Source: Anaerolineales bacterium (GTDB lineage: Bacteria; Chloroflexota; Anaerolineae; Anaerolineales; Villigracilaceae). From it: a stretch of 37,506 bases of DNA. The DNA is taken from contig JABFSL010000010.1 of NCBI GenBank assembly GCA_013140605.1, positions 1-37,506 on the forward strand, given 5' to 3'. This document shows positions 1-37,506 of this stretch, piece by piece. Each line of letters begins with the position of its first letter. Positions within the stretch are counted from its first letter, which is position 1. Under the pieces are notes generated by a model, which saw only the letters and a program-made list of their open reading frames with translations, was not told the DNA's origin and ran no database searches. The position numbers and the translations under genes were made by a program.

Positions 1-111
1 AGTCTAATTGAACGCTTATTACCTAAATCGATTCATGCTGTCACTGCCAAAGGTTTTGAAATCAAAGTTGCGCTTTTTGTGCTCGCTTGTAGCATCACTT
101 TCCTTTGGTAG
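1..111 (+). CDS. Transposase, C-terminal fragment (cut by window edge)
   Basis: An open frame enters from the left edge and ends at TAG 109-111, giving 36 residues. The tail contains LPKSIHAVTAKGFEIK followed by a hydrophobic helix, which resembles the C-terminus of DDE transposases, perhaps of the IS982 group. The family assignment is from memory and weak. Whether the full element is intact cannot be seen. The right end of the element should lie just after the stop codon, so it would abut the promoter of the c-di-GMP riboswitch transcript. Confidence 0.5.
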   Translation, partial: SLIERLLPKSIHAVTAKGFEIKVALFVLACSITFLW

Positions 112-134
112 GTAGCAACTTGGGTTACTATAAT
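105..134 (+). promoter_or_regulatory. Candidate promoter of riboswitch/protease transcript
   Basis: A perfect -10 box TATAAT lies at 129-134. A partial -35 box TTGGTA lies at 105-110, 18 nt upstream. Transcription would start near 141, just ahead of the riboswitch aptamer. The -35 box overlaps the last codons of the transposase fragment. Confidence 0.5.
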
Positions 135-177
135 GAAATAGCACCACTCAAAAGATTAGCAGAAAATATATATGAGT

Positions 178-253
178 ACGAAAAGGCAAACTCATCGCGA
201 GATGGGGGCGCAAAGTCATGGATCTGTTTGCAACAGACCGCCAGACCGCCGAA
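178..253 (+). promoter_or_regulatory. Cyclic-di-GMP-I (GEMM-I) riboswitch aptamer
   Basis: The hallmark order of the GEMM-I aptamer is present. GGCAAAC (185-191) is followed by a hairpin with a GNRA loop (CATC 193-196, loop GCGA, GATG 201-204). Then come GGGGGCGCAAAG up to 215, a second hairpin (TCTG 223-226 with CAGA 234-237), and the 3' segment ACCGCCAGACCGCCGAA ending at 253, which fits the tetraloop-receptor side and the aptamer 3' end. This class binds cyclic di-GMP. Its last bases are also the 5' arm of the following terminator, so ligand binding should compete with termination. This arrangement predicts activation by c-di-GMP (inference). The controlled gene is the secreted protease at 367. 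Confidence 0.85.
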
Positions 254-274
254 TGTAAATTTCGGCGGTTTTTT
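246..274 (+). terminator. Intrinsic terminator, riboswitch expression platform
   Basis: A perfect 8-bp stem pairs CCGCCGAA (after A245, 246-253) with TTCGGCGG (261-268), with a 7-nt loop, followed by six T residues at 269-274. It overlaps the aptamer 3' end and lies about 90 nt before the protease start codon, so it reads as a conditional leader terminator. Confidence 0.85.
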
Positions 275-366
275 ATATCTTCGAAAGGAGGCATTGAAGG
301 GGTAGGGAATTCCGATAACCATGCTAAATATATATTTCTCAAAATCATAGTTAAGGAGACTCGATC

Positions 367-1749
367 ATGAAACGGTTTGTTTATGTGACTTTCACGTTAA
401 TTGCAATGCTGGCAATAACTTTCACTTCTGTGGCTGCGGGGAATCCTTTTGCGGGCGTCACAACCACTGCTGATGGGTACAGCACCTGGGATTCGGATAT
501 GGTCAATATTGAATCTGTTTCGCAGACCGGTGCAGGGGTTTATGTCGCTGTGTTGGATACGGGGCTGGTTCCCAATTGGCGCGATTTCTTCCCGTCAGAC
601 AGGATCGCAACCCACCTTGGCACTGGGTTCGATCAATCGGTGAGTTTCAAGGCTCACAATGATAATTGCGGATTTGGCGTGGAGGTTGGGAAATTGCGAC
701 AGACCACCTGGGTTGGATCAACAGGCTCGACTCATGGCACTCACGTAACCAGCACGATCCTTGGCTATTTCTATCGCAGCAACTTTGACGCTGCAGCTGG
801 CTTCCCCTTGCCGGCCATTATGGTTCGCGGTATCGCACCAGATGTAACCATTATCCCAGTTAAGGTGCTAGCAGATTATCAAGTTCCGGCATTACCCAAA
901 TGCACGGATCCAGGCCCGACACCTTCACAGAGCGCAGTCTTTGGCACCAGCGCGATGGTAGCCGCCGGAATTGATTATGTCACTGATTTGGCGATAAGCG
1001 GGTATCGACCGATGGTGATTAATATGAGTCTGGGCGGTGGCGAACTAGAACCGGTTGAACAGGCTGCAATTGATCGTGCAGTTGCAAATGGGGTGGTTAT
1101 TGTGGCTGCCGCTGGTAATGAGGGCGAGTTTGGTATGGGATATCCGGGCGCTTATGCCCCGGTCATCTCAGCTGGCTCAGTTGGTTGGACAAAAGAGTGG
1201 CTTAAACCAACAGACAGCCTGCCTCGTTATCGAATGTGGTGGCTGAATTACCAATCGGCACCCATGCTTGCTGGTTCAGCTGATGTGGCAGATCCCACAG
1301 TAGCGGGCGATGTTTACGTATCCGACTTTAGCAGTCGCGAACTCCCAGGACAACAACTGGATGTGCTTGCTCCGGGATCCTGGGTACGTGGACCCTTCCC
1401 TGGTGACCCCGGTTTCAATCACCTACCCTGGTGGTCGCATGGCATTGGTGACCTTGTCGGTGGAAACGGAAGCAACTTCTTCTATGTCGGTGGCACATCG
1501 ATGGCTACCCCGCATGTCGCATCTGCTGCGGCGCTAATTTTGCAGAAGAATCCGAACCTGACACCTGCCCAAGTGGAGAATATATTGAAGACTACCGCAT
1601 TGGCGATACCCGCCAGCGGCAATCCGCTGATATTTGATTTCGATCATTTTGCCAATATCCCTTGGGATACTGATTGTGCAGGTACTCCATGCGATGCTGT
1701 CGGCGCAGGGCTAATCCAGCTTGATGCGGCTATCGCTGCAACTCCATAA
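367..1749 (+). CDS. Secreted subtilisin-like serine protease (peptidase S8)
   Basis: This 460-residue protein is an exported endopeptidase of the subtilase family. An N-terminal signal peptide with a hydrophobic core ends near residue 24 (SVAAG). The catalytic triad is visible: Asp64 in AVLDTG, His123 in THGTHV, and Ser378 in GGTSMATPH. The oxyanion-hole Asn251 sits in AAAGNEG. The mature domain begins almost directly after the signal peptide, so the usual I9-type propeptide of about 70 residues is absent. Inserts near residues 90-118, 172-195 and 275-320 enlarge the fold and carry cysteines. AAGGAG at 353-358 sets the ATG start. The gene sits behind a c-di-GMP riboswitch and ends in a terminator, so it is probably monocistronic. 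Substrate is unknown; extracellular matrix or adhesin turnover is one possibility given the c-di-GMP control. Confidence 0.95.
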   Translation: MKRFVYVTFTLIAMLAITFTSVAAGNPFAGVTTTADGYSTWDSDMVNIESVSQTGAGVYVAVLDTGLVPNWRDFFPSDRIATHLGTGFDQSVSFKAHNDNCGFGVEVGKLRQTTWVGSTGSTHGTHVTSTILGYFYRSNFDAAAGFPLPAIMVRGIAPDVTIIPVKVLADYQVPALPKCTDPGPTPSQSAVFGTSAMVAAGIDYVTDLAISGYRPMVINMSLGGGELEPVEQAAIDRAVANGVVIVAAAGNEGEFGMGYPGAYAPVISAGSVGWTKEWLKPTDSLPRYRMWWLNYQSAPMLAGSADVADPTVAGDVYVSDFSSRELPGQQLDVLAPGSWVRGPFPGDPGFNHLPWWSHGIGDLVGGNGSNFFYVGGTSMATPHVASAAALILQKNPNLTPAQVENILKTTALAIPASGNPLIFDFDHFANIPWDTDCAGTPCDAVGAGLIQLDAAIAATP

Positions 1750-1784
1750 TTTATTCCCAACCCTTTAGATTTCAGGTAACAAGA

Positions 1785-1812
1785 ATCCTCCGCGGTTTTC
1801 CGCGGGGGATTT
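1785..1812 (+). terminator. Intrinsic terminator of protease gene
   Basis: An 11-bp stem (ATCCTCCGCGG at 1785-1795 with CCGCGGGGGAT at 1800-1810, one G-T pair) has a TTTT loop and is followed by a T-rich run. It lies 36 nt after the protease stop codon. Confidence 0.85.
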
Positions 1813-1906
1813 CTCTTATACAAATTCTACGTGACATTATTTCTTTTCTTATACTCCCAAAATAAACTATAACAACAATCAAGATTGAAATAAAGGAGAT
1901 TAAAAA

Positions 1907-2287
1907 ATGACTTTCTATTTGCAACCTTATCCGTATCGCCGTGCTGTTCGTCGTTGGTCTGGGAATACCCAGCATGCTCTTGGCGTAAATATCCGCGAAG
2001 AAGATGATGCCTATGTTCTTTCTTCCCTCGTGCCGGGTCTCAAAGCCGAAGACTTGAATATTCAGGTTTTGGATGATGTTGTCCGCATCGAAGGCGAGTA
2101 TAAGGCAGACGAGGCCGAATATCTTTTGAATGAACTCCCCAACGGTTCCTTCACGCGCACCTTGCGCATGCCCGCCTCCATAGAAGCTGATCGTGTCGAA
2201 GCGAAGATCGTGGACGGCGTGTTAACGCTGAACCTGCCAAAGGCTGAATCAGCCCGGCCGAAGAAGATCAAGATCTCGGTCAATTAG
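1907..2287 (+). CDS. Small heat-shock protein, Hsp20/alpha-crystallin family
   Basis: This 126-residue protein is an ATP-independent holdase chaperone that binds unfolding proteins in the cytoplasm. The alpha-crystallin domain covers about residues 24-115, from the strand region ALGVNIREEDDAYVL to the family signature DGVLTLNLPKAE. It is followed by a C-terminal basic strand ending IKISVN in place of the usual IxI anchor. Length is typical for bacterial class A/B sHSPs. The ribosome site AAAGGAG lies at 1892-1898. No CIRCE or other heat-shock operator is recognised upstream. It has its own terminator and appears to be a single-gene unit. Confidence 0.93.
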   Translation: MTFYLQPYPYRRAVRRWSGNTQHALGVNIREEDDAYVLSSLVPGLKAEDLNIQVLDDVVRIEGEYKADEAEYLLNELPNGSFTRTLRMPASIEADRVEAKIVDGVLTLNLPKAESARPKKIKISVN

Positions 2288-2303
2288 ATCGAGGGAATTA
2301 AAC

Positions 2304-2346
2304 GGAATCAAAAAGAGACGCATCCACTGCGTCTCTTTTTGATTCC
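2304..2346 (+). terminator. Strong intrinsic terminator after hsp20
   Basis: A perfect 19-bp inverted repeat (GGAATCAAAAAGAGACGCA at 2304-2322 with its complement at 2328-2346) has a 5-nt loop. It contains a TTTTT tract at 2336-2340 on the + strand and an AAAAA tract on the other arm, so it could also act from the minus strand. Confidence 0.88.
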
Positions 2347-2371
2347 CCTGCTTCCGTGAAATCAGGCAGTA

Positions 2372-2395
2372 TATAATGCCCGCAATGGGTATAAT
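2372..2395 (+). promoter_or_regulatory. Two -10-like boxes ahead of lipoprotein gene
   Basis: Two exact TATAAT boxes occur at 2372-2377 and 2390-2395, 30-50 nt before the GTG start of the lipoprotein gene. Neither has a convincing -35 partner. Confidence 0.35.
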
Positions 2396-2425
2396 TCTGC
2401 CATTCTAACCATTTGGAGTATCCCT

Positions 2426-3442
2426 GTGCGTGTTAAACATTTCTTCTTCGCGATTCTTATCGTTGCCATCCTGACCGCTTGTGGAGGGAAGGCAACAGAA
2501 ATTGCGGGTCCCACGGTTGTGCCTTCAAACACGCCGTTGCCGCCTCCCACAATGATTCCCACACTTTCCACGCCGCTGGCTTTGCTGGTTGTGCCGATTG
2601 AGATGGACAAAATCTCATCCGACCTCTATCAAAAGACGGTTTATGATCTTGCGCAACAATCGGGTTTTCGTTTTCAAGTACGCAACGCCCTGACTCCTGT
2701 TGATTTGGCTGACCCGACTTTGAAGGTTGTGATCGTATTATCTTCCGACCCGGGCCTCGCTTCACTTATCTCCACTGCGCCGGGCGTGCAATTCCTGGCG
2801 GTGAATATTCCGAACCTCACCGCGGGCGGAAATCTCAGTGTGCTTGCCGGCGATTCACAGGTGGATATTCCCGCATTTTTGGCTGGCTACACTGCCGCGA
2901 TGATTTCCGATGAATATCATATTGGCATGGTCATCCCGCAGGGTGATGCGGATGCCCAGCGCGCCCTCCTTGCTTTCAAGAATGGCATGACCTATTACTG
3001 CGGATTATGCCGAACGTTTTATATTTCTCCATTCGGGTATCCTCAATTTATTGAGATCCCCGCTGATGAAGACCCCGCACGTTATGGCGGTTATGCCAAC
3101 GTATTGATCAATGATAAAAAAGTGTATACGCTTTATGTTTATCCTTCACTGGCCAATGCAGATTTTATTTCCTATGTTGGCACACAAGGCGTCATGTTGA
3201 TCGGGACCTCCATGCCGGAGCCGCGCCCCGGCGGCTGGGTGATGACTGTTCGCCCGGACACCGTCAAGGCGATCCAGACCGCCTGGCCGAGTTTGGTCGC
3301 GGGACAGGGCGGCATTAACGTTCAATCCCCGCTCGGGCTTGCGGATGTGGACCCGGACCTGCTCTCCGCTGGAAAACTCCGCCTCGTCCAGGAAACTTTG
3401 GATGCATTGCTGGCTGGTAGAATTTCAACCGCCAATCCATGA
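2426..3442 (+). CDS. Lipoprotein resembling BMP/PnrA-type substrate-binding protein
   Basis: This 338-residue exported lipoprotein has a signal sequence ending in the lipobox ILTAC, with Cys19 as lipidation site, and a Pro/Thr linker (residues 30-48). The body has the alternating alpha/beta pattern of periplasmic-binding folds. The segment DIPAFLAGYTAAMIS followed by YHIGMVI recalls the BMP (basic membrane protein, PnrA/Med) family, which binds nucleosides for ABC uptake. No permease or ATPase gene is adjacent. A CGLC pair near residue 193 is unusual and could form a disulfide. GTG at 2426 is chosen because TGGAG lies at 2414-2418. The binding assignment is family-level and the ligand is unknown. 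Confidence 0.7.
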   Translation: MRVKHFFFAILIVAILTACGGKATEIAGPTVVPSNTPLPPPTMIPTLSTPLALLVVPIEMDKISSDLYQKTVYDLAQQSGFRFQVRNALTPVDLADPTLKVVIVLSSDPGLASLISTAPGVQFLAVNIPNLTAGGNLSVLAGDSQVDIPAFLAGYTAAMISDEYHIGMVIPQGDADAQRALLAFKNGMTYYCGLCRTFYISPFGYPQFIEIPADEDPARYGGYANVLINDKKVYTLYVYPSLANADFISYVGTQGVMLIGTSMPEPRPGGWVMTVRPDTVKAIQTAWPSLVAGQGGINVQSPLGLADVDPDLLSAGKLRLVQETLDALLAGRISTANP

Positions 3443-3455
3443 TCTTTTTAAATCC

Positions 3456-3485
3456 TTGACTCAATTTTCTTCTGCATGGTAAACT
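3456..3485 (+). promoter_or_regulatory. Candidate promoter of leader peptide/GNAT operon
   Basis: TTGACT (3456-3461) and TAAACT (3480-3485) are separated by 18 nt. Transcription would start near 3492, giving a leader of about 40 nt before the small ORF at 3532. Confidence 0.5.
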
Positions 3486-3531
3486 CTGCCCGCTTGAAAA
3501 AAGCAAATCTAATGAAAGGAGGCGCACGCCC

Positions 3532-3618
3532 ATGTTTATGAACAAGTTTTACATCACACTTTCTCTCACCGGCGAAGCTGGTGGTGTTGATTCTCGCAGT
3601 GCGCCTGCTGCCTGTTAG
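3532..3618 (+). CDS. 28-codon leader peptide, putative attenuator ORF
   Basis: A short ORF begins with MFMNKFYITL and ends with SRSAPAAC before TAG. It is preceded by an unusually strong ribosome site, AAAGGAGG (3516-3523), 8 nt from the ATG. It shows no similarity that I recognise. It stands between a good promoter and two tandem terminators and is followed by an acetyltransferase operon. This is the layout of translational attenuation leaders, in which a ribosome stalled on the peptide changes downstream RNA folding. The peptide is hydrophobic in its first half and has no codon run for a single amino acid that would point to an amino-acid biosynthesis attenuator. An in-frame ATG at 3538 is an alternative start. 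Confidence 0.6.
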   Translation: MFMNKFYITLSLTGEAGGVDSRSAPAAC

Positions 3619-3634
3619 ACTGGTATTGTCGTCT

Positions 3635-3670
3635 ACGGCCACGGCGTCACTGAGACCCGTGGCCGTTTTT
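3635..3670 (+). terminator. Leader terminator 1
   Basis: A perfect 10-bp stem pairs ACGGCCACGG (3635-3644) with CCGTGGCCGT (3657-3666) and is followed by TTTTATTT. It begins 17 nt after the leader peptide stop codon. Confidence 0.85.
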
Positions 3671-3682
3671 ATTTAATCTTGG

Positions 3683-3716
3683 CGGCCATGGGTTAATGAC
3701 CTGTGGCCGTTTTTTA
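3683..3716 (+). terminator. Leader terminator 2, near-copy of terminator 1
   Basis: CGGCCATGGG (3683-3692) pairs with CCTGTGGCCG (3700-3709), including two G-T pairs, and is followed by TTTTTTT. Its 5' arm can pair instead with the 3' arm of terminator 1 (3657-3665) through 9 bp, which would break both terminators. The acetyltransferase gene starts 36 nt downstream. Confidence 0.82.
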
Positions 3717-3751
3717 TTTGTGCCCGCATAAGCGGGAGGAGTTAGGAAATC

Positions 3752-4330
3752 ATGTTGGATATTCAAACCCAGTTGTTTGAAGCGAAGGATGTTCGTTTCG
3801 GTCCCATCGACCATGAGACGCATCCCGAAATTGAATCCAAATGGACGCATGATGCAGATTTCATGCGCCTGATGGAACTGAAACCCGTCCGTCCGCTTTC
3901 GCCTGCGATGGTGAAGAAGCAATATGAAGCCATCGAAAAGGATATGGATGAGAACAAGAATCTGTACTATTTCACCATCCGCGCCCGCGAAGATGACCGT
4001 TTTATTGGCAAGGCGCTCGTGGAGTGGATTGATTGGACGAACGGTAACGGCTTTATCGGCCTTGGCATTGGCGCGGTTGAAGACAGACGCAAAGGTTATG
4101 GTTCGCAGGCTTTAAGCTTGTTACTGCGCTATGCTTTTGGCGAATTGAATCTGTATCGCGTCACAGCGGTTGTGCCTGCCTACAATGAAGGCGCGATCCG
4201 TCTCTTTCAGAAGTTCGGTTTTATGGAAGAGGTCCGCAGGCGCAAGGCCATTCATCGTGATGGAGAATTTTGGGACCTCATCTCTTTCGGCCTGTTAAAT
4301 GCCGAATGGCGCGAGCAGACGTCGGCGTAG
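3752..4330 (+). CDS. RimJ/RimL-type GNAT N-acetyltransferase (1 of 3 tandem)
   Basis: This 192-residue protein transfers acetyl groups from acetyl-CoA to an amine. The GNAT fold is evident: the acetyl-CoA pyrophosphate-binding loop is RRKGYGSQAL (residues about 112-121), followed by the typical LNLYRVTAVVPAYNEGAIRLF region and FGF. In RimJ/RimL relatives the substrate is the N-terminus of a ribosomal protein or an antibiotic amine; the substrate here is unknown. It is the first gene after the leader peptide and tandem terminators, and its GGGAGG lies at 3733-3738. Two similar genes follow within a few bases, suggesting local duplication. Confidence 0.9.
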   Translation: MLDIQTQLFEAKDVRFGPIDHETHPEIESKWTHDADFMRLMELKPVRPLSPAMVKKQYEAIEKDMDENKNLYYFTIRAREDDRFIGKALVEWIDWTNGNGFIGLGIGAVEDRRKGYGSQALSLLLRYAFGELNLYRVTAVVPAYNEGAIRLFQKFGFMEEVRRRKAIHRDGEFWDLISFGLLNAEWREQTSA

Positions 4331-4339
4331 GGTGAAGTG

Positions 4340-4900
4340 ATGAAAGACTTATATCGCGGCACCCTCGTCCGTCTCGCATCCGAGTCGCCGGAGACCATGT
4401 CCAAATCCTTTGTCAAATGGGATCGTGACTCAGAAGCCCACCGCCTCGGTGACAGCGCACCCGCGCACTTGTGGTCTGAGAAAAAGCTCAAAGAGTTCGT
4501 TGAAAAGAACGACGACAAACAGGAGAACGCTTTTCGTTTTGCGATCCGTACGCTTGATGAAGATAAACTGATCGGTGTCACATCGCTGTGGGTTCAGCCT
4601 TGGGCTCACAGCGATGCCTGGCTTGGCATTTATATTGGCGAGCGCGATCACTGGGGCAGGGGCTTTGGCACCGATGCCATGCGCCTGATCGTACAGTATG
4701 GATTTTGCGAACTCAACCTGCGGCGCATTACGCTTGGCTTGCATTCTTATAACGTACGCGCGTTGAAGTCGTATTTAAAAGTTGGCTTTCAAATGGAAGG
4801 CAAAATTCGCAGTGAAGGCCAGCGCGATGGCGCGCGCTATGACGGCCTTTATATGGGCTTGCTGCGCGAAGAATGGGACGCCTTGCAAGGTGCGAAATGA
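4340..4900 (+). CDS. RimJ/RimL-type GNAT N-acetyltransferase (2 of 3 tandem)
   Basis: This 186-residue GNAT has the CoA-binding loop HWGRGFGTDAM, then LNLRRITLGLHSYNVRAL and the terminal GLLREEW motif shared with its two neighbours. It starts 9 nt after the previous stop codon. GTG at 4337 is in frame directly before ATG 4340; the ATG is preferred because the GGTGAAG segment lies just upstream. It overlaps the next gene by 4 bp (ATGA), so translation is probably coupled. Substrate unknown; the close relatives acetylate ribosomal protein N-termini. Confidence 0.9.
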   Translation: MKDLYRGTLVRLASESPETMSKSFVKWDRDSEAHRLGDSAPAHLWSEKKLKEFVEKNDDKQENAFRFAIRTLDEDKLIGVTSLWVQPWAHSDAWLGIYIGERDHWGRGFGTDAMRLIVQYGFCELNLRRITLGLHSYNVRALKSYLKVGFQMEGKIRSEGQRDGARYDGLYMGLLREEWDALQGAK

Positions 4901-5475
4901 AAGCTCTGTTGAAAGGCAATCTGGTAAGGCTTTCCGCCGTAGACCATGAAGAACTTGGAAAGGCTTATGCCAAATGGAATCGCGACTCCGAGTTGAAGCG
5001 ATTGCTTGATTCTGGAGCATCGCGCTTGCACTCATCAAAAGCGGGTATTGCTTTCTTTGAGAAAGATCTCGAAAAAGCATCTGACGCTCAGTATTATTTT
5101 TGTATCCGCGCCATTGAAGATGATCGCTTGCTTGGCGACATCAATCTCGATGTCGTCAACAACTGGGCTTCGCGCAATGCCTTCGTTGGGATTGGCATCA
5201 ACAATCGTGAAGACTGGGGCAAAGGTTATGGCACCGAGGCGATGAAACTCATGCTGCAATTTGCTTTCACCGAAGTAAACCTGTACCGCGTCACGCTCAC
5301 GGTCTTTGAATACAATCCGCGCGCGATCCGTTCTTATGAGAAGGCGGGCTTTCGCCATGAGGGCCGTTTGCGCGGCGCATTGCTCAAAGATGGAAAACGC
5401 TGGGATGTGCTTTATATGGGAATCTTGCATGAAGATTGGAAGGAGTTAAACGATGATAAAAGAACCGCTTCTTAA
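4897..5475 (+). CDS. RimJ/RimL-type GNAT N-acetyltransferase (3 of 3 tandem)
   Basis: This 192-residue GNAT begins MKALLKGNLVRLSAVDHEE, closely similar to the previous protein's KDLYRGTLVRLASES start. This makes ATG 4897, overlapping the upstream TGA, the likely start. The frame is open 24 nt further upstream, but that part does not match the family. The CoA loop is DWGKGYGTEAM, followed by VNLYRVTLTVFEYNPRAI and EKAGF. Its 3' end overlaps the next gene by 23 bp in another frame. The three tandem genes look like paralogues that have diverged well beyond recent duplication. Confidence 0.9.
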   Translation: MKALLKGNLVRLSAVDHEELGKAYAKWNRDSELKRLLDSGASRLHSSKAGIAFFEKDLEKASDAQYYFCIRAIEDDRLLGDINLDVVNNWASRNAFVGIGINNREDWGKGYGTEAMKLMLQFAFTEVNLYRVTLTVFEYNPRAIRSYEKAGFRHEGRLRGALLKDGKRWDVLYMGILHEDWKELNDDKRTAS

Positions 5476-6433
5476 TTCGACCCTGAACCTGCGTGCCACG
5501 CAATGGGCAGATGTCCACGCTGTAGCAAAACTCATCTACGATGTCTGCGAAGCCGATGGCGATGTAACAGTTGCATCTACGCCTGAAGAGTTGGAGCATG
5601 AATGGCATAGCGATAAATTCAACCCTGAATCAGACAGCTATGTCATTGAGACAAAAGATGGGCAGGTAATTGGTTACGGTGAGTTTTACAATGAGAAAGA
5701 CCACGCTCATTTGGATGCAGACATTTACGTGCATCCCCGCTTCAAAGGACTTGGCCTTATTGATGTATTACTTAAAAATATTGAAGAACGCTCACGCGAA
5801 GAAATGAAGCTTGCCGCGCCAGGCCTGCGCGTCTTTATCCGCAGCACCATGGATGGAAAAGATGAAGAATCCAAAAAAGCACATGAAAATGCTGGCTACG
5901 TTCCCGTCCGTTTTCACTGGCGCATGGAGATCAAACTGGACGAAGCGCCGCCAGTTCCAGCCTGGCCTGCTGGGATTGAATTGCGCCCATTTATTTGTGA
6001 GCAACATGCCCAAACTGTTTGGATGGCTGATAACGAAGCCTTCCGCGATCATTGGGGCAGCCATGACTCCACCTTCGAAGAATGGTCTCACCGAAAATTT
6101 GGCAAACCCGACTTTGACCCGACCCTATGGATGATCGCCTGGGATGGTGACGAGATTGCCGGGTTTTCACAGAATCGTTTCCGCATGGGAATTGGCTGGG
6201 TCGGCACCTTGGGAGTCCGCCGCCCCTGGCGCAAAAAGGGACTTGGTCTTGCATTGCTTCAACATTCTTTTGGTGAATTCTACAAACGCGGCATGAAAAC
6301 CATTGGTCTCGGCGTGGATGCCTCCAACCCGACAGGTGCGACTCGTCTTTATCAGGGTGCGGGGATGTATATTGCCAGTGAATTCATCACCTACGATAAG
6401 GTGCTGCGTCCCGGCCTGGAATTGGCGGAATAA
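5453..6433 (+). CDS. Double-domain GNAT acetyltransferase
   Basis: This 326-residue protein has two GNAT domains in tandem. The first (about residues 12-165) has the degenerate loop HPRFKGLGLIDVLL; the second (about 175-315) has the canonical RRPWRKKGLGLALLQHSF followed by LGVDASNPTGATRLYQGAGM. The two-domain layout resembles mycothiol synthase MshD and related proteins in which the C-terminal domain is catalytic. Mycothiol is not expected in this phylum, so the substrate is open. The ATG lies inside the preceding gene and GGAG at 5441-5444 serves as ribosome site. This is the last gene of the four-gene acetyltransferase operon. Confidence 0.88.
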   Translation: MIKEPLLNSTLNLRATQWADVHAVAKLIYDVCEADGDVTVASTPEELEHEWHSDKFNPESDSYVIETKDGQVIGYGEFYNEKDHAHLDADIYVHPRFKGLGLIDVLLKNIEERSREEMKLAAPGLRVFIRSTMDGKDEESKKAHENAGYVPVRFHWRMEIKLDEAPPVPAWPAGIELRPFICEQHAQTVWMADNEAFRDHWGSHDSTFEEWSHRKFGKPDFDPTLWMIAWDGDEIAGFSQNRFRMGIGWVGTLGVRRPWRKKGLGLALLQHSFGEFYKRGMKTIGLGVDASNPTGATRLYQGAGMYIASEFITYDKVLRPGLELAE

Positions 6434-6507
6434 TAAAAATCGACCCGCCAAGCGGGGAAAATCAGTGTAGAATCAAAGTATTCTAGGTTTCAGGAAAGGA
6501 CACACTT

Positions 6508-6897
6508 ATGAACCTGCGTTGTATTTATTGTCAGACTCCCTTCACACTTGCTCGTGCCGAAATGTTGAGCGCGATTGTGACCATGAACGAGAAGAGCCAG
6601 ACCCATTATGATGCGCATTGCCCGCGCTGCCGTCGTGCCAACTCCATTTCGCGCCAACGGATGGAATTATTTTTCCCGAACTGGCAGGATGCCGCCAAAC
6701 AGGCAGCCGCCGCTCCGCCTCCCGAACTTGTGACCGCTTCTGCTGCTCTCAAAACAGAGCCAATTGCCAAGGCAGTCAAAGCAAAGGCTGCCGTCAAGAA
6801 GACGGCGGTAAAGGCGGCCAAAGCTCCTGCGGCGAAGAAAACGTCAGCCGCCAAGCCCGCAGTTAAGAAAGCTCCCGCAAAAGGTAAAAAGAAGTAA
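6508..6897 (+). CDS. Zinc-ribbon protein with histone H1-like Lys/Ala/Pro tail
   Basis: This 129-residue protein has a small N-terminal metal-binding domain (CIYC at 4-7 and CPRC at 38-41) suited to one zinc ion. A hinge follows, then from about residue 78 an almost pure Ala/Lys/Pro tail (AVKAKAAVKKTAVKAAK and similar repeats) like the C-terminal tails of histone H1 or Hc1-type nucleoid proteins. The tail is expected to be disordered and to bind DNA or RNA non-specifically. The ribosome site AGGAAAGGA lies at 6492-6500. It is followed by its own terminator. Function is not known; a nucleoid-associated role is inferred from composition only. Confidence 0.75.
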   Translation: MNLRCIYCQTPFTLARAEMLSAIVTMNEKSQTHYDAHCPRCRRANSISRQRMELFFPNWQDAAKQAAAAPPPELVTASAALKTEPIAKAVKAKAAVKKTAVKAAKAPAAKKTSAAKPAVKKAPAKGKKK

Positions 6898-6920
6898 ATT
6901 TCTTTTTCTGAATTGATAAC

Positions 6921-6959
6921 AAAGCCGAAAAGACCAGCGTCTTTAGGCTTTGTCTTTTT
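6921..6959 (+). terminator. Intrinsic terminator
   Basis: An interrupted stem pairs AAAGCC (6921-6926) with GGCTTT (6946-6951), and inside it AAAGAC (6929-6934) with GTCTTT (6939-6944), with a CAGC loop. It is followed by GTCTTTTTA. It lies 24 nt after the zinc-ribbon gene. Confidence 0.7.
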
Positions 6960-6966
6960 ATGGACA

Positions 6967-7069
6967 GAACTTTCGCTTACTCAAAATCCGCTAATCTGCG
7001 CCAATCCCCGCGAATTTTCAAAAAGATTAGCGTAGATTGGCGAGGATTAGCGGACAAAAGCGAAAGTCC
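6967..7069 (+). repeat. MITE/REP-like imperfect inverted repeat
   Basis: Two roughly 45-nt arms are complementary around a 25-30 nt centre. Matched blocks are ACTTTCGCTT (6969-6978) with AAAAGCGAAAGT (7056-7067), TCCGCTAATC (6987-6996) with GATTAGCGGA (7045-7054), and CGCCAATC (6999-7006) with GATTGGCG (7035-7042). The block contains no ORF and separates the zinc-ribbon and HAD genes. It looks like a mobile palindromic element or a REP-type structure, but copy number cannot be judged from one locus. Confidence 0.6.
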
Positions 7070-7087
7070 TAATGGAACAAAACCTTC

Positions 7088-7696
7088 ATGACAATTCGTG
7101 CTGTATTCTTTGATTTTGGCGGTGTGATCATGCGCACCGAATTTCAAGCCCCGCGCCAGCATTTGGCGGAGCGTTTTAATATGGATTACGATGATATTGA
7201 CAGGATCGTTTTCGCGAGCGAATCCGCCCGCCGCGCGTCAGTGGGTGAGATCACAGAAGAGGCACATTGGGCGGAAGTGTTGAAACGCTTGAAGCACCCA
7301 GCCTCTGAAGTAAAAAATTTTTCAGATGAATTCTTCGGCGGCGATGTGATCGACCGCGCGCTGGTTGAACATATCCGTTCGCTGCGCGGAAAGTTCCATA
7401 CAGGGTTGATCTCGAATGCGTGGAGCGGGTTGCGCTCGTTCTTGACTCGCGAGAAGATCATCGATGTTTTCGATACGGTCATCATCTCGGCGGAAGTGGG
7501 TACGGTCAAACCGTCAGCCAAAATATATGAACTCGCGTTGGAGCAGGCCAAAGTCGGCGCGAACGAAGCGGTCTTTGTAGATGATGTCTCTGCAAATATT
7601 GAAGGCTGTGAAAAAGTCGGCATGAAAGGCATCCTGTTCAAAGATCCACAGGAAACTTTGGATCAATTGAATCTTTTGTTGAAAATCAAAAAATAA
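7088..7696 (+). CDS. HAD-superfamily hydrolase
   Basis: This 202-residue cytoplasmic phosphatase/dehalogenase-type protein shows all four HAD motifs: nucleophile Asp9 in FFDFGGV, Ser109 in LISNAW, Lys141 in TVKPSAKIY, and Asp165/Asp166 in VFVDDVSAN. Residue 11 is Gly where classical phosphatases have the general-acid Asp. This FDFGGV form occurs in the HAD-IA group that includes the N-terminal domain of soluble epoxide hydrolase and ACAD10. Substrate unknown. The next gene starts 14 nt after its stop codon, so the two are probably cotranscribed. Confidence 0.9.
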   Translation: MTIRAVFFDFGGVIMRTEFQAPRQHLAERFNMDYDDIDRIVFASESARRASVGEITEEAHWAEVLKRLKHPASEVKNFSDEFFGGDVIDRALVEHIRSLRGKFHTGLISNAWSGLRSFLTREKIIDVFDTVIISAEVGTVKPSAKIYELALEQAKVGANEAVFVDDVSANIEGCEKVGMKGILFKDPQETLDQLNLLLKIKK

Positions 7697-7710
7697 TTTT
7701 GGGGAATAAT

Positions 7711-9027
7711 ATGAATGCAAAAAAACTTGGAAATGGATTGATCCTGAGACGTTCCACCGCCGCGGACGCAGATCTGCTTGCGGATTTTAACGCGCAGATT
7801 CACGGCGACGATGAATTGGATCGCATCCGCCTCGCCGCCTGGACCCGTGACCTGCTTGCCAAGCCCCATCCAACTTTCCACGCTGATGATTTCACCGTGG
7901 TCGCTGAAGTTGAAACTGGCCGCATCGTTTCGACCCTCAACCTTATTTCGCAAACCTGGACGTATGCAGGGATTCCGTTTGGCGTGGGTCGGCCTGAACT
8001 TGTGGGCACGCTGCCTGAATATCGCAATCGCGGATTGGTGCGGACTCAATTTGATGAGATCCATAAGTGGAGCGCGGAACGGGGCGAGTTGGCGCAGGCC
8101 ATTACAGGCATCCCATATTATTATCGTTTGTTTGGTTACGAGATGGCTTTGGATTTGAGCGGTCGGCGGCTTGGTTATGAAACGCATGTGCCGAAATTGA
8201 AGGAAGGCGAGAAGGAAAAATTCATCATTCGCCCTGCGGTTAATGACGATCTGCAATTCGTTGTGGAGCTTTATGCTGAAGCTCAAAAACGTTATACATT
8301 ATCCTGTGTTCGCGCTATGGATATTTTCGAATATGAATTGAATGTTCAAAGCAGGGATAATATTGGTCATAAGGATATTCTCATCATTGAGAATGAACAA
8401 GGCGAACGACTGGGTTATTTTCAACATCCAGACTTTTTGGGTATGACAGGAATTGTTGTTTTTGGATATGAACTTAAACCTGGAACATCATGGCTGGCGG
8501 TGACTCCAAGTGTTGTCCGCTATTTATGGCAGCGCGGGCAGGAGTTTGCCAAACGGGATCATCGCACCAGTACGTCGTTCTGTTTCCTGCTTGGGTCGGA
8601 TCATCCCGTCTATCAAGCGTTGGGGAATGCGTTGCCTGTTGTAAATGAGCCGTATGCGTGGTATATCCGCGTGCCTGATCTGCCCGCGTTCATTCATCAT
8701 GTAACACCTGCGTTGGAGAAACGCCTGGAAGATTCAATTGCGGTTGGCTATAGCGGCGAATTGAAGATCAGTTTTTATAAGGATGGGCTGCGTTTGGCCT
8801 TTGAGAAGGGCAAATTAAAAGAAGTTGAGTCGTGGAAACCAGAATCTGGGGATGATGGATCGGCGGCTTTCCCCGGCCTGACTTTCATACAGTTGCTGTT
8901 TGGATACCGCAGTTTCGAGGAGTTGCATCACGCCTTCGCTGATTGTTTCTGGGAGGATAACGAAGCGCGCGTGGTTTTGAAAATTCTATTCCCGAAACGT
9001 CTTTCGGATGTTTTCCCAGTGGCGTAA
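7711..9027 (+). CDS. Eis-like GNAT acetyltransferase with SCP2-like C-terminal domain
   Basis: This 438-residue protein resembles Eis-type N-acetyltransferases, which join an N-terminal GNAT, a second GNAT-like domain and a sterol-carrier-like C-terminus. The CoA site is visible at VGTLPEYRNRGLVRTQF, followed by GIPYYYRLFGYEMAL. The C-terminal SCP2-like part covers about residues 330-435. Eis relatives acetylate several amines on aminoglycosides or protein lysines; activity here is inferred. ATG 7711 is chosen because GGGGA at 7701-7705 lies 5 nt upstream; an in-frame TTG at 7699 is less likely. It is the fifth acetyltransferase gene within 5.3 kb. Confidence 0.88.
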   Translation: MNAKKLGNGLILRRSTAADADLLADFNAQIHGDDELDRIRLAAWTRDLLAKPHPTFHADDFTVVAEVETGRIVSTLNLISQTWTYAGIPFGVGRPELVGTLPEYRNRGLVRTQFDEIHKWSAERGELAQAITGIPYYYRLFGYEMALDLSGRRLGYETHVPKLKEGEKEKFIIRPAVNDDLQFVVELYAEAQKRYTLSCVRAMDIFEYELNVQSRDNIGHKDILIIENEQGERLGYFQHPDFLGMTGIVVFGYELKPGTSWLAVTPSVVRYLWQRGQEFAKRDHRTSTSFCFLLGSDHPVYQALGNALPVVNEPYAWYIRVPDLPAFIHHVTPALEKRLEDSIAVGYSGELKISFYKDGLRLAFEKGKLKEVESWKPESGDDGSAAFPGLTFIQLLFGYRSFEELHHAFADCFWEDNEARVVLKILFPKRLSDVFPVA

Positions 9028-9160
9028 ATGTTTCTCGCAGGCAGGGTCAATTCCCAGTCATGTAAAGAGGCGAATGATTAGATTGAGATCACTGTTGAAG
9101 GGGAGTCATCATCGAATCAATGAAAATGAATCGAGTTCTCAAGAGTGTTAAGAAGTTTAA

Positions 9161-9189
9161 TTGACGCATTATCACCTTACATGTATAAT
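9161..9189 (+). promoter_or_regulatory. Near-consensus sigma70-type promoter of signalling operon
   Basis: TTGACG (9161-9166) and TATAAT (9184-9189) are separated by exactly 17 nt, with TG immediately before the -10 box. Transcription would start near 9196, about 36 nt before the first gene of the block. Confidence 0.8.
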
Positions 9190-9231
9190 TTTGCAACTAT
9201 TCCTCAATCGGGGATAGCTTAGAGGATATAT

Positions 9232-10038
9232 ATGGCCCTGCGTGGAAATTTACGTGACTTTACGATTACCCAGCTTCTTAATTTAATCAACCTTGCCAGC
9301 AAAACTGGCACGTTGGTTGTGGATGGAGTCTCGGAGCAGGCCTATATTTCTTTTCGCGAGGGCAAACTTGCCTATGCTCGTGTGGGCAGGGAAGATGGAA
9401 GTTTGGCGCTGGTTTTGCACAAAGCGAACAAGATCAATGCCAATCAATACCGAGCCATAGCAGACCGCGCAGGCCAGATGACCGATAAGGAACTTGGCCT
9501 GCTTCTTATTAATGCGGGTTATGTGTCTCAGGAAGATATCCTGTTGAATTTGCAGGGATATTTTACAGATGTGGTGCGTAAATTATTTTCGTGGGTGGAG
9601 GGCATCTTCCGTTTCGAGAATGATATGCTTCCCCCGGAAGGCCGCATCAATGTGCGCCTTGATCTTGAGAACATTATCATGGAAGGGTCGCGTCAGCTGC
9701 GTGAGTTGGAGCAATTGCAGGATGAGATTCCCAGCCTTGATATGGCGCTTGTATTTACGGACCGGCCACGTACGAATGTGAACTTGAGCGTGGAAGAATG
9801 GAAAGTGGTGAAGTTTGTTGATCCAAAGAATACAATGCGTCAGATCGCCAGCACCAATAAATTAAGTGAGATTGAGATCCGCAGGATCGTGTACGGTCTC
9901 TTGCAGGCTGGTCTGGTTGAATTGGTGCGTCCGGCGGGTCTGCCTGCTGCGCAAAACCCGAAGCAATTCCCAACACAGAATAAAGAAGAACAGAAATCAT
10001 TGATCAATAAATTGATCGGCCGCATTCGTGCAATGTAA
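9232..10038 (+). CDS. DUF4388 (PATAN-like) domain protein
   Basis: This 268-residue soluble protein begins with the DUF4388 signature LRGNLRDFTITQLLNLINLASKTGTLVV and continues with SFREGKLAYA (residues 1-100). A winged-helix-like C-terminal part (about 165-240, STNKLSEIEIRRIVYGLLQAGLVELV) follows. DUF4388 proteins are found in bacterial signalling and gliding-type pathways next to small GTPases and response regulators. The neighbouring MglA-like GTPase starts 26 nt after its stop codon. It likely works as an adaptor or sensor for that GTPase (inference from context). Confidence 0.85.
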   Translation: MALRGNLRDFTITQLLNLINLASKTGTLVVDGVSEQAYISFREGKLAYARVGREDGSLALVLHKANKINANQYRAIADRAGQMTDKELGLLLINAGYVSQEDILLNLQGYFTDVVRKLFSWVEGIFRFENDMLPPEGRINVRLDLENIIMEGSRQLRELEQLQDEIPSLDMALVFTDRPRTNVNLSVEEWKVVKFVDPKNTMRQIASTNKLSEIEIRRIVYGLLQAGLVELVRPAGLPAAQNPKQFPTQNKEEQKSLINKLIGRIRAM

Positions 10039-10064
10039 TCATCTGGGCCAGAAGGATAAGAATT

Positions 10065-10604
10065 ATGCAAACGGTCAAAATGGTAGTAACAGGTCCCTTC
10101 AGTGCGGGCAAGACACAATTCATTCAGTCGGTCAGTGAAATTGATGTTGTCGCCACGGAACGCAAGATATCATCTGAAGAAGAACGCTCGGTGAAATCTG
10201 CTACAACAGTGGCAATGGATTTTGGCCGCATCACTGTGGATGAGGACCTGGTCCTGTATCTGTTTGGAACGCCGGGTCAGAAGCGTTTTGACTTTATGTG
10301 GGAGATCCTCTCTGAGGGCATGTTGGGCTTTATTGTCATGGTGGACAGTACCCGTCCCGAATCATTCCGTGAAGCGCGTTCGATCCTTGAAACCTTCCGC
10401 GCGTATGCTCCCACGCCTTTTGTGGTCGCCGCGAACAAACAGGATGCAGAGGATGCCTGGGAACTTGATGATATACGTCACGCGCTGCGCCTTGATAAAA
10501 ATACGAAACTTTTACCTTGTGTGGCCACTGACCGCAATGCTGTAAAAACAGTGTTGCTTGAGTTGTTGTACAGTATCTTAAAAGAAATGGAATCCGGGAA
10601 GTAG
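10065..10604 (+). CDS. MglA-like/Arf-like small GTPase
   Basis: This 179-residue Ras-superfamily GTPase has the P-loop GPFSAGKT (residues 10-17), the G3 motif FGTPGQKRF with the catalytic-region Gln, and the G4 motif ANKQD. It belongs with the prokaryotic COG2229/MglA-type GTPases that act as switches in polarity, motility and signal pathways. No Roadblock/MglB GAP gene is adjacent; the DUF4388 protein upstream and V4R protein downstream are candidate partners. Ribosome site AGAAGGA lies at 10051-10057. Confidence 0.92.
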   Translation: MQTVKMVVTGPFSAGKTQFIQSVSEIDVVATERKISSEEERSVKSATTVAMDFGRITVDEDLVLYLFGTPGQKRFDFMWEILSEGMLGFIVMVDSTRPESFREARSILETFRAYAPTPFVVAANKQDAEDAWELDDIRHALRLDKNTKLLPCVATDRNAVKTVLLELLYSILKEMESGK

Positions 10605-10624
10605 GGGGCGGGGAAAAATTTGCT

Positions 10625-11422
10625 GTGTCTTCTATTACAACCGATCAGGGAATAGTTCACTACGAAGTATACGGACGCGGGCGTCCGGTAATCCTTTTGC
10701 ATGGATGGCTGGGTTCGTGGGGACTTTGGCAGGAAACCATGGCATACCTGGGTGCGTTTTATCGCACCTATGCGTTGGACTTTTGGGGGTTTGGCGAATC
10801 TGGCAAGAAGCGTGAAACCTACGCTGTTTCAGATTTTGTAAGTCTTGTAGATCAATTCATGGAGCAATTGGGGATCGTCAACGCGCCTTTGGTGGGGCAT
10901 AGCATGGGCGGCACTGTAAGTCTGTCCGTTGCCATTCAATATCCCCAGCGTGTAAGCAAAGTGGTGGTCGTTGGTTCTCCAATGGTCGGCTCTTCGCTTG
11001 CGCCATTGCTTAAACTTGCGGGGAATCGTCCGATCGCATTTATGTTATTCAATATGATGGGAGTCTTCCGCACCGGAATGCGGATGTACTCTCCTTATAT
11101 CTGCAAAGACCCGCGCTTTCCGGAGATGATGGACCGCGATCTTTCCCGTACGACAGTTGAATCGTTCCTCCGTTCGATCGCTTCTCTCCGCCGCACTGAC
11201 TTGACCCCCATGCTTTCGCAGATCAAAGTGCCGGCCATGGGAATGTTTGGCGATAAGGATGTGATCGTTGACCCCATGGAGTGGCAGCCGATGCAAAAAG
11301 GAATACCCCATGCGGTCATTGAGCGTTTTCCCATGGCGGGTCATTTCCCCATGCTGGAAGAGCCGACCTTGTTCAGCCAAAAATTAAAAGCATTTCTCGA
11401 TCAGGACTTTCCCGCCCCATGA
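10625..11422 (+). CDS. Alpha/beta hydrolase, Ser nucleophile
   Basis: This 265-residue hydrolase has the oxyanion-hole loop LLHGWLGSW (residues 24-32), nucleophile elbow GHSMGG with Ser93, acid Asp212 in FGDKDVIVDP, and His240 in GHFPM. Substrate unknown; the family includes esterases, lipases and C-C bond hydrolases. GTG 10625 is the start that matches its paralogue at 23223 (both proteins open with MS.I and place the nucleophile at residue 93). It ends inside the ATGA overlap with the V4R gene, implying translational coupling and a role in the same signalling block. Confidence 0.88.
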   Translation: MSSITTDQGIVHYEVYGRGRPVILLHGWLGSWGLWQETMAYLGAFYRTYALDFWGFGESGKKRETYAVSDFVSLVDQFMEQLGIVNAPLVGHSMGGTVSLSVAIQYPQRVSKVVVVGSPMVGSSLAPLLKLAGNRPIAFMLFNMMGVFRTGMRMYSPYICKDPRFPEMMDRDLSRTTVESFLRSIASLRRTDLTPMLSQIKVPAMGMFGDKDVIVDPMEWQPMQKGIPHAVIERFPMAGHFPMLEEPTLFSQKLKAFLDQDFPAP

Positions 11423-12042
11423 CCAGCGAAACATTTTTTTATCCCCGCAAAATGGCAAGGATCATCTTCATGGGGATGGAGGAAGTGATGGGTGCGCATG
11501 GGGTGGATGCCGTTCTGCGCCTGGCCTCTCTTGAAAATTTCATACAGAATTATCCGCCTGCTGAAAAAGAACGCGATTTTTCGTTCGAGACAGTCAGCCT
11601 TTTGCAAAGCACACTGGAGCAGGCCTACGGCCCGCGCGGCGGGCGGGGAGTGGCTTTGCGGGTTGGGCGCGCATGTTTTAAGTCTGGGCTTAAAGAGTAT
11701 GGTTCCATGCTTGGGTTGACCGAAATGGCATTCCGCCTGCTTTCGCTCCCCACAAAATTGCGTACCGGTGCCAATACCTTCGCCGGCCTTTTTAATGCAC
11801 ATACAGATCAAAAGGTGCGTGTGGAGGAAAAGGATAACAAGATCTTCTGGCATATCGAGCGTTGTCCGCTGTGCTGGGGGAGAACAGCCGATGAGCCGGT
11901 CTGTCATTTGGCGGTGGGGCTCTTGCAGGAATCTTTATACTGGCTGAGCGGCGGGAAAGTGTTCGATGTAAAAGAGACCACCTGCATTGCCCAGGGCGAT
12001 TCGACCTGCACGATCGTGATAGACCCAACTCCGTTTTCATAG
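11419..12042 (+). CDS. V4R (4-vinyl-reductase-like) domain protein
   Basis: This 207-residue protein has a C-terminal V4R domain (about residues 75-200). It carries the Cys-rich signature RCPLCWGR, then VCHLAVGLLQESLYW, and ends ETTCIAQGDSTCTIVID. V4R domains are small-molecule or metal-binding sensor modules found in XylR/DmpR-type regulators and in bacteriochlorophyll enzymes. Here it stands alone without a DNA-binding or ATPase part, so it is likely a sensor or adaptor for the GTPase/hydrolase module. It overlaps the preceding hydrolase by 4 bp. Confidence 0.82.
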   Translation: MTSETFFYPRKMARIIFMGMEEVMGAHGVDAVLRLASLENFIQNYPPAEKERDFSFETVSLLQSTLEQAYGPRGGRGVALRVGRACFKSGLKEYGSMLGLTEMAFRLLSLPTKLRTGANTFAGLFNAHTDQKVRVEEKDNKIFWHIERCPLCWGRTADEPVCHLAVGLLQESLYWLSGGKVFDVKETTCIAQGDSTCTIVIDPTPFS

Positions 12043-12099
12043 TTGGAGATAATTAATTTCAACTTTGTTGGTTGGCGTGTTTTATCACATACTTTGATT

Positions 12100-12105
12100 T
12101 ATAAT
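12100..12105 (+). promoter_or_regulatory. -10 box 8 nt before start codon (possible leaderless start)
   Basis: An exact TATAAT precedes ATG 12114 by 8 nt, and no ribosome-binding site is visible in between. Transcription would begin at or within 1-2 nt of the start codon. No convincing -35 box is present. Confidence 0.45.
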
Positions 12106-12113
12106 CCCTCATT

Positions 12114-13391
12114 ATGTTTAAGATCATTCTGCATGCGCCAAACCAGATCATGCCTTTTTGCGAACCGGCGCGGGAATTACGTATTCAAAATTCACCGCTC
12201 TGGCTGCATCAACGCAATCTGCTTGCGCCGTATGTGACCCGTGAACTGGAATTGAAGCAGGGGGAGCCGCTTCAGCCCGTAAAAGAACCCACCATTGTTT
12301 ATCGTGACAACCTTTTCTTTGACGAATTTTATATTCAGGCATTTATAGAGGAGGCAAAAAAGAAGAACCGCCCCGTCCGCGCGGCGTTTCGAGCGAACGA
12401 TCCCGCCTTCCGTGAGCATGCCCTGCCGCTCTCCACATCTTATACGCCTGCGGGCAGTTTATATCTGGCGGACTTGTGGTATTACCCCAATGGCCCAAAG
12501 GCGGGCGTTGAACCTCTTATAATAGACATGCAGGCTCGCGAGATCGGTTATTACCATGTGCCAACCTATATGGGAGATCAAAGCGGCGACCTTGTTTTCC
12601 AGGTTCCATTGCGCGCCATGCTGGCCATTGATTCATGGGCGCACGTGTTTATTGCGGATATGGTCTTCGGTCAATTTGCACGCGGGGCGCGTTTTGAAAA
12701 GCGTTTGAACGAAGATGTGAAATTCAAAATAAAAATTCTTGGCAAAGCCATTTATGAAGGCCGACAAGTTCTCGAATCTTCCGAACTGGTAAAAGTGGGG
12801 AAAGGCTGTGTCATAGACCCAAGCGCAGTCATTCATGGACCCGCGATCATTGGCGATAACGTCACCATCAATGCGGGCGCGGTCATTGAAAACAGTATTA
12901 TTGGAAATAACGTCAATATCTCACAGGATGTACAAATTATGCTTTCAGTCGTGGGGGATGGGGCCTTCCTGCCTTTCCGCGCGGCGTTGTTCATGACAAC
13001 GCTCATGGAAAATAGCATGTTGGCGCAAAACACCTGTTTGCAAATGTGCGTGATCGGAAGAAATACCTTTATTGGCGCAGGCTCCACGTGGACAGATTAC
13101 AACCTGATTCCCGCTCCGCTCCGCGCCCGCGATGGAAATGGCAAATTGAGTCTGTCGAACCGTCCGGTGATGGGCGGCTGTGTGGGACATAACTGTCGCA
13201 TCGGCTCAGGCATGATCGTTTACCCCGCGCGCACCATTGAATCCGATGTTGTGCTGGCGGCATCCAATACGCGGCGTGTTATTGATCGGGATATTTCGTT
13301 CGAAGACAGCGACCATCACCATCTTAAACTTGCTCACCTGCATCAAACCCCATATCACAAGAATGTGAAAGACAAGGGCGAGTCCTGGTAA
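12114..13391 (+). CDS. Left-handed beta-helix (hexapeptide-repeat) multidomain protein
   Basis: This 425-residue protein has an N-terminal part without recognised motifs (1-220). A left-handed beta-helix then covers about 225-400, seen as hexapeptide runs such as VIDPSAVIHGPAIIGDNVTI and VIENSIIGNNVNI, and again around IGRNTFIGAGSTW. Such helices form trimeric acyl- or nucleotidyl-transferase scaffolds; the layout recalls GlmU/sugar-nucleotidyltransferase relatives, but no GxGTRM-type nucleotide motif is seen at the N-terminus. A His cluster (DHHHLKL) lies near the end. It starts a new transcription unit and is 4 nt from the acyl-reductase homologue, so the two probably act together, possibly on an acyl or lipid substrate (inference). 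Confidence 0.8.
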   Translation: MFKIILHAPNQIMPFCEPARELRIQNSPLWLHQRNLLAPYVTRELELKQGEPLQPVKEPTIVYRDNLFFDEFYIQAFIEEAKKKNRPVRAAFRANDPAFREHALPLSTSYTPAGSLYLADLWYYPNGPKAGVEPLIIDMQAREIGYYHVPTYMGDQSGDLVFQVPLRAMLAIDSWAHVFIADMVFGQFARGARFEKRLNEDVKFKIKILGKAIYEGRQVLESSELVKVGKGCVIDPSAVIHGPAIIGDNVTINAGAVIENSIIGNNVNISQDVQIMLSVVGDGAFLPFRAALFMTTLMENSMLAQNTCLQMCVIGRNTFIGAGSTWTDYNLIPAPLRARDGNGKLSLSNRPVMGGCVGHNCRIGSGMIVYPARTIESDVVLAASNTRRVIDRDISFEDSDHHHLKLAHLHQTPYHKNVKDKGESW

Positions 13392-13395
13392 TAAA

Positions 13396-14490
13396 ATGGA
13401 TAGTTTCGCATTCATCATCCATCCCATTGACCCCAAGCGAGATGTCAGCCGCAAGTTTCCATTTTTAGGACGAGTGCTCAGTGAAAGGCAAATAGATTTC
13501 TTCTCCACATTTTTTCCGCCCGTTTATATTTCCGAGATCGAGGGGATCACATCGCAATCAACTGGCAAAAGTATCAAAGGCTGGTTTATTGCATGTCCAT
13601 ATACACCGCGGCGCATGATGGAGTTGCCTGAGCGAACCGTCTATCGTAAAATTATCCAAACAGGAATGATGGCCGAGAAACTTGGCGCGAACATCCTGGG
13701 GCTTGGCGCTTTTACATCTGTGGTCGGCGATGCCGGTGTGACCATTGCCAATGCGCTGAATATCCCCGTCACTACCGGCGACTCCTTCACGATAGCCATG
13801 GCCGTGCAAGCCATACGGGATGCGGCGCACGTGATGGATATAAAAATGGAAGATGCCACTGTGGCGGTGGTCGGTGCGACGGGAGCGATTGGGCGCGTCT
13901 GTGCTGAACTGTTGGCTGGTGAAGCGGCACGGACATTGCTTGTGGCCCGGGACGAGAAAAAACTCGAAGTTTTGCGAGACAGGCTCCAGCTTAAGTCCCA
14001 AGGCGAGCTTGTCATCAGCACGAAAATGGATATATTAAAGGAAGCACAGTTGATCCTCACCGTCACCAGCTCGATCCATGATGTAATCCGCCCGGAGAAT
14101 TTACAGCCGGGTAGTGTGGTCTGCGATGTGGCGCGCCCTCGTGATGTTTCTGCAATGGTGGCGGCGGTGAGAGATGATATATTAGTGATTGACGGCGGAA
14201 TGGTGGATGTGCCGGGCCCCGTGAATTTCCATTTTAACTTCGGTTTTCCTGAAGGCAAGGTGTACGCCTGTATGGCTGAGACTATCGCCCTTGCCTTGGA
14301 AGGCCGTTTTGAGGATTATACTGTTGGCAGGGATATTACGCTTGAGCGTGTGCAGGAAATTACCGCGATCGCTGAGAAACACGGCTTTCGCATGAGTGGT
14401 TTTCGTTCGTTCGAGCGCGAAGTAACGAATGAACAGATTGAAACTGTTAGAAAAAACGCCCGCACGGGCGCACGCGCGCGACGCGGTTAG
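13396..14490 (+). CDS. Homologue of long-chain acyl-ACP reductase (AAR)
   Basis: This 364-residue protein matches, along its whole length, the pattern I recall for cyanobacterial acyl-ACP reductase, which reduces fatty acyl-ACP/CoA to fatty aldehyde with NADPH. Matching landmarks are KRDVSRK (14-20), STGKSIKGWFI, LGAFTSV, the nucleotide loop ATVAVVGATGAIG (154-166), and VYACMAE with Cys292. Cys292 is at the place of the catalytic cysteine (in ACFAE of the cyanobacterial enzyme). The C-terminus GRDITLERVQEI..AEKHGF also matches. It is longer by about 25 residues at a basic C-terminal tail. No aldehyde-deformylating oxygenase gene is in the window, so alkanes are not the obvious product; fatty aldehyde or alcohol is more likely. 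Databases may label it a shikimate-dehydrogenase-like protein. Confidence 0.8.
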   Translation: MDSFAFIIHPIDPKRDVSRKFPFLGRVLSERQIDFFSTFFPPVYISEIEGITSQSTGKSIKGWFIACPYTPRRMMELPERTVYRKIIQTGMMAEKLGANILGLGAFTSVVGDAGVTIANALNIPVTTGDSFTIAMAVQAIRDAAHVMDIKMEDATVAVVGATGAIGRVCAELLAGEAARTLLVARDEKKLEVLRDRLQLKSQGELVISTKMDILKEAQLILTVTSSIHDVIRPENLQPGSVVCDVARPRDVSAMVAAVRDDILVIDGGMVDVPGPVNFHFNFGFPEGKVYACMAETIALALEGRFEDYTVGRDITLERVQEITAIAEKHGFRMSGFRSFEREVTNEQIETVRKNARTGARARRG

Positions 14491-14501
14491 TGGAGGCTCA
14501 C

Positions 14502-15407
14502 ATGGGAAATGCTCGCCTTTTGGTGGTTGAAGACGATATCGATATTGCCAATATGCTCAAGATTTACTTCACAGGCATGCAATATGATGTGGATGTAGCG
14601 CATCGCGGCCGTGATGCTTTGGAGAAAACCAAGCATGCTCTGCCGCATTTAATTGTGCTGGATATTATGCTGCCGGATATTGACGGTTATGAAGTTTGCC
14701 GCACGTTGCGAACCAGTACGCGCACCAGTCATATTCCCGTGATATTCCTGACACAAAAAGATGAACGCAGTGACAAACTGCAGGGTCTTGAATTGGGCGC
14801 GGATGATTACATCACCAAGCCTTTTGATATTGAAGAATTAAAACTGCGTGTGCAGGGCGCCATTCGCCGCTCGGAACGTGAGAGCCTCACAGACCCGCGC
14901 TCCGGCCTGCCTGCGGGCCGTTTGATCGAGGAACAATTGCGCCGCATCATCCGCGAGACAAATTGGGCATTGCTGGATGTTCGCCTTAATAATTTTGAGC
15001 CGTTCAAGGATGTTTATGGTTTTGTGGCAGGCGATGATGTTGTGCGTTTTGCGTCGATGGTGATCGGCGAGGTGGTGGATGAACTTGGGACGACAAGCGA
15101 TTTTATCGGTCACGCTGGCAGCGATAACTTCATTATCATCACAACGTATGAGGCCGCGCCGAATATTCGCCGGAGATTAAAAGAGCGTTTTGCAGAGGAA
15201 ATACAATCTCACTATAATTTTATAGACCGCCAACAGGGATTTATTCAAGCGCCAAAGACCGATGGCGGCTTTGAAAAAGTCCCGTTTATGACTTTTTCGG
15301 CGGGTTTGATTTCGCCGACTTCACATTCCTTCGCTGATATACGCGAAATCACGGAGCTTGCGGCTGAAGCGCGGCGTCTGGATGCGGCGTCCAATTCCGC
15401 CGCCTGA
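14502..15407 (+). CDS. Response regulator with degenerate GGDEF domain
   Basis: This 301-residue protein has a REC domain (1-120) with acidic pair Asp11/Asp12, phospho-acceptor Asp54 in IVLDIMLPD, and Lys in ITKPFD. A GGDEF-like domain follows (about 130-290). It has SGLPAGR in place of the usual TGL.NR and AGSDNF at the position of GG(D/E)EF, so diguanylate cyclase activity is unlikely. ATG 14502 is chosen over in-frame GTG 14490 because TGGAGG lies 5 nt upstream. It precedes the giant histidine kinase by 17 nt and is a natural phosphorylation partner of it. The degenerate domain may bind GTP or c-di-GMP or act as an output scaffold. Confidence 0.9.
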   Translation: MGNARLLVVEDDIDIANMLKIYFTGMQYDVDVAHRGRDALEKTKHALPHLIVLDIMLPDIDGYEVCRTLRTSTRTSHIPVIFLTQKDERSDKLQGLELGADDYITKPFDIEELKLRVQGAIRRSERESLTDPRSGLPAGRLIEEQLRRIIRETNWALLDVRLNNFEPFKDVYGFVAGDDVVRFASMVIGEVVDELGTTSDFIGHAGSDNFIIITTYEAAPNIRRRLKERFAEEIQSHYNFIDRQQGFIQAPKTDGGFEKVPFMTFSAGLISPTSHSFADIREITELAAEARRLDAASNSAA

Positions 15408-15424
15408 TAGGGTGAGCGTTTCTC

Positions 15425-18400
15425 ATGTTTTCCGGATTTGGCGTTAGCCTGTTAATTGCTGGGCTGGTATGTATCATACTGGTATGGGTGGTATTACGCA
15501 TTTTTTTGCGTCCACAAGTTAACACACAAGCTGATTCCAAATCTTTCTCATTCCCAGAATCCACACAATCAAATCAGGCAGTGATCATTCTCCAGCCGGG
15601 CGGGCGGGTGGAATTTGTCAGCGCGCTTGCCCGTTCCTATTTCAACCTGCGCGAGAATGAGCCGTATGATCTGGAACGTCTCGCGCGGCGGGTTCGCCCA
15701 TCCAGTGATTTCCTGGATCTATGCGCCACACCCGGTTATGACCGGGTGTCCATTGGCGGAAAGCTGATGGAAATCGCATCCTATGAAATACCGGGTATCT
15801 ATCCGATGATGCTGGTTTCTTTGCGCGGGAAGGATATGATCCCGACCCTGGAACAGGGGAATGGCGCTTCGGAAGAGATATTGCAAGTGATAACGGAGTT
15901 CGGGCAGGGAATCGCGGAGAGCCTGGATCTGAAAAATACCGTGCAGGCTATTTTGAATAACGTAAGCCGTCTTGTGCCTTCGGATGTGCTTGAGTTGAAA
16001 CTGTGGAGTTCAGAACGTCAGGTACTGATCCCGTATCGTTTTCAGGAATTAAATTTAAGCACCGGCCGCGTGGTGACTGAATCGCTGTCTCAATTTGGAA
16101 GCCTGACAAATCAATTGATCGTGAGGCATGCCCCCATTTTGATCACAGATGCGCGCTCACAGCCGGAGCTCACATTGAATGGCGAGCTGCTTCCGATCCA
16201 ATCCTATTTGGGAATTCCGCTCATGGCGGGCGGCGAATTGGTGGGCGCGCTGGAGGCAGGTCAGATCGGGGGCGGGGTATTTGGTCAGCACGATCTCGAC
16301 CTGTTGTCTTTAGTATCCGCTCAGGCGGCGGTCGCGATCCGCAACGCGAAGTTATATGAAGAGGAACAAAAACGCGGAACAGAACTGGCGGGCCTTGCGA
16401 ATCTGAATCAAGCTCTTGGTTCTGTTCGCGATGTTCGGGATGTTTTTGCGCGGTTATTGGAAAGTGTATCTCCCCTGTTTTCTGCGGAGGTGGTTGGGTT
16501 CCTTCTTTATGATGAAGACAAGCGTACGCTTGAAGGCAAGATCCCATTTCGCGGACTGCCATCCCATTTTGTTGAGATTTATCGAGCCGCCATTCCAGCG
16601 GGCAGCCCCGCCGAGAAAATCATTGCCAACCCAAAGCTGCTGGTTACATTAAACGCGGCTGGCGATGAGAATTGGCGCGCACTCGGTCTTTCGGATATTG
16701 CGACCGCCGCGAGTTTGCGAGATATGGCGCTCATGCCTTTGTTATCCTCCGGGCGCATGTTGGGATATTTGCAGGTGGGGCATCACACGCACGGCTCCGC
16801 CCCCTTCTCACTCGAAGAGATCCGCTTGATGAATATTGTGGCCAATCAAGCTGCGGCCATTATTGAAAATGTGTTATTGGTACAGCAGGCTCGTTCCCGC
16901 GCCCAGCGTTCCGATACTTTACACCGAATTGCCAGCCTTTCAGGTTCGTCTGCCACGCTTGAAGAGATTCTAAAATACTCCGTGGAGGAATTGGCGCATC
17001 TATTTCAAGCCGACACAGGAGCGATCTTCCTGTTGGATGAATCCAGCGGTGAGCTTCGTCTGCGCCGCGAGTCCACATTTGGCGTTTCAGAAGATATAAG
17101 CAGCACTTTCGTACAGATCTTTGTGGACGATCCAAATTATCCCCTTACGGTTTCAGGGAGCAAGAGGATATTCCTGTCCGGCCGCCTCAGCACCGATAGA
17201 AGAGTATTGCCCGCCTACCGTCCGCTGGCTGATGCGCTTCATGTGGAATCAGCGGTAGTGGTTCCGCTGATCGTGCGTGAACGCAGTATCGGCGAAATGA
17301 TGCTGGGAAGTTATAAGACAGATTACTTTAACCCGTATGATCTGCAAACAATATCCACGGCAGCCGGGCATTTAGCCACGGCGGTTGAATCTGCAAAATT
17401 GCTTGCGCAAACTGATGAATCCCTGCGCCGCCGTGTGGATCAACTTTCTGCGATCACACGGGTCAATCGTGAACTGGGCGCTTCTCTGGATTTTAAACAT
17501 TTGCTCCAGACCATTCACGATGAAGGCTTGCGCGCGATAAAGGCCGATTGTTCTTCGATCATTCTTTTTGAATCAGGTGGTGACCCATCTGATCCCCAGG
17601 TCGAAGTATCCTTTGGCTGTGAAAGCAGACATGAATTATTCGATGCCGAACGGACAATTCTGAAAAAAAATGAACTCCAGGTTGTTAATGATTTTTCACA
17701 GGAAGGTATTCCCGCGCCGCATGAAAATGTGCGTTCCGCGATCATTGCGCCGATCACCTATCAGGCGCGCACAATTGGGTTGATCAACCTGCATTCCAGC
17801 CAGCCCGATTTCTTTAAGTTGGAAGCGGTTGAACTGGTGCAAACGCTGGCCGTGCAGGCCGGTATTGCTCTCAGCAATGCCCAACGTTATCAAACCGAAA
17901 AACAGCGCAGTGAGTTGATGCGCCGCCGCTCCGATACGCTTGTAAAACTTACAGATGTAAGCTATGGGATCAGCCAGGATCAACCGCTTGACCAGGCATT
18001 GCAGATCATTGCGCGGGGTATTCGAGATGCAACTCCCTTCCGCGTGGTATTGATCAGTGTTGTGGAAGAAGATACGGGGCTGTTGCGCAGGCTTACCGCT
18101 GTGGGGATTCCACAAGATACGCTGAACGAACTGCTCTCACGCAAACAATCTCTGGCTGGTGTTCAGCAGTTAATGAAGCCGGAATTCAAGGTGAGTCGTT
18201 CCTACTTTATTCCCATTGATCAATCACCGGTAATCCCTTCAGATGTGCACATGGTCACGCTGGATGTTTCTGCGCCTGCCCCCAAATCTGCCAATTCCTG
18301 GGATGCGGATGACACTCTGCTCGTTCCGCTTGAAAATGCGGAAGGTCAGATCGTGGGTCTTATCAGCCTTGATGATCCATCAAATAGATTGCGTCCGGAC

Positions 18401-21400
18401 AAGGCGGCGATTGAAACGGTGGAAGTATTCGCAGCCCAGGCCGCTTTTTTAATCAGCACTACCTTGCGTCAGGGAGAATTGCGCACGCGTATCGATTCGC
18501 TTTCTTCCGGTCTGCAGCGCCAGCAAAAACTACTTGATATTACGCAGAACGATCTGCCGGTATTGCTTCACAAGGACCTTGAACAGACCATCTCCCTGCA
18601 TAATTTGGACCGGCGCACTCAGCGCGTGCGGGCGGGTCTTGCCATTACAGAATCCGTCAGCCGCCAATTGGACGCATCTTCTGCGCTGTCTGCGCTTGGC
18701 CGCGAAACATTGACCCAGTTGGGGATGTCTGTGGCGATGGTGGCCGAGAATACACCGGATGGCCCGCGCCTTTTGCATGTTCTTGGCAGTTTGCCGCGCT
18801 CGACAAATGTGGAGGCTTTATTCGGTCAACGGAATCCCTTGCGCGCCTGTTTGCAAAATGGCGTCCCCATTCTGGTTTCAAGCCTTGATGAAGAGGATGA
18901 ATGGCGTGATGCCTCCCTGCTGACTTCGCTGCGCGCCAAAGGGATCATCTGTCTGCCGGTACTGATCGATAACAAACCAGTTGCGGCCATGCTGGCCGTC
19001 AGCCCTGAACCCATGCCAACCTTTACCGAGGAAGATTATCAAGTCTATTTGCAGATCTCCCAGCAAACATCCCTGATCCTGCAAAATATTTCCCTGTTGA
19101 ATCAGACCCGCCGACGCCTCGAAGAGGTGAATCTGCTGCTCGACTTTAGCCGCCAGCTTTCGGGTATGGATCCTGATGCGGTCATCCGATCCCTGCTGGA
19201 TAGTTCACGCCGAGTCCTCCAACATGCTCATGCGGGCATGGTGCTGATCTGGAATCCAAAATCTGAAACCCTTATTCCGCGCGCAGTCTCCGGATATGCT
19301 GATAATGACAGCATGTTAAAGATCCAATATCGTTCGGGTGAGGCTCTGCCCGGCAATGTGTTCGCAAATAGAACTGCGCGCCGTGTGGACGAAGTTAAAT
19401 TTGCGCGTGATTACAACTTAAGCCCGGAAAACCTTGCGTTGTATCGTCAGGCCACGGGCGGCCGTTTGCCGGTTTCCAGTTTGCTCGTTCCGATCGTTAC
19501 GAATGAGCAAAACCTGGGGTTGCTTGTGCTGGATAATTTCAACACAACCTCTGCTTTCCGCCCTGAAGATGAAGTTCTGTTATTGTCGCTTGCTCAACAG
19601 ATCGCGCTTTCACTTGACAACCTGCGCCTGGTTGAGGCAACACAGGAACGCGCCGGTCAATTACAGGCTTTAAACAATGCCTCCGCTTCCCTCACATCCA
19701 GTTTGCGCAGTGACCAATTGATCAACACATTGCTCGATCAATTAACTCCCATCATTCCGTATGATACGGCAACACTCTGGCTGCGTGAAAAGGATCGCCT
19801 TTCCGTTGCATCTGCGCGCGGATTTTCAGATTCCGAACCCCGCCTTGGGTTATCCGTCTCGGTTTCAGACAGTATGCTTTTCAAGGAAATGGCCCGCACA
19901 GGCCAGCCCATTATGGTCAAGGATGTGCGTGAGGATTCCCGCTTTATACCGGTGGAGGCCCCGCGTCTTTCCTGGCTGGGCATTCCGTTAATTTCAAAAG
20001 GCGAATTGGTCGGCGTGCTTGCCATGGAAAAATGGCAGGCTCATTTCTATACGCGCGAACAAATGCAGGTGGCCTTGACTTTTGCAAGCCAGTCTGCTGT
20101 TTCATTGGATAACGCCCGGCTATATGAAGACAGTGTCAGCCGCGCCACTGAACTGGATCAACGTTCCCAACGCCTCACATCACTAAACCGCTTCACTTCC
20201 GGTTTGACTGGTCTGTTGGATGCTGAACAGATATTGAACCTGACAGCCGATGAATTGCTGAAAGCCTTGAGTGTTCAACGCGTCTCTGTTGTGACCTTTG
20301 AGCGGGGTCAGGCGTACTGGAGAGTTACCGCCCCCCGATTAAAGATCAAATTCCCGCGCCTGCTGCCCGATTCTCCCATTTTTAATCGCTTACGTGAATC
20401 GCTTGGCATTTTCAATACCAACGATGCCCGCCATGAACCCGACCTTGCATCTCTCATGGAATTGCTCGATGAAAATACATCGGCCCTGCTCATTCTTCCC
20501 CTCATCAGCGGACAGACTCTTAACGGACTCGTTTTCGCGCAAATGACAGGAGAGGACCGCTTCGGTTCAAATGAAATTGAAGTATCGCGAACCATTACTA
20601 ATCAATCCACCATCGCGCTTGAGAATGCCCGCCTGTACCAATCCACCGTTAGAACAGCCGAACGCCTGGCCGTTCTAAACGAGACAAGCTCGTTGGTCAG
20701 CGCAAGTTTGGATCCGGAAGAAGTTTATGTCTCAGTTCATAAGGCGGCTGTACGTCTCATGCCTGCCGAATCGATTGTGATCACCCTGTTGGATCAGGAA
20801 AACAATGAGATCGAACCCGTTTATCTATTCGACCTTGGGAAACGGATTTCAGGGGAGCGCGTTCCCTTCGGTAAAGGATTGAGCAGCGAGATTATCAAGA
20901 GCGGCAAACCCATGTTGATCTCCTCTCTTGAGCAAGCTAATAAAATTGATACGGTCCAGACCGGCGAAGGCGAAGATACACAGTCCATTGTGGCAGTTCC
21001 CATGATCCTCGGAGGAAAGACCCTTGGCATGCTTTCTGTTCAAAGCTACCAGGCGGGTGTGTACTCTGAAGAGGATGTGCAGATCCTTGGTACGCTCGCG
21101 AATCAGGCCATCGTCGCCATTCAAAATGGACGCCTCTTTGAAGAGACACAGAACCTGGCTTCCAAGCTGGAAATCCGCGTGGTTGAGCGTACCTCGCAAT
21201 TACAACGTGAACAACAAAATACAGAAACTCTTCTTCATATTCTTACCGAAGTTTCATCCAGCCTTGATCTCGACCGCGCATTAAACCGTACATTGTCATT
21301 GCTAAATGATGCCATTGGCGCGGAACAGGGTACCATTTTGCTCCTGAACGCAGACGATATGCTTTTGCATTACCGCGCAGGATATGGTTACCTGTCAGAT

Positions 21401-22831
21401 CAAGCCAGCTCCACTGGACGGGGCTTTACATTAAAGGTCGGTGAAGGTTTGGCCGGGTGGGTCGTACAGAATCGCGAAGCCGTATTGATCAATGACCTGC
21501 ATAAGGATCCACGCTGGGTACGGGCAGCCTCCGGACAGGATCACCGCAGTTGCATCGTAGTTCCGATGATGGTCGGTGAGGATGTGATCGGCGCGCTCAT
21601 GGTTTTTCAGCGTGTTGAGAGTTTCTTCAACGCGGAAATGCTTGTCCTTGTCAAAGCCATTGCGAGTCAGGTGGCGGTGGCAATCAACAACGCGCATCTC
21701 TATGAATTGATCCGCGATCAGGCCGAACGTTTGGGTGTAATGCTTCGCAAAGAGCAGGAGGATGCCAGCCGTTCACAAGCCATCCTCGAAGCGGTTGCCG
21801 ATGGCGTACTGGTTACCGGCAAGGATAACCGCATCACCTTTGTTAACTCATCCGCCGAGCAGATCATCGCCGTGAGCGAAGCGGAATTGCTGGGCCAATC
21901 GTTGGATGCTTTTGGCGGCCTGTTTGGAAAAGCCGCAAGTTCATGGATGGAAACGATCCGCCATTGGTCTTCGAATCCGGCCTCATATCATATTGGTGAT
22001 ACGTACGCCGAGCAGCTCGAATTGGATGATGAGCGTATTGCGCTTGTCCACCTTGCGCCTGTCATCATGCAAAATGATTTCCTTGGGACTGTGTCCATTT
22101 TCCGCGACATCACGCATGAAGTCGAAGTGGACCGTTTGAAATCTGAATTTGTTGCGACCGTAAGCCATGAATTACGCACGCCCATGACAGCCATCAAAGG
22201 CTACGTGGATATTCTTACAATGGGCGCGGCAGGCGCATTGAATGAGAATCAAATGCACTTCCTCGATGTTGTCCGCAATAACATTGACCGCCTGAATACG
22301 CTCGTCAGTGACTTGCTGGATATTTCCCGCATCGAAGCCGGGCGTGTCACACTCAACCCGCAATCTGTGGATTTGTACGAGATCGCCGAAGATGTTATTG
22401 CGGATGTGCTTCACCGTTCCCAAACGGAAGAGAAGCCGATGGCGTTGTCTTTGGATGCGCCAAAGAAACTACCATCTGTTATTGGTGATAACGAGCGTGT
22501 CCGTCAGATCATGGGAAGTCTCGTGGACAATGCCTATAATTACACGCCCGAAAATGGAACGATCACCGTCAACATTCATCAGGAGAATGGCGAAATTCAG
22601 GTGGATGTACAGGATAACGGTGTGGGGATTGCGGTCGAGGATCAGCCTCGTATTTTTGAACGCTTCTTCCGGGGTGAGCATCCGCTCGTTCTCGCAACAC
22701 CAGGTACCGGCTTGGGACTTCCGATCGTCCGCCAGTTGGTTGAAATGCACAACGGCCGCATTTGGATGTCCAGCACAGGCGTACCGGGTGAGGGCAGTAC
22801 TTTTTCCTTTACCCTGCCCATCTATAAATAA
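15425..22831 (+). CDS. Giant membrane-anchored histidine kinase with about 11 GAF domains
   Basis: This 2468-residue kinase has one N-terminal membrane segment (residues 7-28) and a divergent PAS-like region (50-130). About eleven GAF domains follow, at roughly 149-308, 319-489, 492-658, 662-825, 835-1015, 1050-1228, 1229-1405, 1412-1572, 1579-1741, 1745-1915 and 1925-2095. After these come a PAS domain (2115-2232), a HisKA domain with His2248 in SHELRTP, and an ATPase domain with DNGVGI and GTGLGLPIV. Most GAF units share the helix-strand pattern LN..S..L..SLD at the start and Q.A.AI.NA.LYE at the end. GAF domains sense small molecules, cyclic nucleotides or bilins; no bilin-binding cysteine was identified. 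Response-regulator genes lie on both sides (17 nt upstream and 10 nt downstream), so it is the core of a phosphorelay. The repeat number is far above the usual one to three. Confidence 0.93.
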   Translation: MFSGFGVSLLIAGLVCIILVWVVLRIFLRPQVNTQADSKSFSFPESTQSNQAVIILQPGGRVEFVSALARSYFNLRENEPYDLERLARRVRPSSDFLDLCATPGYDRVSIGGKLMEIASYEIPGIYPMMLVSLRGKDMIPTLEQGNGASEEILQVITEFGQGIAESLDLKNTVQAILNNVSRLVPSDVLELKLWSSERQVLIPYRFQELNLSTGRVVTESLSQFGSLTNQLIVRHAPILITDARSQPELTLNGELLPIQSYLGIPLMAGGELVGALEAGQIGGGVFGQHDLDLLSLVSAQAAVAIRNAKLYEEEQKRGTELAGLANLNQALGSVRDVRDVFARLLESVSPLFSAEVVGFLLYDEDKRTLEGKIPFRGLPSHFVEIYRAAIPAGSPAEKIIANPKLLVTLNAAGDENWRALGLSDIATAASLRDMALMPLLSSGRMLGYLQVGHHTHGSAPFSLEEIRLMNIVANQAAAIIENVLLVQQARSRAQRSDTLHRIASLSGSSATLEEILKYSVEELAHLFQADTGAIFLLDESSGELRLRRESTFGVSEDISSTFVQIFVDDPNYPLTVSGSKRIFLSGRLSTDRRVLPAYRPLADALHVESAVVVPLIVRERSIGEMMLGSYKTDYFNPYDLQTISTAAGHLATAVESAKLLAQTDESLRRRVDQLSAITRVNRELGASLDFKHLLQTIHDEGLRAIKADCSSIILFESGGDPSDPQVEVSFGCESRHELFDAERTILKKNELQVVNDFSQEGIPAPHENVRSAIIAPITYQARTIGLINLHSSQPDFFKLEAVELVQTLAVQAGIALSNAQRYQTEKQRSELMRRRSDTLVKLTDVSYGISQDQPLDQALQIIARGIRDATPFRVVLISVVEEDTGLLRRLTAVGIPQDTLNELLSRKQSLAGVQQLMKPEFKVSRSYFIPIDQSPVIPSDVHMVTLDVSAPAPKSANSWDADDTLLVPLENAEGQIVGLISLDDPSNRLRPDKAAIETVEVFAAQAAFLISTTLRQGELRTRIDSLSSGLQRQQKLLDITQNDLPVLLHKDLEQTISLHNLDRRTQRVRAGLAITESVSRQLDASSALSALGRETLTQLGMSVAMVAENTPDGPRLLHVLGSLPRSTNVEALFGQRNPLRACLQNGVPILVSSLDEEDEWRDASLLTSLRAKGIICLPVLIDNKPVAAMLAVSPEPMPTFTEEDYQVYLQISQQTSLILQNISLLNQTRRRLEEVNLLLDFSRQLSGMDPDAVIRSLLDSSRRVLQHAHAGMVLIWNPKSETLIPRAVSGYADNDSMLKIQYRSGEALPGNVFANRTARRVDEVKFARDYNLSPENLALYRQATGGRLPVSSLLVPIVTNEQNLGLLVLDNFNTTSAFRPEDEVLLLSLAQQIALSLDNLRLVEATQERAGQLQALNNASASLTSSLRSDQLINTLLDQLTPIIPYDTATLWLREKDRLSVASARGFSDSEPRLGLSVSVSDSMLFKEMARTGQPIMVKDVREDSRFIPVEAPRLSWLGIPLISKGELVGVLAMEKWQAHFYTREQMQVALTFASQSAVSLDNARLYEDSVSRATELDQRSQRLTSLNRFTSGLTGLLDAEQILNLTADELLKALSVQRVSVVTFERGQAYWRVTAPRLKIKFPRLLPDSPIFNRLRESLGIFNTNDARHEPDLASLMELLDENTSALLILPLISGQTLNGLVFAQMTGEDRFGSNEIEVSRTITNQSTIALENARLYQSTVRTAERLAVLNETSSLVSASLDPEEVYVSVHKAAVRLMPAESIVITLLDQENNEIEPVYLFDLGKRISGERVPFGKGLSSEIIKSGKPMLISSLEQANKIDTVQTGEGEDTQSIVAVPMILGGKTLGMLSVQSYQAGVYSEEDVQILGTLANQAIVAIQNGRLFEETQNLASKLEIRVVERTSQLQREQQNTETLLHILTEVSSSLDLDRALNRTLSLLNDAIGAEQGTILLLNADDMLLHYRAGYGYLSDQASSTGRGFTLKVGEGLAGWVVQNREAVLINDLHKDPRWVRAASGQDHRSCIVVPMMVGEDVIGALMVFQRVESFFNAEMLVLVKAIASQVAVAINNAHLYELIRDQAERLGVMLRKEQEDASRSQAILEAVADGVLVTGKDNRITFVNSSAEQIIAVSEAELLGQSLDAFGGLFGKAASSWMETIRHWSSNPASYHIGDTYAEQLELDDERIALVHLAPVIMQNDFLGTVSIFRDITHEVEVDRLKSEFVATVSHELRTPMTAIKGYVDILTMGAAGALNENQMHFLDVVRNNIDRLNTLVSDLLDISRIEAGRVTLNPQSVDLYEIAEDVIADVLHRSQTEEKPMALSLDAPKKLPSVIGDNERVRQIMGSLVDNAYNYTPENGTITVNIHQENGEIQVDVQDNGVGIAVEDQPRIFERFFRGEHPLVLATPGTGLGLPIVRQLVEMHNGRIWMSSTGVPGEGSTFSFTLPIYK

Positions 22832-22841
22832 CGGAGTTTGA

Positions 22842-23216
22842 ATGGCAAGAATATTAATAGCAGAAGATGAACCGGATATTCGCGAACTTGTAGCGTTTAC
22901 CCTGCGCTTTGCGGGGCATGAGGTGGTTGCTACAGCCAATGGGGAGGAGGCCGTGCAACAAGCCGGGCAGATGATCCCCGATATCATTCTCATGGATGTA
23001 CGCATGCCCAGAATGACCGGCTACGATGCCTGTCGTATCATGAAGGCCGACCCGATCTTGAAGGATATTCCAGTGGTATTCCTGTCTGCCAAAGGACAGG
23101 ATTCTGAGATCCAAACCGGGATGGATGTGGGCGCGGAAGATTACCTGCTCAAACCCTTTGCCCCCGACCAACTGACTGAACGAGTGAAGGCCATTCTGGC
23201 AAAATTCGGAAAATAG
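22842..23216 (+). CDS. Single-domain response regulator (CheY-like)
   Basis: This 124-residue protein is a lone receiver domain with acidic residues Glu8/Asp9, phospho-acceptor Asp52 in ILMDVRMP, Ser82 in FLSAKG, and Lys104 in LLKPFAP. No output domain is present, so it probably passes the phosphate on or binds a target directly. It starts 10 nt after the giant kinase, which is its likely phosphodonor, and ends 6 nt before the second alpha/beta hydrolase. Confidence 0.94.
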   Translation: MARILIAEDEPDIRELVAFTLRFAGHEVVATANGEEAVQQAGQMIPDIILMDVRMPRMTGYDACRIMKADPILKDIPVVFLSAKGQDSEIQTGMDVGAEDYLLKPFAPDQLTERVKAILAKFGK

Positions 23217-23222
23217 AACGTA

Positions 23223-24011
23223 ATGAGCGCGATCATTCTTGACGGTTCGATAGTGCATTACGAGGCTTTGGGACGCGGCCGTCCCATTGTCTTCCTGCAC
23301 GGCTGGGTCGGCTCATGGCGTTACTGGATCAACGCCATGCAGATCGCATCCACATCGTTCCGCGCCTATGCCGTGGACCTTTTCGGTTTCGGCGATACCA
23401 CTCGCGATCCGCTGCGCTATTCCATTGAGCGGCAGGCTGACATCATCAACCGCTTCCTTGAAGAAATGGGAATTGGCAAGGTTGCCATCGTCGGTCACGA
23501 CCTTGGCGCGCTGGTTGGTTTTTCGTTCATCAAGCAATGGCCGCATAGTGTTGACCGAATGATGGCGGTCAACTGTCCGCTTGATTACGAGGCGATCACC
23601 ACCCGTATGCGGACTGCCTCCATGACTGAGCTTGTCGATTGGCTGGCCGCCCGCACTCCCGAAGCGACATCAGCCCTTGCAGACGCATCCAAAACTGACC
23701 CGTTAGCTGTCTCTGCTTCGATGAAGGGATTCGAGTCGAATAATCTGTTCGCCGACGTTCGCAACCTCGGAGTTCCCAGTCTGCTTGTTTATGGGCCAAA
23801 CGACCCCGCCATTTTGATGCCCTCCCAGGAAAAGCTGGACGGCCTTCCGAATCACATGCATCAAGTCAACCTTGAAGGTACCGGGCATTTCCCCATGATC
23901 GATAATCCCAATCAATTCAACCGCCTGATGACCGATTTCCTTGCGCTCGACTCAGGCGCAAGTCCGCGCGAGTTGCAAATGAAAGAGGAATGGAAACGCA
24001 GAGTACGCTAA
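23223..24011 (+). CDS. Alpha/beta hydrolase, Asp nucleophile
   Basis: This 262-residue paralogue of the hydrolase at 10625 shares the N-terminal pattern IVHYE..GRGRP, LHGW.GSW and FGFG. Its elbow is GHDLGA with Asp93 exactly where the paralogue has Ser93. An Asp nucleophile is characteristic of haloalkane dehalogenases, fluoroacetate dehalogenases and epoxide hydrolases. His222 (GHFPM) and Asp194 (GPNDPAI) complete a plausible triad. It is the last gene of the signalling block and is followed by a terminator. No strong ribosome site precedes ATG 23223, so translation may depend on the upstream gene. Confidence 0.86.
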   Translation: MSAIILDGSIVHYEALGRGRPIVFLHGWVGSWRYWINAMQIASTSFRAYAVDLFGFGDTTRDPLRYSIERQADIINRFLEEMGIGKVAIVGHDLGALVGFSFIKQWPHSVDRMMAVNCPLDYEAITTRMRTASMTELVDWLAARTPEATSALADASKTDPLAVSASMKGFESNNLFADVRNLGVPSLLVYGPNDPAILMPSQEKLDGLPNHMHQVNLEGTGHFPMIDNPNQFNRLMTDFLALDSGASPRELQMKEEWKRRVR

Positions 24012-24013
24012 AG

Positions 24014-24040
24014 AGACCGTCAAACACTGGCGGTCTTTTT
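24014..24040 (+). terminator. Intrinsic terminator of signalling block
   Basis: AGACCGTCA (24014-24022) pairs with TGGCGGTCT (24028-24036), with one G-T pair, and is followed by a T tract to 24040. It begins 2 nt after the hydrolase stop codon. Confidence 0.82.
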
Positions 24041-24057
24041 GTTTGCCGGTTTTTGCC

Positions 24058-24086
24058 TTGACATTCCCCTCTCGCGGTCATATACT
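24058..24086 (+). promoter_or_regulatory. Promoter of thiamine operon
   Basis: A consensus -35 box TTGACA (24058-24063) and TATACT (24081-24086) are separated by 17 nt. Transcription would start near 24093, a few bases ahead of the TPP riboswitch. Confidence 0.82.
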
Positions 24087-24100
24087 CTTTTTAACAATTG

Positions 24101-24186
24101 AACGGGGAGCCTGCTCGACAGGCTGAGAGGAGCGCAAGTCGCTCGACCCGCATTACCTGATCTGGTTAATACCAGCGGAGGGACTC
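24101..24186 (+). promoter_or_regulatory. TPP riboswitch (THI element)
   Basis: The conserved THI-box features are present in order: GGGGAGCC, CTGAGAGG (24123-24130), GACCCG, ACCTGATCTGGTTAATACCAGCG, then GAGGGA ending near 24182. The element binds thiamine pyrophosphate and lowers downstream expression. The gene behind it makes TPP, followed by a thiamine-binding protein, which fits feedback control. Confidence 0.96.
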
Positions 24187-24203
24187 TTGATTCACTCACA
24201 GCC

Positions 24204-24228
24204 ATCCTCCGCCTTCGGAGGATTTTTT
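24204..24228 (+). terminator. Riboswitch expression platform: terminator that also hides the ribosome site
   Basis: ATCCTCCG (24204-24211) pairs with CGGAGGAT (24216-24223), followed by TTTTT to 24228. The 3' arm contains GGAGG (24217-24221), the only ribosome-binding site for the thiN TTG start 5-8 nt downstream. The one hairpin could therefore stop transcription and block translation. Confidence 0.8.
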
Positions 24229-24892
24229 GTTGCAAAAACGCATCATCATCTTTGCCAACGGCGAACTACCGAACCTGGAAAAAGCCCGCACACTTCTGCA
24301 TGACGATGATTTCATCATCGCCGCAGACGGCGGCACGCGCCACGCCCTCGCGCTTGGACTTGTGCCCAACGTCATTGTAGGTGATCTTGACTCATTACCT
24401 TCCAACTTTGAACCTTCAACCTTCAACGGTGAGATCGTTCTATATCCCAAGGACAAAAATGAAACCGACCTCGAACTCGCCATCCAACACGCTCTGACCT
24501 TGAACCCTGAACAGATCATCATCCTCGCTGCCCTCGGCGGCCGCCTTGACCAAACGCTAGGCAATATTGCCCTCATTGGCGACCTTCGACCTTTGACCCT
24601 TCAGCAGGCTCAGGGCAACGCCTTCGACCTTCGCCTTGACGACGGCCTCGAAGAAGTTTTTTTCTGCCGCGAAAATGCTCATATCAATGGAGCAAGCGGA
24701 GATACTTTCTCATTAATTCCCTGGCAGGGAGAAGTCGCAGGCATCGTTACAACAGGTCTCAAATGGCCTTTAAAAAATGAAACCCTCTACCCACAAAAAA
24801 CACGCGGCATCAGCAACGAAATGACGAGTGAAACAGCAACCATCCAAATCAACTCTGGTTTGCTTCTCATCATTCATCGTCGTGCTGACTGA
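24227..24892 (+). CDS. thiN: Thiamine pyrophosphokinase
   Basis: This 221-residue enzyme transfers a pyrophosphate group from ATP to thiamine, giving TPP. Family motifs visible are IIAADGGTRHAL (residues 29-40), VGDLDSL, YPKDKNETDLELAI and LGGRLDQTLGNI, which form the ATP/Mg and thiamine sites. Length is normal. There is no ATG near the start; TTG at 24227 or the adjacent TTG at 24230 must be used, set by GGAGG at 24217-24221. It lies directly behind a TPP riboswitch and is followed by the thiamine-binding protein gene, so salvage and phosphorylation are controlled together. Confidence 0.93.
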   Translation: MLQKRIIIFANGELPNLEKARTLLHDDDFIIAADGGTRHALALGLVPNVIVGDLDSLPSNFEPSTFNGEIVLYPKDKNETDLELAIQHALTLNPEQIIILAALGGRLDQTLGNIALIGDLRPLTLQQAQGNAFDLRLDDGLEEVFFCRENAHINGASGDTFSLIPWQGEVAGIVTTGLKWPLKNETLYPQKTRGISNEMTSETATIQINSGLLLIIHRRAD

Positions 24893-24929
24893 TCACTGGT
24901 AACTGATACTAAAAACTGGAGTCTAAAAA

Positions 24930-25997
24930 ATGAAACGCCGAACATCTCTTTCTTCTTACTTCTTTCTTTTCGTCGCCTTCTGCCTACTGCTATCTGCCTG
25001 TGCCCCAACGCCAGTACCAACTCCCGCAGGCCCTCAAACCATCACCATCCTCACCCACGACTCTTTTGCCATCGGTGAAGATGTGATCAAAGCCTTTGAA
25101 ACAGAAAATAACGCAAAAGTTACCTTCCTCCAAAGCGGTGACGCGGGTGCTGTGCTCAATCAAGCCATCCTCACCAAATCTGCCCCGCTCGCAGACATCC
25201 TCTTCGGCGTGGACAACACCTTCCTCTCCCGCGCCCTTGATGCCGACATTTTCGAACCTTACCAGTCGCCCGTGTTGAGCGACATTGCCGATGAACTCAA
25301 ACTCGACTCATCGAACCGCGCCCTGCCCGTGGACTATGGCGATGTCTGCATCAATTACGATAAGAATTATTTTGCCGAAAAGAGTTTGTCCGTTCCACAG
25401 TCCTTTGAAGATTTGGTTAAACCAGAATACAAAGATTTACTTGTTGTGGAAAACCCTGCTACATCATCGCCCGGACTTGCCTTCCTACTCGCCACCCGCG
25501 CCCACTTTGGCGATGGCTATCTTGATTATTGGAAGAGTCTGAAAGAAAATGGGACAGTCGTTGTGGATGGCTGGGAAACTGCCTACTACACCAACTTCTC
25601 CGCCTCCTCAGGCAAGGGACCGCAGCCAATGGTTGTCTCCTACGCCTCCAGTCCCGCCGCGGAAGTATTCTTCGCTTCCGAACCGTTGACTGAATCCCCC
25701 ACCGCATCCATCGTCACATCAGACATGTGCTTTCGTCAAATTGAATTTGTCGGCATTCTCAAGAACACGCCTAATCAAGCCCTCGCCCAAAAATTTGTAG
25801 ACTTTATGTTAAGCCAGCAATTTCAGGAGGATATGCCACTTAATATGTTCGTTTATCCAGTCAACAAGAACGCACAACTGCCAGAAGTCTTTACGAACTT
25901 TGCACAGGTCGCAGAAAGTCCCGCCGCGCTTTCCTATTCCGAGATCGCAACCAACCGTGACTCATGGATCGAAGCCTGGACACAGGCGATGAAGTAG
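24930..25997 (+). CDS. thiB: Thiamine ABC transporter substrate-binding lipoprotein
   Basis: This 355-residue lipoprotein delivers thiamine to an ABC permease. The signal peptide ends in LLSAC with Cys24 as lipid anchor, then a Pro/Thr linker. The binding-protein body shows ILTHDSF, ADILFGVDNTFLSRAL and the aromatic-rich GWETAYYTNF segment, which fit the TbpA/ThiB family rather than the iron-binding FbpA group. The TPP riboswitch upstream supports thiamine as ligand. CTGGAG at 24916-24921 sets the start. Its permease and ATPase partners would normally follow directly but are displaced by a 3.3-kb opposite-strand insertion. Confidence 0.9.
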   Translation: MKRRTSLSSYFFLFVAFCLLLSACAPTPVPTPAGPQTITILTHDSFAIGEDVIKAFETENNAKVTFLQSGDAGAVLNQAILTKSAPLADILFGVDNTFLSRALDADIFEPYQSPVLSDIADELKLDSSNRALPVDYGDVCINYDKNYFAEKSLSVPQSFEDLVKPEYKDLLVVENPATSSPGLAFLLATRAHFGDGYLDYWKSLKENGTVVVDGWETAYYTNFSASSGKGPQPMVVSYASSPAAEVFFASEPLTESPTASIVTSDMCFRQIEFVGILKNTPNQALAQKFVDFMLSQQFQEDMPLNMFVYPVNKNAQLPEVFTNFAQVAESPAALSYSEIATNRDSWIEAWTQAMK

Positions 25998-26033
25998 GGG
26001 AAGTAATGAGTGATCAGTAAAAAGTGAGAAGTA

Positions 26034-26073
26034 AAAAGTGTCCCGAAGGTAAAAAATCCTTCGGGACACTTTT
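26034..26073. terminator. Bidirectional terminator between convergent genes
   Basis: A perfect 16-bp stem (AAAAGTGTCCCGAAGG at 26034-26049 with its complement at 26058-26073) carries A and T tracts on both sides. It lies between thiB (+) and the WD40-Roc-TIR gene (-), so it can serve both. Confidence 0.85.
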
Positions 26074-26109
26074 GTTTATCGTTTTGGAGATTTACAAAGG
26101 CGGCGATTC

Positions 26110-29100
26110 TTATGAACTCATCGAGGCTCGCAATTCTTCCAGCATTGGGTGATCAAATGGCAGATTGAACAAACGCCAGATCATGTCGAAAGGTTGAACA
26201 AAGTATTGATTGATTTGTTTGAAATCAACGTAGACTAACTTTTGCGCTTGCGGCGGGAAGGAAGCATTTATATCGCCATCCACCAAAATCGGCAGGATGG
26301 TGTGACCATATTTATTGGTTTGGCGCAAACGCATATTGACCATTTCAAGTTCGGCTTTGACAACAGGATCAGTGGTAGTGGATTTGTATTTCTGGAGCAA
26401 ACTTGGCGTACCAACGACGATCACAAAATTGGTGTCCATGATCTGCTCTATGTAACGATCGAGATTCGAGCCGGGAACAACATTCCAGCGGTCAAGAAGA
26501 ATATCAATATCCGCGTTGCGTAAATCCTTTGCCAGTTGCATGACCCAGCGTTGATGTTCAGGAGCGCCCCAGGCATAGCTAATAAAACAAGTGGGCTTTT
26601 TGTCTTCGCCGCGATCACGCAGGAGACCTTTGACGCGCACCAGCGCCGACTCAAATGCAGTGCGACGTTGCGCGATTGCCTGCTGTTCATCGAGAACGAT
26701 CTCTTCTTTATGTGAAAGACGAGTCAATGCTTCCGGGCTTGGCAGGGAAACTTTCTCACCGCATTCATGGCAGAAACTGAAATCCTTTTTCTTGTTGAGT
26801 TGATCCATGACGACATTACGCGCCAGGGATGCGCCGCACTTCTTACATTTGACAGACTGATAGCGGCTAATGTCCAATTCACGACGGCTGAGGAAGCGTT
26901 CGAATAAGCCGCCAAACATCGTGCGGACATAGTCGGGTGTGCCGTCGCCATAGTACAAGACCAATTCAATTCCGCCATCAGTATAGGATTGTTGGAATCC
27001 ACAGACTTGCCCTGCGTCCATTTCGTACTGTGCCTGATTTTGCCATTGGTGCGTACGGACAAAAGTATTGGTGTACCCCAACAAGACCACCAGCGAAGCG
27101 TACACATTTTCCACCGCGCCTTTGACGCGATAACTTGCGCCTTCTTCGGTTTGAATGGTTTCATCAGCGGGGCGCTTCTCGTTAATCAGCGACGGAAAGA
27201 CAAGGAAGGTCTGCTCATTGAAAGATTCGCGAAAACAAAGATTATGTTCAAGGAAAAGAACAGTCGCGGCGTCAAGCAGAATCTTCTGTTCCTTCTCGCT
27301 TAAATCTTTCAATTCGGGGAAAGCATATTCGCCGCGCAACAAGCGCGCTTCTTCCAACACGCCCAATCCGCGCTGATTACGGCGTGCTTCCAAGACAATG
27401 GATGAAGCAAGGTTGACCAGCACCGGCGGCGTAAGCAGAATGGTGTGCTGTCCATTAGAACCGTGCAGGACTTTAACGTAGCCGTGCGTTTCAAGATGCC
27501 CAACAGCGGTCATCATCTCCGCGTCGGTAAATTTCCAGACCTCCGAGGTCTCTGCGAGCAGTTTCCTTAATTCAGCAGGACTCACCAGCACGTTCTTGCG
27601 TTCAGTCTGTTCTTTGAGCGACAGAACATAATCCTTGATACGCTTGAACGTAACTGTAGTCACAGTTGCAGTCATCGCGTCCCAAGGGATTTGCCCTTTC
27701 AAAGTTTCAAGTAAGTCTTCAATACCAATGCCATCTTTGGCACTGGTGGAAATGTAGCCACCATAAATGCCGTTCTTTTTGCAGTAGGCTTGCAGTTCTT
27801 CATCGGTCAGCGTAGGTGTGCCGCGGTCAGTGCGCGCGCCAACAAGAATGGTGTTGCACAGATCGCGATCTGTGCGTTTCAATTGGTTGATCCAGAAATC
27901 CACTCCACTTAATGGGTCTTGACGGTTCGTTGGGTCAAACAAAATAAGTGCCGTATCCACATCATCAAGATAGAGCGAATGTATCAGACGATAATCAGGC
28001 TGACCCGCCAGATCCCACAACACAGCTTCGCAGTCGGTGCCGTCCTTGCGTTTGAGACCGAGTTCGGGAATTGACCAAAACTGCTGACCGTGCGTGGAGG
28101 CGTGCTCCTTGAACTCGCCGTGCGCCAGCCGCCAACCCAAACCAGTTTTGCCCACGCCCGAATCGCCGACGAGCACGAGTTTGGCGGTGGTGTAACGTAC
28201 AGACTTTACTGCCTGCGCATTCTTAATATGAAAGTCATCATCAATATTCCAAACACGAATAATAGTATCTTTTCCCCCTAAAGTAGCAAGTATGGGTTCT
28301 ATTGGGTGAAAAGCTATGCTTGGACCAGACCACTCATTACCCAGGTCTGACATTATTTCTTTTATTATTGCAATTGTTTCCCAAGTATCTGTACGCCAAA
28401 GGCGAATACCGTCTCTTGCTTTTGATGCAAGTAAGGATCCACTTGATAAGACCGCTATACTTTTAACTGGATCGGCATGTCCTTCTAGTTTCTGGGTGGG
28501 CCTACCAGATTCGACATTCCAGATTTGAATAGCTGATTCACTGGTAGATGCTATAGCCTGATTATCTGGCATCCAAGTCATACTCCAAATCCAATCTAGA
28601 TTTTCTCGAGACATTGATTTGTGTAATTGTATTCCTTGATCCCATATATATACTTGATGATCATCAGCCCCAGATGCCAAATGTGTTCCATCTGGCGACC
28701 AAATTAGATTCCAAACAGGTGCTTTATGTGTTGTAAGTATTCTGAGCGTTTTCCAATTTTGGGTGTCCCACTGACAAATTGTTGAATCAGCCGAGCCGGA
28801 GATTAGAACCCTTCCATTTGGAGACCAAACGAGACACAAAACAAACCTACTATGTCCCTGAAGAACGGTAATTTGTTGCCACGTCCTAGCATCCCATATT
28901 CTAATCGTGTTGTCTAAAGATCCTGATGCTAACATGCATCCATCAGGTGACCAAGCCACGCAGCTAACAGTGGAAATATGTCCCGTAAGTGTAACTACAT
29001 GTTTACCTAAATCATGATTCCAAATACAGATAGTTTTATCCTCAGAAGGCGATGCAAGGTATTTGCCATCTGGCGACCAGGCGATGCGGGTTATTGTGCC

Positions 29101-29199
29101 TGTATGCCCACGCAAGACGTGGCGCAGGGTGAGTCCCGGCACGGGGGAGCCGCCAATTTCGGTGAAGTCTGTGGGTTGTTCTTCAGTTTTCTTTGCCAT
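26110..29199 (-). CDS. WD40-Roc GTPase-zinc ribbon-TIR protein, NLR-like defence candidate
   Basis: This 1029-residue protein has, in order: seven WD40 repeats (about residues 28-320; WSPDG and IW(D/N) recur), enough for one beta-propeller; a Ras/Roc GTPase (337-505) with P-loop GDSGVGKT 345-352, G3 DLAGQ 396-400, G4-like ARTD 455-458 and TSAK 485-488; a winged-helix/COR-like region (510-770); a zinc ribbon (Cys785, 788, 810, 813); and a TIR/SEFIR-type domain (868-1010) with CFISYAW and Glu950 near the position of the catalytic Glu of NAD-cleaving TIRs. The layout is sensor, nucleotide switch, effector, as in NLR-type immune proteins. The family role suggests that ligand binding triggers TIR-mediated NAD+ loss or signalling; this is inference. 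ATG 29199 is preferred (GGAG 8 nt upstream); the 33 extra upstream codons would run through the thiP promoter. It splits the thiamine transporter genes. Confidence 0.9.
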   Translation of the reverse strand: MAKKTEEQPTDFTEIGGSPVPGLTLRHVLRGHTGTITRIAWSPDGKYLASPSEDKTICIWNHDLGKHVVTLTGHISTVSCVAWSPDGCMLASGSLDNTIRIWDARTWQQITVLQGHSRFVLCLVWSPNGRVLISGSADSTICQWDTQNWKTLRILTTHKAPVWNLIWSPDGTHLASGADDHQVYIWDQGIQLHKSMSRENLDWIWSMTWMPDNQAIASTSESAIQIWNVESGRPTQKLEGHADPVKSIAVLSSGSLLASKARDGIRLWRTDTWETIAIIKEIMSDLGNEWSGPSIAFHPIEPILATLGGKDTIIRVWNIDDDFHIKNAQAVKSVRYTTAKLVLVGDSGVGKTGLGWRLAHGEFKEHASTHGQQFWSIPELGLKRKDGTDCEAVLWDLAGQPDYRLIHSLYLDDVDTALILFDPTNRQDPLSGVDFWINQLKRTDRDLCNTILVGARTDRGTPTLTDEELQAYCKKNGIYGGYISTSAKDGIGIEDLLETLKGQIPWDAMTATVTTVTFKRIKDYVLSLKEQTERKNVLVSPAELRKLLAETSEVWKFTDAEMMTAVGHLETHGYVKVLHGSNGQHTILLTPPVLVNLASSIVLEARRNQRGLGVLEEARLLRGEYAFPELKDLSEKEQKILLDAATVLFLEHNLCFRESFNEQTFLVFPSLINEKRPADETIQTEEGASYRVKGAVENVYASLVVLLGYTNTFVRTHQWQNQAQYEMDAGQVCGFQQSYTDGGIELVLYYGDGTPDYVRTMFGGLFERFLSRRELDISRYQSVKCKKCGASLARNVVMDQLNKKKDFSFCHECGEKVSLPSPEALTRLSHKEEIVLDEQQAIAQRRTAFESALVRVKGLLRDRGEDKKPTCFISYAWGAPEHQRWVMQLAKDLRNADIDILLDRWNVVPGSNLDRYIEQIMDTNFVIVVGTPSLLQKYKSTTTDPVVKAELEMVNMRLRQTNKYGHTILPILVDGDINASFPPQAQKLVYVDFKQINQYFVQPFDMIWRLFNLPFDHPMLEELRASMSS

Positions 29200-29240
29200 A
29201 TCTAATGCTCCGCAGTTATGCAATTCAGGCAAGTACCATG

Positions 29241-29269
29241 TGTAAATTATAAGCCCATGCACGTATAAT
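29241..29269. promoter_or_regulatory. Overlapping divergent promoters, thiP (+) and WD40-TIR gene (-)
   Basis: On the + strand TATAAT (29264-29269) lies 6 nt before the thiP ATG, with a weak -35 TGTAAA at 29241-29246, 17 nt upstream. On the minus strand TATAAT is read at 29251-29246, which would give a leader of about 40 nt for the WD40-TIR gene. The two elements overlap, so use of one may hinder the other. Confidence 0.5.
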
Positions 29270-29275
29270 GAAACC

Positions 29276-30901
29276 ATGTCACGCCCGTTGAATCGCATTC
29301 TGCTCTGGCTCGCGCCGCTGCTCTTTCTGCTCGTCTTTTTCTTTCAGCCGCTTGCGCGGATCATCACGCTCGCCTTCAATACATCTGCTTTCACCGCAGA
29401 GAATTTTCAGTTAATCCTGTCTACATTAGGTTTTACCTTTTATCAAGCTATCCTCTCCACCATCCTAACTTTTATTCTCGGCATTCCATCAGCGATCTTA
29501 TTTTCACGTTTCAATTTTCACGGCAAGTCCCTGCTCCGCGCATTAACTGCCGTTCCCTTCATGCTCCCCACTGTAGTCGTCGCATCAAGTTTCAACGCAC
29601 TAGTCGGCAATCATGGCTTGTTCTCTTTCTTCATCCTTCATCCTTCACCTTTCATCCTTATCTTATCCGCCCATGTCTTCTACAATACCACCATTGTCAT
29701 CCGCATCGTAGGCAACGCTCTATCCCGTCTCGACCCAAAACTCGAAGCCGCCGCGCGCTCCCTCGGCGCGGATACATTCCGAGTTTGGAAAAATATCACC
29801 CTGCCGCTTTTGCGCCCATCCCTGCTTGCCGCCGCATTACTCGTCTTTATGTTCGACTTCACCAGTTTTGGCGTCATTCTTTTATTGGGTGGATCAAATT
29901 TCTCAACCCTCGAAGTGGAAATTTATTTGCGCGTGCTCAAACTCCCAAACCTGCCTCTTGCCGCATTACTGTCAATTGTTCAACTTATATTCACGCTTAT
30001 CTTTTCCATTCTCTATACCCGCACCATCAATCAAGTCACCACTCAAACTCCGCCAAGATTTTCGGTTACGCACAAGCCCAAAACCATCCGCGAACGAATC
30101 TTCGTTCTTACTTTTTACTTATTACTCATTACTTTTTTCGCTCTTCCACTCATTTCCCTCCCCATCCGCTCTCTTACCCGCCTCGAAGCGGACCGTGGTC
30201 AACGCGGCGAAGTTCAATATGGATTTACAACCGATTACTATCAGGAGCTTTTCATCAATCGGCGCGGATCATTATTTTATGTCCCGCCGATTCAAGCCGC
30301 CGCCAACTCACTTGGATACGCCAGCCTGACAGTTTTACTTTCGCTCGCGCTCGGTTATCCCGCCGCGTATGCGCTCGCCAAACCGACCCGCCTTGAAAAG
30401 TTTCTCGACCCGCTCATTATGCTTCCACTCGGCGCTTCGGCGGTTATGCTCGGGCTTGGCTTCATCATTTCCTTCGGACGTTCGCTCGCTTCGCCGTGGT
30501 TTGTTCCCATTGCGCACACGCTCGTCGCGCTTCCCTTTGTGATTCGCACGCTTCAACCCGCGCTGGCATCCATTCCAGAACGGCTTCGTCAAGCTGCGTC
30601 TACTTTGGGCGCGTCACCTTTTCGCGTCTGGCAAACTGTTGACTTTCCCATCCTTTCCCGCGCCACGCTCAGCGCGGCGACCTTTGCTTTCACGGTTTCG
30701 CTTGGCGAGTTTGGCGCAACCCTTTTGCTTACCCGCCCCGAATACCCAACCATTCCCATCGCCATTCAACGTTTTCTTTCCCAACCTGGCGGTCTTAATT
30801 TTGGTCAGGCGATGGCGATGGCGACTCTGCTCATGATTCTTACCACGCTTGCAATTCTAGCCATTGAAAAACTGCGCCTGCCCAATTCGGGAGAATTCTA
30901 A
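29276..30901 (+). CDS. thiP: Thiamine ABC transporter permease (fused two-domain)
   Basis: This 541-residue inner-membrane protein has about twelve membrane segments in two permease halves. Each half has an EAA loop that contacts the ATPase: AAARSLGADTFRVWKNITLP near residue 160 and RQAASTLGASPFRVW near residue 440. The fused form is usual for ThiP and for the related iron permease FbpB. The thiamine role rests on neighbouring thiB and the TPP riboswitch. No ribosome site precedes the ATG; the -10 box ends 6 nt upstream, so a leaderless mRNA is likely. Because thiB is now separated by a reverse-strand gene and a terminator, this gene is probably outside the riboswitch's control. Confidence 0.88.
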   Translation: MSRPLNRILLWLAPLLFLLVFFFQPLARIITLAFNTSAFTAENFQLILSTLGFTFYQAILSTILTFILGIPSAILFSRFNFHGKSLLRALTAVPFMLPTVVVASSFNALVGNHGLFSFFILHPSPFILILSAHVFYNTTIVIRIVGNALSRLDPKLEAAARSLGADTFRVWKNITLPLLRPSLLAAALLVFMFDFTSFGVILLLGGSNFSTLEVEIYLRVLKLPNLPLAALLSIVQLIFTLIFSILYTRTINQVTTQTPPRFSVTHKPKTIRERIFVLTFYLLLITFFALPLISLPIRSLTRLEADRGQRGEVQYGFTTDYYQELFINRRGSLFYVPPIQAAANSLGYASLTVLLSLALGYPAAYALAKPTRLEKFLDPLIMLPLGASAVMLGLGFIISFGRSLASPWFVPIAHTLVALPFVIRTLQPALASIPERLRQAASTLGASPFRVWQTVDFPILSRATLSAATFAFTVSLGEFGATLLLTRPEYPTIPIAIQRFLSQPGGLNFGQAMAMATLLMILTTLAILAIEKLRLPNSGEF

Positions 30902-30902
30902 A

Positions 30903-31970
30903 ATGCTCGAAATTCGCAACCTCTTCAAATCCTACGAAAACAAACCACTCCTGCGTGGAATTTCATTTTCCGTTTCACGAGGCGAGACCATCTGCTTGCT
31001 TGGCGCATCTGGCAGTGGCAAGTCCACTCTTTTGCGGATGATCGCTGGTCTGGAGTTTCCTGAAAGCGGACAGATCCTGTTTAACAAGATTGACCTAGCC
31101 CAGACACCGCCTCACGCCCGCGACTTTGGATTGGTCTTTCAAGACTATGGGCTTTTTCCTCACCTGAACATTTTCGACAATGTGGCGTTCGGGTTGAAGA
31201 TGAGAAACATCCCTGCCGCCAAAATAAATTCGCGCGTTGCTGAGATGATGGACTTGGTTAATCTACAAGGTTTTGAAAAACGAAAAGTGACCGACCTCTC
31301 AGGCGGCGAACAACAACGCGTAGCACTCGCCCGCGCCCTCGCACCCCAGCCGCGTCTCTTGATGTTCGATGAACCCCTCGGCGCATTGGATAAATCTTTG
31401 AAGGATGATTTGTTGAATCAAATCCGCGCTATTTTGCATAAGACAAAAATTCCCGCGATCTATGTCACCCACGACCAGGACGAGGCTTTCACCATCGCGG
31501 ATCGTATCCTGCTCTTACACGATGGCGAAATTATCCGCGACGGCACGCCCGATGAAGTATGGAAGAATCCAAACTCAGCATGGGCGGCGCGAATGTTGGG
31601 TATGGGTAATGTCATCGAAGGCGTAGTTACTTCATCTTCTGCTCAAGGCGGCGTCCCCGCCGCCGAGGACGGCGGCGAGAGCTATTTTATAAAAACAGAC
31701 GTTGGCATATTTACTTTGAGCTGCAGACACAAACACTCAAAAGGCGAGAAAATTTCTTTGTTGTTGAAACAGTCAGAGGAGGGGGATGATGAGATAAAAC
31801 TCAAAGTGGAGGATGTGCTATTTAAGCAGGATCAGTTTCAGGTTAAATTAAGAGGCGCTGACCTGAGTGGCGAAGCCGTATCGAAGGGCGGGCTTGTCAT
31901 CCACTTGAAAGATGCGCCAAAGATCGGTCAAATCATCCGCGTGAAAGTTCAGGTAGAATGTCTCGCATGA
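30903..31970 (+). CDS. thiQ: ABC transporter ATPase, ThiQ-like with C-terminal extension
   Basis: This 355-residue ATPase energises the permease encoded directly upstream. Walker A is GASGSGKST (residues about 37-45), the signature is LSGGEQQRVALARAL, Walker B is LLMFDEPLGALD, and the switch His lies in VTHDQDEA. Classical ThiQ is about 230 residues; this protein has about 125 more with a TOBE-like region as in PotA/FbpC-type ATPases, so transport of another substrate cannot be excluded. ATG 30903 lies 1 nt after the thiP stop codon with CGGGAG upstream; the longer frame from 30864 overlaps thiP and lacks family similarity. Confidence 0.85.
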   Translation: MLEIRNLFKSYENKPLLRGISFSVSRGETICLLGASGSGKSTLLRMIAGLEFPESGQILFNKIDLAQTPPHARDFGLVFQDYGLFPHLNIFDNVAFGLKMRNIPAAKINSRVAEMMDLVNLQGFEKRKVTDLSGGEQQRVALARALAPQPRLLMFDEPLGALDKSLKDDLLNQIRAILHKTKIPAIYVTHDQDEAFTIADRILLLHDGEIIRDGTPDEVWKNPNSAWAARMLGMGNVIEGVVTSSSAQGGVPAAEDGGESYFIKTDVGIFTLSCRHKHSKGEKISLLLKQSEEGDDEIKLKVEDVLFKQDQFQVKLRGADLSGEAVSKGGLVIHLKDAPKIGQIIRVKVQVECLA

Positions 31971-32416
31971 AAGTGTTGAAAAAAAATCTGGCAGATGAAG
32001 TGACGTGGCAATATGAAGGGGTGGTTTTGAGTCGCGAAGAAGATGCTGTGACATTGGAGGCGTTGTTCAATCGTGACGACATGCCGTTTATGGATATTGT
32101 GCTAAAGCGCAATGACCGCTTCGTGGAGACATTTTATTCAGACCGCTGGTATAACATCTTTGAGATTTATGACTGCGATGATAATCACTTCAAAGGCTGG
32201 TATTGCAACATCGGCAAGCCTGCCATCATTGAAGATGATTTTGTTTCATATGTTGATCTCGCATTGGACTTGTGGGTTTCAGCAAATGGAAACCAAACGG
32301 TTTTGGACGAAGATGAATTGGATGAGTTGAATTTGGATGACGAGTTGAGACGAAAAGCTTATGACGGCTTGAGAGAATTGCAAACGGTTCTTAAAACAAA
32401 AAATCCTCCGAGTTGA
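31958..32416 (+). CDS. DUF402 family protein (possible nucleotide phosphatase)
   Basis: This 152-residue protein is acidic. It shows the DUF402 pattern YSDRWYNIFEIYD, FKGWYCNIGKP and YVDLALDLWV, followed by an Asp/Glu-rich helix. DUF402 members include Ntdp nucleoside di/triphosphatases and FomD, whose metal-binding Asp residues correspond to the Y(V)D.ALDLWV and acidic stretches. The start is ATG 31958 or ATG 31967; AGG at 31951-31953 favours the first, the ATGA overlap with the ATPase gene favours the second. The stop codon lies in the loop of the downstream terminator. No functional tie to thiamine transport is evident. Confidence 0.82.
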   Translation: MSRMKVLKKNLADEVTWQYEGVVLSREEDAVTLEALFNRDDMPFMDIVLKRNDRFVETFYSDRWYNIFEIYDCDDNHFKGWYCNIGKPAIIEDDFVSYVDLALDLWVSANGNQTVLDEDELDELNLDDELRRKAYDGLRELQTVLKTKNPPS

Positions 32417-32431
32417 AGCGGAGGATTTTTT
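32398..32431. terminator. Bidirectional terminator
   Basis: A perfect 13-bp stem pairs AAAAAATCCTCCG (32398-32410) with CGGAGGATTTTTT (32419-32431) around an 8-nt loop that contains the DUF402 stop codon. It lies between convergent genes and has A/T tracts on both sides. Confidence 0.88.
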
Positions 32432-32443
32432 GTGGGCGTTGCG

Positions 32444-32599
32444 TTATCCGCCGATTGCTTGCATGATGGCGTCGCCGTAGAACCAGCCGCCAGCAACTAC
32501 CACGCAGCAGCAGCAAAGCAGAACAACGACAACGACGCCGATAATAAGAGCAGTGTTATTCTTCTTCGGCGCTTCGGGGGAAACAGGCATTTCGTTCAT
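32444..32599 (-). CDS. 51-residue single-pass membrane peptide with CCCC motif
   Basis: This small ORF encodes a polar N-terminus (MNEMPVSPEAPKKNN), a membrane helix IIGVVVVVLL running into four consecutive cysteines and VVVAGGWF, and a short tail. The ribosome site AGGAG lies about 8 nt before the ATG on the minus strand. It is downstream of the DUF4126 and DUF2085 membrane-protein genes and ends just before a bidirectional terminator, so it appears to be the last gene of that operon. Function unknown; the Cys cluster at the membrane interface could bind metal, be palmitoyl-like modified or be redox active. Confidence 0.75.
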   Translation of the reverse strand: MNEMPVSPEAPKKNNTALIIGVVVVVLLCCCCVVVAGGWFYGDAIMQAIGG

Positions 32600-32665
32600 G
32601 ATTTCATCTCCTGGAAAAAATGGTTGCGCAAATCAATTTGCACATGATTCAATATGCGGATTATA

Positions 32666-33238
32666 TCAGGCAGTTTGTGTCTTGTCTGTACGACGCAACC
32701 ACCACGAAAGTACTAGTGAAAAAATGACGAGAAGAATGATTCCCATTACCAGCGGAATGATGATTGCGGCCACCGAGGTGATGAATGCCACTACATCCTC
32801 TGCAATACTGACGGGTATATTTCCCGCGCCTGCTGTTGTAGCAGTCACTGCGGGGCGAACCGCCACAGCCTTGACCGCATGAACGCTCCCAGCCACGAGC
32901 AGTCCACATGCCAGTGCGAGAATGGGATTTATGTCTGTAACCACTTTTGCGCTGGCCGCGAAGGCAATTGCTCCCGCTGCCGGGCGGACAACTGTTTGAA
33001 TCAGATCGTTGATGTGATTGACGGCGGGGACTTTATCCGCGAGCATTTCGATGATGACCAGTATGCCAAGCAGGATCAATATCCACGGGTTGGCGATCAG
33101 ATCCCAGGGCGTGTTGAGCGCGAGCGTGTTGGGAAAATAATGCGCGATCACACCCACAACCAGCAGCGGGATGTACGCATTCAATCCTGCGCTGGCGGAA
33201 AGTCCAAATGCGGAAAAAACGCCGAGTAACATTTCCAT
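32666..33238 (-). CDS. DUF4126 family membrane protein
   Basis: This 190-residue integral membrane protein has about four to five hydrophobic segments. It starts with the DUF4126 feature FSAFGLSASAGLNAYIPLLVVG and has a conserved central EMLADKVPAVNHINDLIQTVVRPAAGA region. The ribosome site AAAGGAG sits 6 nt before the ATG. It starts 12 nt after the DUF2085 gene and is cotranscribed with it. The biochemical role of the family is unknown. Confidence 0.87.
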   Translation of the reverse strand: MEMLLGVFSAFGLSASAGLNAYIPLLVVGVIAHYFPNTLALNTPWDLIANPWILILLGILVIIEMLADKVPAVNHINDLIQTVVRPAAGAIAFAASAKVVTDINPILALACGLLVAGSVHAVKAVAVRPAVTATTAGAGNIPVSIAEDVVAFITSVAAIIIPLVMGIILLVIFSLVLSWWLRRTDKTQTA

Positions 33239-33250
33239 TTTTATCTCCTT

Positions 33251-34093
33251 TTATCCCGTTAACCCGGGAAACCCGCTCCATGTGCCTGTAAACTGCAAGC
33301 GGAGCAGGTCAATGCTGAGGATCATGAGCAGTGCCAGGGTCAGGCCTGATGCGAATGGCAGGATCAACTGACGTGCCGATGTGAAGGTGTTATCCTCCCG
33401 CATGATCATGATCCATAAGATGGCGAAGACGATCACAAGTAATGACAGGGTGCCCAGTGCGCTGAGATAGGCAATTGGATACAAGACAAAAAGGCTGTCT
33501 GTGAGAATCAGCAGGTTTAATATGATCGTTAAACCAATGAGAATACCGAAAGATTTCCATTCCAAAGCTGGGCGGTCATCCTGTTCGCGCCACAGCGTTT
33601 GATTGACGATTGGAAATAAAACCGCTGCGAGCGCAATGCCCATGCCGCTGCCTGTGAATAACCGCAGTGTATTGTTTGGAATATAAAGGTTGGGAATTTG
33701 GCTGAGCGCGCCTTCTGAAGTTTGTTTAAGTAAATAAAGATAGGAGTTGCTTCCGTCAATGCCAAAAGCGAGGAAAAACAGAACAAGCACTGCGATAATT
33801 CCGCGTGAGGGAAGTCTGCTGCGCTTGCCGCTGATGAAACCTTGAAAGATCAGCGCGATGCCCGCCGCATAGAATTCACCTGTGCACCGCGCGCACAATG
33901 GAAGTTGACGGTCACCGATGTGAAAGGAACGCGCATCAATACGATGACAGACGGCGTAACCGATGGCATCCAGTTTGCCGAGCGCGCCTTCGGGGGCAAT
34001 ATACATCCATGCCGCAAATGCAAGGATGGCTGCAACCGGCACGAGCCAGCGCACGATATTTTGAAAAACCTGTCTTTTGGGTTGCATATTCAT
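33251..34093 (-). CDS. DUF2085 family membrane protein
   Basis: This 280-residue multi-pass membrane protein has the DUF2085 signature CHR.DARSF followed by LPLCARCTG (about residues 50-75), with conserved Cys/His residues that may bind a metal. Seven or so hydrophobic segments follow. The frame is open for 30 more codons upstream, but a strong promoter (TTGCAA-17 nt-TATAAT) ends 6 nt before ATG 34093. The message therefore probably begins at that codon without a leader. Function of the family is unknown. Confidence 0.82.
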   Translation of the reverse strand: MNMQPKRQVFQNIVRWLVPVAAILAFAAWMYIAPEGALGKLDAIGYAVCHRIDARSFHIGDRQLPLCARCTGEFYAAGIALIFQGFISGKRSRLPSRGIIAVLVLFFLAFGIDGSNSYLYLLKQTSEGALSQIPNLYIPNNTLRLFTGSGMGIALAAVLFPIVNQTLWREQDDRPALEWKSFGILIGLTIILNLLILTDSLFVLYPIAYLSALGTLSLLVIVFAILWIMIMREDNTFTSARQLILPFASGLTLALLMILSIDLLRLQFTGTWSGFPGLTG

Positions 34094-34099
34094 TTGTTC

Positions 34100-34128
34100 A
34101 TTATATGGGGTTGGAATGAGAATTGCAA
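34100..34128 (-). promoter_or_regulatory. Promoter giving a leaderless DUF2085 transcript
   Basis: Read on the minus strand, TTGCAA (34128-34123) and TATAAT (34105-34100) are 17 nt apart. The -10 box is 6 nt from ATG 34093, so the start codon is about the first transcribed base. Confidence 0.7.
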
Positions 34129-34154
34129 GAATCATGAGGAATTGCAATATGATT

Positions 34155-34188
34155 AAAAAGAAGGCTGAGGGATAACGCCTCAACCTTC
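34155..34188 (-). terminator. Terminator of aminopeptidase gene
   Basis: On the minus strand GAAGGTTGAGG (34188-34178) pairs with CCTCAGCCTTC (34170-34160), with one wobble, followed by TTTTT at 34159-34155. It lies 27 nt after the M29 gene. Confidence 0.8.
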
Positions 34189-34215
34189 AAACTTTTAAAC
34201 CCGCCAACCTTTCAA

Positions 34216-35340
34216 CTATTTTTCAAACACGAACTGCCCATCCTTATAGAATAATTCACCATCTACAAGGATCTCGGAATCTTTGCGCATGTCGCAGATC
34301 ATGTCCCAATGGATCGCACTCTTGTTTTTAGAACCAGTTTCCGGGTAGCCCGCTCCGAGCGCCATGTGGAAGGAGCCGCCAATCTTTTCATCGAATAAAA
34401 TATTGCCTGTAAACTGTTGGATGTCAAAATTGGTGCCGATGGCAAATTCGCCTAATGAGCGTGAGCCTGCATCGCTGTCCAATGTCTTGAGCAGGAAATC
34501 TTGATTCTTATCGGCCTTGGCGGTTGTCACGCGGCCATTTGAGAAGGTCAACTCTGCGCCTTCCACGCTTGTGCCACCATAGTTGGCAGGGTACGTGAAC
34601 TTCACCCAGCCATTGACCGAATCTTCCACAGGGCCAGTGTAAATTTCACCATCAGGCATGTTGAATGTGCCGAATGAATTCATGAAGGTACGGCCCTTCA
34701 CCGAAAGCGTGAGGTCTACATTGGGTCCGCGCAGAATAACTTGATTCTTGCCTTTCATAAAATCCACCGCTGATTGTTGTTTGATTTCCACGCTTTTCCA
34801 AAATGCGATCGGGTCAGCTTCATTGGCATGGACAGCGCCAAACACGAAATCTTCATATTCCTTCAAACTCATGCTGGCATCCTGGGCATAGGCCTCAGTG
34901 GGGAAAAGGGTTGTGACCCATTTGAACGAGCCGTCTGCTCCCCGGCGAAATTGCGCTTCTGTGATGACCGATGTGGCCTTGCCGCGACGCTGAATTTTAG
35001 CGGGGTCAATGTTCGTTGTGCCGCGTGTATTGGTGGCGGAGTGAATACGGATGCGGCCTTCAAATTGTTCGTAGGCCAGTTTATAAAAAGTCGGCACAAA
35101 ATCCAACTGTGTGTCTTTGGCATAGGTTAGGAACATTTCGTCCTGACTGAAAGGCATCGTGCCGGGCAGGGCCATCATCAAATGCGGGATGCCGCCCTTT
35201 TCTAAAATCTGAATATATAATTCGCGTAATAACGGTTCAGCCGCAGTTGTGCCCTCCAGCAGGATACGGTCACTGGACACTACACGCGCGGAATGTTGCA
35301 CTAATATTTCGGCAAATTTGGAAATGCGGGAATCAGTCAC
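34216..35340 (-). CDS. M29-family aminopeptidase (AmpS/PepS-like)
   Basis: This 374-residue cytosolic metallo-aminopeptidase removes N-terminal residues from peptides using two divalent metals. Family landmarks are VEGAELTFSNGRV with a ligand Glu, LGEFAIGTN, FHMALGAGYPETG and the terminal IHWDMICDM, which supply the remaining His, Glu and Asp ligands. The length is slightly short of the usual 400-410. GTG 35340 is the start, with AAGGAG 7 nt upstream on the minus strand and a TATAAT box at 35378-35373. The gene has its own terminator and appears monocistronic. Confidence 0.93.
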   Translation of the reverse strand: MTDSRISKFAEILVQHSARVVSSDRILLEGTTAAEPLLRELYIQILEKGGIPHLMMALPGTMPFSQDEMFLTYAKDTQLDFVPTFYKLAYEQFEGRIRIHSATNTRGTTNIDPAKIQRRGKATSVITEAQFRRGADGSFKWVTTLFPTEAYAQDASMSLKEYEDFVFGAVHANEADPIAFWKSVEIKQQSAVDFMKGKNQVILRGPNVDLTLSVKGRTFMNSFGTFNMPDGEIYTGPVEDSVNGWVKFTYPANYGGTSVEGAELTFSNGRVTTAKADKNQDFLLKTLDSDAGSRSLGEFAIGTNFDIQQFTGNILFDEKIGGSFHMALGAGYPETGSKNKSAIHWDMICDMRKDSEILVDGELFYKDGQFVFEK

Positions 35341-35497
35341 TGAAAAACTCCTTGAAAATGGTAAGTAAAAAAATTATAACATCATCCAACTTTAAGCCGT
35401 TTGTATTTATAAAATTGTAACTTTTGTCATAGCCCTTTTTGGCTAAAGTGGATATGATATGTATTAATTATTACGGTATTGGCAGTAAGGAGCACGA

Positions 35498-36766
35498 ATG
35501 GAAGTTTTCTCACAAAAATCGACAACCGCTTGGGCAGAAGTGGACGAAAATGGACGCCTCATTCTTCCGCCCGAAGTTGCTCAGCAATACGGGCTGATTC
35601 CTGGCTCGAAAGTCCGCCTCGACGAAGGACATAACTTTGTCCGCATGCACCGTCCAATCACTCACCTCACGAAGGTTTACATCGAACCGACGGTGGCTTG
35701 TAACCTCGATTGCATCACCTGCTTCCGCAATGCGTGGGATCAACCCATGGGACGTATGACTGATGAAACTTTTGAGAGCATCTTCAACGGCCTCAAGCAA
35801 ATGGACCCGATTCCCAGCGTGTATTTTGGCGGAATCGGCGAACCGCTCTTTCATCCTAAAACAATCGAATGGATTCGACGCGTTAAGGAACTTGGTGTAA
35901 AAGTCGAGCTCATCACCAATGGCACGATCCTCACCGAAAAGAAATCGCGCGAATTAATTGACACAGGCTTGGATGTGCTCTGGGTTTCCATCGATGGCGC
36001 AACGCCGGAGACTTACGCAGATGTGCGTCTCGGCGCGGAACTTCCCACCATCATCAACAACCTTGAGCGTTTTGTAAAAATGCGCGCCGCCGGTCATTAT
36101 CCCTCGCCAGAGATCGGCATTGCATTTGTGGCGATGAAGCGCAATATTTCCGACCTGCCCAATGTCATCAAAATCGGAAAGTCCCTGCGCGCCAAATATT
36201 TCTCTGTCAGCAATCTCCAACCCGCCACCGAAGATATGCAAGCCGACCGCCTTTATACCCGCACCACGCGCGACATCGCATATTTGCAGGCTCCGCATCT
36301 TCCGAGCCTCAGTCTGCCCAAAATGGACTTTGATGAAAATACTCGTGACGCGCTCTTTGAAGTTTTCAATAGCGGCTTGAACATCAGTTACGCGGGCAAT
36401 AACTGGGGCGGCGCAAACGATGTCTGCAACTTCGTCGAGAACGGCACCATGTCCATTGCGTGGACGGGGGATGTCAGTCCCTGCTGGCCGTTGATGCACA
36501 CTCACATGAGTTATCTGCACAACAAGCCGCGCCTCTCCAAAAAGCATATCATTGGGAATGTAAACCAGCGCCTCCTTTCTGACCTGTGGCTTGATTCCGA
36601 TTATCTGGCATATCGCGAACGCCTTCACAACTTCGGCTTCGCCCCATGCACTTTCTGCGGCGGATGCGACCTCTCCGAAACCAACGTGGAAGACTGCCTC
36701 GGCAATGACATCGCCCCTGTCTGCGGCGGATGCCTGTGGGCGCAGGGCATTATCCAATGCCCGTGA
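35498..36766 (+). CDS. Radical SAM/SPASM maturase with AbrB-like N-terminus (tungsten-enzyme type)
   Basis: This 422-residue protein begins with an AbrB/SpoVT-like swapped-hairpin segment (residues 8-50, DENGRLILPPEVAQQYGLIPGSKV). A radical SAM domain follows with the cluster motif CNLDCITC (Cys68, 72, 75) and GGIGEPLFH. The C-terminus holds about ten cysteines (SPCWPL, CTFCGGC, VCGGC, IIQCP) for SPASM-type auxiliary iron-sulfur clusters. The architecture fits the family proposed to mature tungsten-cofactor aldehyde oxidoreductases. A MoaD-like gene follows, which supports cofactor chemistry; the oxidoreductase itself is outside the window. Ribosome site AAGGAG lies at 35487-35492. Oxygen-sensitive chemistry suggests an anaerobic lifestyle. 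Confidence 0.88.
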   Translation: MEVFSQKSTTAWAEVDENGRLILPPEVAQQYGLIPGSKVRLDEGHNFVRMHRPITHLTKVYIEPTVACNLDCITCFRNAWDQPMGRMTDETFESIFNGLKQMDPIPSVYFGGIGEPLFHPKTIEWIRRVKELGVKVELITNGTILTEKKSRELIDTGLDVLWVSIDGATPETYADVRLGAELPTIINNLERFVKMRAAGHYPSPEIGIAFVAMKRNISDLPNVIKIGKSLRAKYFSVSNLQPATEDMQADRLYTRTTRDIAYLQAPHLPSLSLPKMDFDENTRDALFEVFNSGLNISYAGNNWGGANDVCNFVENGTMSIAWTGDVSPCWPLMHTHMSYLHNKPRLSKKHIIGNVNQRLLSDLWLDSDYLAYRERLHNFGFAPCTFCGGCDLSETNVEDCLGNDIAPVCGGCLWAQGIIQCP

Positions 36767-36782
36767 AATCATTCCCGCATAT

Positions 36783-36812
36783 AAAAGCTCGGATTTATGA
36801 TCCGAGCTTTTT
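36783..36812 (+). terminator. Intrinsic terminator after radical SAM gene
   Basis: A perfect 12-bp stem (AAAAGCTCGGAT at 36783-36794 with ATCCGAGCTTTT at 36800-36811) has a TTATG loop and T tail. It lies 16 nt after the stop codon. Confidence 0.88.
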
Positions 36813-36834
36813 GTTTTATGACTTACTCGGGCAA

Positions 36835-36911
36835 TGTCATTCTGAGCCGCTTTGCGGCGAAGAATCACTAGGATTATCTCAGAGACCCTTCGCTTCGCTC
36901 AGGGAATCATG
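36835..36911 (+). repeat. REP-like intergenic element (CTTCGCTTCGCTCAG type)
   Basis: TGTCATTCTGAGCCGC opens and CCCTTCGCTTCGCTCAGGGAATCAT closes a 77-nt non-coding block. CTGAGC (36842-36847) is complementary to GCTCAG near 36897-36902. Similar TCATTCTGAGC/CTTCGCTTCGCTCAGG palindromes are known as dispersed intergenic repeats in many genomes. Only one copy is in this window. Confidence 0.55.
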
Positions 36912-37014
36912 GCTGGCTGCGTAAGGTGGATTGATAAAATATCTTCTAAAGAGTGACCTTAACGGTAAAATTATAAACTAAAGGATTTCTTTAGAGGATT
37001 GGAGGTATAGAAAA

Positions 37015-37308
37015 ATGGAAGAGACGATCATGAAAGTTAATTTCTATGCTACGCTGCGCCCAATTGTGGGGCAGAAAACTGTGGAGTTGAGACTTCCACC
37101 GAACACAACTGCCATTCAATTGGTGTTTATGTTTGTGAAGGACTATCCTGCCATGCGCAAGGAATTGTTGGATGAGAACGACCAGTTCTATCCTCACATG
37201 AAATTCTTCATCAATGGGCGTGAGGCGGTGTACCTGCCTGAGAAATTCGATACGATCATTCAGCCCGACGACAAGGTGGACATCTTCCCGCCAGTGGGCG
37301 GCGGCTAG
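37015..37308 (+). CDS. MoaD/ThiS-family sulfur-carrier protein
   Basis: This 97-residue beta-grasp protein contains the core KVNFYATLRPIVGQKTVELRL and FFINGREAVYL, and ends PPVGGG. The terminal diglycine is the thiocarboxylate attachment site in MoaD, which donates sulfur to the dithiolene of molybdopterin or tungstopterin. It lies behind the radical SAM maturase and just before another gene (5 nt apart), consistent with a tungsten/molybdenum cofactor cluster. GGAGG at 37001-37005 sets ATG 37015; an in-frame ATG at 37030 is also possible. Confidence 0.92.
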   Translation: MEETIMKVNFYATLRPIVGQKTVELRLPPNTTAIQLVFMFVKDYPAMRKELLDENDQFYPHMKFFINGREAVYLPEKFDTIIQPDDKVDIFPPVGGG

Positions 37309-37312
37309 TTTC

Positions 37313-37506
37313 ATGCGGATTATCGTCCACGAAATGCGTGGTATTCCTTATTATTTGCTCAAGGAATATTTGCAGGAGCTTGGCGGCACACTGCATGGCG
37401 AGGATTTGATTAAGGGCGACGGCTGGAGTGTAAAGATCGAAAAGATGGAACCATTTCGTCTCTTTTCGCTTTCAGTGGGACAGTCCCGTTTGACGATGGA
37501 ATTGGA
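37313..37506 (+). CDS. Unidentified protein, N-terminal 64 codons (cut by window edge)
   Basis: An open frame from ATG 37313 runs to the window end without a stop codon. It begins MRIIVHEMRGIPYYLLKEYL and continues with a mixed alpha/beta pattern (WSVKIEKMEPF, then FSLSVGQSRL). I do not recognise the family. It is 4 nt downstream of the MoaD-like gene and is probably cotranscribed with it, so a role in the same cofactor cluster is likely. Confidence 0.7.
   Translation, partial: MRIIVHEMRGIPYYLLKEYLQELGGTLHGEDLIKGDGWSVKIEKMEPFRLFSLSVGQSRLTMEL

Follow-up and report, generated by a model that had tools for sequence, protein, structure and literature searches.

Attenuators of the trp type combine a leader ORF with mutually exclusive 1:2, 2:3 and 3:4 arms. 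Two further systems come from Bacillus subtilis: at the ABC-F gene vmlR, a ribosome stalled on a short upstream ORF (uORF) blocks an anti-antiterminator (PMC9226507), and the same stalled-ribosome logic has been proposed for the bmrB leader of bmrCD (PMC4191407), as described in the accessible parts of both reports. A survey of leader genes, in its accessible part, counts the Chloroflexi among the groups with too few genomes (PMC4833913). Our literature search, which covered few subscription papers, returned no leader-peptide or attenuation account for Anaerolineales, Anaerolineae or Villigracilis and no SRSAP leader peptide; a broader search gave systems from Bacillus, Streptococcus, Streptomyces and others.

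We analyzed a 37,506-nt stretch of Anaerolineales DNA (the window) in which a short ORF with its own Shine-Dalgarno (SD) sequence lies upstream of four GNAT acetyltransferase genes, probably on a common transcript given the position of the promoter. The elements of this leader are the following.

3456..3485, + strand: promoter TTGACT, 18-nt spacer, TAAACT, with TG ahead of the -10 box (consensus scan)
3515-3522, + strand: leader SD, AAAGGAGG
3520-3527, + strand: element A, AGGCGCAC, 5' arm of the anti-antiterminator, overlapping the SD (SD and A together span 3515..3527)
3532..3618, + strand: leader ORF of 28 codons, ATG at 3532 and TAG at 3616-3618, encoding MFMNKFYITLSLTGEAGGVDSRSAPAAC followed by the stop
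3597..3606, + strand: element B, CAGTGCGCCT, inside the Arg-Ser-Ala-Pro codons, with A or C as partner (covariation, folding)
3617..3634, + strand: stop-codon hairpin, AGAC 3617-3620 with GTCT 3631-3634, the inner part of the antiterminator (genus covariation)
3635..3674, + strand: terminator 1, arms 3635-3644 and 3657-3666 with U-tract (covariation)
3643..3652, + strand: element C, GGCGTCACTG, inside terminator 1 (folding, covariation)
3681..3718, + strand: terminator 2, arms 3683-3692 and 3700-3709
3752..4330, + strand: first GNAT acetyltransferase of the operon (Pfam PF13302, E 2.2e-17)
4337..6433, + strand: three more GNAT genes, 4337-4900, 4900-5475 and the two-domain 5453-6433

An initial annotation of this DNA had located the strong ribosome site, the 28-codon ORF and all four hairpin arms (3635-3644, 3657-3666, 3683-3692 and 3700-3709) correctly, and a terminator does follow the ORF as it claimed, although the gap between the leader stop and arm 1 is 16 nt in the window rather than 17 nt. 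Absent from it were the complementarity of the SD to the last ORF codons, the stop-codon hairpin and the antiterminator formed by B and C. The core of element B, GUGCGCC, lies in the last ORF codons, and in the predicted fold GGCG and CACTG of element C pair with B while one U is bulged between them. The conserved promoter sits 5' of both terminators, and the window leader folded better than 200/200 dinucleotide shuffles (z -5.84).

We consider it likely, from sequence comparison, that this leader is a ribosome-sensing transcription attenuator of the anti-antiterminator/antiterminator/terminator type, in which translation of the leader ORF probably decides whether transcription proceeds. Like vmlR, it has a uORF and this three-way RNA switch, and some of the related Anaerolineae leaders also precede ABC-F genes; unlike vmlR, where the accessible text gives a uORF of 3 codons, the ORFs here span 16-34 codons with B at their end, and the anti-antiterminator includes the ORF's own SD (PMC9226507). 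It resembles bmrB in ribosome-mediated attenuation and in the link to a multidrug ABC exporter, but the terminator described there lies inside the bmrB ORF and here lies past the stop codon (PMC4191407). Whereas vmlR (one gene) and bmrB each serve one operon in the accessible parts of these reports, the Anaerolineae leader class precedes many gene families (PMC9226507, PMC4191407). Four features that mark the vmlR/bmrB type were found here, namely an SD-led short ORF, a terminator, a mutually exclusive antiterminator and anti-antiterminator, and a downstream resistance or translation gene (the resistance function being putative). With trp-type attenuators the leader shares exclusive 1:2, 2:3 and 3:4 arms and a leader ORF, and differs from them in having neither a regulatory codon run nor biosynthetic genes and in an antiterminator that begins inside the ORF. 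The attenuator logic itself is already known; the leader is a new family, unusual for its architecture and for the many gene families it serves.

A DNA search matched the leader in 27/61 genomes, the window's own match counted, and every one belonged to the same genus, where 27/37 genomes had a match and 10/37 did not; there was no DNA match in 24 genomes of other families. Among the resulting 29 loci from 27 genomes, the order of promoter, SD, ORF and terminator was retained in 28/29, so that the conservation of the ORF and paired arms that the initial annotation had proposed as a check was borne out on both counts, the arm pairs also covarying. The exception, L015, carries a deletion that removed the ORF and terminator 1 while promoter and SD remain. 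Since the ORF body and terminator 1 are missing, expression of the GNAT operon behind this natural deletion (G022:C47) may be constitutive. TTGAC and TGNTARACT at 18-nt spacing were present in 27/27 genus leaders counted (L015 and L029 left out), ORF lengths ranged from 21 to 28 codons with differences of whole codons, and the stop-to-arm 1 distance was 16-21 nt (27 nt in L029). By eye, a small hairpin (GCTT..AAGC or CCTT..AAGG) also separates the promoter from the SD in many genus leaders.

The arms proposed for the two terminators fit their own partners better than any of 2000 swaps within the genus, for both 1:2 (z 8.1, n=26) and 3:4 (z 10.5, n=25). The same was true of 2:3 (z 6.8, n=25), with L015, L019 and L029 left out of all three tests and L020 as well wherever arm 3 or 4 enters. 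The helix of arm 2 with arm 3, which had been put at 9 bp and proposed to disable both terminators, is thus real, with 10 consecutive pairs in the window, 2 of them G-U; as an antiterminator, however, it is a relay that extends the switch to terminator 2, the main antiterminator being B:C together with the stop-codon hairpin. Pairing of arms 1 and 4 was rejected, since its z of 3.2 was exceeded by the best of 2000 swaps and, although present in the equilibrium fold, it would form too late in transcription. We also rejected translation past the leader stop towards the terminator arms, as the frame is not kept among loci (by eye).

Support for the stop-codon hairpin came from three of five covariation measures in the genus: cells changed on both sides numbered 26 versus 8.9 in shuffles, and for this measure, for paired cells and for score 0/500 shuffles were as good, while double-change pairs (71/500) and pair types (378/500) did not stand out. 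Its genus swap test gave z 4.9.

Elements A, B and C were compared over 137 leaders, that is, 152 minus 15 lacking AP near the ORF end. Own A:B partners paired at -15.8 kcal/mol versus -14.2 when swapped (z -12.4) and own B:C partners at -15.8 versus -14.3 (z -9.0), with 0/5000 permutations as good in either case; these swap tests take no account of phylogeny, but the control pairings carry the same bias and were flat (B:spacer z 0.0, B:terminator 3' arm +0.7, A:C +1.9). Coupling inside the genus alone was weak, because the elements barely vary there: ungapped pairing gave z 2.5 for A:B and 1.2 for B:C, and gapped pairing z -3.1 and -2.5 (n=27 for both), values that some of 5000 permutations equalled. 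On the ungapped genus-only value of 1.2 we had first rejected B:C, and we readopted it once gaps were allowed in the pairing and the larger leader set showed it. Among 20 leaders of other orders (18 genomes), hand-picked from the higher-scoring matches listed rather than drawn at random and with some B elements misplaced, A:B reached z -2.8 (31/5000 permutations as good) and B:C was matched by 0/5000 permutations, although no model there had included B:C.

Individual leaders show the same coupling. L074 has Ile in place of Ser (TTGCGCC) with GGCGCAA in both A and C, and the MFS leader L146 has GTGCGTC in B with GACGCAC in A. In a wide alignment, which was fitted to the structure and hence biased towards it, A:B was 92.3% paired and three of its pairs had changed in both strands of the helix, while pairing reached 95.1% in terminator 1 and 69.1% in the stop-codon helix; the whole structure exceeded 500/500 shuffles on 4/5 measures and 499/500 on the remaining one. 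Taken together, A:B, B:C and terminator 1 are coupled as judged by covariation, and they are mutually exclusive because their elements overlap. Comparative analysis supports the promoter, SD with A, ORF, B, stop-codon hairpin, C and terminator 1 as established parts of the leader, to which the GNAT copies of the genus add terminator 2 and the 2:3 relay.

To follow the leader beyond the genus, we used two covariance models. The first, R1, covers the SD to terminator 1; R2 was built from 52 diverse leaders. Given that members match their models by construction and that the genome draws include some that supplied members, R1 found the leader in 140/152 genomes of the family (24/26 genera) and 244/400 genomes of the order (92/130 genera) at E <= 0.01, and, with the cut-off at E <= 1e-4, in 30/400 genomes of the phylum, with 29 from the order and 1 from another order of the class. 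With the same reservation, R2 found it in 180/396 genomes of the class (113/207 genera, E <= 0.001) and in 33/400 genomes of the phylum (E <= 1e-5), 33/33 inside the class. Genomes had one to five leader matches.

A pattern scan of named genomes returned at least 119 stretches. Among the matches listed were 80 loci, of which 74 are labelled Anaerolinea, Anaerolineaceae, Anaerolineales, Anaerolineae, Chloroflexi or Villigracilaceae; the other 6 comprise 5 chance matches and 1 true copy under a Chthonomonas label. These labels are our basis for naming the class Anaerolineae. In 74/80 listed loci there is a short ORF that encodes AP close to its end, and two hold B in another frame. The L267 match (Mangrovitalea) was judged by eye to be chance despite such an ORF, and four further listed loci were rejected as chance matches in long genes. 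We regard 75/80 listed loci as credible.

A hairpin with U-tract within 36 nt of the leader stop, the range to which our terminator 1 finder was limited, was present in 152/152 leaders, compared with 16/152 shuffled sequences and 13/146 stretches farther downstream. B:C and the stop-codon hairpin together make one long hairpin that consumes the 5' arm of terminator 1. This antiterminator was stabler than terminator 1 in 106/137 leaders (17/27 in the genus), and in 88/137 its folding energy was over 2 sd lower than that of mononucleotide shuffles; the window leader is not among the 106, with -24.0 for terminator 1 and -21.6 for the antiterminator.

The outcome of folding depended on where a ribosome was placed. 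We folded the 137 leaders, with the RNA ending in the terminator loop, with a 31-nt ribosome footprint at each codon. Without a ribosome, A:B had 5.6 expected pairs and B:C 2.7, and at least 3 expected B:C pairs were present in 51/137 leaders; in this model the no-ribosome state is therefore imperfectly OFF. With the P site at the AUG to the third codon, B:C rose to 6.8 expected pairs and A:B fell to 0.2 or less, and leaders with at least 3 expected B:C pairs numbered 120/137 at the AUG, 102 at codon 3 and 62 at codon 6. At codons 5-12, A:B exceeded B:C (about 5 versus 3). A second, smaller B:C maximum appeared with the ribosome 6-8 codons ahead of the Ala of AP, where at 6-7 codons B:C once more exceeded A:B (3.4-4.5). 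From four codons ahead of this Ala through the stop, B:C was nearly nil, and with the P site on Ala or on the final codon 0/137 leaders had at least 3 expected B:C pairs. B is covered once the ribosome stands at the ORF end, which makes that end the wrong stall site for an ON state. In the full-length RNA at equilibrium, terminator 1 reached 0.82-0.96 whatever the ribosome state, so the ON state must be a matter of kinetic trapping.

We infer the inducer, the switching and its direction as follows. With no ribosome on the leader, A would pair with B, terminator 1 would form and the operon would be OFF. During normal translation, the first ribosome would reach the ORF end and cover B at the time when RNA polymerase transcribes terminator 1, again OFF. 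An inhibitor or a translation defect that holds the ribosome on the first codons would mask A and leave B free; free B would then form B:C and the stop-codon hairpin ahead of the terminator 3' arm, and terminator 1 would fail. In the GNAT copies of the genus, the freed arm 2 could capture arm 3, so that terminator 2 would fail as well and the operon would turn ON. The ribosome-stalling attenuation of the initial annotation thus keeps its ribosome-based logic, but a stall at the ORF end would leave arm 1 free, cover B and favor termination. A ribosome there would extend ~11 nt beyond the stop and leave arm 1 uncovered, if the leading edge is taken to lie 16 nt from the P-site codon, +16 being the position of the toeprint in the accessible part of the vmlR report (PMC9226507).

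The genes behind the leaders are diverse. Window-type GNAT is the next ORF in 22/28 genus leaders, while L003 precedes a two-domain GNAT and L029 an ABC exporter; no next ORF was called in 4/28, two of which (L017 and L028) visibly enter a similar GNAT. The exporter behind the L029 copy shows that acetyltransferases are not the only genes the leader serves. The proposed link to GNAT operons therefore holds for most of the genus copies and is not specific, given the exporter, ABC-F, MFS, RsgA and RIO genes found elsewhere. The window's genome alone contains five copies. Apart from the window copy ahead of the GNAT operon, they are followed by an ABC exporter (C17, Pfam), a gene grouped with ABC proteins (C69), an ABC-F gene (C116, a weak match with E 0.0044 for R1 and 0.0021 for R2) and a gene with a RIO domain (C46, R2 E 5e-7).

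Among 124 leaders beyond the 28 seeds, 121 had a next ORF called, which fell into an ABC-protein cluster (64), window-like GNAT (34), two-domain GNAT (10), a small cluster (4), an MFS-containing cluster (3) and singletons (6). Domain searches on 39 entries, with some proteins entered twice and some window genes having no leader in front, identified exporters with PF00664 and PF00005 behind L029, L067, L123 and L173; the nearest solved chains to the L067 exporter are multidrug exporters, with YheI lower in the list. The ABC-F family NF000355 scored above the NCBIfam cut-off in 3/4 genes searched (L076, L194 and L195) and slightly under it in L069, whose gene is cut by the locus edge; some of these ABC-F leaders are weak matches, and 2/4 lack an SD. 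Further genes are a DrrA-like ATPase (L078), an MFS protein (L146), RsgA (L184, L333 and L342) and RIO-domain proteins (L324, L334, L335 and L337). Misfits include a HAD hydrolase (L331), a methyltransferase (L345) and some unnamed genes.

Several smaller observations concern these genes. The ABC-F leaders L069 and L194 have TATAAT a few nt ahead of the ATG and no SD, and their ORFs are possibly leaderless and without element A. A HAD hydrolase lies behind both L331 (Pfam) and L339 (by eye), and a HAD gene is also present in the window at 7088-7696, past the GNAT operon. L075, L081, L086 and L185 precede related ORFs of 142-225 aa, candidates for new translation-stress genes; the L075 protein, the one of its group that was searched, matched no Pfam or NCBIfam family.

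Besides ribosome-sensing attenuation, we considered whether the leader is a peptide arrest switch, with its C-terminal R-S-A-P acting as a SecM/RAPP-like motif. The Ala would occupy the P site with Arg two residues earlier and Pro in the A site, and the nascent peptide would park the ribosome on B as a timed OFF lock whose arrest a small molecule or stress alters. Arg is present at -2 in 115/137 leaders and at +4 in 112/130 reaching that position, with bases 1-2 of these codons constrained and the third free (entropy 1.73 and 1.63 bits), which suggests some peptide constraint, and the Ser codon swaps between TCT and AGC among genus leaders. In the accessible parts of two arrest-peptide papers, RxPP with x = Ser, and RAGP, are able to support arrest, and SecM/ApdP RAPP-like peptides, also encoded by an upstream ORF, have a comparable Arg, small residue, residue and Pro close to their C-terminal end (PMC10987492, PMC12992588). 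RSAP, however, is not among the motifs found there, and the downstream families here differ from the sec/yidC of those systems (PMC10987492, PMC12992588).

The frame over B also varies. RAPP-like peptides carry RAPP, RGPP, RAGP or similar in a fixed frame; our leaders have RSAP, with other frames or residues in some members. B is read as TGC GCC TG(C/T) in L076, L084 and L089 and as GTG CGC CTN in L122, L209 and L266, giving peptides that end in SECAC or EVRLLTV just before the stop. Since B is read in three frames across members, the RNA and not the peptide is the invariant. In addition, Arg is replaced by Trp in 10/137 leaders and by T, L, Q or C outside the order, pN/pS is 0.77 when the paired codons are excluded (87 pairs; pN < pS in 52), the SAP codons are already constrained by pairing, and the last Arg of most relatives is lost in the window, where the final residue is Cys. 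We therefore regard arrest as the switch as unlikely.

A ligand-binding riboswitch or protein-bound leader in which the ORF is incidental would account for the large conserved fold, with A:B as a possible aptamer closing stem. We consider this very unlikely, as the first ATG past the SD opens the same frame in 146/146 leaders with a recognized SD (6/152 had none by pattern and were set aside), the SD is strong, the middle of the ORF is variable, and no Rfam family exceeded its gathering threshold at the leader site (best 20.4 bits versus 41). Plain tandem terminators that insulate the operon next to an unrelated leader ORF are highly improbable: the strength of both terminators and their conservation in the genus would fit, but insulation does not account for the coupling of A:B and B:C, seen over 137 leaders and repeated in the 20 of other orders, or for a conserved promoter upstream of both terminators. 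Attenuation of the trp/his type, in which an amino acid or charged tRNA acts through leader codons and to which a leader ORF with mutually exclusive hairpins would be suited, is the least probable reading, since by eye the leader has no single-codon run and the downstream families found are not biosynthetic.

Ribosome-sensing attenuation leaves the nature of the signal to be considered. ABC-F, RsgA and RIO proteins act on ribosomes, and it is for this reason that we take ribosome state as the signal. The downstream exporters, GNAT, MFS and ABC-F proteins are putative resistance or translation genes, and ribosomes that are blocked or faulty are the most likely signal. The link to translation inhibitors that the initial annotation thought plausible gains from the ABC-F, efflux, RsgA and RIO genes that related leaders precede. 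The family has the look of an alarm system, so far undescribed, that responds to blocked ribosomes. Tentatively, and on balance doubtfully, a single undescribed leader class could act as the translation-stress regulator of the whole class in place of a transcription factor, with several copies per genome co-inducing efflux, ribosome protection by ABC-F, acetyltransferases and the ribosome-maturation factors RsgA and RIO kinase, and with the arrest-like RSAP end parking the pioneer ribosome over B to time the OFF state.

The leader is used in the manner of a riboswitch class, one kind serving many gene families, in a class known mainly from metagenomes. It predicts which uncharacterized Anaerolineae genes respond to ribosome inhibition and suggests that their RimJ/L-like GNAT operons are among the responders. 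The family also offers a natural series for separating RNA from peptide effects, with three frames over B and with leaders that have or lack terminator 2 or an SD.

Two riboswitches were found elsewhere in the window: a c-di-GMP-I riboswitch at 175-253 (+ strand, 55.2 bits), behind which the ORF at 367-1749 resembles a subtilisin-type protease (translation, by eye), and a TPP riboswitch at 24093-24200 (+ strand, 72.3 bits).
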